A DNA stretch of 58,418 nucleotides from an uncultured Eubacteriales bacterium (lineage in GTDB: Bacteria; Bacillota; Clostridia; Christensenellales; Aristaeellaceae), in contig CACWZI010000023.1 of NCBI GenBank assembly GCA_902765305.1, positions 1 through 58,418 of the forward strand, written 5' to 3'. Below the pieces are notes generated by a model. It was not told where the DNA came from. It did no database searches and saw only the letters and a list, made by a program, of their open reading frames with translations. Position numbers and translations under genes: made by a program. Shown here one piece after another: positions 1 to 58,418 of this stretch; position 1 is the stretch's first letter; the number at the start of each line of letters is the position of its first letter.

Positions 1-219
1 CTCCTTGCGCTTCATGATCTCCTTCATCTTCTGCTCGATGGCGGGGAAGTCCTCGGTGCTGATGCCCCGGGGCAGCAGGAAGTCGTAGTACATGCCGTCG
101 GCGATCTGCGGGCCGATGGCAATTTGTACGTTCTCCCGGCCGAAGATCTCCATCACGGCCTTGGCCAGTATGTGGGCCAGGGAATGGCGGTAGACCTCAA
201 GAAACTGTTCGCGATCCAT
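1..219 (-). CDS. thrS: Threonine--tRNA ligase, N-terminal part (cut by window edge)
   Basis: Partial gene: 73 codons are visible from the ATG at 219, and the rest lies beyond the window. The protein opens MDREQFLEVYRHSLAHILAK. HSLAH at residues 12-16 is the HxxxH motif of the ThrRS N2 editing domain. The following IGPQIADGMYYDF and LPRGISTEDF stretches are typical of class II ThrRS. It charges tRNA-Thr in the cytoplasm. The usual N-terminal TGS domain (about 60 residues) is absent; the start is fixed by an AAGGAG nine bases upstream and by the T-box leader immediately before it. AlaRS-type editing domains share the HxxxH motif, but the surrounding sequence and the leader favour ThrRS. Confidence 0.88.
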   Translation of the reverse strand, partial: MDREQFLEVYRHSLAHILAKAVMEIFGRENVQIAIGPQIADGMYYDFLLPRGISTEDFPAIEQKMKEIMKRKE

Positions 220-252
220 ATCCAATACACTCCTTATGATATAGTAGACAAT

Positions 253-464
253 AAAAAAACACCCGCCCCTGCGCCGGGACGAATGCCTTGCATCCGCGGT
301 TCCACCCTGCTTGTAAAACCACTCATCCGCGCAGTAACGCGCGCGAAACGCCGCTCATCAAGGGCCGGTACCCCCGGGCCGCCGCGCAGCGCGCTTCCAG
401 CCTGTGACGCGCATTCTCTTGCCGTGCGTTTCCCCGGGACATGCTCCCTGTCGTCTGATCGGAT
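253..464 (-). promoter_or_regulatory. T-box riboswitch leader of thrS
   Basis: On the minus strand the leader contains the T-box signature AGGGTGGAACCGCGG (308..294), which binds the uncharged tRNA acceptor end. It is followed by an intrinsic terminator: a 10-bp stem with G-U pairs between 285..276 and 269..260, loop GGCGCA, then seven T (259..253). Uncharged tRNA-Thr is expected to stabilise the antiterminator and switch thrS on. An AGAGA motif near 419 may belong to the stem I kink-turn region. I could not place the specifier codon with certainty. Confidence 0.88.
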
Positions 465-470
465 ATTCTG

Positions 471-499
471 ATTGTAGCATGTTTGGAGCGGCTTGTCAA
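471..499 (-). promoter_or_regulatory. Sigma-A promoter of the thrS leader
   Basis: TTGACA (499..494), a 17-base spacer and TACAAT (476..471) form a near-perfect housekeeping promoter reading into the T-box leader. Confidence 0.85.
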
Positions 500-558
500 T
501 GGCGGGGCGGGATTCTTTACCTGCTGCGTTACATTCGGGAAAAAAACAATGCGACATG

Positions 559-587
559 TAGACTTTACTTATGGAATATGCTATAAT
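559..587 (+). promoter_or_regulatory. Promoter of the opp operon
   Basis: TAGACT (559-564), a 17-base spacer and a perfect TATAAT (582-587), about 100 bases before oppB. Confidence 0.65.
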
Positions 588-686
588 GACAGATATGGTT
601 AATAAGAAAGCGTGCAGGTATACACCTCGGAGCCGTCAAATCGGCTCGGGTCCGGGCACCGCTTAAATACGGAAAGGTTGTTTTCG

Positions 687-1598
687 ATGCTCAAGTATAC
701 AGTCAAGCGCGTGCTGCTGGCCGTGGTCACCGTGTTTATCATTTCGGCGATCACGTTCTTCGCGATGAACGCCATCCCCGGCGGGCCCTTCGCCAAGGAA
801 AAGGCGCCCGACCCTGCGGTGCAGGCCGCGCTGGAGGCCCGCTTCAACCTGGACAAGCCGGTGCACCAGCAGTTCTTTATCTATCTGAGGAACCTGCTGC
901 ACGGCGACTTCGGCGTATCGCTGAAGACGGGGCGGGACATTTCCCAGATCATTTCAGAAAAGTTCGCCGTCTCGGCGAAGCTGGGCGGCATGGCTGCCCT
1001 GTGGGCGGTGGTGCTGGGGCTGATCCTGGGCTCTGTCGCCGCGCTGTGCCGCAACCGCTGGCCGGACCGGCTGATCATCTTCCTGACCACGCTGTTCGTG
1101 TCGGTGCCCAGCTTCATACTGGCCACGATCCTGCTGCTGGTGTTCGCGCTGACGCTGAAGTGGGTGGGCGTGTTCGACGCCAACAACCCCAACTACGTGC
1201 TGCCGGTGATTTCGCTGATGCTGTACCCGATGAGCTACATCACCCGCCTGACCAAGTCCTCTATGCTGGACGTGCTGGGACAGGATTACATCCGTACCGC
1301 CCGGGCCAAGGGCGTGCGGGATTCGCTGGTCATCTTCAAGCACGCGCTGCGCAACGCGCTGATCCCGGTGATCACCTATGTGGGCCCGATGGTGGCTTAC
1401 ATCCTCACCGGCTCCATGGTGGTGGAAACGGTGTTTACCATCGGCGGGTTGGGCACCGAGTTCGTGCGGAGCATCAACAACCAGGATTATCCGCTGATCA
1501 TGGCGACCACGATCTTCCTGGCGGTGCTGATGGTCATCGCCACGCTGCTCAGCGACCTGGTGTACAAGCTGGTCGACCCGAGGATCACCTTTGACTGA
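687..1598 (+). CDS. oppB: Oligopeptide ABC transporter permease OppB
   Basis: A 303-residue membrane protein, the usual OppB/DppB length. Residues 1-30 form the first transmembrane helix (MLKYTVKRVLLAVVTVFIIS). The typical GDFGVS motif lies in the extracytoplasmic part before the permease core, and the EAA cytoplasmic loop reads DYIRTARAKG. It forms half of the membrane channel for peptide uptake, with OppC. The ATG at 687 is chosen because GGAAAGG lies nine bases before it and the family N-terminus begins there; an in-frame ATG at 612 would add 25 residues unlike the family. First gene of an oppB-C-D-F-A operon. Confidence 0.93.
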   Translation: MLKYTVKRVLLAVVTVFIISAITFFAMNAIPGGPFAKEKAPDPAVQAALEARFNLDKPVHQQFFIYLRNLLHGDFGVSLKTGRDISQIISEKFAVSAKLGGMAALWAVVLGLILGSVAALCRNRWPDRLIIFLTTLFVSVPSFILATILLLVFALTLKWVGVFDANNPNYVLPVISLMLYPMSYITRLTKSSMLDVLGQDYIRTARAKGVRDSLVIFKHALRNALIPVITYVGPMVAYILTGSMVVETVFTIGGLGTEFVRSINNQDYPLIMATTIFLAVLMVIATLLSDLVYKLVDPRITFD

Positions 1599-1610
1599 GG
1601 AGGGATGAAT

Positions 1611-2687
1611 ATGACGTATAACGCGGACAAGCTGCCCAAGAAAAACCTCCTCAGCCTGCAAATCGACGTAAGCAAGTTTGAAAAGGCTTCCGATGCTGAG
1701 AAGGCCCAGCACGAAACCATGCGGGAGTCCACCACATTTTTCCGCGACGGTATGCGCAAGCTGCGCAGGAACCCGCTGGCGATGATCAGCCTGGTCGTGC
1801 TGATCTGCCTGGTGCTGACCATCGTGATCGTGCCCATGTTCTATCCCTACAGCTATGAGCAGATGATCACCGTCAACGGCAAGCGGGACAAGACGGCCAA
1901 GAACCTGGCGCCCTTCACCTATTCCAAGAACGAGCAAAAGGCCATCGACGAGGGGCAGAAGATCTTCCCGCACATCTTCGGCACCGACGAGCTCTGTCGG
2001 GATTACTTCATCCGCGTGCTCTACGGGGCGCGGGTCTCTCTGGCGGTGGGCCTGTTCGCCAGCCTGATCGTGCTGGTCATCGGGCTGCTGTACGGCTCGA
2101 TATCCGGCTACTTCGGCGGGAAGGTGGACATGGTGATGATGCGCATCGTCGACATCATCTATTCGCTGCCCGATACGCTGATGGTGGTGCTGCTGTCCGT
2201 GGTGATGAACCAGGTGCTGGGAAACGCGCTGAAGGGCAGCATCGTCAGTAAGATCGGGCCGAACATGATCTCGCTGTTCGTGGTATTCGGCGTGCTGTAC
2301 TGGGTGGGCATGGCCCGCCTGGTGCGCGGCCAGATCCTTTCCATTAAAAACAATGAATACGTGCTGGCCGCCCGCGCCATGGGCGCGAAGCCGGGCCGCA
2401 TCATCCGCAAGCACATCCTGCCCAACTGCATGTCCGTCATCATCATCTCGGTGGCGCTGCAGATTCCCTCGGCCATATTTACCGAGAGTTTTCTGTCGTT
2501 TATCGGCTTGGGCGTGCAGGCGCCGATGCCCTCGCTGGGTTCGCTGGCCAACGCGGCCCGCGGCGGCATGCAGAGCTATCCCTACAAGATGGTGTTCCCC
2601 GCGGTCATCATCTGCCTGATCGTGCTGAGCTTCAACCTGCTGGGCGACGGCCTGCGCGACGCCTTCGACCCGAAGCTGAGGAGGTAA
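1611..2687 (+). CDS. oppC: Oligopeptide ABC transporter permease OppC
   Basis: A 358-residue permease, partner of OppB. The cytoplasmic N-terminus of about 60 residues is followed by a first helix (MISLVVLICLVLTIVIVP), a long extracytoplasmic loop, and the BPD_transp_1 core with GTDELCRDYF and the EAA loop YVLAARAMGA. Of two nearby ATGs (1605 and 1611) the second has proper spacing from GAGGAGGG; the first touches the ribosome binding site. The stop codon overlaps the region of the oppD start, so the two are probably translationally coupled. Confidence 0.92.
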   Translation: MTYNADKLPKKNLLSLQIDVSKFEKASDAEKAQHETMRESTTFFRDGMRKLRRNPLAMISLVVLICLVLTIVIVPMFYPYSYEQMITVNGKRDKTAKNLAPFTYSKNEQKAIDEGQKIFPHIFGTDELCRDYFIRVLYGARVSLAVGLFASLIVLVIGLLYGSISGYFGGKVDMVMMRIVDIIYSLPDTLMVVLLSVVMNQVLGNALKGSIVSKIGPNMISLFVVFGVLYWVGMARLVRGQILSIKNNEYVLAARAMGAKPGRIIRKHILPNCMSVIIISVALQIPSAIFTESFLSFIGLGVQAPMPSLGSLANAARGGMQSYPYKMVFPAVIICLIVLSFNLLGDGLRDAFDPKLRR

Positions 2688-2692
2688 TGAGG

Positions 2693-3702
<1,010 letters not shown>

Positions 3703-3706
<4 letters not shown>

Positions 3707-4668
3707 GCGAATACCTCCTTGAGGTCAAGGACCTGAAGCAATATTTTCCCGTTCGCACCGGCTGGTTTTCCAGCAAGCCCCTGAAGGCCGTGGACGGCGT
3801 TTCCTTTGAAATCAAACCCGGCGAGACGCTGGGGCTGGTGGGGGAGAGCGGGTGCGGCAAGACCACCGTGGGCCGCACGATCCTGCATCTGTATAAGCCC
3901 ACCTCCGGCGAAATCATCTACAACGGCCAGCAGATCACGCCCCAGAACATCCATAATTTCCGGCGGGAAATGCAGATCGTGTTCCAGGACCCGTATTCTT
4001 CGCTGAACCCCCGCATGACGGTCTCCGACATCGTGGGCGAGCCGCTGGACATCCACAGGCTGTACGGCACCAAGGGCGAGCGGACGGCACGCATCAACGA
4101 GCTGCTGAGGCTGGTGGGCCTGAATTCCGACCATGCCCGCCGCTATGCCCATGAGTTCTCCGGCGGCCAGCGCCAGCGCATCGGCATCGCCCGCGCCCTG
4201 GCCGTGGATCCCAAGTTCATCGTCTGCGACGAGCCGGTCAGCGCGTTGGACGTGTCCATACAGGCCCAGGTGATCAACACCTTCGAGGATCTGCAGCAGA
4301 AGCTGGGCATCGCCTACCTGTTCATCGCCCACGACCTGCTGGTGGTGAAGCACATCAGCCAGCGCATCGCGGTGATGTACCTGGGCCGCATCGTGGAGAT
4401 CGCCAACGCTGACGAGGTCATCACCCATCCGATGCATCCCTATACCCAGTCGCTGATCTCGGCCATACCGATCCCCGATCCCAACACGGCCCGCACCCGC
4501 AAGCGCATTCCCCTGGAGGGCGACGTGCCCAGCCCGCTGAACATGCCCTCGGGTTGCGCGTTCCGCACTCGCTGCCGCTACGCCACCGAGCGCTGCGCGC
4601 AGGAGTGCCCGGGCCTTTCGGAAATCGGCCCCGGCCACAAGATCGCCTGCTGGAACCCCCACGAATAG
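3703..4668 (+). CDS. oppF: Oligopeptide ABC transporter ATPase OppF
   Basis: A 321-residue second ATPase of the Opp importer, with Walker A GESGCGKTT, signature FSGGQRQRI, Walker B FIVCDEPVSALD and switch IAHDLLV. The C-terminal Cys-rich segment (GCAFRTRCRYATERC) is typical. It overlaps oppD by an ATGA, so coupled translation and equal stoichiometry are likely. Confidence 0.93.
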
Positions 4669-4688
4669 GAACAACATACCCCGGTCTC

Positions 4689-4706
4689 AAACGGCAAGCG
4701 CCGTTT
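4689..4706 (+). other. Stem-loop between oppF and the binding-protein gene
   Basis: A perfect 7-bp stem (AAACGGC / GCCGTTT) with an AAGC loop, 31 bases before the binding-protein start. There is no T run, so it is not an obvious terminator. It could act in mRNA processing or stability, which would suit higher expression of the binding protein than of the permeases. Confidence 0.4.
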
Positions 4707-4737
4707 CAGATAATAATCTTTTAGGAGGAACCCACTT

Positions 4738-6402
4738 ATGAAGAAGCTGCTCGCAGCACTGCTGGCCATGATGATGCTCTTCTCCTGCGTCGCCGCCATG
4801 GCGGACGCGGGCTCTGAGCCCGACTGGACCGAGTACAACACGCTGATCGCGGAAGTCAAGGCCGAGACCGACTTCGTCGAGCGCGAAGCCAAGATGCACC
4901 AGGCCGAGGACATCCTGATGGCCACCGGCGCGATCCTGCCCATCTATTACTACAACGATCTGTATATGCAGAAGCCCGGTGTGGATGGCATCTATTCCAA
5001 CCTGTTCGGCTTCAAGTTCTTCCAGTACGCCACTGTGGAGGGCTCCGATACCCTGCGCCTGAACCTGGCCTCCGAGCCGGATCATCTGGATCCTGCCCTG
5101 AACAGCTCCGTGGACGGTGCCTGCCTGGCCATCGCATCCTTCGGCGGCCTGTACACCTATGACGCCGAGGGCAACCTCAAGCCCGATTTCGCTACCGGCT
5201 ACGAGATGAGCGAGGACGGCCTGACCTACACCTTCACCATGCGTGACGGCCTGAAGTGGTCCGACGGCAGCGACCTGACCGCCAAGGACTTCGAGTACAG
5301 CTGGAAGCGCGCCGCCGATCCCCAGACCGCCGCTGACTACAGCTACATGTTCAACGGCATCAAGGGCTATCCGGACAACCTGGCAGTGACCGCCTCCGAG
5401 GACGGCAAGACCCTGACCGTGGAGCTGGACGCGCCCTGCGCCTACATGCTGGACCTCATGGCCTTCCCCGCCTTCTATGCCGTGAACCAGGCATGCGTCG
5501 AGTCCGTCGAGGGCTGGCAGGAGAATCCCGGCGCCTGGGCCAACGAGGCCGGCTTCGTGACCTCCGGTCCCTTCACGCTGACCGAGTGGACCCACAACAA
5601 TTCCATGACCTACACCAAGAACCCCAACTACTACGACGCCGAGAACGTGAAGCTGGAGAAGCTGCAGTTCATGCTGTCCGCTGACGACACCGCCATCTAT
5701 GCCGCTTACCAGGCCGGCGACGTGGACTTCATCGATTCCGTTCCCACCGACGAGATCCAGAACCTGAAGGATTCCGAGGAATTCCACATCATCGACAACC
5801 TGGGCACCTACTATGTGTGCTTCAACGTAAAGTCCCCCCTGTTCGACGGCAAGACCGTGGAGCAGGCGGCTGCGATGCGCCTGGCCTTCTCCAAGCTGGT
5901 CGACCGCGACTACATCATCGAGACCGTGGGCCAGTGCGAGCAGAAGCCGGCCAACGCCTTCATCCCCGAGGGCATGGCTGACGGCAACGGCGGCGTGTTC
6001 AAGGCCAATGACGACGCCTATACCTATCCCGACGCCGAGAACGTGGGCTACTACGATTACGAGGTGGACGTGGAGGGCGCCATCGAGCTGCTGAAGCAGG
6101 CCGGCTTTGAGTTCGACGACAACGGCATGCTGTCCGCCAGCACCCCCATCTCCTTCGAGTATCTGACCAACGAGTCCTCCGGTCACGTGGCCATCGCCGA
6201 GTGCATCCAGCAGGACCTGGCGGCCGTGGGCATCACCATGACCATCCGCACCTGCGACTGGAACGTGTTCCTGGACGACCGCAAGGCCGGCAACTACGAC
6301 ATCGCCCGCAACGGCTGGATCGCCGACTTCAACGATCCCATCAACATGCTGGAGATGTGGACCACCGATTCCGGCAACAACGATTGCCAGTTCGGCCGCT
6401 GA
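4738..6402 (+). CDS. oppA: OppA-type peptide-binding protein with circularly permuted order
   Basis: A 554-residue exported SBP_bac_5 protein, the expected peptide receptor of this Opp operon. Residues 1-22 are a signal peptide; LFSC ending at Cys17 could be a lipobox, making it a lipoprotein. The order of the mature protein is abnormal. Residues 26-102 (YNTLIAEVKAET, MHQAEDILM, LPIYYYND, FGFKFFQYA) match what is normally the C-terminal end of this family. From residue 103 comes the normal mature N-terminus (LRLNLASEPDHLDPALN), running on to DFNDPINMLEMW and NNDCQFGR, where the protein stops exactly where the displaced segment would normally begin. Little seems missing or duplicated. Either a true circular permutation or an assembly artefact around tandem copies. 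Good ribosome binding site (TTAGGAGG) and a downstream terminator. Confidence 0.85.
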   Translation: MKKLLAALLAMMMLFSCVAAMADAGSEPDWTEYNTLIAEVKAETDFVEREAKMHQAEDILMATGAILPIYYYNDLYMQKPGVDGIYSNLFGFKFFQYATVEGSDTLRLNLASEPDHLDPALNSSVDGACLAIASFGGLYTYDAEGNLKPDFATGYEMSEDGLTYTFTMRDGLKWSDGSDLTAKDFEYSWKRAADPQTAADYSYMFNGIKGYPDNLAVTASEDGKTLTVELDAPCAYMLDLMAFPAFYAVNQACVESVEGWQENPGAWANEAGFVTSGPFTLTEWTHNNSMTYTKNPNYYDAENVKLEKLQFMLSADDTAIYAAYQAGDVDFIDSVPTDEIQNLKDSEEFHIIDNLGTYYVCFNVKSPLFDGKTVEQAAAMRLAFSKLVDRDYIIETVGQCEQKPANAFIPEGMADGNGGVFKANDDAYTYPDAENVGYYDYEVDVEGAIELLKQAGFEFDDNGMLSASTPISFEYLTNESSGHVAIAECIQQDLAAVGITMTIRTCDWNVFLDDRKAGNYDIARNGWIADFNDPINMLEMWTTDSGNNDCQFGR

Positions 6403-6436
6403 TCCCGGAGGCTTGACCCCATAGGCACAGCCAACG

Positions 6437-6469
6437 GCGCCACCGCATTATGCGGCGGCGCTGTTTTTA
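6437..6469 (+). terminator. Terminator of the opp operon
   Basis: An 11-bp GC-rich stem (6437-6447 with 6451-6461, one A-C mismatch), a TTA loop, then TTTTT. Confidence 0.85.
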
Positions 6470-6524
6470 TACCTTTTAACCTAAACTGCGCAAAACACCA
6501 CCCCTTTTGCAGGGGTTGGGGATA

Positions 6525-6553
6525 TTGACGGGTTCGGGTTTTGAGAGTATAAT
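6525..6553 (+). promoter_or_regulatory. Promoter of secD
   Basis: TTGACG (6525-6530), a 17-base spacer and TATAAT (6548-6553), about 65 bases before the secD start. Confidence 0.85.
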
Positions 6554-6618
6554 AAGCTGTTGTATGATATATGCTGAAATGGCTGTTTATGCAGCCAAGA
6601 GCAGGGAGGACGGACCGA

Positions 6619-7875
6619 ATGAAGAAGAGTTTGATCAAACTGGTGATCGTCGCGGTGCTGATCGTCGTCGCGGCGTTCCTGGCGCTGAACGGTTTGCACA
6701 TTCCGGGCAAGTCGAGCTATCTGAAGCCCGTGGGCGAAGCCATCAGCCTGGGCCTGGATCTGCGCGGCGGCGTTTCTACGGAATATATCGCCACGGATAC
6801 CAGCATGGACAACTATGAAAGCCTGTTGGAGGGCACGGTGTCCGCATTGCGCACCCGCCTGACCAATGCCGGCTTCACCGAGGCGAACGTGGCCATCCAG
6901 GGCACCGATCGCATACTGGTCGAGATCCCCGATGTCGACGACCCTGAGGAGGTCGCCCGCATCATCGGCACCCCGGCGCACCTGGAGTTCCGCGACCCCA
7001 ACGGCAACGTGGTGGTCGAGGGCAAGGACATCAAGCAGGCCGGCGTGCAGTACGCCAACGATGAAAAGACGCTGTACGGCGTGGGCTTCGAGCTGGACGC
7101 CGCCGGCGCGAAGGCCTTCGAAAACGCCACCCGCGAATTCCTGGGCCAGTCCATCTCCATCTACCTGGACGATGATCTGATCTCCGCCCCCACGGTGCAG
7201 GCCGTGATCGCCGGCGGCAACGGCATCATCACCGGCTCCAGTCAGGAAACCTCCGAGGATTCCTACAACTGGGCCCGCAACCTGGCGATGCTGATCCAGT
7301 CCGGCGCGCTGCCGATGGACATCGCCGAGGTCGAGACCCGCGCCATTTCCGCCACCCTGGGCATCGAGGCCATCGACGGCGCCATCATCGCCGGCATCGT
7401 GGGCCTGATCCTGGTGCTGGTGTTCATGCTGGTGATGTACCGCCTGCCCGGCGTGGCGGCGGACATGGCCCTGCTGATCTACGTGCTGATCGTGTTCTAC
7501 GCCCTGGCCATCTCGGGCGCGCAGCTGACGCTGCAGGGCATCGCCGGTATCCTGCTGGGCATCGGCATGGCCGTCGACGCCAACGTGGTCATATTCGAGC
7601 GCTTCCGTGAGGAGCTGAAGGAAGGCCGCACGCCGCTGAACGCCGTGAAGTTCGGCTTCCGCAACGCCGGCCGCGCCGTGCTCGATTCCAACGTGACCAC
7701 GCTGATCGCCGCCGTGGTGCTGATGATCTTCGGCACCGGCACCATCAAGGGCTTCGCCACCACGCTGATGATCAGCATCATCGCTTCCTACTTTACCGCG
7801 GTGGTGGTTACCCGCGGCCTGCTGATCCTGATCTGCAAGCTGGGCATCAACAACCGCAGCGCCTATACGCGCTAA
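6619..7875 (+). CDS. secD: Protein translocase subunit SecD
   Basis: A 418-residue RND-type membrane protein that works with SecF to pull exported proteins through SecYEG using the proton motive force. N-terminal helix at about 4-24, then the D1 motif LGLDLRGGV, a short P1 domain with DDDLISAPTVQ, and five C-terminal helices beginning near GAIIAGIVGLILVL. The D5-like GMAVDANVVIFERFREE motif is present. The ATG at 6619 follows GGGAGGA; an in-frame upstream ATG at 6571 is too far from any ribosome binding site. Followed by secF after 15 bases. Confidence 0.95.
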   Translation: MKKSLIKLVIVAVLIVVAAFLALNGLHIPGKSSYLKPVGEAISLGLDLRGGVSTEYIATDTSMDNYESLLEGTVSALRTRLTNAGFTEANVAIQGTDRILVEIPDVDDPEEVARIIGTPAHLEFRDPNGNVVVEGKDIKQAGVQYANDEKTLYGVGFELDAAGAKAFENATREFLGQSISIYLDDDLISAPTVQAVIAGGNGIITGSSQETSEDSYNWARNLAMLIQSGALPMDIAEVETRAISATLGIEAIDGAIIAGIVGLILVLVFMLVMYRLPGVAADMALLIYVLIVFYALAISGAQLTLQGIAGILLGIGMAVDANVVIFERFREELKEGRTPLNAVKFGFRNAGRAVLDSNVTTLIAAVVLMIFGTGTIKGFATTLMISIIASYFTAVVVTRGLLILICKLGINNRSAYTR

Positions 7876-7890
7876 GAGGAGGGAACGAGC

Positions 7891-9579
7891 ATGAAAAAGA
7901 CGTTTACCGGGAATACGCGCCTGTTCCTGTGCATCTCCGGCGCAATCATCGTCATCGCGCTGATCATGCAGATTGCCGGCGCGGGGCTGAATCTGGGCAT
8001 TGACTTCACCGGCGGTTCGATCCTGAACTACTCCGTCGGCGAGGATTATGACGTCAGCGACGTCGAGACCCTGCTGAAGGCCTCTGGCTACACCGACAGC
8101 CAGATCACCAAGGCCGCGCCCTCCGCCGCCTCCGTCGCCCTGCAGGCCGAGCTGGCCGCGGAGCTGGAGAAGGCCGCCACTGAGGTCGCCGAAGCGGCCG
8201 CCGAGGACCCCGAGGTCGCGGCAGCGGTCGACGAGGCCGTCGAAGAAGCGGCCGAGGAGGCCGTGGCCGAGGAAGCGGTCGCCGAGGCGGTCACGCCCAC
8301 CCTGGGCCTGCTGAACCCCGACAAGTCGGGCATCGTCCACGATGGCCTGACCGACCTTCAGATCCGCCTGAAGCTGGCCGACGCCACCGAGGGCATGGAG
8401 GACGTGATCAAGGGCGCCGTCGTTTCCGTCGTCCCAGGTGCGAGCGAGACCAGCTATCGCAACGCCACCAACCAGGAAATCAGCACCCTCGGCTATGCGC
8501 TGAGCTATGCCGGCAGCAACATCGTCGAATTCGACATGTTCGGCAGCTATGACAAGGGCGCGGTCGAGGAGGCTGTGAAGAAGGCCCTCGAGGATGGCGG
8601 CTACAGCGTGAACGACATACTTTTCGTCCAGTACGACGCCGAGGCCGAGGCCGCGCGCATCGCCGAGGAGCAGGCCGCCGCCGAGCAGGCCCAGGCTGAG
8701 GCCGAGGCTGCCGAGGAAACGGTCGAAGAGACTGCCGAGACCGAAGCGTCTGCCGAGGAAACCGCCGAGGCAGAGGCCACCGAAGCGCCCGCCGAGGAAA
8801 CCGCCGAAGCCGAAGCCACTGAAGCGCCTGCGGAGGAAACCGCCGAAGCCGAAGCCACCGAAGCGCCTGCTGAGGAGAATGCAGAAGCGGTCGCCGAACC
8901 GACGGAGTCGGCTGGCTTCCAGCTGCGCATCCTCATCGACATGGACGACGTGACCAGCCAGGTCCGCGCCCAGCTGGAGCGCGAGATGATCGCGAAGTAT
9001 CCGAATTTCCGCTTCGTGTCCATCGACCACGTCAGCGCCATCGCCGGCCGCGACCTGCTGTCCAACGCCATCAAGGCTCTGCTGATCGCCTTCGTGTGCA
9101 TGCTGATCTATATCGCGATCCGGTTCAGCCCGCTCTCTGGCGCGGCGGCCCTGTTCGCGCTGCTGCATGACATACTGATCATGTGCGCGTTCATGGTGTT
9201 CTTCCGCGGCCTGTTCCAGGTGAACAGCCCCTTCATCGCCGCCATACTGACCATCGTCGGCTATTCCATCAACAACACCATCATCATCTTCGATCGCATC
9301 CGCGAGACCCGCGCGAAGCCGGGCTACACCCAGATGGACATGATGGACGTCGTCGAGGTCTCCGTCAGCAGCACGCTGTCCCGTACCATCAACACCACGC
9401 TGACCACGCTGTTCACGCTGGTGTGCCTGTACATCTTCGGCGTGTCCTCCATCAAGGAGTTCGCGTTCCCGCTGCTGGTGGGCATGCTGGCCGGTACCTA
9501 TTCCTCCGTGCTGCTCAGCGGTCAGGTCTGGGCCATGTGGGATAAGAAGCTGGCTGCCAACAAGGCGAAGAAGGCCTAA
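7891..9579 (+). CDS. secF: Protein translocase subunit SecF with long acidic insertion
   Basis: A 562-residue SecF, against about 300 for the family. The first helix (12-30) and the LGIDFTGGSILNYSV motif are normal, and the C-terminal membrane core (from about residue 390; SPLSGAAALFALLHDILI, GYSINNTIIIFDRIRE) is normal. Between them the extracytoplasmic P1 loop carries two Ala/Glu-rich stretches, about residues 73-135 and 250-345, flanking a more ordinary middle part. The second stretch includes three 13-residue repeats encoded by 39-bp DNA repeats. The insert stays in frame and lies on the outer face of the membrane, so the protein is probably functional. Gene follows secD in the same operon. 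Confidence 0.93.
   Translation: MKKTFTGNTRLFLCISGAIIVIALIMQIAGAGLNLGIDFTGGSILNYSVGEDYDVSDVETLLKASGYTDSQITKAAPSAASVALQAELAAELEKAATEVAEAAAEDPEVAAAVDEAVEEAAEEAVAEEAVAEAVTPTLGLLNPDKSGIVHDGLTDLQIRLKLADATEGMEDVIKGAVVSVVPGASETSYRNATNQEISTLGYALSYAGSNIVEFDMFGSYDKGAVEEAVKKALEDGGYSVNDILFVQYDAEAEAARIAEEQAAAEQAQAEAEAAEETVEETAETEASAEETAEAEATEAPAEETAEAEATEAPAEETAEAEATEAPAEENAEAVAEPTESAGFQLRILIDMDDVTSQVRAQLEREMIAKYPNFRFVSIDHVSAIAGRDLLSNAIKALLIAFVCMLIYIAIRFSPLSGAAALFALLHDILIMCAFMVFFRGLFQVNSPFIAAILTIVGYSINNTIIIFDRIRETRAKPGYTQMDMMDVVEVSVSSTLSRTINTTLTTLFTLVCLYIFGVSSIKEFAFPLLVGMLAGTYSSVLLSGQVWAMWDKKLAANKAKKA
8758..8874 (+). repeat. Three tandem 39-bp repeats inside secF
   Basis: Units at 8758-8796, 8797-8835 and 8836-8874 each encode ETAEAEATEAPAE. 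They differ by a few synonymous changes, so the array looks recently expanded and kept for its protein sequence. The flanking DNA has weaker related A/E-rich units. Confidence 0.9.
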
Positions 9580-9595
9580 CCGAACAAACCAATCC

Positions 9596-9636
9596 GAATT
9601 AGGAATCGACGCGAGCCGGTTCCTAATTCTTCTTTT
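9596..9636 (+). terminator. Terminator after secF
   Basis: A 10-bp stem GAATTAGGAA (9596-9605) with TTCCTAATTC (9620-9629), followed by a T-rich run. RecJ starts only 24 bases later, so it may be leaky. Confidence 0.65.
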
Positions 9637-9659
9637 CCCCATTACTAAAGAGGTATGCT

Positions 9660-12023
9660 ATGCTGCGATACGAAGCGCGTTGTTCCGATCCCGCTTTCCC
9701 CTGTCCGGAGGGCATGTCCCCGGCGCTGCACCGGCTGCTGGCGGGGCGGGGCGTCGATTCCGTTGAGGCGATGGAAGCGTTTTTGACCCCCGGCGTCGAC
9801 AGCCTGCACGATCCGATGCTTCTGTCGGACATGCCTGTGGTCACGGTGCGCATTCGTCGGGCCATGGACGCGGGCGAGGTCATCTGCGTGTACGGCGATT
9901 ACGACGTGGACGGCGTGTGCGCATCGGCCATACTGTCGGGCTGGCTGAAATCCCGGGGCGCGGACGCCAGGGTGTACCTGCCCTCCCGGCACAGCGAGGG
10001 CTATGGACTGAATGAGAACGCGATTCGCGAGATCGCTGGGTGGGCGAAGCTGCTGGTGACCGTGGACTGCGGCGTGACCAGCGTCGCGCTGGTGGCACTG
10101 GCGAAGTCCCTGGGGCTGGACGTGATCGTCACCGACCACCACCGGCCCCCGGAGGGCTCGCTGCCCGACTGCCCTGTGGTGAACCCGCTGCTGGCAGGCT
10201 ATCCCTTTCCCTCCCTCTGCGGCGCGGGGGTGGCATGGAAGGTCGTTTGGGCGCTGGGGGGCGAGGCAGAGGCCATGCCTTGGGTGGACGTGGCGGCGCT
10301 GGCCACGGTAGCGGACGTGGTGCCGCTGACCGGCGAAAACCGGGCCATCGTGCGCCTGGGGCTGGATGCCATCAATGAATCGCCGCGCACGGGTATCGCG
10401 GCGCTGATCGAGGCTGCGCGGCTGGCGGACAAGCGCATTACCGCTACGTCCATCGCCTTCCAGCTGGCGCCGCGGCTGAACGCGGGCGGTCGGCTGGGCT
10501 CGGCCATGCGCTCGCTGGCGTTGGTGATGGAGACGGACCCTGCCAGGGCCCAGGCAGAGGCGGAGGCACTGGAGGCGGAGAACACCCGCCGCAAAACCGT
10601 GGAGACCCTTATCCTCGCTGAGGCCGAGGCCCAGTTGAAGGGCTTCAACTTTGCCGCCCACCGGGCGCTGATCCTGGCGGGGGACGACTGGAATCCCGGC
10701 GTGATCGGGCTGGCGGCCTCCCGGCTGGTGGAGAAGTACAACTATCCCGTGGTATTGTTGGCAGGCGGGGGCGATGTGTTGACCGGTTCCTGCCGCAGCA
10801 TCGAGGGCGTGGACATACACGCGGCGCTGATGGGGTGCGCCGACGCGCTGGTGCGCTTCGGCGGCCACAAGCAGGCGGCGGGGCTGACCCTGCGGCCCGA
10901 GCGGCTTGAGGACTTTCGGGCGGCGATGGACGCCTGGCTTTGGGAGAACGTCGACCCGGCGGCCTACATCCCGGTGAAGCAGTACGACGCGGTGCTGGAT
11001 TTCGACGAGATCACGCCGCTGTTCATCACGTCGCTGGAGGCGCTGCAGCCCACCGGCTTCGGCAATCCGGCGCCGCTGTTCCGGGCCAGGGCCTCGGTGG
11101 TGGATGCCCGGGCCGTGGGGGCGGAGGGCGCCCATCTGAAGCTGACGCTGGCCCAGGGGGGACGGCGCTTGGGGGGCATCGCGTTTCGGGAGGGCGCCCG
11201 TGCCGGCGCGCTGGCCGACGACGTGGACGCGCTGTTCGTTCCCAAGCTGAATACCTGGATGGGGCGCACCGAGCCACAGCTGGAGGTGCGGGCACTGAGC
11301 GATGGGGGCGCGATGGGTCTTTTGTCGTCAAAAGTCATGGATGAATCCCGGATACAATGCGATTTCTTAACAGAGATCATCTATAATGAAAAAATACCCT
11401 CTGTTTTGCCGGCACTTCCGCAGCTGGATGAATCGACATTGGCCGACTGGATGGCGGAGCGCCCTCAGGGCACGTTGATTGTCACCTCAGACCTGACTTG
11501 CGCGGGTCGGCTTCTGCGCCTCGCGGGGGATTGCCCACCCGATCTGGTCGTGAGCGGTCTGCCGGAGGATCCCAGGGCGTTCAACGCCGTATGCGTCTGT
11601 CCACCCGTCGGGGCGCTTTCTCCCGGCTACGATCACGTCGTGCTGGCGGGCGTGCCGGGCCGGTGGCTGACGGAGGATGTGGCGAAGCGGGCCTTTCGAC
11701 TGCCGGAAATCCCGGCATGGACGGCACTGCTGCCGGATCTGGTGGCCATGCGGGAGGTCTACTTGGCGCTGATGCGCGTCGGGCGTCGCCCCGCCTGGTG
11801 TCCGACGCTGTGGCAGCTGGTCCACATGACGGCGGAGGAGGCCGGCACGGCGGATGTCACCGCCGCAGCGTCGATCCTGGCGATGGCTGACATGGGGCTG
11901 TTCAGGCTGGATCGATCGTCCCAGGCCTTTTCCGTCACCCGCAGCGACCGGGCGAAGGCCAGCCCCGAACAGAGCGCCGTGTGGCAGCTGATCCAGCAGT
12001 GGCGGGCGGGAAGCCTGGATTGA
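9660..12023 (+). CDS. recJ: Single-stranded-DNA-specific exonuclease RecJ
   Basis: A 787-residue DHH/DHHA1 phosphoesterase that degrades single-stranded DNA 5'-3' in recombination and mismatch repair. Motifs: YGDYDVDG at about residue 80 (metal ligands), VDCG, VTDHH (the DHH motif) near residue 155, ATVADVVPL, and FGGHKQAAG in DHHA1 near residue 400. An OB-like domain follows, then a C-terminal extension of about 200 residues of low conservation. ATG at 9660 has AAAGAGG six bases upstream. The secDF-recJ-rel-dtd order is common in Firmicutes. Confidence 0.95.
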   Translation: MLRYEARCSDPAFPCPEGMSPALHRLLAGRGVDSVEAMEAFLTPGVDSLHDPMLLSDMPVVTVRIRRAMDAGEVICVYGDYDVDGVCASAILSGWLKSRGADARVYLPSRHSEGYGLNENAIREIAGWAKLLVTVDCGVTSVALVALAKSLGLDVIVTDHHRPPEGSLPDCPVVNPLLAGYPFPSLCGAGVAWKVVWALGGEAEAMPWVDVAALATVADVVPLTGENRAIVRLGLDAINESPRTGIAALIEAARLADKRITATSIAFQLAPRLNAGGRLGSAMRSLALVMETDPARAQAEAEALEAENTRRKTVETLILAEAEAQLKGFNFAAHRALILAGDDWNPGVIGLAASRLVEKYNYPVVLLAGGGDVLTGSCRSIEGVDIHAALMGCADALVRFGGHKQAAGLTLRPERLEDFRAAMDAWLWENVDPAAYIPVKQYDAVLDFDEITPLFITSLEALQPTGFGNPAPLFRARASVVDARAVGAEGAHLKLTLAQGGRRLGGIAFREGARAGALADDVDALFVPKLNTWMGRTEPQLEVRALSDGGAMGLLSSKVMDESRIQCDFLTEIIYNEKIPSVLPALPQLDESTLADWMAERPQGTLIVTSDLTCAGRLLRLAGDCPPDLVVSGLPEDPRAFNAVCVCPPVGALSPGYDHVVLAGVPGRWLTEDVAKRAFRLPEIPAWTALLPDLVAMREVYLALMRVGRRPAWCPTLWQLVHMTAEEAGTADVTAAASILAMADMGLFRLDRSSQAFSVTRSDRAKASPEQSAVWQLIQQWRAGSLD

Positions 12024-12055
12024 ACGGGTCTATGAATTGGAAAGGAGGATCACAG

Positions 12056-14257
12056 ATGTCTGATACGACCATGAAGCCCTATATCAGCGCGGAAGAGTTG
12101 ATCGGGCGCATCCGAAAGTATCACCCGGACGACGACATGAGCCTGGTGCAGAGGGCCTATGAATACGCAGAAAAGGCCCATGCCGACCAGGTGCGCAAGT
12201 CCGGCGACCCCTATTTCTGCCATCCGGTGGCCGTGGCGGTGATCCTCACAGACCTGATGCTGGACGCGACGACCATCGCCGCGGGGCTGCTGCACGACTG
12301 CGTGGAGGATGTGGAGGGCTGCACGCTGGACGGCATCCGGCAGCTGTTTGGCGACGAGGTGGCCCTGCTGGTGGACGGCGTGACCAAGCTGAGCCAGCTG
12401 AACTTCGCCAACCGCGAGGAGGCCCAGGCGGAGACCCTGCGCAAGATGTTCCTGGCCATGGCGAAGGACATTCGCGTGGTGCTGATCAAGCTGGCGGACC
12501 GGCTGCACAACATGCGCACGCTGAAGTACCAGAAGCCCGAGCGCCAGGTGCCCATCGCCCGCGAGACGCTGGACATCTACGCGCCGCTGGCCCATCGGCT
12601 GGGCGTGTACACCGTCAAGTGGGAGCTGGAGGACCTGTCCCTGCGCTACATCGATCCCGAGGGCTACTATGAGCTGGTGCGCCTGGTGGGCATGAAGCGG
12701 GAGGAGCGGGAGCAGTTGATCGCCCAGGTGACCCAGGAGCTGAAGGCCCGGCTCACCGAGGCGGGCATCAAGTGCGAGATCGACGGTCGCCCGAAGCACT
12801 TCTACTCCATCTATAAAAAGATGAAGACCCAGAACAAGGCCTTCGACCAGATCATGGACCTGATCGCCGTGCGCGTCCTGGTGAACACCAAGCAGGACTG
12901 CTACTTCGCCCTGGGCATCGTCCACACCATATGGCCCCAGGTGCCGGGTCGCTTCAAGGACTACATCAGCATGCCCAAGGCCAACATGTACCAGTCGCTG
13001 CACACCACCGTGGTGAACCAGGGGCGCCCCTTCGAGGTGCAGATCCGCACCTTTGAGATGCACCGCACCGCGGAATACGGCATCGCGGCCCATTGGCGAT
13101 ACAAGGAGGGCAAGGCCGCCGACGAGCTGGACACCAAGCTCAGCTGGCTTCGCCGCATACTGGACTGGCAGTCGGACGCGAAGGACCCCGGCGATTTCAG
13201 CGAGCTTCTGAAGTTCGATCTGTTCGCGGACGAGGTGTTCGTGTTCACCCCCAGGGGCGACGTGGTGTCGCTGCCCAGAGGCGCGACGCCGCTGGACTTC
13301 GCCTACCGCATCCACTCCGCCGTGGGCAACCGCTGCATCGGCGCAAAGGTGAACGGGCGCATCGTGCCGCTGGCCCACCAGCTGCAAACCGGTGATTTTG
13401 TCGAGGTCATGACCTCCTCGTCCTCCCACGGGCCCAGCCGGGACTGGCTGAATATCGTCAAGACCAGCGAGGCCAAGGCCAAGATCCGGGCATGGCTGAA
13501 GAAGGAGCAGCGGGACGAGAACATCATCCACGGTCGTGAGCTGCTGGAGCGGGAGGCCAAGCGGCTGGGCTACAGCATGTCCCAGCTCAACAAGCCCGAG
13601 CTGGTGGAGACGCTGTACAAGCGCTATTCGGTGCAGAGCTACGACGACGTCTGCGCCATGGTGGGCTTCGGCGGACTGAGCACCGTGCAGGTGCTGAACC
13701 GCCTGATCGACGAATACAAGAAGCAGCACAAGAGCGAGGAGGTCGCTGCCCAGCTGACAGAGCAGCCTCCCGAGCCGCAGCCCCAGCCCAAGCGGGCGAA
13801 CACCGCCTCCAACGGCGTGATCGTCAAGGGGGAGAGCGGCATGCTGGTGCGCTTTGCCCGATGCTGCTCGCCGCTGCCGGGGGACAAGATCATCGGCTAC
13901 ATCACCCGCGGGCGCGGCGTATCGGTGCACCGGGCCGACTGTCCCAGCCTGAAGGATGCCGGCATGGAACAGGACCGGCTGATCGAGGTGGAGTGGGAGG
14001 ACCAGAATCCCAACGGCACCTACGAGGCGGAGATCCGGATCGTCTGCTACAACCGAACCGGCTTGCTGGCAGAGCTGTCGGTGATGTTCGCCTCGATGGA
14101 CGTGCCCGTCAGCGCCATATCGGCCAGGGCGCTGAAGGACAATACCTTCCTGTTCAACATTTCGCTGGTCATCAAGAATACCCAGCAGCTGGCCAAGATC
14201 ATACGCGACCTGCAGAAGTGGCCGGACATCATCGAGGTCAACCGCGTCAGCGGATAG
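12056..14257 (+). CDS. relA: Bifunctional (p)ppGpp synthetase/hydrolase Rel
   Basis: A 733-residue long RSH protein that makes and degrades the stringent-response alarmone. The HD hydrolase domain has FCHPVAVAV and LLHDCVEDV; the KLADRLHNMRT motif is intact. The synthetase domain has HFYSIYKKMK, RVLV, RFKDYIS and MYQSLHTTV. It is followed by TGS (DEVFVFTPRGDVVSLPRGAT), a helical/zinc-finger region with CCSPLPGD, and a C-terminal ACT domain. The ATG at 12056 follows AAAGGAGG by seven bases; upstream in-frame ATGs overlap recJ and are unlikely. Probably co-transcribed with recJ. Confidence 0.94.
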   Translation: MSDTTMKPYISAEELIGRIRKYHPDDDMSLVQRAYEYAEKAHADQVRKSGDPYFCHPVAVAVILTDLMLDATTIAAGLLHDCVEDVEGCTLDGIRQLFGDEVALLVDGVTKLSQLNFANREEAQAETLRKMFLAMAKDIRVVLIKLADRLHNMRTLKYQKPERQVPIARETLDIYAPLAHRLGVYTVKWELEDLSLRYIDPEGYYELVRLVGMKREEREQLIAQVTQELKARLTEAGIKCEIDGRPKHFYSIYKKMKTQNKAFDQIMDLIAVRVLVNTKQDCYFALGIVHTIWPQVPGRFKDYISMPKANMYQSLHTTVVNQGRPFEVQIRTFEMHRTAEYGIAAHWRYKEGKAADELDTKLSWLRRILDWQSDAKDPGDFSELLKFDLFADEVFVFTPRGDVVSLPRGATPLDFAYRIHSAVGNRCIGAKVNGRIVPLAHQLQTGDFVEVMTSSSSHGPSRDWLNIVKTSEAKAKIRAWLKKEQRDENIIHGRELLEREAKRLGYSMSQLNKPELVETLYKRYSVQSYDDVCAMVGFGGLSTVQVLNRLIDEYKKQHKSEEVAAQLTEQPPEPQPQPKRANTASNGVIVKGESGMLVRFARCCSPLPGDKIIGYITRGRGVSVHRADCPSLKDAGMEQDRLIEVEWEDQNPNGTYEAEIRIVCYNRTGLLAELSVMFASMDVPVSAISARALKDNTFLFNISLVIKNTQQLAKIIRDLQKWPDIIEVNRVSG

Positions 14258-14266
14258 TTTGGATAA

Positions 14267-14298
14267 ATGAGGAATTAGGAATGAGGAATGAGGAATGG
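14267..14298 (+). repeat. Short GAGGAAT direct repeats
   Basis: Four imperfect copies of the heptamer GAGGAAT or TAGGAAT between rel and dtd. The related string GAATTAGGAA also forms the arm of the terminator after secF, so the motif recurs in the genome. Confidence 0.6.
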
Positions 14299-14360
14299 AT
14301 GTGTAAATCCTGACGGATTTATTGGATTCATAATCGTTTCCTCTGAATGGAGAATACGCA

Positions 14361-14810
14361 ATGCGTGCAGTGATACAGAAGGTGACCCATGCCGGGGTCG
14401 TGGTCGAGGGCGAGACAGTGGGCAGCATCCAGGACGGCTATATGGTGCTGCTGGGGGCGGAGAACGGCGATACCGAGGCCGACGCCCGCTACTGCGCCGA
14501 GAAGATCGCCGGACTGCGGGTGTTCGAGGACGAAAACGACAAGATGAACCTGTCCCTGGCTGACGTGGGCGGCAGCGTGCTGCTGGTCAGCCAGTTTACG
14601 CTGCTGGCGGACGCTCGCCACGGGCGCAGGCCCGACTTCATACAAGCCGCCCGCCCCGAGGTGGCCGAGCCCCTGTGCGACTTGGTGAAAGCCATCATCG
14701 AGTCGAAGGGCATCCACGTGGAGACGGGACGCTTCCGCACCCACATGCAGGTCAGCCTGCTCAACGACGGCCCGGTGACGATATTGCTGGACAGCAGGAA
14801 GAAATTCTGA
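14361..14810 (+). CDS. dtd: D-aminoacyl-tRNA deacylase
   Basis: A 149-residue cytoplasmic proofreading enzyme that removes D-amino acids (and glycine from tRNA-Ala) from mischarged t[18 protein letters not shown] is the family start, SQFTLLAD carries the catalytic SQFTL motif, and NDGPVT is the cross-subunit Gly-Pro motif. Length is as expected. It sits directly after rel, as in many Firmicutes. Its last codons form part of a small palindrome (14802-14820). Confidence 0.95.
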
Positions 14811-14820
14811 TTCAGAATTT
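14802..14820. repeat. Palindrome spanning the dtd stop codon
   Basis: AAATTCTGA (14802-14810) pairs with TCAGAATTT (14812-14820). The AAATTCTGAT core recurs after the stop codons at 17662 and 26730, and a related TCTGATTTGTCG follows the gene ending at 35598. Confidence 0.7.
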
Positions 14821-14843
14821 ATCAACGCAACGGAGGGAACCCC

Positions 14844-15464
14844 ATGTCCATAGACATTCGCCGCGTGATCTGCGGCATGATCCAGGAAAACTGCTACATC
14901 GTTCAGGCCGAGGGGCGGGACGACTGCGTCGTCGTCGATCCTGGCGATGAATATCCCAAATTGAAGGCCGCCATCGGCGACAGGCGCGTGGGGGCCGTTT
15001 TGCTGACCCACGGCCACTTCGATCACATCATGGCGGCTGGGGAGATGGCGAGAGACTTCGGCGCGCCGGTGTACGTGGGCGCGGAGGACGCGGAGATGCT
15101 GAACGACATCACAAAGAGCGACTATACGGGCATGCTGGGCCTTACCCGGGCCGACTGGCCGGCGATCGACGCCGCGTCCTTTGGAGAGACGCTGTCCGTC
15201 TGCGGCATGGATTTTACCGTCCTGGCTACCCCCGGCCATTCCCGGGGCTCCGTGTGCCTGTACCTGAAGGACGAGGCCGTCCTGTTCAGCGGTGACACGC
15301 TGTTCCGCGCCGGCTATGGAAGGCTGGATCTGTACGGCGGCAAGATGGGCGCGATGCTCAAATCCCTGAAGCGCCTGTTCACCCTGCCCGGAGAGGTGGA
15401 GGTCTATCCCGGCCACGGCGATGCCACCACCATCGGCGAGGAAAAGGCAAGGTACCGCATATGA
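14844..15464 (+). CDS. Metallo-beta-lactamase-fold hydrolase (glyoxalase II-like)
   Basis: A 206-residue zinc hydrolase. THGHFDHIMAA is the HxHxDH metal motif at about residue 53; ATPGHSRGS gives the next histidine, SGDTLF the bridging Asp, and YPGHGDATT the last histidine. Such proteins hydrolyse thioesters such as hydroxyacylglutathione or bacillithiol analogues; the true substrate is unknown. Its end overlaps hemZ by four bases (ATGA). Confidence 0.85.
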   Translation: MSIDIRRVICGMIQENCYIVQAEGRDDCVVVDPGDEYPKLKAAIGDRRVGAVLLTHGHFDHIMAAGEMARDFGAPVYVGAEDAEMLNDITKSDYTGMLGLTRADWPAIDAASFGETLSVCGMDFTVLATPGHSRGSVCLYLKDEAVLFSGDTLFRAGYGRLDLYGGKMGAMLKSLKRLFTLPGEVEVYPGHGDATTIGEEKARYRI

Positions 15465-16972
15465 TTCGGATTGTCACCGACGAACCCCGGTTCTTCTCTG
15501 ACCTGGGAGACGTGTTGCGCCTGTTCTACGGCGACGTGACCGTCAGCCTGGAGGCGGGCGACGTGGTGTTCGAGCACCATTTTGCCGAAGCCGGCGGCCT
15601 CTGGACGGATACCTGGGCTTCCCAGGGCAAGCAGGTTGCGCTGTCAAGGCCCGTCAGCGACGATGCGCCGCTGGTGGTCAAGCGGCTGCGCAAGCGCCAG
15701 GTCAAGCAGGCGCTCTATGAGCTTCTGAAGGCATTGACGGGCATGCGTCCCCCCTGGGGCAGCCTGACCGGCATACGGCCCACCCGGCTGCTCTACGAGG
15801 CCATGGAGGCGGGCATGGGCCTGAAGGAGGCCGTGGCCTACGTGATCGAAACCTTCGACGTATCCCCGGACCGGGCCGGGCTGCTGGGGGAGATCGCTCA
15901 AATGCAGGAGGGGCTGCGGCTGGCCCCGGCCGGCTGCTTCGACCTGTACATCGGCATACCCTTCTGCAAGACCCGTTGCTCCTACTGCTCCTTCTCCTCC
16001 GGTGAGATCGGCGACGGCAGGCTGGTGGCGCCCTATGTGGACGCCCTGCTGCGGGAGATCGAACTGTGCAGGGCCATGATGGAACAGGCAGGCCTGCGCC
16101 TGCGAGCGGGCTACGTGGGCGGCGGCACACCCACGGCCATACCGCGGGACGATCTGGAGCGGATACTCGCCGCGGCCCAGGCGGCCTTTCCGGGGGCCGT
16201 GGAGTGGACGGTGGAGGCGGGCAGGCCGGACACCATCGACGAGGGCAAGCTGAGAATGCTGAAGGACAGGGGCGTGACCCGGATCTCCGTCAACCCCCAG
16301 ACCTTTAGTGACGATACGCTCGCCCGCATCGGCAGGGCCCACACCGGGCAGCAGACCGTCGAGGCGTACCGGCTGGCCCGGGCAATGGGCTTTGATGACG
16401 TCAACATGGATATCATCGCCGCCCTGCCCGGCGAGGGCGTGGCCGATTTCGCCCGCACGCTGGACGTGGTGCAGGACCTTGCCCCGGACAGCGTGACGGT
16501 CCATTCCTTGGCCATCAAGCGCTCCAGCCGCCTGCACGAGCAGCTGGCGGTGGCGGGCAACGGCTACGGCCAGGTATCCCGGGACGGCGCGGCGGAAATG
16601 ATCGCCATGGCCCGCCGGCGCCTGACCGGGGGCGGCTGGAAGCCCTATTACCTGTACCGGCAGAAGTACATGGCCGGGAACCTGGAAAACGTGGGCTACG
16701 CCAAGCCGGGCAAGGCCTGCCTGTACAACATCGGCAACATGGAAGAGACCGTCAGCGTGCTGGCGCTGGGCGCGGGGGCCATAACGAAGTGGCTGTTCGA
16801 TACTCGCGAATCGTCGGCGTACGACGACTTCAAAAGCCGTCACGACCATTCGGCGCTGAGGATCGAGCGCGCTCCCAACGTGCGCAACATCGCAGAATAC
16901 ATCGCCCGGGTGGACGAGATGGCCCAGCGGAAGCGGGATGTCATACTGAGGAAGTCGTTTGAAAATGTTTGA
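15461..16972 (+). CDS. hemZ: Oxygen-independent coproporphyrinogen III oxidase-like protein HemZ
   Basis: A 503-residue radical-SAM protein. GIPFCKTRCSYCSF gives the CxxxCxxC cluster near residue 170, and GGGTPTA follows as the SAM-binding GGGTP motif. The N-terminal extension of about 160 residues distinguishes HemZ from shorter HemN/HemW. It probably acts on tetrapyrroles under anaerobic conditions, but the function of HemZ in Clostridia without a full haem pathway is unclear. Overlaps the upstream hydrolase gene by four bases. Confidence 0.88.
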   Translation: MIRIVTDEPRFFSDLGDVLRLFYGDVTVSLEAGDVVFEHHFAEAGGLWTDTWASQGKQVALSRPVSDDAPLVVKRLRKRQVKQALYELLKALTGMRPPWGSLTGIRPTRLLYEAMEAGMGLKEAVAYVIETFDVSPDRAGLLGEIAQMQEGLRLAPAGCFDLYIGIPFCKTRCSYCSFSSGEIGDGRLVAPYVDALLREIELCRAMMEQAGLRLRAGYVGGGTPTAIPRDDLERILAAAQAAFPGAVEWTVEAGRPDTIDEGKLRMLKDRGVTRISVNPQTFSDDTLARIGRAHTGQQTVEAYRLARAMGFDDVNMDIIAALPGEGVADFARTLDVVQDLAPDSVTVHSLAIKRSSRLHEQLAVAGNGYGQVSRDGAAEMIAMARRRLTGGGWKPYYLYRQKYMAGNLENVGYAKPGKACLYNIGNMEETVSVLALGAGAITKWLFDTRESSAYDDFKSRHDHSALRIERAPNVRNIAEYIARVDEMAQRKRDVILRKSFENV

Positions 16973-16990
16973 TTCGGAGGGACCCTGCCC

Positions 16991-17662
16991 ATGCGACAAA
17001 GGAAGAAGGGCTTTTTCAGCGACAGGCGGCGTCTCATCGCCGCGATCGTCGTGGGGGCGCTGCTGCTGGCCGGGGCGCTGCTGCTGATCCTGAAGCTGAC
17101 CGAGCCCAAAGCGCCGGAGGAGCCCGACCCGAATCCCGTCGCTACCATCACCATGTCCGACGGCGCGCAGATGCGCTTCGAGCTGTACCCCGACAAGGCG
17201 CCCAACACCGTGGCCAACTTCATCAGTCTGGCCAACAGGGGCTTCTACAATGACCATGAATTTTTCCGCGTCGTGGCGGGCGTGCTCATACAGGGCGGCG
17301 ATCCGCAGGACAACGGCACTGGCGGCCCGGGATATACCATCAAGGGCGAGTTTGCCGAGAACGGCTTCAGCGGCAACGACATCTCGCACCTGCGCGGCAC
17401 GATTTCCATGGCCAGGCAGAGCGGCTACGACACCGCGGGCAGCCAGTTCTTCATCATGCAGGGCAGCTATCCCGAGTACGATGGAAAGTATGCCGCCTTT
17501 GGCCGCGCCGCGGACGATCAAACCCTGTCGGTGCTGGACGCCATTGCCGCCCAGCCCACCGACAGCACCTACCTGCCCCTGACCCGCCAGGTGATCCGCA
17601 GCATCAGCGTGAACACGTTCGGCGTGGACTATGGGGATCCGGAGAAGATTGAGGATGAGTGA
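16991..17662 (+). CDS. Membrane-anchored cyclophilin-type peptidyl-prolyl isomerase
   Basis: A 223-residue protein: basic N-terminus (MRQRKKGFFSDRRR), one transmembrane helix at about 15-37, a Pro-rich linker and an extracytoplasmic cyclophilin domain. The active-site segment reads FFRVVAGVLIQGGDP: the catalytic Arg and Gln are kept but the usual Phe after Gly is Val. GSQFFIMQGSYPEYDG is the second half of the site. It probably aids folding of exported proteins at the membrane surface. First of three cyclophilin genes in a row. Confidence 0.9.
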   Translation: MRQRKKGFFSDRRRLIAAIVVGALLLAGALLLILKLTEPKAPEEPDPNPVATITMSDGAQMRFELYPDKAPNTVANFISLANRGFYNDHEFFRVVAGVLIQGGDPQDNGTGGPGYTIKGEFAENGFSGNDISHLRGTISMARQSGYDTAGSQFFIMQGSYPEYDGKYAAFGRAADDQTLSVLDAIAAQPTDSTYLPLTRQVIRSISVNTFGVDYGDPEKIEDE

Positions 17663-17670
17663 GGTAAATT

Positions 17671-17701
17671 CTGATTTATCGGGCTTTGCTCGATAAATCA
17701 G
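17671..17701. repeat. Palindrome between cyclophilin genes 1 and 2
   Basis: Perfect 11-bp arms CTGATTTATCG (17671-17681) and CGATAAATCAG (17691-17701) with a 9-base loop. It lies just after the stop codon and shares the TCTGATTTRTCG core with copies near 26731 and 35638. Confidence 0.8.
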
Positions 17702-17720
17702 ACAGAGAGGAGCATACCCC

Positions 17721-18311
17721 ATGAAGAAGCTGTTTACACTGTTCCTATGCGCCCTGTTGCTCTGCGGCGCGTTCACTGCGTTTGCCGAGGCGGGCGCCCT
17801 GCCCGTCGCCACCATCGAGATGGCAAACGGTGACGTGATGAAGCTGGAGCTGTATCCCGACGTCGCCCCCAACACGGTGGCGAACTTCATCGAGCTGGCC
17901 AACGCCGGCTTCTACGACGGCCTGATCTTCCACCGGGTCATTCCCGGCTTCATGATCCAGGGCGGCGACCCCACCGGCACTGGCATGGGCGGACCCGGCT
18001 ACGGCATCAAGGGCGAGTTCGCGGCCAATGGCATCGAGAACAACCTGTCTCACGAGCGGGGCGTGATCTCGATGGCCAGGGCCCAGCACCCGAATTCCGC
18101 GGGCAGCCAGTTCTTCATCATGCACGCCGACTATCCGGCGCTGGACGGCCAGTACGCCGCCTTTGGCCGGGTGATCGAGGGCATCGAGGCCGTGGACCAT
18201 GTGGCCGCCGTCTCAACCGACGCCAACGACCGCCCCGCGGAGGACCAGGTGATTAAGTCCATCCGCGTGGAGACCAACGGCGTGGATTACGCCGTCGAAA
18301 AGATCCAGTAA
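17721..18311 (+). CDS. Secreted cyclophilin-type peptidyl-prolyl isomerase
   Basis: A 196-residue protein with a cleavable signal peptide (MKKLFTLFLCALLLCGAFTAFAEA, cut near residue 22-24) and a complete cyclophilin domain. FHRVIPGFMIQGGDP holds the catalytic Arg, Phe, Met and Gln, and GSQFFIMHADYPALDG completes the pocket. Expected to fold proteins outside the membrane. It is close to the third gene in sequence, so the pair probably arose by duplication followed by gain or loss of the signal peptide. Confidence 0.92.
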   Translation: MKKLFTLFLCALLLCGAFTAFAEAGALPVATIEMANGDVMKLELYPDVAPNTVANFIELANAGFYDGLIFHRVIPGFMIQGGDPTGTGMGGPGYGIKGEFAANGIENNLSHERGVISMARAQHPNSAGSQFFIMHADYPALDGQYAAFGRVIEGIEAVDHVAAVSTDANDRPAEDQVIKSIRVETNGVDYAVEKIQ

Positions 18312-18336
18312 TCTATCGCAACAGGAGGATATCACC

Positions 18337-18861
18337 ATGAGCAATCCCATTGTCACCATCGAGATGGCCAACGGCGGCGTCATCAAGGCGGAGCTGTTTC
18401 CCGAGATCGCGCCCAATACCGTGGCGAACTTCGTGAATCTGGTTGAATCCGGCTTCTACGACGGCCTGATCTTCCACCGGGTCATCCCCGGCTTTATGAT
18501 CCAGGGTGGCGACCCCCAGGGCACCGGCATGGGTGGCCCCGGCTATACCATCAAGGGCGAGTTCGCCCGCAACGGCTTCCGGCAGAACAACCTGAAGCAC
18601 AGCCGCGGCGTGCTGTCCATGGCCCGCAGCATGATGCCCAACTCCGCGGGCAGCCAGTTCTTCATCATGCACGCCGACGCGCCCCACCTGGACGGCGACT
18701 ACGCCGCCTTCGGCAGGGTGATCGAGGGCATGGACGTGGTGGACGCCATCGCCGGCACCCCCACGGGCTTCCAGGACCGCCCGGTGCAGGAGCAGCGCAT
18801 CAAAAAGGCCACCGTGGACACCTTCGGTGAGACCTACAGGGTGGAAAAGTACGGGCAATAA
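18337..18861 (+). CDS. Cytoplasmic cyclophilin-type peptidyl-prolyl isomerase
   Basis: A 174-residue cyclophilin without signal peptide, beginning MSNPIVTIEMANGGVIKAEL. The active site FHRVIPGFMIQGGDP and GSQFFIMHAD are intact. Located 25 bases after the secreted paralogue with its own AGGAGG. Last gene of the run; a terminator follows. Confidence 0.93.
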   Translation: MSNPIVTIEMANGGVIKAELFPEIAPNTVANFVNLVESGFYDGLIFHRVIPGFMIQGGDPQGTGMGGPGYTIKGEFARNGFRQNNLKHSRGVLSMARSMMPNSAGSQFFIMHADAPHLDGDYAAFGRVIEGMDVVDAIAGTPTGFQDRPVQEQRIKKATVDTFGETYRVEKYGQ

Positions 18862-18876
18862 TTCAGAGACGGGCAG

Positions 18877-18914
18877 GGCCCTCCACTGTCACAGCCGACA
18901 GGGGAGGGCCTTTT
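18877..18914 (+). terminator. Terminator after the cyclophilin genes
   Basis: GGCCCTCC (18877-18884) pairs with GGAGGGCC (18903-18910), with an inner CTGTC/GACAG stem, then TTTT. Confidence 0.8.
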
Positions 18915-18985
18915 GGTGCTTTCACGGAAAGTGGGTTGAAATCCATTTTGGCATAGGCGGGTTCATTGGAGTGTGGGTTTTGCGT

Positions 18986-20200
18986 TCAATCCAGTTTCGA
19001 GCAGATATACCTGGCTGCCGCCTCTGAAGCATTGCCCGTCTCATGCGCCTTGTAGTACCCAAGAATCTCCCGGCAGTTCTCCCGTGCCTTTTCCGGGGTC
19101 GTTCGGCGTATCAGCGTATCCAGCTCTGAAGGCGTCCTTGCGCACCAGTAGGGTGTGTCCAACGGGTTGACATAGAGCTCCCGGCTGGTTCGGGTGTATT
19201 CATCGATGTCCGCGACATAGAGCCAGATGGGCTTTCCGCGCAATGCGAAGTCCCCCGCAGTACAGGAATAGTCCGAGATCAGCGCGTCGGAAACCCGGAG
19301 CAGCTCCGCCATCTCCGGATAATCGGTCACATCCATGAGCCGCGGGGATGTGGGGGTTTGATCCATGTTCAGCCCCAGGGAGAGGTAATGCGCCCTGTAC
19401 AGGCACACCCAGCGCGCCTGGGTGGTCTGCTCCAGCACATCCAGCGCGTGATGGATATCCAGCGCGACGTTCTGCCGGTTGCCCTTCCTACTTTCAGCGT
19501 CCCGGTAGGTGGGCGCGAATAGCAAAACCCGGGTGCCTGCGCCGATCCCCAGAGCCTTACGGATGTGGTCTTCATCCCATGGATTATTGCGGACAAGGAT
19601 ATCGTTCCGGGGCAGGCCGACGTCCAGATACGGCCCCTTGAAGTGCGCGGCCATGCGCAGAAAACGCTTGTTGAAATCCGATCCAACCGTAGCCATCGAC
19701 GCACGGGATTCCACCAATCGATTGTACAGCCGATCCTTCTTCAGAAATCCGCCGCTCTTCAGGCTGCGGTCATGGTGCGGCGAGAAGAGGTATATCTGGT
19801 CGCGCTCCAGCCGGAGCCAGTCAGGCTTCTGCCAGTTGTCCACGATGACTCTCGCACGTCCCAGATAGAAATTCGACATGGGCGTCTTCCATTCCACACA
19901 GCGAACATAGCCGGGAATCGCATACTTCGCCCTGGCCGCCTCCACATCCCTGAACAGCCAGACCATGCATGTCTGGGGGCGCATCCGGTGCAGCGCTTCA
20001 CAGATGTATTTGGGGTTGTCGTTGTATGACCGCATACTGAATGCGCTGAACACGACCAGGTTGTTGTCGATGCCCCACAGACGCCTGTTCTGCCGCAAAG
20101 CGCGGTTTGTCCGGCGCTCAAACCACCGTGAGAAAATGCGGTACAAATGCTTGTGTTTTTTGCAATACGATCGGAACGCCTGCTTCTGATGGCTCAGCAT
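18986..20200 (-). CDS. CDP-glycerol glycerophosphotransferase-family (TagB/TagF-like) protein
   Basis: A 404-residue Glyphos_transf protein. Landmarks are FSAFSMRSYNDNPKYICEAL, the LGRARVIVDNWQKP segment, YLDVGLPRNDIL, LLFAPTYRD, and the SDALISDYSCTAGDFALRGKP region with the conserved Ser/Asp. Such enzymes transfer a polyol-phosphate from a CDP-polyol to a growing teichoic-acid-like polymer at the inner membrane face. ATG at 20200 shares its A with the TGA of the kinase gene upstream and follows GGAGGG, so translation is coupled. With the FGGY kinase and cytidylyltransferase it looks like a three-step polymer cassette; the polyol is unknown. Confidence 0.85.
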   Translation of the reverse strand: MLSHQKQAFRSYCKKHKHLYRIFSRWFERRTNRALRQNRRLWGIDNNLVVFSAFSMRSYNDNPKYICEALHRMRPQTCMVWLFRDVEAARAKYAIPGYVRCVEWKTPMSNFYLGRARVIVDNWQKPDWLRLERDQIYLFSPHHDRSLKSGGFLKKDRLYNRLVESRASMATVGSDFNKRFLRMAAHFKGPYLDVGLPRNDILVRNNPWDEDHIRKALGIGAGTRVLLFAPTYRDAESRKGNRQNVALDIHHALDVLEQTTQARWVCLYRAHYLSLGLNMDQTPTSPRLMDVTDYPEMAELLRVSDALISDYSCTAGDFALRGKPIWLYVADIDEYTRTSRELYVNPLDTPYWCARTPSELDTLIRRTTPEKARENCREILGYYKAHETGNASEAAARYICSKLD

Positions 20201-21741
20201 CAAATCCCTCCGTTTCGCAGCTTGGCCAGCGCAGGAAACGCCCGATTGCCCAGATCATCGACACAGTTTCGCCATGCTTCGTAGCTTTCACGGTAACGCC
20301 CGGTGTTGTCTATATTGGGTTCATAGCGACGCTTTATGTGGGTCATGCCGCATACCGCGTCCTTCAGGCTGTGGTATAGCCCCGCGCCACAGGCGGCGAT
20401 CATGGCCGCGCCGAGGGCACTGGCCTCCTGGGAGGCGATGGTCTCCACGGGACAACCGTATACGTCCGCCTGCATCTGGTTCCACAGGTCAGAGCGCGTT
20501 GCGCCTCCAAGTAAACGTATGGAAGCAAACGTTTGCCGGCTCTCTTCCAGAACCTGGCGCATCTCGTAGCATATGCCTTCCAACGCGGCGCGCACCAACG
20601 CCGGGCGCTTCGTACCCAGGGAGGTGCCGATCCACCCGCCACGGATCGATTCATCCGCCTTCGGATAGGCGCTGCCTGCCATCATCGGCAGAAAACTGAC
20701 GCCGTTCGAACCGATGGGAATGCCAGCCGCTTCCATGTCCATCCGTTGGTAGATATCATTGCGGTTCAAATCCTCTGAGGGATACAGCATATCCCGTGCC
20801 CATCTGAACGCGGAAGCCGCGACCCTTACGCCAATCTCACTGACGTAGCCCCCGCCCGGAAAGTGTATGACAGGATAGCGACCCAGGGGATCTGGAATCG
20901 GCACATCAGAATACGTCATAATGACGCCGGCGGTCCCCATGCACATCGTTCCCATATCGGCAGCGCCATAGTTCCCTGCGCCGAGAACCGCGCAGCATTG
21001 ATCCACCGCCCCCTGCCAGATCGGCGTGCCCGCCTTCAATCCTGTCCTTTCCGCTACATCCAGCGTCACCTTGCCAACCTGTTCTCCGGGAGCGCAGAAT
21101 CGGGGAAAGAAATCGGTATTCAGGCCAAACACTTCGACCAATTCGGGATCGAGCGTCAGCGTCGCGCCGTCATGGGAAAGCCACCAACCGCCATCCGTTG
21201 GGTCGATCGTCACTTCCTCCGCGCCGAGCGCTCTCTGCAATATTGCCTGCGGATTCGCGATCCTGTGGATTTTTCCATACAATGCGGGTTCATGTTTCCG
21301 CAGCCACAGCAGCTTCGCGCCCGCCAACAGCGCGTTCAGCGGGCGGAAGGTGCGCCTGTAAAGCTCCGCCTCCGTCATGCCGTGCTCAGCCAGACGTTGG
21401 CGTATCCAGGGGAACATCTCGATGCCGCGCATATCCTGCCAGAGGATGATGTTCGTCAGGAAATGGCCCTGCCTGTCCACCGCCGCAAAGGTGGTCTGCG
21501 TACCGGTGATGGTTATTCCCGCAATTCGCGCCGCATCGACGTTACCCTTGACAATCGCGCCGCGCACCGCGTTCAGCGCGGCTTCAACGAGCTGAACGGG
21601 GTCCTGCTCCGCATGGCCGTCCGGCGTATACATGGTCAACGTTTCCCGGTAATCCTGGCTGACCACGTTTCCCTTCACATCGAATATGACGCAGCGCACG
21701 CCCCCTGTACCGGCGTCAATCGCCGCGAGATAATCGTTCAT
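20200..21741 (-). CDS. FGGY-family carbohydrate (polyol) kinase
   Basis: A 513-residue two-domain sugar kinase. AIDAGTGGVRCVIFD is the phosphate-binding start of domain I, GAVDQCCAVLGAG has the catalytic Asp region, and LGGATRSDLWNQMQADVYG with EASALGAA are the domain II ATP-site motifs. Family members phosphorylate xylulose, glycerol, ribulose, ribitol and related substrates. Its position between a cytidylyltransferase (4-bp ATGA overlap) and a TagF-like transferase suggests it supplies the polyol phosphate for CDP activation. The actual substrate cannot be read from sequence. Confidence 0.87.
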   Translation of the reverse strand: MNDYLAAIDAGTGGVRCVIFDVKGNVVSQDYRETLTMYTPDGHAEQDPVQLVEAALNAVRGAIVKGNVDAARIAGITITGTQTTFAAVDRQGHFLTNIILWQDMRGIEMFPWIRQRLAEHGMTEAELYRRTFRPLNALLAGAKLLWLRKHEPALYGKIHRIANPQAILQRALGAEEVTIDPTDGGWWLSHDGATLTLDPELVEVFGLNTDFFPRFCAPGEQVGKVTLDVAERTGLKAGTPIWQGAVDQCCAVLGAGNYGAADMGTMCMGTAGVIMTYSDVPIPDPLGRYPVIHFPGGGYVSEIGVRVAASAFRWARDMLYPSEDLNRNDIYQRMDMEAAGIPIGSNGVSFLPMMAGSAYPKADESIRGGWIGTSLGTKRPALVRAALEGICYEMRQVLEESRQTFASIRLLGGATRSDLWNQMQADVYGCPVETIASQEASALGAAMIAACGAGLYHSLKDAVCGMTHIKRRYEPNIDNTGRYRESYEAWRNCVDDLGNRAFPALAKLRNGGI

Positions 21742-22460
21742 GGTTGATCTCCTCTTCTCTGTCGCAATAACAGATACCCTTCGAACAAATCCCGGTCGTG
21801 GGGCGTCGTGATCTTCATTCGTCCCGCCTCAGAGCCGCGAATATACCACGCTCTGCGCCCGGCAGCCAGCCATAGGCTGAGCGTGCTGTCGGCATCGGTA
21901 AGGACACGGCTTTCCGCAGTCAAACGCTGATACAGCTTGAAAACGGCTGCGTATCGAAACGCCCACGGCGCATTCAGTTCAATATACTTTTCCTTTGGCG
22001 CGTCCCGGTCGGCCCAGCCATCGCCGCCGCCCTGCGCCATGCAGATGCGAATGGGATGCATGGTGAAGCAGCAGCCCTTTTCCGCGCACATCGCAATGGA
22101 GGAGGCGATGTCTTCAGGGGATACCAGGGGACTGACGCCCACATGCGCAACGATGATATCGTCATCGTTCAGATGATTCCTCAGGGCAAAGACAGCGTTC
22201 CGGAAGGATTCGGAGCGCGTGCTCCCGCCCTCTGTGATCCATCGAAGCTTATCGATCCTGTAGTTGCGGACAATCTCAATAATATGATCCTTATACTCCG
22301 GCTGGCAGACGATCTGGATCGCGTCTATTTCCGGCGAATTCTGGAACGTTTCCAGCGTATAGGCGAGTATTGGCTTTCCAAGTACTTCGACGAATTGCTT
22401 GGGCACATCCGCGCCGAATCGCTTCCCCTGCCCGGCGGCAAGTATGGTTGCAACATTCAC
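21738..22460 (-). CDS. IspD/TarI-like cytidylyltransferase, divergent active site
   Basis: A 240-residue nucleotidyltransferase. ILAAGQGKRFGADVPKQF at the N-terminus is the CTP-binding loop of the IspD/TarI family, and KITTPHDRDLFEG near the C-terminus matches the family end. The segment that is usually HDxxRPL reads AHVGVSPLVS, so the conserved Asp and Arg are missing. It probably makes a CDP-polyol for the kinase and transferase encoded directly downstream rather than methylerythritol cytidylyl diphosphate. The start is a GTG at 22460 with CGAGGAAA before it; longer in-frame extensions lack homology. Confidence 0.75.
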   Translation of the reverse strand: MNVATILAAGQGKRFGADVPKQFVEVLGKPILAYTLETFQNSPEIDAIQIVCQPEYKDHIIEIVRNYRIDKLRWITEGGSTRSESFRNAVFALRNHLNDDDIIVAHVGVSPLVSPEDIASSIAMCAEKGCCFTMHPIRICMAQGGGDGWADRDAPKEKYIELNAPWAFRYAAVFKLYQRLTAESRVLTDADSTLSLWLAAGRRAWYIRGSEAGRMKITTPHDRDLFEGYLLLRQRRGDQP

Positions 22461-22480
22461 GTTGGTTTCCTCGATTCTGA

Positions 22481-24145
22481 TCAAAATTCTCCTGTCATGA
22501 TGTCCACTTCGTCGGGCGCGTTGGGTCCGCCGATGCAATCCGGGCAGGGCGCTTTGCCACCCTTCACGGCGTCCTCAATGGCCCTGGGGAAAGCGTTTTG
22601 CATGTCGGAGCAGTCGATGTCGACATGGAAGAAGCTGCCTTCCTCCGTGGCGTAGACGGTGATGGTAGGATCGCCCGCCTTCCAGTTTGCGGTGGCGACT
22701 CTGCGCTCCAGCCGGGTCATGACCGCCCCGTTCATAGTGCGGTCAAAATCGGCCTGATCCTCTGGGGAGAGCGTTTGAACCGGTTCGGCCCCAGCTTGTG
22801 TTCTGCAGAGGATGGGCGTCAGTTCAACGGCCCAGTCCTTCATGTAATCGAAAGTCTTGTTGTCGTTTTCATCGTAAGCAAGGCGACGGGGCATCAGGAT
22901 CACCTTTTCCAGTCCATCCAGCGGGATGATGCCGTCGCTGTCATAGCTCAGGCCATAGGACGCCGTGCCGTCGGGCAGGGGCTGGTAGCCCGCGCCGCCC
23001 TCCCAGCGCTCATCCAGTGCCAGTTCACTGCCGTCGGGGCGCAGGAGGCTCCAGGTATAGCCGTGTTCATTCACTTGTCCCGGAAAGGCGACGCTGGAAG
23101 CCAGGCGCATGCCCTCCTCCTCGTTCATTCCTGTCGGGGCGGTCACGCGCAACTGGAAGCTCGCGCCCAGGTGGGTCATGTGGAAGTCCTCGACGGTAAG
23201 TTCGCAGCCGTTCACCTCAAACGCCGTCTCCTCAACGCCATCATAGACCGTCTGTTTAAGTTTTGAGGCGTCCACCGCCATGCGTGTCTCCCGACGGGTG
23301 GCATACTCAATCCCTTCCACACCCGAAAGCTCCTCCGGCGTCAGGATGCCGTCCTCTCCCGCGGCGTCGACGATCGAGTGAAGCGCCTCCGTTTCCTCTG
23401 TCGATAGCTCCAGCCGCTCGGCATAGCTGTCAAAGGACTCACCGAATCTGTCACTTTCGTCAAACGTCAGGACGACGGTCGGCACGACGCCTTTGAATTG
23501 GCTCTCAAAGCCGCTCTGATTGTTGGTTAAGTCGATGTCGGTTTTAAAGAAGTCCGCCCGCAGGAACAGCGCGTTCGAGGCCCTCTGGCGCAGTGCCGGG
23601 TTCACCTTGAAGGTGAGCAGCTGTCCGCAGGTCGCAGGTTGCACCCCGCCCAGGGGGATGACCGTCTGAAACCGGTCGTCGAAGAAGGCGCTGGCCTCCC
23701 AGCCCGTGGCGTAAAATACCATCGGCTCGCCGTTCAAAAGCGGCGTGTACAGCGCCATCAGGTAGCGGTTGCCGTCCTCGGGCACGCTCGCTGTGTAGGT
23801 GAAGTAGAGCTTGTCATCCTCCCAAATGATTTCGTCGATGGACAGCGCGAAGCCGTCCGCCTCGTCTCCCGTCGCGGGCACGTGCACCTCCTGAACCAAC
23901 GCGGCCACCTCGTCCGCGCCGCCGTCGGTCAGCGCCTGCTTGAAACGCGCGTTTCCCAGTACCACTGCCACAGCAACCGCAGTCGTCGCCAGTATGGCGA
24001 TCAATGCGGCGGTCAACGCAACGTTCAGCTTGCGGTAGTTATTATTACGTCTCATTTTCATATCCTCCAGCCCGCCGAGCGTCTGCTCTACGCGGTCATG
24101 GAATCCCTTCGGCGTCCGGGGAAACGGGTCCTTCCAGCGCTTCAT
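22481..24145 (-). CDS. Membrane-bound anti-sigma factor (DUF4179-like)
   Basis: A 554-residue protein. A cytoplasmic N-terminus of about 37 residues (PKGFHDRVEQTLGGLEDMK) is followed by a single membrane helix (NVALTAALIAILATTAVAVAVVLG) and a large extracytoplasmic domain resembling DUF4179/DUF5643 proteins. The C-terminal part carries a CPDCIG pair of cysteines. It overlaps the ECF sigma gene by ATGA, the classic sigma/anti-sigma arrangement, and would hold the sigma factor inactive until an envelope signal arrives. ATG at 24145 follows GAGGAG. The cytidylyltransferase gene starts 20 bases after its stop, so read-through is possible. Confidence 0.8.
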   Translation of the reverse strand: MKRWKDPFPRTPKGFHDRVEQTLGGLEDMKMRRNNNYRKLNVALTAALIAILATTAVAVAVVLGNARFKQALTDGGADEVAALVQEVHVPATGDEADGFALSIDEIIWEDDKLYFTYTASVPEDGNRYLMALYTPLLNGEPMVFYATGWEASAFFDDRFQTVIPLGGVQPATCGQLLTFKVNPALRQRASNALFLRADFFKTDIDLTNNQSGFESQFKGVVPTVVLTFDESDRFGESFDSYAERLELSTEETEALHSIVDAAGEDGILTPEELSGVEGIEYATRRETRMAVDASKLKQTVYDGVEETAFEVNGCELTVEDFHMTHLGASFQLRVTAPTGMNEEEGMRLASSVAFPGQVNEHGYTWSLLRPDGSELALDERWEGGAGYQPLPDGTASYGLSYDSDGIIPLDGLEKVILMPRRLAYDENDNKTFDYMKDWAVELTPILCRTQAGAEPVQTLSPEDQADFDRTMNGAVMTRLERRVATANWKAGDPTITVYATEEGSFFHVDIDCSDMQNAFPRAIEDAVKGGKAPCPDCIGGPNAPDEVDIMTGEF

Positions 24146-24612
24146 GTGCGGGCCTCCTCTCGATTCAACGATTGTTTGAGCAGTTCGCGTCCTCGCTTCA
24201 GCCGCCACTTCACCGTGCCCTCCGGCAGGCGCAGGATTCGGGCGGTCTCCGCGACGCTGTAGCCCTCGATGTAATGCAGCTCCAGCGTGACGCGCTGCTT
24301 GCGCGGCAAGGCCATCAGCGCTTCCAATAGAGGCGTCTCCTCCGAAGTCACCTGGGGAATGTCCTCGGTGAGCTCAGCGGGCTCGGGCGGGCGGCGGCGA
24401 TAAAAGGTCTTGCACTGGTTGATCAGTATTCGGATCAGCCATGTGTCGAAGTACGCTTCCTGACGAAGGGTTTCCCGTCTGTCCCACGCCCGGAGCAGCG
24501 CCTCCTGGACCGCGTCCTCGCAGTCGCACGCCTGGGGGAGCATCGTGCGGGCGACGCGGTAGAGCCTGCGCTCACAGGCTCGCACGCGCTGAATAAAGTC
24601 GGCTTGCAGCAT
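24142..24612 (-). CDS. ECF-type RNA polymerase sigma factor
   Basis: A 156-residue sigma-70 family protein with region 2 (ACDCEDAVQEALLRAWDRRE) binding the -10 element and region 4 (LPRKQRVTLELHYIEGYSVA) with a helix-turn-helix ending EGTVKWRLKRGRELL. Regions 1 and 3 are absent, as in ECF sigmas. Its stop overlaps the start of the anti-sigma gene. It probably responds to an envelope stress. Confidence 0.92.
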   Translation of the reverse strand: MLQADFIQRVRACERRLYRVARTMLPQACDCEDAVQEALLRAWDRRETLRQEAYFDTWLIRILINQCKTFYRRRPPEPAELTEDIPQVTSEETPLLEALMALPRKQRVTLELHYIEGYSVAETARILRLPEGTVKWRLKRGRELLKQSLNREEART

Positions 24613-24628
24613 TGATTCATTCCTCCAT

Positions 24629-24640
24629 TGTACCGGTACA
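24629..24640. promoter_or_regulatory. 12-bp palindrome upstream of the sigma gene
   Basis: TGTACCGGTACA is a perfect palindrome just upstream of the sigma-factor ribosome binding site. It could be an operator; no matching regulator is identified. Confidence 0.35.
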
Positions 24641-24786
24641 CTTTGTTAGATGCTCTGGAGAGGCGAAAGGTTGGGCTGGAGAGAAAAATTTATGATGGAA
24701 TCTTGTTCAGGCAAATCAGCCTGACGCCCAAAGGATGTCTGGACGCCCGGGTCCTGTGCGCGGCGCTGAAATTGTCGTTTTTGCGC

Positions 24787-24815
24787 TTGAAATCACCGGC
24801 GCGATTTGATACAAT
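24787..24815 (+). promoter_or_regulatory. Promoter of topB
   Basis: TTGAAA (24787-24792), a 17-base spacer and TACAAT (24810-24815), 43 bases before the start codon. Its position rules out the far upstream ATG at 24628 as start. Confidence 0.8.
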
Positions 24816-24858
24816 ACGGTCAGCTTTCCCTGCGCGGGGAACGATAGGAGCAAATTCA

Positions 24859-26730
24859 ATGTCCAAGAAGCTGATCGTTGCCGAAAAGCCCTCCGTGGCC
24901 CGGGACATCGCCCGGGTGTTGGGTGTCAAGGGCCGGGGCGAGGGCTGCCTGGTGGGCGAGGAATACGTCGTCACCTGGGCCATCGGCCACCTGGTCTCGC
25001 TGTGCGAGCCGGGGGAGACCGACGAGCGCTGGGTGAAGTGGAACATGGCCGACCTGCCGATGCTGCCGGAGCGCATACCGCTGAAGGTGCTGCCAAACAC
25101 CAGGGCCCAGTTCTCCGTGGTCAGGGGATGGATGCTGAACCGGGAGATATCCAGCCTCATTTGCGCCACGGACAGCGCCCGGGAGGGCGAGCTGATCTTC
25201 CGCTACATCTACCAGATGGCCGGCTGCAAAAAGCCGGTGGAGCGGCTGTGGATCTCGTCGATGACCGACGCGGCCATCCAGCAGGGCTTTGCCGAGCTGA
25301 AGCCGTCGGCCTATTACGATTCCCTCTACGAGAGCGCCCGCTGCCGCAGCGAGGCCGACTGGCTGGTGGGCATGAACGCCTCCCGGGCCTTCTCGCTGGC
25401 CTACGACGCCCACCTGTCCGTGGGTCGGGTGCAGACCCCGACGCTGAACCTGATCGTCAAACGGGACCTGGAAATTGAAAACTTCGTGCCCGAGGACTAC
25501 TGGGAGATCCGCGCCGATTTCGGCGATTACGAGGGCCTCTGGGTCAACCCGAAGACGAAGAAGACCCGCTGCACGGACCGGGCCGAGGCCGAGGCCATTC
25601 GCCAGGCGGTTCAGGGGCAGAGCGGGACGGTGACCGAGAGCAAGACGACCCGCAAGAAGGTGCCGCCGCCCCAGCTGTACGACCTGACCAGCCTCCAGCG
25701 TGAGGCCAACAAGAAGCTGGGCTACTCTGCGGACAAGACGCTGAAGCTGGCTCAGTCGCTCTACGAGACCCACAAGCTGATCACCTATCCCCGCACCGAC
25801 AGCCGCTACCTGCCGGACGACATGAAGCCGAAGATCGCCGCCACGCTGAAGAAGCTGCCGCCGGCCTACGCGCCCTTCGTGGAATCGCCGGAGCTGAACT
25901 GGCAGCTGAAGGACAAGCGCTTCTACGACAATGCCAAGATCAGCGACCATCACGCCATCGTGCCCACGGAGAAGACGGCCAATTCCAAGGGCCTGACCCG
26001 GGAGGAGGCGCTGCTGTTCGACATGATCGCCCGCCGACTGATCGCGGTCCACTATCCCCACTATGAATACGAGAGCGCAAGGGTGGTCACGAAGGTGGGC
26101 AAGCACGCCTTCAAGTCGACCGGCGCGATGCCCCTGAAGGAGGGCTGGAAGGCGCTCTACAGGGGGGATAAGGCGGATGACAAGGAGCCTCCGCTGCCCA
26201 AGCTGGCAGTGGGGGACGGGCGCACGGCGCAAAAGGCGACGGTAAAGACCTGCCAGACCGAGCCGCCGCCTTCCCATACCGACGCCTCCCTTCTGAACCT
26301 GATGGAGAACGCGGGCCGGGACATCGAGGACGAGACCCTGCGGGAGCAGATGAAGTCCTCGGGCCTGGGCACCCCGGCCACCCGTGCGGCCACCATCGAG
26401 CGTCTGATCGAGGTGGGCTACGCCCGCCGCAAGGGAAAGAGCATCGTGTCCACGGAAAAGGGACGGCAGCTGATCTCGGTGGTGCCGGAGCAGATCGCCT
26501 CCGCCGTGACCACCGGCAAGTGGGAGAAGTTTTTGAGCGACATGGCCGGCCAGAAGGACGAGGCCGCCCGCACCGCAAAGTCCGACCGCTTCATGAACGG
26601 CATACGCCGCTTCTCGGTATTCCTGGTGGAGGCCGCCCAAAACGGCCCCCGGGTCCAGTTTGAAAAGGATACCCCGAAGGTGAAGAAGGGAACGAAGCAA
26701 CCGACAAAGAAGCGGGCACGGGGGAAGTAA
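24859..26730 (+). CDS. topB: DNA topoisomerase III
   Basis: A 623-residue type IA topoisomerase that decatenates and relaxes DNA by nicking one strand. The TOPRIM domain has VAEKPSVARDIA and ATDSAREGELIF; the catalytic tyrosine is in LITYPRTDSRYL near residue 310; HHAIVPTEK and GLGTPATRAATIERL are also standard. The C-terminus is short and basic (KKGTKQPTKKRARGK) with no zinc ribbon. ATG at 24859 has AGGAG eight bases upstream. Confidence 0.94.
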   Translation: MSKKLIVAEKPSVARDIARVLGVKGRGEGCLVGEEYVVTWAIGHLVSLCEPGETDERWVKWNMADLPMLPERIPLKVLPNTRAQFSVVRGWMLNREISSLICATDSAREGELIFRYIYQMAGCKKPVERLWISSMTDAAIQQGFAELKPSAYYDSLYESARCRSEADWLVGMNASRAFSLAYDAHLSVGRVQTPTLNLIVKRDLEIENFVPEDYWEIRADFGDYEGLWVNPKTKKTRCTDRAEAEAIRQAVQGQSGTVTESKTTRKKVPPPQLYDLTSLQREANKKLGYSADKTLKLAQSLYETHKLITYPRTDSRYLPDDMKPKIAATLKKLPPAYAPFVESPELNWQLKDKRFYDNAKISDHHAIVPTEKTANSKGLTREEALLFDMIARRLIAVHYPHYEYESARVVTKVGKHAFKSTGAMPLKEGWKALYRGDKADDKEPPLPKLAVGDGRTAQKATVKTCQTEPPPSHTDASLLNLMENAGRDIEDETLREQMKSSGLGTPATRAATIERLIEVGYARRKGKSIVSTEKGRQLISVVPEQIASAVTTGKWEKFLSDMAGQKDEAARTAKSDRFMNGIRRFSVFLVEAAQNGPRVQFEKDTPKVKKGTKQPTKKRARGK

Positions 26731-26862
26731 ATTCTGATTTGTCGGGGAGAGGGAAAGGGGAGCCCTATCGGCCCTTCGGGCCACTTCCCCACTGCGGTGG
26801 GGAAGCTAAAAACCGGCTGCCGCAAGCATTATAAGCTTCCCCACCGCAGTGAATTTATCAGC
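26727..26862. repeat. Composite palindromic repeat after topB
   Basis: Starts at the topB stop with the AAATTCTGATTTGTCGGGGA core. Next comes a GGCCCTTCGGGCC hairpin. An 18-bp inverted repeat follows: CACTGCGGTGGGGAAGCT at 26790-26807 and its exact complement at 26834-26851. The element ends with GAATTTATCAGCGC, which resembles the GAATTTATCAACGC after dtd. It has no open reading frame and looks like a short non-autonomous repeat (MITE or REP type). Confidence 0.7.
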
Positions 26863-26885
26863 GCATCCAACCTCAGGAGGCATCT

Positions 26886-27491
26886 ATGAAAAAGCTGCTG
26901 TCCATCATTGCCCTCGTTGCGGCGCTGTGCGCCTTTGGTGGTATGGCCGAGGGCACGCCCCTGCTTTCGCCGCTGCCGGCATCGTCGGAATTTGGCGTGG
27001 ATTCCACCCAACCACCCCAGACCTTCTCCGAGTCGGATGCGCCTTATGACGGCGTTTGGCAGCCCTTTGAGGATGGCTTTATGCTGTACCTGCCCCGCGG
27101 ATGGGCTTCCACGGCGCTGGACGAAGCCCAGGCGGAGGCGGGCCTGTTCTACCGGGCGGGCAGCGACGACGGGTCGATGGGCGTTGCCGTGGGCTACATG
27201 CACGCCGGGGCGCTTGAGACGGCGGAAGCGCTGGCACAGGATTTTGAGCGCAGCGGCTATGCCTTGGTCATACAGGGAAACCTGAACGGCATCCCGGCCA
27301 TCGCCTTTGAACGGCCCCAGGACGGCTATCGCGGGGTCGCCTTCTTCCATCCGGTCTACCCGGAATATGTGCTTTATGTCTTTGCCTCGCCTCTTGAGCT
27401 GCAGGGCGGCGAGACAAATCAAATCGGTATAGCGGTCCTGGCGTCGATTACGCCCCTGGAGATTTCATCGGATGGGTTAAAAAATTATTGA
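26886..27491 (+). CDS. Secreted protein of unknown function
   Basis: A 201-residue protein with a signal peptide (MKKLLSIIALVAALCAFGGMAEG, cut near residue 21). The mature part begins with a Pro/Ser-rich linker, then a compact domain with PFEDGFMLYLPRGW and YLPRGWASTALD. The remainder looks like a mixed alpha/beta domain of the kind found in secreted lipoprotein-like Firmicute proteins. I do not recognise a family. AGGAGG-type site at 26875-26879. It sits between topB and hpf with no clear link to either. Confidence 0.75.
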   Translation: MKKLLSIIALVAALCAFGGMAEGTPLLSPLPASSEFGVDSTQPPQTFSESDAPYDGVWQPFEDGFMLYLPRGWASTALDEAQAEAGLFYRAGSDDGSMGVAVGYMHAGALETAEALAQDFERSGYALVIQGNLNGIPAIAFERPQDGYRGVAFFHPVYPEYVLYVFASPLELQGGETNQIGIAVLASITPLEISSDGLKNY

Positions 27492-27607
27492 CAGCCATGC
27501 AGGAAAAACGCGAATCGTGCAGAATATTATTATCAGGGCGTTAAAGATGGGTTGACGGGCGCGTCAGCGCCGCCCAGCGCCATAAAAGTGATAAAGGAGA
27601 GATGAAC

Positions 27608-28135
27608 ATGAAGTGTGTCTTTGTGGGCAAGGAAGTTGTCTCCGACAGCCTGAAGGCCAGGGCTGAAAAGAAGCTGAGTAAGCTGGACCGTTATTTTAAT
27701 AAAGAGGCCGAGGCCATCATCCGCTTCCGCCAGCAGCGCGGTGGCCGGAATATCTGCGAGATCACCGTCAGCGTGGACGGCCTGATCCTGCGCGCCGAGG
27801 AGAATTCCAACGACATGTACCTGTCCATCGACCGCGCCGTGGACAAGCTGGAGAGCCAGATCCGCCGCTATCGCACCAAGATGGGCAAGCACCTGCGCGA
27901 TCCCAAGCCCGAGGCCCCAGAAGAGAAGGTCGAGCCCGTATACGAGGAGGCCAGCTATGACGTCGTGCGCGTGAAGAAGTTCAGCGTAAAGCCCATGGAT
28001 GTGGACGACGCCATCACCCAGATGGAGCTGCTGGGCCACAACTTCTTCCTGTTCATGAATGCCGAGACCAATACGATGTGCGTGCTCTACCGCCGCAACG
28101 ACGGCACCTACGGCCTGCTGGTGCCCGAAAACTGA
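27608..28135 (+). CDS. hpf: Ribosome hibernation promoting factor, long form
   Basis: A 175-residue long HPF. The N-terminal domain (about 1-95) is the ribosome-binding HPF/YfiA fold, starting MKCVFVGKEVVSDSLKARAE. After an acidic linker, the C-terminal domain (about 118-175; VVRVKKFSVKPMDVDDAITQ, NAETNTMCVLYRRNDGTYGL) mediates dimerisation of two ribosomes into 100S particles in resting cells. ATG at 27608 lies eight bases from AAAGGAG; the ATG at 27602 is too close. A strong terminator follows. Confidence 0.95.
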   Translation: MKCVFVGKEVVSDSLKARAEKKLSKLDRYFNKEAEAIIRFRQQRGGRNICEITVSVDGLILRAEENSNDMYLSIDRAVDKLESQIRRYRTKMGKHLRDPKPEAPEEKVEPVYEEASYDVVRVKKFSVKPMDVDDAITQMELLGHNFFLFMNAETNTMCVLYRRNDGTYGLLVPEN

Positions 28136-28151
28136 TTATATCCTGTAAATG

Positions 28152-28194
28152 TACAGTCCTGGCGACGTTTGCGCCGCCAGGACTGTATATTTAT
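28152..28194. terminator. Bidirectional terminator between hpf and the convergent gene
   Basis: Perfect 13-bp stem TACAGTCCTGGCG (28152-28164) with CGCCAGGACTGTA (28175-28187), followed by an AT-rich tail. Confidence 0.88.
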
Positions 28195-28209
28195 TATGCA
28201 AAGCGCCCG

Positions 28210-30435
28210 TCATCTCACCGCTTCGGCAAAGCGGTTGGCGTATGCCTCCGGCGTCAGTGCGCCGTCCAGGAATTGGAACATCAGGTCGGACAGCGCGTCG
28301 TCAAAGCCAAAATCCGGCGCAATGGGTACCAGCGCGTCCGCGAGGCTTCGATAGCGGGCAATGCTCGCCTCTGACGCGAGCCACTGGCCGTTATTTCGGT
28401 AGTCCTCCATGTAGGCCTGGAGATCGTCGAGCTGTGCCTGAAGGGACGCCCGCGCTTCGGCGTCCTGCGTTTCTGCGATGTCCTGCTTGAGCAGCGCTGT
28501 GTCCTGCGCCATATAATCCAGATCCTCCTGGTAGGCGGCGTTGGCGACGGGCGTGTTCATGCTCTGACAGAGGGCCATTTTTGTTTCCACATTCGTCTTT
28601 TCCCACGCGTGGGCCGCAAAGGCCAGTGCGGCCTCGGGACTGTCGGAGTGGGGGTTGACGCAGAGCACGAAGGCCACCTGGCTGATCAGGCGCTCGCCGC
28701 CCGGCTGCACGGAAAGAGGCCAATGCGCCATGCCCTCCGCCTGCGGCGCAACCGTGATATCGGGCATGCCACTGTCCAGCAGGGCCGTGCGGCCGCTGTC
28801 GTATTGTTCAAGCTGAAAATCGCCAGAGGCAGTGCCGGGCTGGGAGAGCGCTGGAAGATGGTCAATGGCCGACAGGCGGGACCAGTCCACGCTGTTGAAG
28901 GCCTCCAGCACCGGCGGCAACGCCTGGGACAGACGGTCCACGGCGGTTTCATCCGCTTCGATCCACAACAGGCAATCCTGAACCATCGAACCAAACACCA
29001 TGTCCCGAAGCACGTCAGCAGGCATATCCGCGCCAAACAGGCGGTAATCGCCGTCAGTGGCCAAAGCGCCGCTGTCGGCAAGCTGCCCCAGCAGCGCCAA
29101 AAAGCCGGGCCAGTCTGTGGGAAGCGCTTCCGGAGAAAGGCCGGTCAGCGCCTGCGCGGCGGGGACATTCAGCAGCTGGCAGTAGCTTCCAATGGCCGTA
29201 GGTACGGCGCACAGATGCCCGTCCATTTGAAGGGCCTTGGACATTCTGGGGGTCATGTCAGAAGTGGCGGACACCAGCGTGTCGATGCCGGACAGGTCGG
29301 CGATGAAGCCCGATTCGCCCAGGGACCGGTACAGATCGGAGCGCAGATCAAGCACATAGGCGTCGTATTCCGACGGATGCGCCTTGAGCTCGGAGAGCAG
29401 GTTCGTCTCTTCGGGGATATCCGCCACGGATGCCGTGCAGCCGGGATGGTCGATCCCAAAATCCCGGGCCGCCGCCACTACGATTTCATCGTCAACGCAG
29501 TTGGCAATGCGCAGCTGAGCGGTGAACGTGACGGTGCTGTGAATGTCGCAGCTGAGCAGCCGGCCATTTTCGCTGAGGGCGGCGTACCGATCGCCGGCGA
29601 CGACGCCCAGGCGCAGCTCCGCCGGGGCGGAATCCAGCGCGCCGACAGCCTTCGGGGCCTCTGCGCTGCCCGGCGAAAGGGCATAGACCGTGTTGTTGAT
29701 TGAGTAGTACAGCAGCCCCTCAGACCCATCCCATGCAAAATTGGCGGCGTGAAGGGCGGAATCCAGGACTACCGTACCCAGCAGCTGCGTGCTGCCGTCG
29801 TCCAGGGACAGGCGGGTCAGCTCCAACAGGGATTCATCCACTTCGCCTGGCCCGGCGATGAGCAGGTCGCCGTCATAGGGCATGGCGGCGGTGTAGGCCG
29901 CCAGTGAACGCTCGCCCAGGGGCACAAGCGCCTCGGTGTCAGGCGTGTATGAAAAGAAGTGGAAATGATAGGCGTCATCCAGGGCAGCGATGAACAACCG
30001 CCGTCCGCAGCCGATCATGTTGACCTCGTACCACTTCGCCCGGTCGTCTGCAAGAAAGCCGAGCTGTTCGCTTGCGTCATATTCCTTGATCGCGCTGATG
30101 GTCCCATCTGCCAGGCCGAGCGCCTCCAGCCGGATCGCGCCGTCGCTCAGGGTCAGCACCAGCATTACGCTATTATCTGTCCAGGCGGCGACGGACACGC
30201 GCAGCAGCTTCTCGTCGGGCTGCAGGCATTCGGAAAGCGGCAGCGTCGCCCGGATGGCGCCGGCTTCGACATCCTCGCAGAGGATGGTCATGTCGTCGAC
30301 GCGCCAGACCAATCCCCCGCAAACGGCCATGTCGGGGCACCTTTCAGTCATGGCATCCCCGAGGGCGACGGGCTCGATGTTCACAGCTATGACGCCGGCC
30401 AGCAGGGCCAGCAACAGGCAGAGCATTTTTTTCAT
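28210..30435 (-). CDS. Secreted fusion of a propeller-like domain to a solute-binding domain
   Basis: A 741-residue exported protein with signal peptide (MKKMLCLLLALLAGVIAV). Residues about 25-330 show repeated short strands with GGLVWRVDD, DGAIRLEALG, YYSINNTVYALSP and DRYAALSENGRLLSCD, which I read as a beta-propeller. From about residue 335 (LRIANCVDDEIVVAAARDFG) the protein resembles a family 1 extracellular solute-binding protein, with EYDAYVLDL, DGHLCAVPTAIGSY, and an AALAFAAHAWEK helix near the C-terminus. No permease or ATPase gene is adjacent, so it may be a sensor or accessory receptor. The propeller assignment is inference. Confidence 0.7.
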   Translation of the reverse strand: MKKMLCLLLALLAGVIAVNIEPVALGDAMTERCPDMAVCGGLVWRVDDMTILCEDVEAGAIRATLPLSECLQPDEKLLRVSVAAWTDNSVMLVLTLSDGAIRLEALGLADGTISAIKEYDASEQLGFLADDRAKWYEVNMIGCGRRLFIAALDDAYHFHFFSYTPDTEALVPLGERSLAAYTAAMPYDGDLLIAGPGEVDESLLELTRLSLDDGSTQLLGTVVLDSALHAANFAWDGSEGLLYYSINNTVYALSPGSAEAPKAVGALDSAPAELRLGVVAGDRYAALSENGRLLSCDIHSTVTFTAQLRIANCVDDEIVVAAARDFGIDHPGCTASVADIPEETNLLSELKAHPSEYDAYVLDLRSDLYRSLGESGFIADLSGIDTLVSATSDMTPRMSKALQMDGHLCAVPTAIGSYCQLLNVPAAQALTGLSPEALPTDWPGFLALLGQLADSGALATDGDYRLFGADMPADVLRDMVFGSMVQDCLLWIEADETAVDRLSQALPPVLEAFNSVDWSRLSAIDHLPALSQPGTASGDFQLEQYDSGRTALLDSGMPDITVAPQAEGMAHWPLSVQPGGERLISQVAFVLCVNPHSDSPEAALAFAAHAWEKTNVETKMALCQSMNTPVANAAYQEDLDYMAQDTALLKQDIAETQDAEARASLQAQLDDLQAYMEDYRNNGQWLASEASIARYRSLADALVPIAPDFGFDDALSDLMFQFLDGALTPEAYANRFAEAVR

Positions 30436-30473
30436 GTCATATTCCTTTCAGGTTGTACGGGTAAGCGTAACAA

Positions 30474-30507
30474 TACAAAAGAGCCCGTTCCCTGGGGAGA
30501 CGGGCTC
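30474..30507 (-). terminator. Terminator after the tyrosine-rich protein gene
   Basis: On the minus strand GAGCCCGT and ACGGGCTC (30507..30481) form an 8-bp stem followed by TTTTGTATTGTT. Confidence 0.8.
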
Positions 30508-30529
30508 AACAGGTCAGGCCTGACTGCGG

Positions 30530-30955
30530 TTACCTGACATTGAAGTACCAGTTGAAGGAACGGACAAAGGTCCAGCGGTTATAGCTTGCGTAGGGACGGT
30601 AGTAGGTCCGCACGTAGGTCCTGTAAGCGCCCCTGGGCCAGCTGTAGTACACAGCGGTCTTGAGGGTGTGGTAGATCCTGCCGGTGAAGTTGAAGTCCCA
30701 CTTGGCATACAGCTTACCTGTCGCACGCCTGTAGATGAAGCCGTCATAATTGGCGCGATAGCCATAGGCTCCGGTCCTGTAGTAACTGCCAGAGTTGAGG
30801 AAATACTTGTGATACATGTAATAGCCGCGGTATGCGGTGGTCGGGCGGCTGACCAGCTTGACGCTGGGCTTGGCGGCGAAAGCGGGCATGCAGATGCTCA
30901 CGATCAGCGCCATCACAAAGACGAGTACAGCGACCTTCCTGACGGTTTTCTTCAT
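30530..30955 (-). CDS. Tyrosine-rich, basic secreted protein
   Basis: A 141-residue protein with a clear signal peptide ending PAFAA. The mature part, about 114 residues, has 22 Tyr, many Arg/Lys and several Trp, no Cys and no Glu, and only two Asp. Tyr pairs recur (RGYYMYHKY, SYYRTGAYGYR, VYYSWPRGAYRTYVRTYYRP) with aromatic residues spaced as in beta strands. I recognise no family. It could bind cell-wall polymer or form a surface layer. It has its own promoter and terminator, so it is monocistronic. ATG at 30955 follows AAGGGGG. Confidence 0.75.
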   Translation of the reverse strand: MKKTVRKVAVLVFVMALIVSICMPAFAAKPSVKLVSRPTTAYRGYYMYHKYFLNSGSYYRTGAYGYRANYDGFIYRRATGKLYAKWDFNFTGRIYHTLKTAVYYSWPRGAYRTYVRTYYRPYASYNRWTFVRSFNWYFNVR

Positions 30956-30999
30956 AAAATATACCCCCTTCAAAATCCCGGTGCCATTAGGACACCATA

Positions 31000-31028
31000 A
31001 AATTACCACATTTTAACGCGATTGTCAA
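31000..31028 (-). promoter_or_regulatory. Promoter of the tyrosine-rich protein gene
   Basis: A perfect TTGACA (31028..31023), a 17-base spacer and a weak -10 TAATTT (31005..31000). Confidence 0.55.
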
Positions 31029-31136
31029 CCCTTCTTGGCCGGCTTTTCCCGAAGAGGTATGAAGATATTATTACAAGACATCAACAAATTGAAGCAACAT
31101 CGAAGCTGATTCCCGTGATCGAAAGGGCTCTGACGG

Positions 31137-32417
31137 CTACAGCTTTGTCAATCCCGCGTCCACCAGCTTCTGCAGGCTCATCAGTATGCCCAGCTTCGCA
31201 TGGTACCAGGTCAGCCCGCCTTGGAAGTACACGGCATAGGGCTCCCGGATGGGGCCGTCGGCGCTCAGCTCGATGGAGCTGCCCTGCACGAACGCCCCGG
31301 CGGCCATGATCACGTCGCTGTCGTAGCCGGGCATGGGCCAGGGCTCTGGGATGACGTAGCTGTCCACCGGCGCGGCGGCCTGTATGCCGTGGCAGAAGGC
31401 GCGCATGGCCTCGGGGGAGCCCAGCTCCACGGCCTGTATGATGTCGTGGCGGTCCTCGCTGCCGCCGGGAACGACCCGAAAGCCCAGCCTTTCATAGAGG
31501 TTCGCGGCGAATATCGCGCCCTTCAGCGCGCCGGCGACCACCGTGGGGGCTATGAAGAGCCCCTGGTAGAAGGCGGGCATGATGCCCAGGTTTGCGCCGA
31601 CCTCCTGGCCCAGGCCGGGGGCGCTCAGCCGGAAGGCGCAGCGGGACACGCACGCTTCGCTACCCACGATGTAGCCGCCGATGGGGGCAAGGCCGCCGCC
31701 GGGGTTCTTGATCAGGCTGCCCACCGTCATGTCCGCGCCCACGTCCGAGGGCTCGGTCATCTCCACGAATTCGCCGTAGCAGTTGTCCACCATCACGTTC
31801 AGTCCGGGCTTGACGGACTTGACGAAGGCGATCAGCGCGCCGATCTGTTTGACCGAGAAGGTGGGGCGGGTGGCGTAGCCCTTGCTGCGCTGGATCGTCA
31901 CCAGCTTCGTCCTGTCGTTGATGGCGGCGCGGATGCCCTCCCAGTCGAAGCCGCCGTCCTCCAGCAGGTCCACCTGCCGGTAGGAGACGCCGTACTCCTT
32001 CAGCGAACACTTCGACGGGCGGATGCCGATGACCTCCTCCAGCGTGTCGTAGGGCCGCCCCACGGGGCTGAGCAGCTCGTCGCCGGGCAGCAGGTTGGCC
32101 GACAGCGCCACCGCCAGCGCGTGGGTGCCGCAGGTGATCTGCGGGCGCACCAGCGCCGCCTCGGTGTGGAACACGTCGGCGTAGACCTTCTCCAGCGTGT
32201 CCCGCCCCACGTCGTCGTACCCATAGCCCGTAGTGGCCGCGAAGCAGGGGGCGCTGACCCGATTCTTCTGCATGGCGGCGATCGCCTTCGCCTGGTTGTA
32301 CTCCGCCACCGCGTCCACCTGATCAAATCGCTCCCGCAGGCCCGCAAGTACCTGCTGGCCAAAGTCGTAAACCGCCGGGCTGACCCCCAGCGCGCGATAC
32401 ATCCCCTGTAATTCCAT
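31137..32417 (-). CDS. Methionine gamma-lyase-family (aluminium resistance-like) PLP protein
   Basis: A 426-residue fold-type I PLP enzyme of the YnbB/Alum_res family. VRPQITCGTHALAVALSANL holds the cofactor phosphate site, MVDNCYGEFVE the ring-stacking/Asp region, and GSLIKNPGGGLAPIGGY the Schiff-base lysine. The family is annotated as methionine gamma-lyase or cystathionine beta-lyase-like, cleaving sulfur amino acids, but the physiological reaction is uncertain. Transcribed alone, divergently from scfA. Confidence 0.88.
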   Translation of the reverse strand: MELQGMYRALGVSPAVYDFGQQVLAGLRERFDQVDAVAEYNQAKAIAAMQKNRVSAPCFAATTGYGYDDVGRDTLEKVYADVFHTEAALVRPQITCGTHALAVALSANLLPGDELLSPVGRPYDTLEEVIGIRPSKCSLKEYGVSYRQVDLLEDGGFDWEGIRAAINDRTKLVTIQRSKGYATRPTFSVKQIGALIAFVKSVKPGLNVMVDNCYGEFVEMTEPSDVGADMTVGSLIKNPGGGLAPIGGYIVGSEACVSRCAFRLSAPGLGQEVGANLGIMPAFYQGLFIAPTVVAGALKGAIFAANLYERLGFRVVPGGSEDRHDIIQAVELGSPEAMRAFCHGIQAAAPVDSYVIPEPWPMPGYDSDVIMAAGAFVQGSSIELSADGPIREPYAVYFQGGLTWYHAKLGILMSLQKLVDAGLTKL

Positions 32418-32454
32418 ACTGTATGCCCTCGTTTCAGTGATTATGCCGCCCTCT

Positions 32455-32484
32455 ATGATAGCACCGCTGAAAGGGGGATGTCAA
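32455..32484 (-). promoter_or_regulatory. Promoter of the PLP lyase gene
   Basis: TTGACA (32484..32479), an 18-base spacer and TATCAT (32460..32455), 38 bases before the start. Confidence 0.75.
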
Positions 32485-32514
32485 AGAGGATTCAGTTAAA
32501 ACCTTCCCAACCGA

Positions 32515-32543
32515 TTGACAATCGGCGCTTCCTCTGATATGAT
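32515..32543 (+). promoter_or_regulatory. Promoter of scfA
   Basis: Perfect TTGACA (32515-32520), a 17-base spacer and TATGAT (32538-32543), overlapping a TATAAT at 32543-32548. It is back to back with the lyase promoter. Confidence 0.82.
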
Positions 32544-32574
32544 ATAATCATCAATGTATGTGGAGGAAATCAAC

Positions 32575-32724
32575 ATGACGCATATCAAGACCATCGAAAC
32601 CCGCAACCTGTGCGACAGCGCCAAGAACGGCGGCTGCGGCGAGTGCCAGACCTCCTGCCAGTCCGCGTGCAAGACCAGCTGCGGCATCGCCAACCAGCAG
32701 TGCGAGCAGAAGGCCGACAAGTAA
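32575..32724 (+). CDS. scfA: SCIFF ribosomal peptide precursor (six cysteines in forty-five residues)
   Basis: A 49-residue peptide, MTHIKTIETRNL then a Cys-rich core CGECQTSCQSACKTSCGIAN and a short tail. The cysteines at residues 21, 24, 28, 32, 36 and 43 match the SCIFF pattern; a seventh Cys at 13 is extra. In studied Clostridia the maturase links a Cys sulfur to a nearby Thr to form a thioether (ranthipeptide). Candidate acceptors here are Thr26 and Thr34. A GGAGG lies just upstream. The maturase gene follows. The mature product is linked to quorum-type signalling in some clostridia, but its role is not settled. Confidence 0.95.
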   Translation: MTHIKTIETRNLCDSAKNGGCGECQTSCQSACKTSCGIANQQCEQKADK

Positions 32725-32740
32725 GAAACATCGGGTCAAC

Positions 32741-32774
32741 CCATGAATGCCGCCTGTAAAGGCGGCATTCATGG
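32741..32774 (+). other. Perfect hairpin between scfA and scfB
   Basis: A 14-bp perfect stem (CCATGAATGCCGCC, 32741-32754, with its complement at 32761-32774) and a TGTAAA loop. No T run follows, so it is more likely an mRNA-stability or attenuation element that favours precursor over maturase. Confidence 0.85.
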
Positions 32775-32795
32775 CATACGGGAGAATGGATACAT

Positions 32796-34181
32796 ATGAT
32801 ACATCAATACAAGTTGGGCGGCTACAACATCGTGCTGGACGTGTGCTCCGGCGCGGTACACGTGGTGGACGACGCGGCCTATGACCTCATCGCCCTGATG
32901 GACGAGGGCATCGAAGATCGGGCGGCGCTCCTTGGGCGGGTGGGGGAGAAGTATCCCGACGTGCCCGCCGCTGAGCTCGAGGAGTGCCTGGACCAGGTGA
33001 TCGCCCTGAGGGACGCGGGAAAGCTGTTCGCCCCGGACGTGTTCGAGCCGATGGCCGGCGAGCTGAAAAGGCGCACCTCCGGCGTGGTCAAGGCCCTGTG
33101 CCTGCACGTGGCCCACACCTGCAACCTGAACTGCGCCTATTGCTTCGCAAGCCAAGGCAAGTATCACGGCGAGCGGGCCGTGATGTCCTTCGAGGTGGGC
33201 AAGCGGGCCCTGGATTTCCTGATCGAGCACTCCGGCGCCCGCCGCAACCTGGAGGTGGACTTCTTCGGCGGCGAACCTCTGATGAACTTCGACGTGGTCA
33301 AGCGGCTGGTGGCCTACGCCCGCTCCGTTGAAAAGGAGAAGGGCAAGCACTTCCGCTTCACGCTGACCACCAACGGCATGCTGGTGGACGACGACGTGAT
33401 CGACTTCGCCAACCGCCAGTGCCACAACGTGGTGCTGAGCCTGGACGGTCGCAAAGAGATCCACGACGCCTGCCGGGTGGACTACGCCGGAAACGGCAGT
33501 TGGGATCGGATCGTTCCCAAGTTCCAGCGGTTCGTGCAGGCGCGGGGCGGGAAGGGCTACTACATGCGGGGCACCTTCACCCACGCCAACCCGGACTTCC
33601 TTAAGGACATCCAGTGCATGCTGGACCTGGGCTTCGACCAGCTGAGCATGGAACCCGTGGTTTGCGCCGAAGGCGATCCCGCCGCGCTGACGGCGGAGGA
33701 CATGCCCGTGGTGCTGGAGCAGTACGAGGAACTGGCCCGGCTGATGATCCAGCGCCGCAAGGAGGGCCGCCCCTTCACCTTCTACCACTATATGATCGAC
33801 CTGACCGGCGGGCCCTGCGTCTACAAGCGCATCTCCGGCTGCGGCAGCGGCACCGAGTACATGGCCGTTACCCCCTGGGGCGACCTGTACCCCTGCCACC
33901 AGTTCGTGGGGGAGACGGATTTTAAGCTGGGCGACGTCTGGCAGGGCGTCACCAATGACGCCGTGCAGGCCGAGTTTGCCGCCTGCAATGTCTACGCCCG
34001 CCCTGAATGCCGGGATTGCTGGGCGCGGCTGTACTGCTCCGGAGGCTGCGCCGCCAACGCCTGGCACGCCACCGGCAGCGTCACCGGCGTGTACAGATAC
34101 GGCTGCGAGCTGTTCAAAAAGCGCATGGAGTGCGCGATCATGGTGGAGATCGACCGGCAATTTGGAGGCGAAGATGGTTAA
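32796..34181 (+). CDS. scfB: SCIFF radical-SAM maturase
   Basis: A 461-residue radical-SAM/SPASM enzyme. The N-terminal part (about 1-95) is the peptide-recognition (RRE-like) domain; CNLNCAYCF near residue 109 is the CxxxCxxC cluster; FFGGEPLMN is the SAM motif. The C-terminal SPASM region has cysteines in CVYKRISGCGSGTEY, CHQFVGE, CRDCWARLYCSGGC, and CELFKKRMEC, enough for two auxiliary 4Fe-4S clusters. It forms Cys-Thr thioether links in ScfA. It ends inside the start of the decarboxylase gene (8-bp overlap). Confidence 0.94.
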   Translation: MIHQYKLGGYNIVLDVCSGAVHVVDDAAYDLIALMDEGIEDRAALLGRVGEKYPDVPAAELEECLDQVIALRDAGKLFAPDVFEPMAGELKRRTSGVVKALCLHVAHTCNLNCAYCFASQGKYHGERAVMSFEVGKRALDFLIEHSGARRNLEVDFFGGEPLMNFDVVKRLVAYARSVEKEKGKHFRFTLTTNGMLVDDDVIDFANRQCHNVVLSLDGRKEIHDACRVDYAGNGSWDRIVPKFQRFVQARGGKGYYMRGTFTHANPDFLKDIQCMLDLGFDQLSMEPVVCAEGDPAALTAEDMPVVLEQYEELARLMIQRRKEGRPFTFYHYMIDLTGGPCVYKRISGCGSGTEYMAVTPWGDLYPCHQFVGETDFKLGDVWQGVTNDAVQAEFAACNVYARPECRDCWARLYCSGGCAANAWHATGSVTGVYRYGCELFKKRMECAIMVEIDRQFGGEDG

Positions 34182-35598
34182 TCGCGGACAAACGCCGGAC
34201 AGCCCCCTCCCGGAAGTGTGCGCAGCCACGCCCTTGGGAGGGGCTGTCGATTATTTGGCGAAAGGGCGCATATCCACCCCGATCTGCGACTTCGTCCGCG
34301 CCTACGCGGCGAAGGCCCCCGTGCGGCTGCACATGCCCGGGCACAAGGGCGTCGGACCGCTGGGCGTCGAGGCGCTGGACATCACCGAGATCGACGGCGC
34401 GGGCGAGCTGTATGCCGACGATGGCATCGTCGCCGAAAGCGAAGCCAACGCCTCGGCGCTGTTCGGCGCGCGGACTTTCTATTCTACCGGGGGAAGCTCG
34501 ATGGCGATTCGCGCCATGCTGCTGCTGGCGCTTGAGCACACTGGTGGAGTGGAGGGAGCCGCGGTGTTGGCCGGGCGCAACGCCCACCGGGCCTTCGTCA
34601 GCGCGGCGGCGCTGCTGGGCTTCGAGGTGCAGTGGCTCTGGCCCGCCGCCGGCGGGAGCTATCACTGCTGTGACGTGACCGCCCGGGACGTGGAGGCCGC
34701 CCTCGACGCAATGGGCGGGCGCTGCCGCATCGTGTACCTGACCAGCCCGGATTACCTGGGCCACGTCCCCGATATCGCCGCCATCGCCGAAGCCTGCCAC
34801 AGGCGGGGCGCGCTGCTGGTCGTGGACGGGGCACACGGGGCTTACCTGCGCTTCCTGCGCCCCTCCCGGCATCCGATGGACCTGGGCGCGGACCTGTGCT
34901 GCGATTCCGCCCACAAGACGTTGCCCGCCCTCACCGGCGCGGCCTACCTGCACGTCAGCACTGGCCTGGAAATGGAACCCCAACGGGTCAAGGCAGCGCT
35001 GGCGCTGTTCGGCTCCTCCAGTCCCTCCTGGCTGGTGTTGCAGTCGCTGGACGCCTGTAACCCGTATCTTGCCACCCTGCCCGAACGGCTGGCGGCGTTT
35101 TTGCCGGAGGTCGCGGCTCTGAAGGCCGCGCTGATACACCGCGGCTATGTCCTGACTGGGGACGAGCCCATGAAGCTGACGGTCTATGCCGGGGAATACG
35201 GCTATACCGGCGACGCGCTGGCGGCGATGCTGATGGAAAAGGACATCTGTGCCGAATTTCACGACCCGGATTACCTGACGCTGATGCCCGCGCCCGCCAA
35301 TGCCGGGAACGACCTGCGCAGGCTGGCGGACGTCCTGATGTCCATTCCCCAACGGGAACCGCTGACCCATACGACGCCGACGTTCTGCGTCCCGGAGCGG
35401 GCCCTGTCCATCCGGGAGGCGACCTTCGCGCCGCGTCAGACGCTGCCCGTGGCGGAATGTGAAGGGCGCGTGCTGGCCGAGTCCGCCCTCAGCTGCCCGC
35501 CCTGCGTGCCCATTGCCGTGTGCGGCGAGCGCATCGACAGGGATGTGATCGAGAGGCTGCGCTTTTACGGCATACGTGAATGCGCGGTGGTGCGATGA
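34174..35598 (+). CDS. Orn/Lys/Arg decarboxylase-family PLP enzyme
   Basis: A 474-residue fold-type I decarboxylase. RLHMPGHKG opens the domain, FYSTGGSSMAIRAML holds the cofactor site, VVDGAHGAYLRF the Asp, and DSAHKTLPALTGAAYLHV the PLP lysine. These enzymes make polyamines (cadaverine, putrescine, agmatine); the substrate is not clear here. The ATG at 34174 overlaps scfB and has TTGGAGG before it. Residues 7-26 (TPDSPLPEVCAATPLGGAVD) come from a palindromic DNA repeat at 34198-34248 inside the reading frame; they have no equivalent in the family and lie outside the catalytic core. Confidence 0.87.
   Translation: MVNRGQTPDSPLPEVCAATPLGGAVDYLAKGRISTPICDFVRAYAAKAPVRLHMPGHKGVGPLGVEALDITEIDGAGELYADDGIVAESEANASALFGARTFYSTGGSSMAIRAMLLLALEHTGGVEGAAVLAGRNAHRAFVSAAALLGFEVQWLWPAAGGSYHCCDVTARDVEAALDAMGGRCRIVYLTSPDYLGHVPDIAAIAEACHRRGALLVVDGAHGAYLRFLRPSRHPMDLGADLCCDSAHKTLPALTGAAYLHVSTGLEMEPQRVKAALALFGSSSPSWLVLQSLDACNPYLATLPERLAAFLPEVAALKAALIHRGYVLTGDEPMKLTVYAGEYGYTGDALAAMLMEKDICAEFHDPDYLTLMPAPANAGNDLRRLADVLMSIPQREPLTHTTPTFCVPERALSIREATFAPRQTLPVAECEGRVLAESALSCPPCVPIAVCGERIDRDVIERLRFYGIRECAVVR
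34198..34248. repeat. Palindromic repeat inside the decarboxylase coding sequence
   Basis: GACAGCCCCCTCCC (34198-34211) pairs with GGGAGGGGCTGTC (34236-34248) with one bulged C. It is in frame near the N-terminus and looks like a mobile repeat inserted or captured at the start of the gene. Confidence 0.75.
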
Positions 35599-35637
35599 TT
35601 ATTGATCTGTCAGATGGATCTGCTCAGACAGGTAACA

Positions 35638-35762
35638 TCTGATTTGTCGGGGAGATGCATTTTCCGTAGCGGCGGCAATCTGCCGCCACCGTTCCCTCAC
35701 ATCTTAGAAATGCCATGGCGGCAAATTGCCGCCGTTACATGATCTCTCCCCGACAAATCAGA
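35638..35762. repeat. 125-bp nested palindromic element
   Basis: Outer arms TCTGATTTGTCGGGGAGAT (35638-35656) and the matching complement at 35742-35762, inner arms GCGGCGGCAAT-CTGCCGCC near 35669 and an inverted near-copy near 35716-35738. It has no coding potential and lies between convergent genes. The outer core matches copies at 17671 and 26731; the inner core recurs at 40758. A non-autonomous mobile repeat is the likely nature. Confidence 0.8.
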
Positions 35763-35818
35763 ATCTGTATACGGAAGAACAGCTGCAGTCAAATACAAAA
35801 CATGCTATTTACGCATAT

Positions 35819-38095
35819 TTATTCAATAGCCACAAACCCCGTCTTCTCCGCCAACTCCGCCCCCTGCTCTGACTGGATCCACTCCAGCAGGGCGGCGACG
35901 TTGGGGTTTTTGTTGTCCTTCAATACCACCGCGTACAGGGTTTCAAAGAAGGGATAGCTGCCCCTTTTGATATTCTCGTCCGTTGGCGCGACGCCGCCCA
36001 CGGCAAGGTACTTCACCCTTCCGGCATCCGGCAGCGCCCTGCATTCGGCTCTCAGGGCATAGCCCGCGGCGTTAGGCAGATTGCGATAGGCTGCCGGCCC
36101 GGTGAGCACATCGCCGGCCCAGCTGTCGAAGCCGGTGACGCCCTCGGGCGCGTCCGCCAGCCCGGTGAAACCGCAGGTTCTGTCAAACGCTGCTTTGACC
36201 TCGGATTCATAGTCCTGGTAGGCGACGATCTTCCCCAATTCCGCCGCGCCCAAATCTGCCCAGTCGGTGGTCGTTCCGGCATAGATCTGGCGCAGCTGCT
36301 CAGCGGTCGCGCTTTCCACGGGATTACCGGCATCCGTCAGGAACACCACCGCGTCGCGGCAGATGGGAATGAACACCGGCTCCTGCCCTCGGGCGGCGAA
36401 GGTGGCCCAGATGGAGGCCTCCGGGTCCGGGGCGGGCATGAAGATGATGTCCGCGCCGCCGTCGGAGAGCCGCTGCCAGGGTTCATCCTCGCCGCTGGCG
36501 GTCAGGGTGAGGTCGGATTCGTAGTCCCAGGCTTCAAACTTCACATCCTTTGGGTAAACCGCCTCAACGTATGAGGCGTACAGCGGGAACAGCCGCGCCG
36601 CGCCGTCCAGGCGGGGCAGGCGGTCCGCCTCAGACACCCGCTTTTTCAGCGTCTTTTCCCCGTCCAGCTTCGCCAGTGCGGAGGCGTCCTCGTGGGGCAG
36701 CATGCCGTCCTCGAACAGGTCGTGGCGGTCGAGGCCAACGATCTCCTCCACGCCGTCCTCCGTCATGCGGTACCAGGCCACGGGGTCGTAATTCCTGCAG
36801 GCCACCGCCACCCCGTCCGCGCCGACGGCGATGGTGTCGCAGTCCATCGGCGCGATCACCCACGCGCCCGTCGGGTCGATCAGTCCGCAGACACTTGGAA
36901 ATTCCGATTCCTCCTCATCCCAGCCACCCACCGGGGTGGCGCAGGCATAGCCGTTTTCAAAGGTGTGGGCGTCGGCGAACTGGAAGGGAATGGCCACGCC
37001 GCCGTCCTCGTCCAGATAGCCCCACAGGCCGTCCTTTTCAGCAGCGCACAGGCCCTCGGAGAAGCCGATCAGCTGGTCGTATTCCAGGGGAATGGCGATG
37101 CTGCCGTCCCGGCGAATCATGCCCTGCTTGCCGTCCAGCGTGACCACGGCGAGGTCGCTGCCTTTCCAGAAGGACATGGCGTCGTCGTAGATCGGGGGGA
37201 TGGCGTCGGTGCCGTCGAGGTTCACATAGCCCTCGCGCTCCAGCGCGCCGTCAAAGTACGCAAAGGGCGGAACGGCATCGTTGTAGGTATAGATCCAGCT
37301 GTTGGCGGTCATCTTCCGTTCGAACAGTATTTTCCCCTGCCGGTCGAACACCGCGCAGCTGCTGCCACGGTGGGCCGAGCCGTAGTCGTCGCCGGGCTCA
37401 ATGACCATCTCCGAAAACTCGGGAGGCAGCAGCTCCGTGCCATCCTCCGCCAGCAGGGCGTCATTGCCGCCCCGCTGGGCTACGGTGAGGCCGTTTTCAA
37501 AGCGGGGAAAGGAGGTGTCGTAGATGAACGGCACCACCGCGTTGCCCGCCTCGTCGATGCAGCCCCACTTGCCGTCCTTCTCTGCCGGGGTGGATTTGTC
37601 ACCGGGGGTGAAGCCGAAGATGGTGTCGTAGACCGGCTCCGCCGTGATTTTACCCGACCGGTCGATCAGACCGTACTTCAGGCCCACGCGGATCACCGCG
37701 GTGTCCACCCCGTCCGCGAAGCCCTCGAAGGGCCGGGGGTGCAGGGGCCAGTCGTCATCCTCCGGCCACCAGCGCAGGTTTTCCGCCAGCACCTCGCCGC
37801 GTGCGTTGAGCAGCACCCAGGGCGCGGTGGTGTTGCGGGTAGCGCTCCTGACGATCTCGTCAGACGGCCCCGGCTCCGTCTCCCTCTCGCAGGCCAGGAA
37901 CCAGTCCCCGGCCCGCACAGCGTCCACATAGCCGGACAGGAAAGCGAGGTCGCCCGAGGGGTCGGGGAGCGGCGAGGCGGAGGCCGCGCCCTCCGCCAGC
38001 ACAGGCAGGGACGCGCACAGCGCGAGGCAGAGCAGTAAAGAAATCAAGCGCTTCACGGTATGACTTCTTGATAGGTATCGGCGACGGATCATCAT
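35819..38095 (-). CDS. Secreted WG-repeat protein fused to a PstS-like binding domain
   Basis: A 758-residue exported protein. Signal peptide at about 15-35 (LISLLLCLALCASLPVLAEG). Residues about 100-420 contain WG-type repeats: GLIDRSGKITAEPVYD, KWGCIDEAGNAVVPFIYD, GMIRRDGSIAIPLEYDQL, LWGYLDEDGGVAIPFQF and CGLIDPTGAWVIAPMD. After a linker, residues about 500-758 resemble a phosphate-type periplasmic-binding domain (DGGADIIFMPAPDPEA, FIPICRDAVVFLTDAGNPVE, LRQIYAGTTTDWADLGA, and SYPFFETLYAVVL). No transporter genes adjoin, so it may be a sensor or scavenger. Start is ATG 38095 or 38092; AGGAGG precedes both. Confidence 0.82.
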   Translation of the reverse strand: MMIRRRYLSRSHTVKRLISLLLCLALCASLPVLAEGAASASPLPDPSGDLAFLSGYVDAVRAGDWFLACERETEPGPSDEIVRSATRNTTAPWVLLNARGEVLAENLRWWPEDDDWPLHPRPFEGFADGVDTAVIRVGLKYGLIDRSGKITAEPVYDTIFGFTPGDKSTPAEKDGKWGCIDEAGNAVVPFIYDTSFPRFENGLTVAQRGGNDALLAEDGTELLPPEFSEMVIEPGDDYGSAHRGSSCAVFDRQGKILFERKMTANSWIYTYNDAVPPFAYFDGALEREGYVNLDGTDAIPPIYDDAMSFWKGSDLAVVTLDGKQGMIRRDGSIAIPLEYDQLIGFSEGLCAAEKDGLWGYLDEDGGVAIPFQFADAHTFENGYACATPVGGWDEEESEFPSVCGLIDPTGAWVIAPMDCDTIAVGADGVAVACRNYDPVAWYRMTEDGVEEIVGLDRHDLFEDGMLPHEDASALAKLDGEKTLKKRVSEADRLPRLDGAARLFPLYASYVEAVYPKDVKFEAWDYESDLTLTASGEDEPWQRLSDGGADIIFMPAPDPEASIWATFAARGQEPVFIPICRDAVVFLTDAGNPVESATAEQLRQIYAGTTTDWADLGAAELGKIVAYQDYESEVKAAFDRTCGFTGLADAPEGVTGFDSWAGDVLTGPAAYRNLPNAAGYALRAECRALPDAGRVKYLAVGGVAPTDENIKRGSYPFFETLYAVVLKDNKNPNVAALLEWIQSEQGAELAEKTGFVAIE

Positions 38096-38117
38096 TTTTC
38101 CTCCTGGTTATTCATAC

Positions 38118-38146
38118 TTGAACGTTTCCAACTTTTGTTGTACAAT
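38118..38146 (+). promoter_or_regulatory. Promoter of the sodium symporter gene
   Basis: TTGAAC (38118-38123), a 17-base spacer and TACAAT (38141-38146), 37 bases before the start. Confidence 0.75.
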
Positions 38147-38182
38147 AGCTTCGTTCTTTAATACTGGAAGGAGAGACCTACA

Positions 38183-39520
38183 ATGGACAAGAGAGAGCGA
38201 CTGGGCAGCCGGCTGGGCTTTATCATGCTGTCGGCGGGCTGCGCCATCGGTTGCGGCAACGTTTGGAAATTCCCCTGGATGTGCGGCCAGTTTGGCGGCG
38301 GCGGCTTCGTGGTGGTGTACATACTGTGCCTGCTGCTGCTGGGCCTGCCGGTGATGGTGATGGAGTTCGCCGCGGGGCGCGCGGCCCAGACCAGCCCGGT
38401 GCACCTGTTCCAGAAGCTGCAAAAGCCCAAGGGCAAGTGGGGCTTCATGGGCTGGGTGTCGCTGGTGGGCAACATCGCGCTGATGGCCTTTTACACCGTG
38501 GTCACCGGCTGGATCATCTATTACTTCTACCGCTTCGCCACCGGCCAGGTGCAGGACCTGGGCTTCGTGCCGATGATCACCAACCCGTCGGTAAACGTAA
38601 TCTTTCTGGCGGTCACTGTGGCGCTGGCCTTTCTGATTCTCAGCTTCGGTCTGCAGGGCGGCCTTGAGCGGGTGACCAAGTTCATGATGGTGGCGCTGCT
38701 GGTGCTGCTGCTGGTACTGGCGGGCCACAGCCTGACCCTGCCCGGCGCGAAGGACGGCGTCAGCTTCTACCTGGTGCCTGATTTCAAGAAGATCGACGGC
38801 AGCGTGATCGTCGGCGCGATGAACCAAGCCTTCTTTACGCTGTCCATCGGCATGGGCAGCATGGCCATCTTCGGCAGCTACATCGACAAGACCCACGCGC
38901 TGATGGGCGAGGCGGTGCACGTCATCGTACTGGATACCTTCGTGGCGCTGATCGCGGGCCTGATCATGTTCCCGGCTTGCTTCTCCTACGGCCTGGAGGT
39001 CAACCGGGGCCCGAGCCTGCTGTTCGATACCATGGCCACCGTGTTCGTGAACATGGCCGGAGGCCGCTGGTGGGGCACGCTGTTCTTCCTGTTTATGGTG
39101 TTCGCGGCTATGTCCACGGTACTGGCCGTGTGCGAAAACATCCTCGCTATGGTGCGCGAGCTGACCGGCTGGAGCCGCCCCAAGGGCAGCCTGATCTGCG
39201 GCATCGGCATCTTCCTGCTGGCCCTGACCACGGCCCTGGGCTACAGCGTGTTCAAGTTCCAGCCCTTTGCCGAGGGCACTGCCTGGCTGGACTTCTGGGA
39301 TTTCATCGTCAGCACCAACGTGCTGCCCCTGGGATCGCTGGTGTTCGCGCTGTTCTGCTGCAACAAATTCGGCTGGGGCTGGGAACGCTTCGTCGCCGAG
39401 GCCAATGCCGGAAAGGGCATAAAGGTGAGGCAGTGGATGAAGCCGCTGTTTAGGTGGTTCGTCCCCGCGGCCATACTGTTCATCTACATCTACGGCATGG
39501 CCACGTTCCAGTGGCGGTAA
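38183..39520 (+). CDS. Sodium-dependent NSS/SNF-family transporter
   Basis: A 445-residue LeuT-fold symporter, probably for an amino acid. RLGFIMLSAGCAIGCGNVWKF at the N-terminus is the TM1 signature with the unwound substrate/Na+ site, and FPWMCGQFGGGGF, LGLPVMVMEFAAGR and AFFTLSIGMGSMAIFGSY (TM6) are family landmarks. It has about 11 membrane helices, the usual number for bacterial members. GGAAGGAG precedes the ATG at 38183. Monocistronic, with a terminator after it. Confidence 0.93.
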   Translation: MDKRERLGSRLGFIMLSAGCAIGCGNVWKFPWMCGQFGGGGFVVVYILCLLLLGLPVMVMEFAAGRAAQTSPVHLFQKLQKPKGKWGFMGWVSLVGNIALMAFYTVVTGWIIYYFYRFATGQVQDLGFVPMITNPSVNVIFLAVTVALAFLILSFGLQGGLERVTKFMMVALLVLLLVLAGHSLTLPGAKDGVSFYLVPDFKKIDGSVIVGAMNQAFFTLSIGMGSMAIFGSYIDKTHALMGEAVHVIVLDTFVALIAGLIMFPACFSYGLEVNRGPSLLFDTMATVFVNMAGGRWWGTLFFLFMVFAAMSTVLAVCENILAMVRELTGWSRPKGSLICGIGIFLLALTTALGYSVFKFQPFAEGTAWLDFWDFIVSTNVLPLGSLVFALFCCNKFGWGWERFVAEANAGKGIKVRQWMKPLFRWFVPAAILFIYIYGMATFQWR

Positions 39521-39530
39521 GCCCCCGTCA

Positions 39531-39577
39531 AAGCAGCCGCGCCTTTCCCAATGGAGGGAAGGGCGCGGTTGCTTTAT
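39531..39577. terminator. Terminator after the symporter gene
   Basis: AAGCAGCCGCGCC (39531-39543) pairs with GGCGCGGTTGCTT (39562-39574), with an inner TTTCCC/GGGAA stem, then TTTATTC. The stop of the convergent gene lies inside it, so it may serve both directions. Confidence 0.85.
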
Positions 39578-40719
39578 TCAATATCCCCCCGCAGCGCTGT
39601 GTCTTCCGCCAGGGTCTCGGCGTTGTAGAGGATCAGCACCTCATTGACGCCTTCGGCCTCCATCAGCACCTCCAGGTCGCCGGTGAAGTAGCGGGGGTCG
39701 ACCACCACCAGCTTTTGATAGCCCGTCGTCAGGAAGGGGATCAGGCAGTTGGCGTAGGAGTCTTTCAGGATCAGCAGCGCTCGCCCGTTGTTCACGGTGG
39801 TCTCGATGCGGATCTGGGGGAAGTTGCCCCCCAGGAACACGGCGTACTTGTCCCGGGTGTCCAGGCTTTCCTCCCGGTACAGCGAGGCGCTGCGCCGGTT
39901 TTCGCTGACCCATGTGACCACGGTCTGGGGCGTGCCGTCGCCGGGGATGTACGCCCACAGGTCCTCGCTCTGGTTCATGCGGAATCCGCTGACGGCGCTG
40001 AGGGTACCCTGGAAGCGGTTGGAGAGCAGGCGGCGCTCAAAGCCGTCGGTGTCGCCGGGAAGGCTTGCCGCCCTCGCCAGCTCCAGGTAGGCCAGCCGTG
40101 CGCCGTCGCTGGTCCAGTGATGGTCCGTGCGGTAGTACAGCTGGGTGCTCGCCTTCGCCTCGGCAAAGGCGGGGCGCAGGTCGATGAAGGTCGCCGGGGT
40201 TTCGGAGAGATCCTCCGCCAGACGGTGGATATAGCCGACCTCGTCCCCTGCGTCCGCAAGCGCCGGCAGCGCGTCCGACAGCACCGTTACCGCCGTGGGG
40301 GCGACCAGCACGTACTGGGCGAGGTCGTCGTGGCGGTCCAGGAAGTCCACCAGGGCATCCATTGTTCGGCGGTAGTCGGCCTCCGAAGGGGCCTTGAAGT
40401 CCTGGATCAGATAGCCGTCCCTGCCCAGGAATACGCCGTTCGATTCCGTCCGGCCCGCCAGCCGGTCCAGCGTGGATTTCAGGGCGATCCAGTGATCCCG
40501 CAGGGGAAACTGGTCGCTGACATAGCTGTCAAACCGGCTTTCGAAGCGCCCGGAGAGCAGCCCCTGGAGCGTCATCGCCGGGCGCTGCTGAAGGTTGCGG
40601 TTCTCCAGCGGCGACGTGGCCCGATCCCTGTGAATCAGGAAGGCGACGTCCAGCAACGCCACCAGCGCCAGAACCATGATGGCCGTGGCGCGCAGGAATA
40701 ACAGGCGCTTCTTTTTCAT
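39574..40719 (-). CDS. DHHW-family protein of an MBOAT acylation cluster
   Basis: A 381-residue membrane-anchored protein: one N-terminal helix (LFLRATAIMVLALVALLDVAFL), then an extracytoplasmic AlgJ/AlgX-like SGNH domain. ENRNLQQRPAMT, YVSDQFPLRDHW and YRTDHHWT are the family landmarks, the last giving the catalytic-type DxxH; LKDSYAN is the serine segment. It is expected to accept the acyl group passed by the MBOAT protein and place it on a polysaccharide. Last gene of the four-gene cluster; ATG at 40719 has AAAGGAGG. Confidence 0.85.
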   Translation of the reverse strand: MKKKRLLFLRATAIMVLALVALLDVAFLIHRDRATSPLENRNLQQRPAMTLQGLLSGRFESRFDSYVSDQFPLRDHWIALKSTLDRLAGRTESNGVFLGRDGYLIQDFKAPSEADYRRTMDALVDFLDRHDDLAQYVLVAPTAVTVLSDALPALADAGDEVGYIHRLAEDLSETPATFIDLRPAFAEAKASTQLYYRTDHHWTSDGARLAYLELARAASLPGDTDGFERRLLSNRFQGTLSAVSGFRMNQSEDLWAYIPGDGTPQTVVTWVSENRRSASLYREESLDTRDKYAVFLGGNFPQIRIETTVNNGRALLILKDSYANCLIPFLTTGYQKLVVVDPRYFTGDLEVLMEAEGVNEVLILYNAETLAEDTALRGDIE

Positions 40720-40757
40720 GCCGGACACCTCCTTTGACGATTCATCCACGCATTGCA

Positions 40758-40779
40758 GCGGCGGCAACCTGCCGCCACA
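40758..40779. repeat. Inverted GCGGCGGCAACCTGCCGCC repeat
   Basis: The palindrome AGCGGCGGCAACCTGCCGCCAC between the MBOAT and DHHW genes is nearly identical to the inner arm of the 125-bp element at 35668. Confidence 0.7.
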
Positions 40780-40783
40780 CTTT

Positions 40784-42169
40784 CTAAAACCTGAAATACA
40801 AAAACGGATTGTAGCTTCCGTGCACGAGATACGCGGTGCAGGCGACCAGCAGCGCGGCGAACAGCACTACCGCCAGCAGGGGCAGCCTGCCGGTCAGCTT
40901 CAGCTGCCACTGGCGCAGGCCGGGCCCACAGCACAGCGCCGCGAAGGCCAGCAGCAGCGCGTTGCTGCGCAGGGCGTACATAAAGGCGCGATCCGCAAAG
41001 CCCTGTGAACCGATGCCCACCAAACAGCCCAGGTAGCGGCCCATGGCGGCGAAGTCTGTGTTGCTGAATATGACCCAGCCCACCGTCACCAGCAGCAGCG
41101 TCAGGGCCCTCGCCGCCCCGGCGGGCAGCTTCGACAGCGCCCCGCCGGTCAGGTACTTTTCCAGGATCAGCAGCAGCGCGTAGTACAGCCCCCACAGCAC
41201 GAAGTTCCAGCTGGCCCCGTGCCAAAGGCCGGTAAGCAGCCACACCACCAGCAAATTCAGCATGTGCCGCCCCGCGCCCACGCGGTTGCCGCCCAGGGGG
41301 ATGTAGACGTAGTCCCGGAACCAGCTGGAGAGGGAGATGTGCCAGCGCCGCCAGAACTCGGTGACGCTGCGGGCCCGGTAGGGATAGTCGAAGTTCTCCG
41401 CAAAGGTGAAGCCCAGCATCCGCCCCATGCCAATGGCCATGTCGGAATAGCCGCTGAAATCGAAGTAGATCTGCAGCGCGTAGGCCGCCGCGCCCAGCCA
41501 GGCCGACAGCACCGACAGCTTTGGCGAAGCGCGCATAGCGTCCGCCAGCAGGCCCAGGTTGTTGGCCAGCAGCACCTTTTTCGACAGGCCGAGGATCACC
41601 CGCTCCAGCCCCTGGCCCACCTGGGCCAGCGTGGCGCCGCGCTTGCGCAACTGGGCTTCGATGTCGGTATATTTCACGATGGGCCCCGCTACCAGCTGGG
41701 GGAACATGGTGATGTAGGTGGCGAAGTCCACGAGGCTCCCCTGGGGCTTCGTCGTGCCCCGGTACACGTCGATGACGTAGGAGAGGGCCTGGAAGGTGTA
41801 GAAGGATATGCCGATGGGCAGCGGCAGCTGGTAGTCGGGCAGGCGCAACCCCAGCGCGCCGTTCAGGGTCTGGACCAGGAAGCCGTAGTATTTAAAGAAC
41901 CCCAGCACGGCCAGGTTCACCACCACCGCGCCGGCGAGCACTGCCCTTCTACGGGAGTGCCGCGCCGCCGCGCCCAGCTGGAGCCCGGTCAGGTAGTTCC
42001 AGGCCACGCTGAACAGCATCAGCCCCACGTAGACCGGCTCGCCCCAGGCGTAGAACCAGATGCTGGCCACCAGCAGTACGCCGTTGCGAAGGCGCCGTGG
42101 CGCGAACCGATGCGCCAGCATCACCATGGGCAGGAATATGTACAGGAAGTGCAGGCTGCTGAATACCAT
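40784..42169 (-). CDS. MBOAT-family O-acyltransferase (AlgI-like)
   Basis: A 461-residue multi-pass membrane enzyme. MVFSSLHFLYIFLPMVMLAH is the family start, ISFYTFQALSYVIDVYRG and YFDFSGYSDMAIGMGRMLGF hold conserved segments, and LLTGLWHGASWNFVLWGLYY carries the catalytic His. It passes an acyl group across the membrane for O-acetylation of a surface polymer such as teichoic acid or exopolysaccharide. Next to DHHW and DUF4358 genes as in many Firmicutes. Confidence 0.92.
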   Translation of the reverse strand: MVFSSLHFLYIFLPMVMLAHRFAPRRLRNGVLLVASIWFYAWGEPVYVGLMLFSVAWNYLTGLQLGAAARHSRRRAVLAGAVVVNLAVLGFFKYYGFLVQTLNGALGLRLPDYQLPLPIGISFYTFQALSYVIDVYRGTTKPQGSLVDFATYITMFPQLVAGPIVKYTDIEAQLRKRGATLAQVGQGLERVILGLSKKVLLANNLGLLADAMRASPKLSVLSAWLGAAAYALQIYFDFSGYSDMAIGMGRMLGFTFAENFDYPYRARSVTEFWRRWHISLSSWFRDYVYIPLGGNRVGAGRHMLNLLVVWLLTGLWHGASWNFVLWGLYYALLLILEKYLTGGALSKLPAGAARALTLLLVTVGWVIFSNTDFAAMGRYLGCLVGIGSQGFADRAFMYALRSNALLLAFAALCCGPGLRQWQLKLTGRLPLLAVVLFAALLVACTAYLVHGSYNPFLYFRF

Positions 42170-42184
42170 GTGCCGTCCGCCCTC

Positions 42185-42775
42185 CTATCGTATGCAGGCG
42201 AGGAACGCGTCCTCCCATTGGTCCGCATGCTCGCCCACGGCGTAGAATAGATAGTTGCCCCGCCGAAGCAGGGTCGCCCCCTCCAGCAGGTCCTTCTGGT
42301 TCACGCCGTAGCTTCGAAACACCGCCAGCTGGGCCTCCAGCCGCTTCTGTACCGCCGCCTCCAGGCCGTCCAGCGTGGCCTCGTCGGCCTTGGCGATCAT
42401 CAGCTCGGATACGTCCATGATATCGTCTGAGCCCACCATCAGCCAGTCCTCGCACCCCGCGGGGGTGGCGTCCATGCGCTCCTGGAAGCCGTTTTCGTCC
42501 AGCGTCTTCAGCTCGGAGACGCCGGGGGCCGCGGCGATGGCGCTGCGTATGACGGAGAAGTCCACGTCCCGGGCGGAATTCGCGCCGACCACCAGCACGG
42601 TATACACCGCCAGCGCCGCCAGCAGCGCCCACTTGAGGATGGCATAGCGACGCTCGGGCGCGGCGTGATGAACGCCGCCCCGCCCCTGCGGCGCTGCCCG
42701 CCGGGTCGCGGGCCTCGTCGCGCTCTGTGCCGTGTTGCGTGCCACGGGCCTTGCGTTCGCTCTGCGCTCAGTCAT
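42185..42775 (-). CDS. DUF4358-like membrane-anchored protein
   Basis: A 196-residue protein: basic N-terminus (about 50 residues), one membrane helix (LKWALLAALAVYTVLVVGA) and an extracytoplasmic domain with WLMVGSDDIMDVSELMIAKA, a feature of DUF4358 proteins encoded beside MBOAT genes in Firmicutes. Function unknown, probably accessory to acylation. Start overlaps the upstream gene by eight bases. Confidence 0.78.
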   Translation of the reverse strand: MTERRANARPVARNTAQSATRPATRRAAPQGRGGVHHAAPERRYAILKWALLAALAVYTVLVVGANSARDVDFSVIRSAIAAAPGVSELKTLDENGFQERMDATPAGCEDWLMVGSDDIMDVSELMIAKADEATLDGLEAAVQKRLEAQLAVFRSYGVNQKDLLEGATLLRRGNYLFYAVGEHADQWEDAFLACIR

Positions 42776-43706
42776 GGTTCAGCCCCGCCAGGTCCGCAAG
42801 ATAGGTCAGCCACATCGGATAGTATTCCTCCCTGGGATGCCGCCCGTCCACGTTGTACCACTCGGGATGGGCCTCGAGTATGAAGCTGGAATCGATGAAG
42901 TAGGCCCCCGCCTCGGGGCAGGCCTTTTCCATTTCGCGGTTGTAGAGGTCGAGGTAGCCGTACTTGGGCTCCTCGGCCAGGCGCTCGGGCGTCACCGGCA
43001 GGGCGGCGCAGACGTAGATCACCGCCTCGGGCAGGCTGGCCTGTAGCCGCCGGATCACGTTGGTATAGCGGCCGACGTACCGGTCCACCCGGTCCTCGAA
43101 CACGCCTACGTCGTTCATGCCGAAGCACAGGAAGATCACCGAAGGGGCCGCGGCCTCCACCTCGTCCAGCAGCGGCAGCTCCACCGAGATGTGGATGCCG
43201 CCCTCGGCGAACACCGGCGCGTCCAGGAAGTGGAACAGGCGCACCTGGCGGATGATGGAATCGCCCACGATGGCGGCGTTTTCAAACCACCTGGTGATGT
43301 CCGCCTTGCTCCAGTCGGCGTCGGTCATGGCCAGTATCTTCTGCTTCTCGGCCTCCAGGTCGTCCACCAGCAGGCCGTTTTTCGCCTTCAGCTCTTCCTT
43401 GCGCTGGCGCTTCAGCTCGGCGTTCAGGTCCACCGGCGCTTGCTGGGCCAGCTGGGTAAGCATCGCCCGGCTGGCGGCGATCTCGGCGTCCGCGCCCGGG
43501 GTGCCCGTATGGGACTGCGTGCCGCCGGACAGGTACAAAAGCGCCGCCGCGACGACAAATGCCGCCAGCACAAGGCCCATGTGGCCCGTGCCGCGCCTTT
43601 TTGACGGCGCAGGGGCCTTCGCCCTTTTGACAGCACTTTTCTTCGCAATCGGCTTTGCCCTGTCAGTGCGCCTTGCGCCTGCCGCGGCCCTCGCGTCCGA
43701 ACCCAT
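42768..43706 (-). CDS. Membrane-anchored SGNH/GDSL-type hydrolase
   Basis: A 312-residue protein: basic N-terminus, one helix (GLVLAAFVVAAALLYLSGG), a helical stretch, then an SGNH domain with NAAIVGDSIIRQV (Ser block), FLCFGMNDVGVF (Asn block) and NVDGRHPREEYY (Asp/His block). It may deacetylate or esterify the same polymer as its neighbours. The start at 43706 is preferred: GGGAGG lies nine bases before, and the longer in-frame start at 43760 would lie upstream of the predicted transcription start. Confidence 0.82.
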   Translation of the reverse strand: MGSDARAAAGARRTDRAKPIAKKSAVKRAKAPAPSKRRGTGHMGLVLAAFVVAAALLYLSGGTQSHTGTPGADAEIAASRAMLTQLAQQAPVDLNAELKRQRKEELKAKNGLLVDDLEAEKQKILAMTDADWSKADITRWFENAAIVGDSIIRQVRLFHFLDAPVFAEGGIHISVELPLLDEVEAAAPSVIFLCFGMNDVGVFEDRVDRYVGRYTNVIRRLQASLPEAVIYVCAALPVTPERLAEEPKYGYLDLYNREMEKACPEAGAYFIDSSFILEAHPEWYNVDGRHPREEYYPMWLTYLADLAGLNHD

Positions 43707-43746
43707 CCGCGCCTGCCTCCCTTCGATGGTCCTGTATACGCAGGGT

Positions 43747-43775
43747 ATTGTATCAGACAAATGATAAATCTACAA
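43747..43775 (-). promoter_or_regulatory. Promoter of the acylation cluster
   Basis: TTGTAG (43775..43770), a 17-base spacer and TACAAT (43752..43747), about 40 bases before the start codon. Confidence 0.5.
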
Positions 43776-43813
43776 GAGGGGAGGGAAAAGTGGCGACGGT
43801 CGAACGGCAAGAC

Positions 43814-43850
43814 ATCAGGCGCAGATGTCATTTGACAATCTGCGCCTGAT
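43814..43850. repeat. Perfect 13-bp inverted repeat in an intergenic region
   Basis: ATCAGGCGCAGAT (43814-43826) and ATCTGCGCCTGAT (43838-43850) with an 11-base loop; no T run on either side. Could be a terminator core or a protein-binding site. Confidence 0.7.
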
Positions 43851-43865
43851 AGGCAATAAGAGGGA

Positions 43866-43997
43866 TTATATATGTCCATTGTCTCTTCTCTTTACACCTT
43901 GGAGGCTGACATAACCCTCGATTGTCGCAAGGAACGCCATCACCCTCTGCTCCTGTTCGATCACGTCCGCCTTGGATATGAGCCAGGCGTCATTCAT
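43866..43997 (-). CDS. Possible short ORF after the nucleotidyltransferase
   Basis: A 43-residue ORF, MNDAWLISKADVIEQEQRVM and onward to a stop at 43866. It starts 27 bases after the nucleotidyltransferase stop, in the place where a HEPN toxin partner is usually encoded, but it is far too short for a HEPN domain. It could be a remnant of one, or not a gene at all. Confidence 0.3.
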   Translation of the reverse strand: MNDAWLISKADVIEQEQRVMAFLATIEGYVSLQGVKRRDNGHI

Positions 43998-44024
43998 CAA
44001 TCGTCACGGAATGTCTTCTCCTTC

Positions 44025-44369
44025 TCAGGCGTGGGTTCCAATTGCCGAATACCGTATGCCGTCCTTCACGACATTGCCGTGATAGGGGATGGTCTGTGGT
44101 TTAAATTGATCTTCCGCCCGAACGGTTAATGAAACCGTCACATCGTGGTCCATGGATATTTCGCTTGATATATGGGCGAAATCCCACCTGTGGTCATGGA
44201 GCGCATCCCTGGACAGAGGCGAAATAACCATGATGTCAACGTCTGAGGATTCCCGGTGATCTCCTCTGGCATAGGAGCCGTAAAGGTATGCGTCTGATAC
44301 GGGGATGATGGAAGCACACTGTTTATAGACTTCTCCCAGAATCCGAATGGCGTCATCTCTATTGCACAA
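44025..44369 (-). CDS. Minimal nucleotidyltransferase (MNT-like)
   Basis: A 114-residue Pol-beta-type nucleotidyltransferase. LYGSYARGDHRESSDVDIMV is the GSx10DxD motif that binds metal and NTP. Such minimal proteins usually act as antitoxins, adding AMP to a HEPN RNase encoded beside them. No complete HEPN gene is visible here. Start is a TTG at 44369 with AAAGGGGG upstream; no ATG exists near it in frame. Confidence 0.75.
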   Translation of the reverse strand: MCNRDDAIRILGEVYKQCASIIPVSDAYLYGSYARGDHRESSDVDIMVISPLSRDALHDHRWDFAHISSEISMDHDVTVSLTVRAEDQFKPQTIPYHGNVVKDGIRYSAIGTHA

Positions 44370-44413
44370 TAGGATTGCCCCCTTTCTGCTTTCGCTTCAC
44401 ATGAGCCATAGTA

Positions 44414-44442
44414 AGCATATCATAGAATCCAAGGCAGTGCAA
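44414..44442 (-). promoter_or_regulatory. Possible promoter of the nucleotidyltransferase gene
   Basis: TTGCAC (44442..44437), a 17-base spacer and TATGCT (44419..44414). Confidence 0.45.
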
Positions 44443-44494
44443 GCGAAAAGGCAGAAAAACGCTTAAGTCGTGCAATGAAGTCAGGTTAAACCTG

Positions 44495-46504
44495 CTAATT
44501 CCCCAGACCGACAAAAGTATAGCCATGCTCTTCCGCCCAGGTCTGGGCATATGATCCCTGCGAGCCGCGTACCGTTTTCAAAGCGGTGCAGCCATCAAAT
44601 ACAGTATCGTCAATGTTATGAATGCTTGCAGGAATAGTGATCTTTTTAAGCTGTTTGCAGCCAGAAAAAGCGTATTGTCCGATAGTCTCCACGCTTTCAG
44701 GAATGACGATTTCGCTTAGACCTGTACAGCCTTCGAACGCCCAGCCTGCGATGGTTATTACACTATCGGGAATGTAAATGTTTTTTAGTCCGGTGCATCC
44801 ATCAAAACCAGAGAGGTATATTACGCTATTGGGAATGTCGATCTCCTTCAAACTGATACAGTTACCAAATGCACTGGCTCCGATTGTAGTTACTGTATTT
44901 GGTATTGTGATGCGTCTCAATTTGGTGCAATCTTCAAAAGGCCATAGCCCGATTTCATTGACACCTTCCGGTATAATGGCTTCGACGATGTCCCTATTTC
45001 CCAAATTAAATGTCTGATTCAAGGAACGCACAGGATAGCCGCCAAATTTCGCTGGAATCTTTACCTTCTTGTCCTTGCCGTAATAGCGCGTCAACACAAC
45101 GCCAGTGATTTTGCCGCTTCCATCCGGGAAACTGATAAAATCATTTTTTCCGTCCCGGGCATAGTAAAAATCGTATTCCAGCGAATTGAAATCACGAATC
45201 CACCTGAAGTTGTAGCCGTGCGAAGAATAATCATTGTCAAGTGAGTCAAAAGCAATCAGTGTCAGCCCCATACGATCCTGAACACCAAAACCATCCAAGT
45301 AGTCTTTTTTCAGAGTAATTGTAACTGTGGCCCCATCATCCTTGGGCGGATCGATGGTTAAGCTATGGAAAATGCTGCCATCACCAGTATAACCATAGCG
45401 CTTGATCACCAAATCATACCGTACAGCGCCCTTCACCGCCGTCCAGACCAAAGTGATATCATCCTCACCGTACAAAGGATAGGTTGCATCATCGAATATG
45501 TCGCCCCGATAAAGGTCTGTCGGGGAAAGCAGTCTCGGTTCCGTCGTGGATTCCATCACCGTCACGGCGCAGCTGGCCTTCTTATCATTGAACGTCTTGA
45601 CGGTAATATTTGCGGTTCCAGGTCCGACAGCTGTCACAACGCCCGTTTGGTCCACAGTCGCAATCTCCGCGTTGTCGCTGGTCCAAGTCAGCATGAAAGA
45701 GGCTGTTTTCTTCGGCAACGTAACTGCCAGGGCTGCGGTCTCTCCCGCCACCAGTTCCAGGGTTGTCGGATCCAGAGTCACCTTCGCAGGGGCCTTTTTG
45801 ACCGTCACCTTCAAAGAGGCCTTTTTGCCGTTGTGCGTCTTTACAGTGACGGTTGTGCTGCCGACCTTCCTGGCCGTGACAACACCCGCCTTGCTCACCG
45901 TGGCGATCTTCTTGTTTCTTACGGTGTAGGTATAGCTGGCATGACTGCCCTCGGTGATTGTAGGATTCAACTGTAATTTTTCCTTCACGCCCAGATGGAC
46001 AGCGCTCAAACCCAATTCGACGTTCTTCGGCGCAGCCACCACCGTTACCTTGCAGGTGCCGACGGTCTTCTTGCCTGACTTGACCGTGATCTTTGTCGTT
46101 CCCTTCTTCTTCGCGGTGATGATGCCCTTTTTATTCACGCTGGCAATGCTCGGCCTGCTGGACTTAAAGGTCGCTTTCTTCACGTTCATAGCATAGGTTT
46201 CCTTGATCCCCAACGTCAATGCCTTCAGTAGGCCATTGGGTTCGATCGCTTCGTCGAATACCTCCGAAGCGGGCGCATATGGCGCGTCGTCCTCAAGGGA
46301 CAAATCCAACGCCAAATCCGCTTCTATGGGCACAACGTCTTCGATGAGAACAAACGTATCCTCCAATGCCGCATCATTGAACTCAATGGGCGATGAATCT
46401 GTACCGGCTTCAGCTGTGCCTGGCAAAGAATACGCCAGAATCAGTACCAAAACCAATAGTGCTGCCACCGATAATGAACGCTTGGCAAACCCAATCGCAA
46501 ACAT
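44495..46504 (-). CDS. Secreted Ig-like (Big_2) and leucine-rich-repeat surface protein
   Basis: A 669-residue exported protein. A signal peptide (about 1-32) and an acidic linker precede three Big_2-type domains, each with the SNNxxIATVxxxGxVTA pattern (SIASVNKKGIITAKKKG, KIATVSKAGVVTARKVG, EIATVDQTGVVTAVGPG). A fibronectin-like part follows (LSPTDLYRGDIF, VWTAVKGAVRYDLVIKRYG). Residues about 475-655 are BspA-type LRR_5 repeats (LRRITIPNTVTTIGASAFGN, LKEIDIPNSVIYLSGFDGC, LSEIVIPESVETIGQYAFSG). No sortase signal. Likely a surface or matrix adhesin. Confidence 0.88.
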   Translation of the reverse strand: MFAIGFAKRSLSVAALLVLVLILAYSLPGTAEAGTDSSPIEFNDAALEDTFVLIEDVVPIEADLALDLSLEDDAPYAPASEVFDEAIEPNGLLKALTLGIKETYAMNVKKATFKSSRPSIASVNKKGIITAKKKGTTKITVKSGKKTVGTCKVTVVAAPKNVELGLSAVHLGVKEKLQLNPTITEGSHASYTYTVRNKKIATVSKAGVVTARKVGSTTVTVKTHNGKKASLKVTVKKAPAKVTLDPTTLELVAGETAALAVTLPKKTASFMLTWTSDNAEIATVDQTGVVTAVGPGTANITVKTFNDKKASCAVTVMESTTEPRLLSPTDLYRGDIFDDATYPLYGEDDITLVWTAVKGAVRYDLVIKRYGYTGDGSIFHSLTIDPPKDDGATVTITLKKDYLDGFGVQDRMGLTLIAFDSLDNDYSSHGYNFRWIRDFNSLEYDFYYARDGKNDFISFPDGSGKITGVVLTRYYGKDKKVKIPAKFGGYPVRSLNQTFNLGNRDIVEAIIPEGVNEIGLWPFEDCTKLRRITIPNTVTTIGASAFGNCISLKEIDIPNSVIYLSGFDGCTGLKNIYIPDSVITIAGWAFEGCTGLSEIVIPESVETIGQYAFSGCKQLKKITIPASIHNIDDTVFDGCTALKTVRGSQGSYAQTWAEEHGYTFVGLGN

Positions 46505-46538
46505 ACTTGTAACCCTACGATAATTATAGATTTATTTG

Positions 46539-46568
46539 ATTATATCAAATTCTGTATATCACTGTCAA
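46539..46568 (-). promoter_or_regulatory. Promoter of the Ig-like/LRR protein gene
   Basis: TTGACA (46568..46563), an 18-base spacer and TATAAT (46544..46539); divergent from the S10 peptidase promoter. Confidence 0.85.
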
Positions 46569-46593
46569 TATATTGTCAATCCGAAAAATGCAC

Positions 46594-46622
46594 TTGTTCA
46601 CCTCACCCGCCCATGATATAAT
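46594..46622 (+). promoter_or_regulatory. Promoter of the S10 peptidase operon
   Basis: TTGTTC (46594-46599), a 17-base spacer and TATAAT (46617-46622). Confidence 0.7.
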
Positions 46623-46670
46623 ATATATTGGTAGTTTATGTTCTTCCGATCTACGAAAGGAGAGGTTCAA

Positions 46671-48188
46671 ATGAAGAAGCTGTTGTCGCTGGTGCTTGCG
46701 CTGTGCATGCTGTCGGTACTGACCGGGGCCGTGGCGGAGGCCGTGCCCGTGGAGGCCGCTCCGGATGCGCCTGTCGAAGCGGCGGCGGAGGTGGCCGAGG
46801 AGCCGCTGTCCGTCACCCACCATACCGCGCAGGTCGCCGGGCAGGCGCTGAGCTACACCGCCACCGCCGGCCGGCTGCCGGTGGAGCTGCAGGGCAATCA
46901 ATGCCAGATGTTCTTCACCGCCTACACGCTGGACGGCGTGGAGGACGTCAGCGCGCGGCCCGTCACCTTCGCCTTCAACGGCGGTCCCGGCTCCGGCTCC
47001 CTGTGGCTGCACATGGGCATGCTGGCCCCCCGCAGGCTGGATGTGGATGAGGACGGCCAGTCGAACAGCCTGCCGGTGGGGATCGTCGACAACCCCTGCT
47101 CCATACTGGACATGACGGACCTGGTGTTCATCGATCCGGTGGGCACCGGCTATTCCCGGGCGGCGGAGGGCGTCGATCCCACGCTCTTCTACAGCTACGA
47201 GGGCGACATTGCCTCAGTGAGCGAGTTCATCCGGCTCTACACCACCCGCAACGGGCGCTGGGGCTCCCCGAAGTATGTCGCGGGCGAATCCTACGGCACC
47301 GTCCGCGCCGTGGGCGTGGCCGACTACCTGTCCCAGCGCTACGCCCTTGGGCTGAACGGCGTAATGCTGATTTCCAGCATCAACGACATGGGCTCTTCGA
47401 TGGAATTTGCGGGCAGCGATTTTACCTACGCGCTCTATCTGCCCACCTACGCGGCCATCGCCTGGTACCACGGCGTTCTGGATGAGCAATATCAGTCCAT
47501 GGCCCTGGAGGACTACATCGCCGAGGTGCGCGACTTCGCCGGGAGCGAATACCAGGCCGCGCTGTTCAAGGGCGCGCGGCTGGCCGACGGCGAGCGGGAG
47601 GCCATCGCCCAAAAGGTCGCCGCCTATATCGGCTATAAGGCGGAGGACGTGCTCCGGGCGAACCTCAGGATCCGCAACGACGATTTCTGCACCGGCCTGC
47701 TGAAGGACCGGAAGCTGATGGTGGGGCGCATCGACGGGCGATATACCGGCCCTCTCACTGAGGGCAGTATCGGCGACGGCGTAGCCGACCCCTCCATGAG
47801 CGCCACGGGCGATTTCTTCAGCGCCGCGCTCAATCGGTACATGAGCGAGGAGCTGGACTATCATACCGACCTGCCCTATGAATACCTGAGCGGCGAGGTC
47901 GGCGGCAGCTGGAGCTACAACCTCGACAACCAGGTGCTCGACCAGAAGGAAACCATCTACAACATCATGTCCCGGAACAAGTTCCTGAAGCTCTGGGTGC
48001 TCTGCGGCTATTACGACCTGGCCACCCCGTTTTATCCCGCCGAGTGGGTATATGACCATGTGTTCCTGAACCCGGAGGATCGGGAGAGGCTTTCCTTCAC
48101 CTACTACCCCTGCGGCCACATGATCTACATGCATCACCCCTCCCTGGAGCAGTTCAGGAAGGACGCGGAGGCGTGGTATACTGAGTGA
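46671..48188 (+). CDS. Secreted S10-family serine carboxypeptidase
   Basis: A 505-residue exported peptidase. Signal peptide MKKLLSLVLALCMLSVLTGA. FNGGPGSGSLWLHMG forms the oxyanion hole; VAGESYGTVRA carries the catalytic Ser; GYYDLATPFYP has the Asp and YPCGHMIYMHHPS the His. Family members remove C-terminal residues from peptides. Bacterial S10 proteins are much less common than fungal or plant ones. ATG at 46671 follows AAAGGAGAGG; first gene of a likely operon with a YdcF-like protein, an unknown protein and a regulator. Confidence 0.92.
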   Translation: MKKLLSLVLALCMLSVLTGAVAEAVPVEAAPDAPVEAAAEVAEEPLSVTHHTAQVAGQALSYTATAGRLPVELQGNQCQMFFTAYTLDGVEDVSARPVTFAFNGGPGSGSLWLHMGMLAPRRLDVDEDGQSNSLPVGIVDNPCSILDMTDLVFIDPVGTGYSRAAEGVDPTLFYSYEGDIASVSEFIRLYTTRNGRWGSPKYVAGESYGTVRAVGVADYLSQRYALGLNGVMLISSINDMGSSMEFAGSDFTYALYLPTYAAIAWYHGVLDEQYQSMALEDYIAEVRDFAGSEYQAALFKGARLADGEREAIAQKVAAYIGYKAEDVLRANLRIRNDDFCTGLLKDRKLMVGRIDGRYTGPLTEGSIGDGVADPSMSATGDFFSAALNRYMSEELDYHTDLPYEYLSGEVGGSWSYNLDNQVLDQKETIYNIMSRNKFLKLWVLCGYYDLATPFYPAEWVYDHVFLNPEDRERLSFTYYPCGHMIYMHHPSLEQFRKDAEAWYTE

Positions 48189-48206
48189 GTTCAAGCGAGG
48201 TACTTC

Positions 48207-49658
48207 ATGAAAAACGTGGTCAGGCAGGTGGCACTTCTGGGGTTAGCCCTGCTGCTGGTGTGCGTGCTGGGCCGGCTGGCGCTGCGCAACACCTATGTGG
48301 ACCGCATACCGGTGCCCCGGAAGCAGACTACGGGCGGCGAGATGCGCCTTGTGTCGGGCGGTGGGCAGCAGGCCGTCGTGGACCCTGGCGCGCCAAAGCC
48401 GTCCGGAAATGAGATGCAGGTGGCGCTGACGGCGTCACAGCCCGGCGAAGCCTGGTATGAGGTGCGCGACGCGAACGGCGAAAGGCTTTCCACGCAGCAC
48501 TACCGGGTGGGCCGCTTCCTGACGGTATACGACTACGATACCGGCGGCTTCACCGGCGACGCGCTGGTGATGGTCGTGCTGACGGCGTTCTGGCTGGGCA
48601 CGGCCTTCATCATGCTGAGGGCTTTTCACAGGACGAGGGGCACGGCTTTTTACGCCTACGACACCATCTACTATGTGGGGTTCGGCCTGTTCACGCTGGT
48701 GACCGGGGTCGTGATGCTGAACCTGACCCTGCGCCGCCTGATTCAGCCCAGGGAATTCACGATGCTGGACGTCTATTCGGCGCTGTCCGGGGCGGGGTTC
48801 AACTTCATGATGGTGACCCTGCCGGCGCTGGCGGTGTTCGCCGTGGCGATGATCGTGAGCAACATCGCGCTGCTGTTTCACGAGCAGGCGCGGCTGAAAA
48901 ACCTGCTGGGGCTGCTGGTGGGCCTGACCCTGCTGGCGGGCGAGGCCCTGGCCATTTACCTGCAGAGCCGAAACCTGTTCCGCTCTCCCCGGGCCTTCCG
49001 GATGCAGATCGTGGCACAAGACGTGTATTGCACGGTGTTCGCTTACTTCGAGTGCATGCTGATCGGCGCGGCCGCTTGCGGCCTGCTGGCGGCGAAGCAT
49101 GTGCCCTCCCCGGACCGGGATTTCATCATCATACTGGGCTGCGGCTTCAGAAAGGACGGCTCGCTGTCGTCGCTGCTGCGTGGCCGGGTGGATCGGGCGC
49201 TGGATTTCTGGCGCGACCAGCAGTCCCAATGCGGCAGGACGGCGGTGCTGGTGCCCTCCGGCGGCCAGGGCTCCGACGAAACCATGTCTGAAGCCGAGGC
49301 CATGCGCCGCTATCTGGTGGAGCAGGGGGTGCCCGGGGATAAGATACTGCCCGAGGACCGATCGACCAATACCTTCCAGAATTTGGCCTATTCCAAGGCG
49401 CTGATCGATGCCAGCCATCCCGGCGGCAAGGTGGCCTTCGCCACCACCAACTACCACGTGTTCAGAAGCGGGGTCTGGGCGCGACTGGCGGGACTGGAGG
49501 CTGAGGGCATGGGCGCCCGCACACGATGGTGGTACTGGCCCAACGCCTTCATGCGCGAGTGCGCCGGGCTGCTGGCGCGGCGATGGCGGCAGGAGCTGGT
49601 GATGGTCGCAGCCATGGCGCTGTTCTTCGGCGCGCTTTCCATAGCGGTGACCCAATAG
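48207..49658 (+). CDS. YdcF/DUF218-family membrane protein
   Basis: A 483-residue protein. An N-terminal helix (about 8-24) is followed by an extracytoplasmic stretch of about 80 residues, five or six further helices (MVVLTAFWLGTAFIM, VGFGLFTLVTGVVML, MMVTLPALAVFAVAMIV), then the DUF218 domain (FIIILGCGFRKDG, VPSGGQGSDETMSEA, EDRSTNTFQNLAYSK, FATTNYHVFRSG). DUF218 proteins such as SanA and ElyC act in envelope biogenesis but their chemistry is not firmly known. GAAGTG-type spacing, 18 bases after the peptidase stop. Confidence 0.87.
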   Translation: MKNVVRQVALLGLALLLVCVLGRLALRNTYVDRIPVPRKQTTGGEMRLVSGGGQQAVVDPGAPKPSGNEMQVALTASQPGEAWYEVRDANGERLSTQHYRVGRFLTVYDYDTGGFTGDALVMVVLTAFWLGTAFIMLRAFHRTRGTAFYAYDTIYYVGFGLFTLVTGVVMLNLTLRRLIQPREFTMLDVYSALSGAGFNFMMVTLPALAVFAVAMIVSNIALLFHEQARLKNLLGLLVGLTLLAGEALAIYLQSRNLFRSPRAFRMQIVAQDVYCTVFAYFECMLIGAAACGLLAAKHVPSPDRDFIIILGCGFRKDGSLSSLLRGRVDRALDFWRDQQSQCGRTAVLVPSGGQGSDETMSEAEAMRRYLVEQGVPGDKILPEDRSTNTFQNLAYSKALIDASHPGGKVAFATTNYHVFRSGVWARLAGLEAEGMGARTRWWYWPNAFMRECAGLLARRWRQELVMVAAMALFFGALSIAVTQ

Positions 49659-49681
49659 ACGACTCAAGGAGAAGACAGGCT

Positions 49682-50170
49682 ATGAATCAAACGCTGATTG
49701 CCCGGGAGCTCTACGAAGCCATCATTCACTTTGATCGGTCGGAGGCTGCCCGTGACTACTATTACAGGGTGATGGACACCCCGGTGGAGCGGGGCGACCG
49801 CAAGGGCACCGTGCGGGATCAGGTGCTGCGCGCCTATGCCATGCTGTTCTGCGAGGACCTGGCCCCCGGCCAGCCCGCGGGGCCGGCGGAGGTGGAGGCC
49901 ACCGCCGACCGGCTGTACACCGGGGGCATGGGCTTTGACCGGAAGCACTGGTACCGCATGCGCCACCACTTCCCGGTGATCGACGATGACAACTACGACC
50001 GCTTCGCCGCGCTGGTCATTTCGGACCTGAAGGCTGGCCCGCTCCACGACGCGGCCCTCAACGGCGGCGACATGTTGCTGGTGGGCGAGGCGGACCCGCT
50101 GCACATGACCCGTGAGCAGCGCGCCAACCAGCACCTGCGTCCGGTGGAGATCGGAGGGGAACGCCAATGA
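49682..50170 (+). CDS. Conserved-looking cytoplasmic protein of unknown function
   Basis: A 162-residue soluble protein with no signal peptide or membrane helix. It is acidic and predicted mostly helical at the start (MNQTLIARELYEAIIHFDRS). A DRKHWYRMRHHFPVIDDDNY segment and a YRVMDTPVERGDRKGTVRDQ segment look distinctive. I recognise no family. It overlaps the regulator gene by four bases, which suggests a linked function. AAGGAGAAG lies upstream. Confidence 0.6.
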   Translation: MNQTLIARELYEAIIHFDRSEAARDYYYRVMDTPVERGDRKGTVRDQVLRAYAMLFCEDLAPGQPAGPAEVEATADRLYTGGMGFDRKHWYRMRHHFPVIDDDNYDRFAALVISDLKAGPLHDAALNGGDMLLVGEADPLHMTREQRANQHLRPVEIGGERQ

Positions 50171-50967
50171 CATTTATGCTGGTTTCCGAGGATGCCAGGA
50201 CCCTTGAGGACGCGGCAGCGCTGATCAACGAACTGCAGCCCGGGGCCGAGGTGCTCAGCTTCACAGAGAGCCCGGCGGCGTTGGCCGAGGCCAGGGAGCG
50301 GCCCGTGGACGTGGCGCTGCTGGCGGCGAACATGCCCGAGCTGGACGGCCTCGACCTGGGCCAGTACCTGAAGGAACTGCACCCGGCGGTGAACCTGGTG
50401 TTTATGGACCCGGACGATACCCAGGCGCTGGACGCCCTGTCGCTGCACGCCAGCGGATGCCTGCTGCTGCCGGTGAGCAAATTCGCCCTGTCCGCCGAGC
50501 TGGACGACCTGCGCTATCCCGTCAGCGGCGGTCCGGGGCATCGGGTGTTCGCCCAGACCTTCGGCAACTTCGAGCTATTCGTGGACGGCGAGCCGGTGGC
50601 CTTCAAATACAGCCGCACCAAGGAGGTCGTGGCGCTGCTGGTGAACAACCGGGGGGCCCAGACCACCAACGGCGAGATCATCGCCGCACTGTGGGAGGAC
50701 GACGGCGACCCGGAGAAGAAGGCCTCGTACCTGCGCAACCTGCGCCAGGACCTGCAGAACACCTTTACCCGGCTCAAGCTGACCGACCTGCTTCGCAAGC
50801 AGCGGGGCAGCATGGCCATCGCCGCCGACCGCATCGATTGCGATCTGTACGACTGGATCGCAAAGAAGGACAAATCCCGCTACCGCTACATGGGCGACTA
50901 TATGAACCAGTACAGCTGGGCCGAGACGGTGCATGCGGAGCTGGACGCGATGAACGATGCATTGTGA
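50167..50967 (+). CDS. SARP-like regulator with degenerate receiver domain
   Basis: A 266-residue protein. Residues 1-115 fold like a CheY receiver (MTFMLVSEDARTLEDAAALI), but the segment that should hold the phosphorylated Asp reads VDVALLAANMPELDG, with Ala at that place, and the usual Lys-Pro in the last strand is Leu-Pro (LLLPVSK). Residues about 125-225 are a winged-helix OmpR/SARP-type DNA-binding domain (FGNFELFVDGEPVAFKYSRT, EVVALLVNNRGAQTTNGEII, ASYLRNLRQDLQNTF). A partial bacterial transcriptional-activation domain follows. It is probably not controlled by phosphorylation. No histidine kinase lies nearby. Confidence 0.82.
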   Translation: MTFMLVSEDARTLEDAAALINELQPGAEVLSFTESPAALAEARERPVDVALLAANMPELDGLDLGQYLKELHPAVNLVFMDPDDTQALDALSLHASGCLLLPVSKFALSAELDDLRYPVSGGPGHRVFAQTFGNFELFVDGEPVAFKYSRTKEVVALLVNNRGAQTTNGEIIAALWEDDGDPEKKASYLRNLRQDLQNTFTRLKLTDLLRKQRGSMAIAADRIDCDLYDWIAKKDKSRYRYMGDYMNQYSWAETVHAELDAMNDAL

Positions 50968-51034
50968 TATGTGGATCCAATGCGGCCTTTTCCTTGATAC
51001 ACGATAATATAAAAAACTGAAAGGGGAATGTGAC

Positions 51035-51562
51035 ATGGAATTTGTCGACCTGATTCAATCGCGCCGAAGCGTGAGGGGGTACAGCGCCGCCATATCCCAC
51101 GACGACCTCGTGGCTCTGTTGACCCGGGCGCAGCAGGCGCCCTCATGGAAGAACCTGCAGGCCTCGCGTTGCTACGCGGTGGAGAGCCCTGAGGCGCTGG
51201 CGGCGCTGCGGGTGCAGGGCTTGCCATCCTTCAACCAGAACAGCTCCACCGGGGCCACGCTGGTGGTGACCACCTACGTCAGGGATCTGGTGGGCTTCAC
51301 CCAGGGCCAGCCGGACAATGAGGTGGGCAACGGCTGGGGCGCCTACGACCTGGGCCTGCACGACGCCTATCTGGTGCTGGCGGCTGCCGATATGGGCTAT
51401 GACACGCTGATCATGGGCATCCGCGACGCCGAGGTCATAAGAAAGCTGCTGGATATCCCTGAAAACGAGGCGATCATGTCGGTCATCGCCGTGGGTAAGC
51501 GGGCAAAAGCCCCCGCGCCGCGTCCGCGCAAGCCGCTGGACGAGGTGACTCGGTTCATATAA
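51035..51562 (+). CDS. Nitroreductase-family flavoprotein
   Basis: A 175-residue FMN-dependent oxidoreductase. SRRSVRGY near residue 10 is the FMN-phosphate motif, APSWKNLQ near residue 36 and DLGLHDAYLVLAAADMGYD in the second half hold the flavin and dimer interface, and VIAVGKRAKAPAPRPRKPL gives the C-terminal motif. Substrate unknown. AAAGGGG precedes the ATG. A terminator follows. Confidence 0.9.
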   Translation: MEFVDLIQSRRSVRGYSAAISHDDLVALLTRAQQAPSWKNLQASRCYAVESPEALAALRVQGLPSFNQNSSTGATLVVTTYVRDLVGFTQGQPDNEVGNGWGAYDLGLHDAYLVLAAADMGYDTLIMGIRDAEVIRKLLDIPENEAIMSVIAVGKRAKAPAPRPRKPLDEVTRFI

Positions 51563-51573
51563 AGCGCATATAC

Positions 51574-51613
51574 AAAGCGCCGCAGCTTCCGATCGCGGAA
51601 GCTGCGGCGCTTT
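51574..51613. terminator. Bidirectional terminator after the nitroreductase gene
   Basis: Perfect 17-bp stem AAAGCGCCGCAGCTTCC (51574-51590) with its complement at 51597-51613, A-tail before and T-tail after, between convergent genes. Confidence 0.92.
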
Positions 51614-51622
51614 GTCGGTATT

Positions 51623-53056
51623 TCAATCCAGCGGGGGCAGGAAGTCGGTGAACAGGGCGTTTACGCCTTCGTTGAAATATTCCTGGGCTTCATCCGGATC
51701 GTTGACGGTGTAGAGGGCGAGGTCAATCCCGTAGGATTTGACATAGCCCGTGTACTTCGGATTCCACCACTTGGCATACATTGCGATGGTGTTGATGCCG
51801 TTCTTCCTGCAGAAGCTGGCCAGGTTCTGCAGCCTGGATTTGCTGGGAGCCTTGCCAAGAAGCTTGTACAGGTTCAATATGTATTCTTTGAAATGGTGGA
51901 TGCCTTCAACCACCTTGTACATGTCCTTGGTGTAGAGCTCTACGATAAAGCGGTCGAGGACCTCCGGGATGCCCAGCCGCTTTGCGGTGGAGACGATGGC
52001 CTTGAACTGCTTCTTGACAATGGTGCTGCTGCTGTGCTTGCTGTCGGTGATGATGCGCACATCCGGGTATTGATCCATCAGCTTCAGCAGCGCCTCAAGA
52101 TCCATGGGGGTGTATTTGTCGTAGATCCTGGAGTTCATGAATTCGGTGTAGGTGGGCGTCCTGTCCTTTCTGTACTTGGAGCAGAACTGGCGGTTCCAAC
52201 CGTGCCAAAGCACGATCTTGCCATCGGACGTCAGTTCCATATCCACTTCGAAGATGCGATGGCCTTCTTCGTAGTTTTCCAGGAAGCCCTCCAGGCAGTT
52301 GGAGTAGCTATAGCCGTCTATGCCGCCCATCGCGTGGGAGATCATATAGCGCCCGGAGGCGGTCCGGCGTACCTTCACCGTAAGCTGCGCCTTCAGCTTG
52401 TTGGCGGTGACGGCGGATATCGTGGCCTGACCCGGGGTCAGCGCCGTGACGAGGCCGTTTTCATCCACAGAGGCCACGACGGTGTTGCTGCTCTTCCAGG
52501 TGACCGATTGGGGCGCGGTGTCAGGGGATACGGTGGCGGTGAGCTGCTTCGTCTCTGCGAGGACCAGCGTGGCGCGGGAACCCTCGTTGATGGTCACAGC
52601 GGTGGGAACCGTCGGATCGATCACCTTGAGCTTCAGCTTTATGTCGCTCCCCTTCTTCAGGGTGATGGTGATCCTGACCTCGCCGGCCTTTTTCGTGTGG
52701 ATGAGCCCCTTGTCGGTGACGGTCGCGATCTTCTTGTTGCTGCTCGAGCAGCGCTTGATCTTCTTGCCGGGAATCTCGACCTGATAGTCCAAGCCCAGCT
52801 TGACCTTCTTCGTGGTGCTCTTCTTGATACTCAGCACGGTGGGAAGCAGCGCCTCCTCCCCGCCGTCGTCGTTGGCGAGGAGGCTTGTGCCCAAATCGTC
52901 GATGGACAGGAACAGGTCGCCTGCGTCGACGACAGTATCGATCTCGCCAAGGGTGGATTCGCCGTCGATGGCGATGCCTTCTGGCTCCGCCCATGCACAC
53001 AGCGTGCCCATCGTCAGCATACAGGCCAACAACAGTGCAATCAACCGTTTGAACAT
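51623..53056 (-). CDS. Secreted glycerophosphodiester phosphodiesterase-like protein with Big_2 domains
   Basis: A 477-residue exported protein. Signal peptide (about 1-22, ending CAWA), then two Ig-like Big_2 domains (IATVTDKGLIHTKKAG and VASVDENGLVTALTPG). From about residue 235 a GDPD TIM barrel follows: ISHAMGGIDGYSYSN, FEVDMELTSDGKIVLWHG and YGIDLALYTVNDPDEAQEYF. The usual HRG is HAMGG, so the Arg is replaced. It may release glycerol-3-phosphate from wall polymers or lipids. Start at 53056 fits the signal peptide. Confidence 0.85.
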   Translation of the reverse strand: MFKRLIALLLACMLTMGTLCAWAEPEGIAIDGESTLGEIDTVVDAGDLFLSIDDLGTSLLANDDGGEEALLPTVLSIKKSTTKKVKLGLDYQVEIPGKKIKRCSSSNKKIATVTDKGLIHTKKAGEVRITITLKKGSDIKLKLKVIDPTVPTAVTINEGSRATLVLAETKQLTATVSPDTAPQSVTWKSSNTVVASVDENGLVTALTPGQATISAVTANKLKAQLTVKVRRTASGRYMISHAMGGIDGYSYSNCLEGFLENYEEGHRIFEVDMELTSDGKIVLWHGWNRQFCSKYRKDRTPTYTEFMNSRIYDKYTPMDLEALLKLMDQYPDVRIITDSKHSSSTIVKKQFKAIVSTAKRLGIPEVLDRFIVELYTKDMYKVVEGIHHFKEYILNLYKLLGKAPSKSRLQNLASFCRKNGINTIAMYAKWWNPKYTGYVKSYGIDLALYTVNDPDEAQEYFNEGVNALFTDFLPPLD

Positions 53057-53116
53057 AATTAACCATCCTTTTCTGTATCCGAGGGGTTCACGGGGCCGAT
53101 TTGCCTCGCTGAAGTT

Positions 53117-53145
53117 ACTATACCACGCCGGGCCGGTTCTGTCTA
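53117..53145 (-). promoter_or_regulatory. Promoter of the GDPD gene
   Basis: TAGACA (53145..53140), a 17-base spacer and TATAGT (53122..53117). Confidence 0.75.
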
Positions 53146-53152
53146 TCATTTA

Positions 53153-55018
53153 CTAATAAATAACGATCGCGACCGTGCCGCGCTTGCAGTGCTCGTACAG
53201 CCACTTGGCGTCCTCCACGGTCAAACGGATGCAGCCGTGGGAGGCCGGATTGCCCAGGGCATACAGCGAGCCGCTGCGCAGGCTGTTCTCGTTGTCCGAG
53301 CTGTAGATCACCGAGTGGAACATGATGTCGCCGGTGACTTCGAAGGAATACTGGGCCCAACAGTTGAACTTTTCAAAGTGGTGCCAGCGGTTGACGGGAT
53401 GGCCGTCCAGGAACACGCCCCGGGGCGTGCTGTCGTGCAGGCCGGTGGAGCAGGTGAAGGTCTTTTGCAGGTCGTACTGCCCTTTGTCGTTCAGCGCGTA
53501 GACGCTGACGGTCTGGCTGTCGATGCTCACCTCGACGCGGTAGGGGAAGGGATTCGAACGGGCCTCGGTGGTGAACAGCAGGTCCATCGTATCGCCGTCG
53601 GCCCGACCGGTGGTCTTCAGGCCGTTGGCGGACTGGAAGGATCTGAGCGCCGCGCGGCTGTCACTGCCCAGATGACCGTCCACGCCGCTCTTGTCCAGGT
53701 AGAGCAGGGTGTACAGGCGACTCTGTACCCGGCGAATCTCGTCGCTGCTGTCGGCGCTTTCCGAGCGGTAGCTCAACAGGCCGTCCACCAGCGTCTCCAC
53801 CGCCTCGGCGCTCAGATGCTTTGAGTCGGCGAAAAGCGGGGCGTTGGGGTCTTTCTGGGTGGAGAGATAGCCGTACAACCGCTCGATGGCGCTTGCCATG
53901 GCGTCGCCGTACTGGCCGGTGGGCATCTTCGTCAGCATGCCGCCCCGCACCAATGCCTCCTCCACGTCCCGGACGACCTGGCCGCTGTCGCCGGTGGCGA
54001 TGGCATGGGGTACGCAGAACTCGGCCCTGGCCGGGTTTGGGGCAAACAGGGCGTCGACGGTTTCCCTGTCGATCACGCCCGGATTACCCAGGCCTTCCTG
54101 GCTCTTGAACAGGTTCAGCGCGGCGATGCTGTCGTCATCCAGCACATCGTCGGCGGGCAGGTCGCTGTAACCCAGCTGGACCAGGCGGCGCTCGATGCGC
54201 AGGGCCTCGCTGTCGCTCTGGCCGGGGGTCACGCCCCGCAGGTAGGAGGAATAGCCGTCGTCATACAGGCGGTATTGGGTCATCGGGCTGGCCGTGCCGT
54301 CATCGATGATTTCGTCGGCATGGCCCTGGGCGATCAGGTGCCGCTGGAAGGCGGCCACGGCGTTCGCGGTGGATTGGCCGTAGTTCTCGTCGGCAGCGCC
54401 GTCAAAGAAGCCGAGCTGGGCCAGCCTTCTCTGAAGGCGCCCTACGGCTGCACCCTTGCTGCCCTGGGAAAGGGGGGCTGGCAGGACGACGGCACTGTCG
54501 GCATACAGCGCCTCCAGGGTATCGCGGCCGGCCTTGCCGTTGGCGGTCAGGCCGTTGAGCCGCTGGAACTGCTTCAGCGCAGCGATGGATCGGGGGCCGA
54601 TCACGCCGTCTGCCGTGCCCTGCAGGTAGCCCAGGTCGATCAGCCGCTGCTGCACGTCCTTCGCGCTGAGCGCGTTCATATCCACCCGGGTCAGGCTGCT
54701 TAGCGTGGCCTGGTCCAGATGACCGGTGGCCTCCAAGCCGTTCTGGGATTGGAAGGTACGCAGGGCATCGCCGGTCTTGGGCCCGCAGACGCCGTCGGCG
54801 CTGCCCGACAGCAGCCCCAGCGCGATCAGTCGTTTCTGGGCTGTGCGCACGCTCTCCCGCTCATCGTCCAGCACGCTGGCCGCTGCAGGTCTTTCCGCGG
54901 TGTCGTCAATGGCCTCGGCCAGCGCCGCGCCGTGCAGCGGCAGTGTCAGCGCGCAGCACAGCGCCAGTGTGCGAAGCGTTTTTTGACGTATGAATGAAAC
55001 GGTGTACGATCTGAACAT
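53153..55018 (-). CDS. L,D-transpeptidase with six peptidoglycan-binding-like repeats
   Basis: A 621-residue exported enzyme. After a signal peptide (about 12-36) come six PG_binding_1-type repeats (for example RLIALGLLSGSADGVCGPKT, RLIDLGYLQGTADGVIGPRS, RLAQLGFFDGAADENYGQST, RLVQLGYSDLPADDVLDDDS and RLYTLLYLDKSGVDGHLGSD); the fifth is degenerate. The C-terminal YkuD domain begins near residue 490 (VSIDSQTVSVYALND) and has the active-site Cys in ASHGCIRL with MFHSVIYSS before it. It makes 3-3 crosslinks or anchors proteins in the wall. ATG at 55018 follows GGGAGG. Confidence 0.93.
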   Translation of the reverse strand: MFRSYTVSFIRQKTLRTLALCCALTLPLHGAALAEAIDDTAERPAAASVLDDERESVRTAQKRLIALGLLSGSADGVCGPKTGDALRTFQSQNGLEATGHLDQATLSSLTRVDMNALSAKDVQQRLIDLGYLQGTADGVIGPRSIAALKQFQRLNGLTANGKAGRDTLEALYADSAVVLPAPLSQGSKGAAVGRLQRRLAQLGFFDGAADENYGQSTANAVAAFQRHLIAQGHADEIIDDGTASPMTQYRLYDDGYSSYLRGVTPGQSDSEALRIERRLVQLGYSDLPADDVLDDDSIAALNLFKSQEGLGNPGVIDRETVDALFAPNPARAEFCVPHAIATGDSGQVVRDVEEALVRGGMLTKMPTGQYGDAMASAIERLYGYLSTQKDPNAPLFADSKHLSAEAVETLVDGLLSYRSESADSSDEIRRVQSRLYTLLYLDKSGVDGHLGSDSRAALRSFQSANGLKTTGRADGDTMDLLFTTEARSNPFPYRVEVSIDSQTVSVYALNDKGQYDLQKTFTCSTGLHDSTPRGVFLDGHPVNRWHHFEKFNCWAQYSFEVTGDIMFHSVIYSSDNENSLRSGSLYALGNPASHGCIRLTVEDAKWLYEHCKRGTVAIVIY

Positions 55019-55060
55019 GACTGCCTCCCGGAAATCCAATGAATGACAAATTATTGCCAC

Positions 55061-55089
55061 TTAATAATATACCACGGGAATGTCGCCAA
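55061..55089 (-). promoter_or_regulatory. Possible promoter of the L,D-transpeptidase gene
   Basis: TTGGCG (55089..55084), a 17-base spacer and TATTAA (55066..55061), 43 bases before the start. Confidence 0.4.
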
Positions 55090-55277
55090 ACGGGGACGAC
55101 AACGTGACTTTATCCCGAAACCTGTGGGGCATCGCTTTGATTCATATTTTTCCATAACTTGAATTGAATGACAGTGACCAATTTCCAGCGTAAATCAGCG
55201 CACATCGGTCAAAATAGTTGCAGGCTGAACGGCCAAAGCGCCGCAAGGTCGAAACGATATGAAAGGAGTCATTCAAA

Positions 55278-55496
55278 ATGGCGAGCAACAATTCCAACAA
55301 CCAGATCAATGTTCCCGAGGCGCGCGAGGCGATGCGTAACATGAAGCACGAGGTGGCCAACGAGCTGGGCATCACCCTGAACCAGGGCTACAACGGTAAC
55401 CTGTCCTCCAAGGACGCCGGCCACATCGGCGGAAACATGGTCAAGAAGATGATCGAGGCCCAGGAGCGCCAGATGAGCGGCGGCAACCGCTACTGA
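55278..55496 (+). CDS. Alpha/beta-type small acid-soluble spore protein
   Basis: A 72-residue DNA-binding protein that coats and protects spore DNA. The family core is present: MKHEVANELGI, GYNGNLSSKDAGHIGG and MVKKMIEAQE. The N-terminal segment is Asn-rich. An AAAGGAG precedes the ATG. No convincing sigma-G promoter could be assigned; CAAAATA at 55210-55216 resembles a -10 but its -35 is poor. It is direct evidence of endospore formation. Confidence 0.95.
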   Translation: MASNNSNNQINVPEAREAMRNMKHEVANELGITLNQGYNGNLSSKDAGHIGGNMVKKMIEAQERQMSGGNRY

Positions 55497-55516
55497 TCCA
55501 TCTTCCCGACGGCGGT

Positions 55517-55553
55517 CCTTTGTCCCGGGTTCTCCGGGGCGAAGGGCTTTTTT
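55517..55553 (+). terminator. Terminator after the spore protein gene
   Basis: A 12-bp stem with G-U pairs (55517-55528 with 55534-55545), then GCTTTTTTATTT. Confidence 0.82.
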
Positions 55554-55554
55554 A

Positions 55555-55584
55555 TTTACACACGCTGTCCGGGTATGGTATACT
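55555..55584 (+). promoter_or_regulatory. Promoter of the U32-like gene
   Basis: TTTACA (55555-55560), an 18-base spacer and TATACT (55579-55584), starting just after the T run of the spore-gene terminator. Confidence 0.65.
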
Positions 55585-55631
55585 GGAAAAGCCGCACAGT
55601 ACCTATGAGACCGAACAACAGGGTGATTGCT

Positions 55632-56528
55632 ATGAGAACGGCCTGTTACCACCTGCCGGGACTGTTTGAATTCCATGAATTGTATCGCGCTTTCCTGCCG
55701 CTGTTCAGGGCGCACAGGGAATACTTCTACGACTGGTGCGAGATCGGATCGATCTATGGCGCGCCTGCCGATTGCCTGTGGGGCGGGGGAAGGGTTGGCT
55801 TCGGAGAGGCTCGCCCGGGGGAGGTCGCGGCACTGATGCGGGATTGCGGCGTATCCGCCCGGCTCACCTTCAGCAATTCTCTGCTTCGGGAGGAACATCT
55901 TCGGGACAGAAAGTGCAATGCCCTGTGCGACCTGTTTGAAAACAGCGGCGCGGTCGCAAACGGCGTGATACTCTGCTCGGATTTGCTGCTCGACCACCTG
56001 CGCAGGCGGTATCCGGGCTTCTATTTTGTATCCTCAACGACAAAGGTGCTGACGGATTTTGCGCAGCTCGAGGCCGAGCTGAAGCGCCCGGAATTCCGCT
56101 TCGTGGTGCCGGACTTCAGGCTGAACTGGGCAATAGACCGGCTTTGCGCGCTGCCGGACGATCTGAAGCAAAAGGTGGAATTCCTGTGCAACGAGTGCTG
56201 CTGGTTTGATTGTCCGGACCGGAAGGCCTGCTATGAGAATGTCAGCCGGAAGAACCTGGGGGAGGACTGCGCCGACCACGTCTGCGCCTCACCGAACGCA
56301 AAGCGGGGCTATCGCTTTTCCGACGCGATGCAAAACCCCGGCTTCATCGGCATCGGAGACATTCAAGAAGTCTACCTGCCGGGGGGATTTTCCCATTTCA
56401 AGATCGAGGGCCGGAGCCTGGGCAGCGCGATCGTTCTGGAATTCCTGCTCTATTACATGACGAAGCCGGAGCATCAGCTGAGGGTGCGGGAGGAAATCTA
56501 CCTGGACAGTTCGCTGGATCTGTTTTAA
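55632..56528 (+). CDS. U32 peptidase-like (UbiU/UbiV-like) protein
   Basis: A 298-residue protein. It begins MRTACYHLPGLFEFHELY and proceeds through segments typical of a TIM barrel (ARLTFSNSLLREEHL, GVILCSDLLLDHLRRRYPGF, RFVVPDFRLNWAIDRL). NECCWFDCPDRKACYENV, together with a downstream DCADHVCAS, gives several Cys that fit the Fe-S-type motif of U32/UbiU-UbiV proteins. GFSHFKIEGRSLGSAIVLEF is a U32-like ending. Function is not known; the family includes RNA- and quinone-modifying enzymes. Start at 55632 is preferred; in-frame alternatives lie at 55605 and 55575. Confidence 0.6.
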   Translation: MRTACYHLPGLFEFHELYRAFLPLFRAHREYFYDWCEIGSIYGAPADCLWGGGRVGFGEARPGEVAALMRDCGVSARLTFSNSLLREEHLRDRKCNALCDLFENSGAVANGVILCSDLLLDHLRRRYPGFYFVSSTTKVLTDFAQLEAELKRPEFRFVVPDFRLNWAIDRLCALPDDLKQKVEFLCNECCWFDCPDRKACYENVSRKNLGEDCADHVCASPNAKRGYRFSDAMQNPGFIGIGDIQEVYLPGGFSHFKIEGRSLGSAIVLEFLLYYMTKPEHQLRVREEIYLDSSLDLF

Positions 56529-56532
56529 ATAC

Positions 56533-56561
56533 TTGCGTCACAGATGAATATTCGGTATAAT
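56533..56561 (+). promoter_or_regulatory. Promoter of the aldo/keto reductase gene
   Basis: TTGCGT (56533-56538), a 17-base spacer and TATAAT (56556-56561), 57 bases before the start. Confidence 0.65.
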
Positions 56562-56618
56562 AATACAAAGGCATCACATTGAACGCGACGGCTCAGAGAT
56601 TTGACGGGAGGTATTGGA

Positions 56619-57740
56619 ATGAGCGAAATACTGGAACGGAACACCTTTAAGCTGGGCTTCGGCCTCATGCGGCTGCCCAAGAATGCCGATGGCACCATCG
56701 ACATTCCCCAGGTCTGTCAGATGGCGGATCATTTCATCCAGGCTGGCGGGACCTATTTTGATACCGCCTACGTGTACGACAACGGCGCCAGCGAGGCGGC
56801 ACTGAAGGCGGCGGTGGTCGATCGCTACCCGAGGGAGAGCTTTACCGTCGCCACCAAGCTGAACGCGTGGCTGCAATGCCACGACGAGGCCAGCGCGAAG
56901 CAGCAGTTTTACACCAGCCTGGAGCGCACGGGCGCCGGCTATTTCGACTACTACCTGCTTCATGCGCTCCAGAGAAACAACTACAGGAAATATGACGAGT
57001 ACCACATCTGGGATTTTGTGAAGCAGATGAAGGCGAAGGGCCTGATCAGGCACTACGGCTTTTCCTTCCATGCCGATCCCGAGCTTTTGGAGGAGCTGCT
57101 GAAGGCCCATCCGGACGTGGAATTTGTTCAGCTCCAGATCAACTATGCGGACTGGGAGAACCCCGGCGTGGCCTCCAGGCGCAACCTTGAAATCTGCAAG
57201 GCCTATGGAAAGCCCGTCACGGTCATGGAGCCGGTGAAGGGCGGCGTGCTGGCGAACCCCATCGACAGCGTCAAGGCCATCCTGTCCGAGGCGAACCCGA
57301 AGGCGTCCTATGCCTCCTGGGCGATCCGTTTCGTGGCGAGCCATGAGAACATCATCACGGTGCTCTCCGGCATGAGCAATCTGGCGCAGATGGACGACAA
57401 CCTATCCTTCATGAAGGATTTCAAGCCCCTGGACGCCGACGAGCAGCGCGCGATCCACAAGGCCCAGTTTGCGCTGGACGCGGACAAGTCGATCCCCTGC
57501 ACGGGCTGCCGTTACTGCACCGAGGGCTGCCCGATGGGCATTCCCATCCCGGATATCTTTACCGTGGCCAACCGCCGCAAGGGCAGCCCGGAATTCAGGA
57601 CCAAGCGGGAGTACAGCATCGTCACCCAGGGCAAGGGCAAGGCGAGCGAATGTGTCCAGTGCGGCCAGTGCGAGGGCGCCTGCCCGCAGCATTTGCCGAT
57701 CATCAGCCTCCTGGAGACGTGCAGGGCCATGGAGGGCTAA
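56619..57740 (+). CDS. Aldo/keto reductase fused to a two-cluster ferredoxin domain
   Basis: A 373-residue oxidoreductase. Residues 1-280 form the AKR barrel: GLMRLPK, GGTYFDTAYVYDNG with the catalytic Asp/Tyr, LLHAL with the His, and VMEPVKGG. The C-terminal 90 residues contain two 4Fe-4S motifs, CTGCRYCTEGCP and CVQCGQCEGACP, giving eight cysteines. This architecture is common in anaerobic Firmicutes and couples carbonyl reduction to iron-sulfur electron transfer. Substrate unknown. ATG at 56619 follows GGGAGG. Confidence 0.92.
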   Translation: MSEILERNTFKLGFGLMRLPKNADGTIDIPQVCQMADHFIQAGGTYFDTAYVYDNGASEAALKAAVVDRYPRESFTVATKLNAWLQCHDEASAKQQFYTSLERTGAGYFDYYLLHALQRNNYRKYDEYHIWDFVKQMKAKGLIRHYGFSFHADPELLEELLKAHPDVEFVQLQINYADWENPGVASRRNLEICKAYGKPVTVMEPVKGGVLANPIDSVKAILSEANPKASYASWAIRFVASHENIITVLSGMSNLAQMDDNLSFMKDFKPLDADEQRAIHKAQFALDADKSIPCTGCRYCTEGCPMGIPIPDIFTVANRRKGSPEFRTKREYSIVTQGKGKASECVQCGQCEGACPQHLPIISLLETCRAMEG

Positions 57741-57760
57741 AAACCAGGAATGTGACATGT

Positions 57761-57782
57761 GCCTCCCCTTTCTTGGGGAGGC
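57761..57782 (+). terminator. Hairpin after the aldo/keto reductase gene
   Basis: GCCTCCCC (57761-57768) pairs with GGGGAGGC (57775-57782); the downstream T content is low, so it is a weak terminator candidate. Confidence 0.5.
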
Positions 57783-58017
57783 CTTGTCGTGTCAACCTCC
57801 GGTGCACCATCGTGTTTTACCCTTCACTTACATTTGACTAATATCCCGATCAAATACTCTATACATATCCCGCAGGCCTGTCGCGCTTGTCGATAACACA
57901 AGTGAGTGTTATAAAGATCATTGCCGATAACAGGCCGCTGCGCGGCGCGCTCAAACAGCCTGCGCGGCGAAAATGAAGACCGGGGAAATGACCCGATCCA
58001 AGGGGTATCTGAAATGA
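57783..58017. other. Non-coding stretch before the gene remnant
   Basis: No supportable gene. It contains a 7-bp inverted repeat (ATAACAC at 57893-57899, GTGTTAT at 57906-57912) and two direct copies of CTGCGCGGCG near 57940 and 57960. An ORF on the minus strand from 58140 to 57859 looks like a shadow. Confidence 0.4.
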
Positions 58018-58221
58018 ACAGCCGATGTCACCATATTCGTTGGGACTGACGGCATTCTCTACCCTGACATTACGAAGTGCTTCAGCCTCCTTGATGGTGA
58101 TCCGTCGAACGAACTGGTCATCGGAGAAGAGATGAATCACGTTTACCCGCTGTTCCCGATTCCGGAGGCGAAGCCCGCAGTGGATAAGATCATCCGGTTG
58201 ATCCGATCTGCGGGGAAATGA
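58018..58221 (+). pseudogene. C-terminal remnant of an alpha/beta-hydrolase (acetyl esterase-like)
   Basis: A 67-codon open stretch with no start codon, bounded upstream by an in-frame stop at 58015. It encodes FVGTDGILYPD and later ELVIGEEMNHVYPLFPIPEA, which match the C-terminal end of Aes/HSL-type esterases including the catalytic His. The segment between the two motifs is shorter than usual and the rest of the gene is missing, so it is probably a decayed copy. Confidence 0.5.
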
Positions 58222-58345
58222 GCTTTGGCAGCGCCATCATTTCAAGAGGGAAAAACAGTACACCCCAGCGCCTGAAATCAACTTCGAGGGCGTTTTATGG
58301 GACACATCCCGAGGTATACTCCGGTTTTTGACAGCAAAAACGAGA

Positions 58346-58390
58346 AAAAAGCCTCAAAAGGCCTGTAAATAGGTCAATTTGAGGCTTTTT
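58346..58390. terminator. Bidirectional terminator near the window end
   Basis: AAAAAGCCTCAAA (58346-58358) pairs perfectly with TTTGAGGCTTTTT (58378-58390). The stretch 58222-58345 before it holds no gene I can see. Confidence 0.85.
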
Positions 58391-58418
58391 AAAATTTGCC
58401 GGATACGCGTTACATCAA

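Follow-up and report, generated by a model that had tools for sequence, protein, structure and literature searches.

Genes at the locus

The window, the whole stretch of 58,418 nucleotides that was analysed, encodes the OppBCDF importer between 612 bp and 4668 bp, upstream of an oppA gene whose product has its C-terminal segment at the front of the chain (Table 1). An oppF gene on the same strand was located upstream of the match in 77 of 80 relatives, at a distance of 23 bp–1261 bp (median 248 bp); in the remaining three relatives, for which no upstream oppF was found, the match begins close to a stored contig edge. At one locus, L187 (G845), the permuted oppA stands before oppB, oppC and oppD and not after oppF, which represents a changed operon gene order.

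The interval between oppA and secD contains a promoter-like site on the forward strand (6525 bp–6553 bp; TTGACG-17-TATAAT, 11/12), so secD may begin a separate transcript. The secF gene (7891 bp–9579 bp) was found to carry a long low-complexity insert that is acidic, rich in Ala and Glu and contains repeats (TEAPAEETAEAEA), and matches to secF were split into two pieces in relatives L038, L044 and L051. An ORF of 1053 amino acids that runs antisense over secD–secF (6481 bp–9642 bp, reverse strand) is probably a by-product of the high G+C content and the secF repeats.

Table 1. Features of the oppBCDF–oppA region; positions are those of the window.
Feature	Position (bp)	Strand	Basis or remark
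oppB, permease (BPD_transp_1)	612–1598	+	Pfam PF00528 and PF19300; first of four adjacent opp genes
oppC, permease (BPD_transp_1, OppC_N)	1605–2687	+	Pfam PF00528 and PF12911
oppD, ATPase	2687–3706	+	Pfam PF00005 and oligo_HPY
oppF, ATPase	3703–4668	+	Pfam PF00005 and oligo_HPY
AGGAGG, likely ribosome-binding site	4723–4728	+	Direct reading; ends 9 nt before the ATG
Circularly permuted oppA, 554 aa	4738–6402	+	ATG-start ORF; PDB alignments; AlphaFold2 model
Signal peptide, residues ~1–24	4738–4809	+	Sequence and model; AMA/DA-type cleavage site judged by eye
Displaced C-terminal segment (tail), residues 31–100	4828–5037	+	Alignments to OppA/DppE and to normal-order kin
Spacer from old C-terminus to old N-terminus, residues 101–104	5038–5049	+	Alignments
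Body, residues 105–554, from the normal mature N-terminus to the lobe-2 loop; SBP_bac_5	5050–6399	+	PF00496; PDB alignments
Asp530, equivalent of OppA Asp419	6325–6327	+	Alignment to 1b05, chain numbering taken as mature numbering
GNNDCQFGR-stop, new C-terminus and breakpoint	6373–6402	+	Direct reading; stop position in relatives

Anatomy of the permuted OppA

Judged from its sequence, the oppA ORF is an OppA with a clean circular permutation. The original prediction, made from the DNA alone, had placed the C-terminal segment of the SBP_bac_5 family behind the signal peptide, and alignment confirmed this; residues 31–96 aligned to positions 455–520 of Bacillus subtilis OppA (8are) and 451–516 of DppE (8ay0), which are the chain ends. 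Residues 101–550 aligned to positions 17–450 of 8are and residues 98–548 to positions 16–444 of 8ay0. The mature N-terminus thus follows the displaced segment and the chain ends at NNDCQFGR, where that segment would normally continue, both as proposed, and the predicted junction codons at about 4813 bp and 5044 bp were correct. The swapped two-block alignment to the PDB chains and the co-linear relatives described below agree that the permutation is clean.

Against solved chains, the match of the tail was firm for DppE (8ay0, i-E 5.1e-7) and weak for the other four chains among the matches listed (i-E 0.063 for 8are, then 1.8, 1.8 and 3). Against normal-order kin, the tail showed up to 67% identity (E 1.5e-32). 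Structural alignment gave 29–33% identity between the window protein and B. subtilis OppA or DppE. The Pfam profile PF00496 (SBP_bac_5) matched residues 147–548 (E 3e-83; 280 bits against a cut-off of 32.4) over profile positions 2–367 of 368, and residues 1–102 had no significant Pfam match. The match to the NCBIfam OppA model reached position 466 of 543 in the window protein and 524 of 543 in the normal-order protein of L174. The canonical SBP_bac_5 order, with the C-terminal segment at the chain end, is not that of the window protein, and none of the 60 listed solved chains (of 105 that matched the family profile) had its best stretch in the permuted order. As profile searches see the body only, they leave about 100 N-terminal residues of a permuted OppA unassigned. 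The signal region of the window protein has both an AMA/DA cleavage site and a cysteine, Cys17, in a poor lipobox (LFSC).

Predicted fold, ligand site and selection

An AlphaFold2 model based on 54 sequences had a pLDDT of 89.9 and a pTM of 0.87, with ten-residue pLDDT means of 92–96 over tail residues 31–100. In this model the displaced part forms two helices and one long strand; the signal region has a helix at residues 2–16 and low pLDDT at residues 14–23. The top Foldseek matches were OppA structures (best TMt 0.73–0.74), in a sequential alignment in which body and tail could not be aligned together. The model predicts a single confident fold for the chain, but Foldseek, which aligns in sequence order, cannot place the tail with the body or show it in its usual packing position.

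Asp530 aligned to D419 of OppA (1b05), which in the Salmonella protein we take to be the aspartate that binds the peptide α-amine. This residue was invariant in all 54 aligned permuted proteins, across which the mean column identity was 60%; with the aspartate aligned and invariant, the protein would be expected to capture peptides in the usual way and pass them on to OppBCDF. The dN/dS ratio (NG86) against five relatives was 0.11–0.35 overall and 0.14–0.42 for the tail alone, and both body and tail are under purifying selection.

These sequence and model data indicate that the product is very probably a working oligopeptide-binding protein of the importer encoded upstream, with a circularly permuted chain. 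That it has instead decayed to a remnant or taken on another role, such as that of a sensor, is very unlikely. Some copies do decay, as the broken first copy at L038 shows, but the frame is open in nearly all relatives, the exception being L205, where the match contains two in-frame stops; the selection on both parts, the upstream oppF in most relatives and the invariant ligand-site aspartate also speak against a remnant.

Distribution of the permuted order

Within the window's genus, a window-type copy was found in 18 of 28 genomes, its own included. Fifteen of these 18 gave a single co-linear match from residue 41 or earlier to residue 554 and the others matched in pieces. Among the best 80 of 335 relatives, 79 were permuted and the 80th (L051) was cut by a contig edge. 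An ORF search of 113 loci revealed long co-linear matches in 97, which include L028, a normal-order locus with only a 32% match from residue 60. At the level of the window's family, 73 of 250 genomes matched at E 1e-90 or better, of which 47 were judged to be of the permuted type (counting fragments) and 26 of the normal type; 20 of these 26 were examined further and each showed the normal order. In an even phylum sample of 398 genomes, no carrier besides the window's own genome was found at E 1e-120, so the permuted family is patchy.

Judged by record title, the hosts of permuted OppA were Clostridia, namely rumen and gut MAGs, Lachnospiraceae, Oscillospiraceae and Christensenellaceae, together with Chloroflexota MAGs at four loci (L063, L068, L069 and L075). 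Two of the records carry no MAG or uncultured label: Lachnospiraceae COE1 (L108) and Proteiniclasticum aestuarii SCR006 (L112). Order was analysed for 138 of 139 loci, L205 being dropped; L051 was given no order because of the contig edge.

The breakpoint was almost fixed. Counted from the G of the GNN motif, the stop lies at exactly 9 residues in 91 of 99 permuted loci, one residue later in six and later still in two; the 99 loci represent 96 distinct sequences, 89 of which stop at the position equivalent to GNNDCQFGR. The spacer between the old termini, defined by a regular expression, was 8–11 residues long in 93 of the 99 and unmatched in six. A strict lipobox was found in 37 of 80 permuted proteins, a cysteine only in 24 and no signal-region cysteine in 19, although these lipobox and signal-peptide counts are rough, as starts were picked by a simple score and four ORFs without a start were left out.

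The junctions of the window protein were thus recovered in related genomes, which bears on whether they arose in assembly. As the main alternative, the original prediction had named misassembly or a tandem oppA pair that had been collapsed or rearranged in this one metagenome assembly. The window does come from a draft assembly of 177 contigs, and tandem oppA copies are real in relatives L038 and L044; however, the order is shared by 79 of the 80 relatives in many independent assemblies, from Clostridia of several families and Chloroflexota MAGs to the two records without a MAG label, and the identical stop position recurs in 91 of the 99 permuted loci. An artefact can be ruled out for practical purposes. 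Nor are the close relatives normal in order with the window copy as a unique breakpoint, the outcome that would have pointed to one; the permuted proteins form a large family with more than one change of order.

Normal and permuted orders in the same operon slot

The Lachnospiraceae loci that gave body-only matches, at 54–66%, encode normal-order proteins. Seven of them (L174–L180) sit behind the oppF of an oppBCDF set, and their identity to the window protein is 54–65% for the body and 49–67% for the tail. The oppA of this slot in Lachnospiraceae occurs in either order, and the two orders are intermingled in the OppA trees and, independently, in the OppBCDF trees.

A first tree had all 80 permuted rows on one side (SH-aLRT 100) and was read as a single origin of the permuted order. 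Its normal rows numbered just 29 and came exclusively from the genus and family of the window, and the reading was overturned by wider Lachnospiraceae sampling. Quick trees then showed five order changes for the OppA body (135 rows) and three for OppBCDF (49 rows).

Two sets of the same 51 loci (33 permuted and 18 normal) were compiled, thinned by identity and with all four opp genes required; L149, L151, L152, L154, L181 and L198 were removed manually because they were distant or odd. Of L174–L212, seven loci (L179, L181, L182, L186, L188, L198 and L207) were missing at least one complete opp gene, and these were added in a 58-row OppA tree. For the 51-locus OppBCDF tree, none of 200 bootstraps was a one-change tree, and the minimum number of changes in 1000 bootstraps was four (397), five (602) or six (1). 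The OppA body and tail tree of the same loci gave three (66), four (829) or five (105) changes, and the denser OppA tree of 58 loci gave five in 936 and six in 64 of 1000 bootstraps. AU tests rejected a single permuted clade in both the OppA and the OppBCDF sets (p 5e-6 and 8e-54 respectively) and, in the OppA set, also a grouping of the ten nested normal rows into one clade.

Two groupings were found at 100/100 in both the OppA and the OppBCDF trees: the normal-order L174 and L175 joined six permuted rows, and the permuted L202 joined five normal rows. The tail of L202 was 69–81% identical to those of three normal-order sisters versus 53–56% to two other permuted rows. Five normal/permuted sister pairs showed 64–70% identity in the body and 61–81% in the tail, the statement that they are sister groups depending on the normal rows sampled. 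L153 and L184 are long branches, and L187, L188 and L202 are loci from single genomes.

A single permutation could still underlie these trees if oppA had been replaced from normal-order lineages, or if gene conversion or hidden paralogues had mixed the rows. Recombination in binding-protein genes is plausible, and the first, poorly sampled tree did have one permuted clade. Against this, the OppA and OppBCDF trees concur on L174/L175 and on L202, tail and body travel together (the L202 tail being closer to its normal-order sisters than to the two permuted rows), no genome had both orders above the cut when three to five candidates were scored per genome, and the AU tests rejected the clades named above. 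We consider a single permutation unlikely.

When gains of the permuted order were minimised, the best trees required one gain and 5–7 reversions. With gains only, the counts were five (51-row OppA), nine (OppBCDF) and eight (58-row OppA), against unordered minima of four, five and five respectively. Parsimony, on trees that have open forks, suggests order changes in both directions. A history of forward permutations only, repeated independently at one favoured loop, is a possible reading that we hold to be the less probable one: the 51-row OppA tree costs it a single extra change, and the short linker of the nested normal-order proteins could be the ancestral state before cutting, but the other two trees penalise it more heavily, and independent events would each have had to cut at nearly the same residue.

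Linker, double copies and origin

In the nested normal-order proteins, a body–tail linker of about 5–10 residues (e.g. GKDPSNTAAPDW) occupies precisely the site of the cut; several distant normal-order proteins have one of 1–7 residues. The claim that nothing had been lost from the window protein fits these values, as the body–tail gap is only 6–10 residues in ten close normal-order kin and 1–7 in several distant ones. A loop of 22–30 residues was found at the cut point in the normal-order OppA of L115–L134, relatives from the window's family (19 of 20 by alignment gaps), and in L183 and L185 from Lachnospiraceae; the other normal-order kin measured, except L153, have 1–10 residues there. From the alignments, the long loop looks like an insertion particular to one normal-order set. 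It had also been considered as an ancestral state lost in the permuted form, but a recount of the short linkers in other normal-order kin speaks against this. As short linkers occur in nested and distant normal-order proteins alike, the linker is uninformative on the direction of change.

Double permuted copies were present in four of the 138 loci, in two of which they are fused in one frame. Tandem copies occupy the oppF–secD interval of L044 (6157 bp–9683 bp) and L038 (6551 bp–8797 bp); they are ~60% and 84–90% identical to the window's copy, and the first copy of L038 is the broken one. The fused pairs, L068 (5607 bp–9593 bp) and L069 (5673 bp–9593 bp), are Chloroflexota MAG lipoproteins of ~1300 amino acids that contain two complete permuted OppA units joined by an acidic linker of 85–90 residues. 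No partial intermediates (tail–body–tail or body–tail–body) were found among the 138 loci. At L057 there is no more than a remote body-like match (28%), which lies 2.6 kb downstream.

As a tail–body–tail–body chain includes the normal as well as the permuted order, trimming could yield one or the other, in line with permutation by duplication, known from saposin/swaposin and DNA methyltransferases according to the accessible part of PMC3320104. The fused tandem double copies resemble the intermediates which that model predicts. Tandem duplication followed by trimming is the most likely route to the permuted form. Taking the trees and the double copies together, we lean towards the view that the order of the OppA chain is prone to change in evolution among the sampled Lachnospiraceae and their allies, with at least five moves between normal and permuted, in both directions, at the same loop and by way of fused tandem copies.

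Discussion

The window protein shares with OppA and DppE (SBP_bac_5, cluster C) its fold elements, the oppBCDF–oppA operon and the ligand-site aspartate. Unlike in those proteins, the last ~70 residues stand first and the termini would lie in lobe 2 instead of lobe 1. The two termini of oligopeptide-binding proteins lie near each other within domain I of lobe 1, as stated in the accessible part of PMC10924461 and as the original prediction had assumed. From the same source, lobe 2 of YejA ends ~40 residues before the C-terminus; as the cut in the permuted proteins is ~70–75 residues before the old C-terminus, we infer that the new termini lie in lobe 2.

The permutation would have linked the former chain ends, which are adjacent in lobe 1, through a short run of residues and opened new termini in a lobe-2 loop just after GNNDxQFG(R/K). 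It most likely began with a tandem duplication that was then trimmed, tandem and fused double copies being known in the same operon slot, and orthologous Lachnospiraceae genes appear later to have changed order several times. Peptide would presumably be captured as in OppA and delivered to OppBC, and the membrane anchor, where a lipobox exists, would pull on lobe 2 instead of lobe 1. Given the poor lipobox of the window protein and the permuted proteins that have no signal-region cysteine, the anchor argument is not valid for all members.

The original prediction knew of no described binding protein of this kind. A permuted ABC binding protein of another class is in fact known: TpMglB-2 (Tp0684), a glucose-binding lipoprotein designated 'Type Ic / Cluster Bc' that occurs in treponemes and many Gram-positive bacteria (PMC4990184). 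In the accessible text of that report TpMglB-2 is probably tethered, and its authors suggest a link between permutation and tethering. Both cases are natural circular permutations of an ABC binding protein, but TpMglB-2 is a cluster B sugar-binding protein in which the cut moved N-terminal strands to the end, and the same text reports no mixture of normal and permuted forms among its orthologues. The profile and fold matches of the window protein are to OppA and DppE of cluster C, and not to the cluster B (type I) fold.

The normal-order OppA of Lachnospiraceae (L174–L180 and L194–L197) belongs to the same operon and differs in that its tail follows a GNNDxQ(F/L)GK-like motif and a short linker. 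Unlike in the saposin and methyltransferase cases, as far as these are covered in the accessible part of PMC3320104, the order here varies among the orthologues of one operon, with a near-fixed breakpoint and perhaps in both directions. No description of a permuted OppA was found in the literature searched, whose coverage leaves out most subscription journals and which was in part accessible in excerpt. The repeated change of order among orthologues is the part not met in earlier descriptions, an absence from the literature being weak evidence.

Circular permutations are usually regarded as rare, old, one-off events. With both orders present among close orthologues, the cost, benefit and mechanism of a permutation become testable in natural pairs. 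After TpMglB-2, the permuted OppA would be a second class of ABC binding protein with a circular permutation, and one in which the tether of the binding protein may shift to the other lobe.
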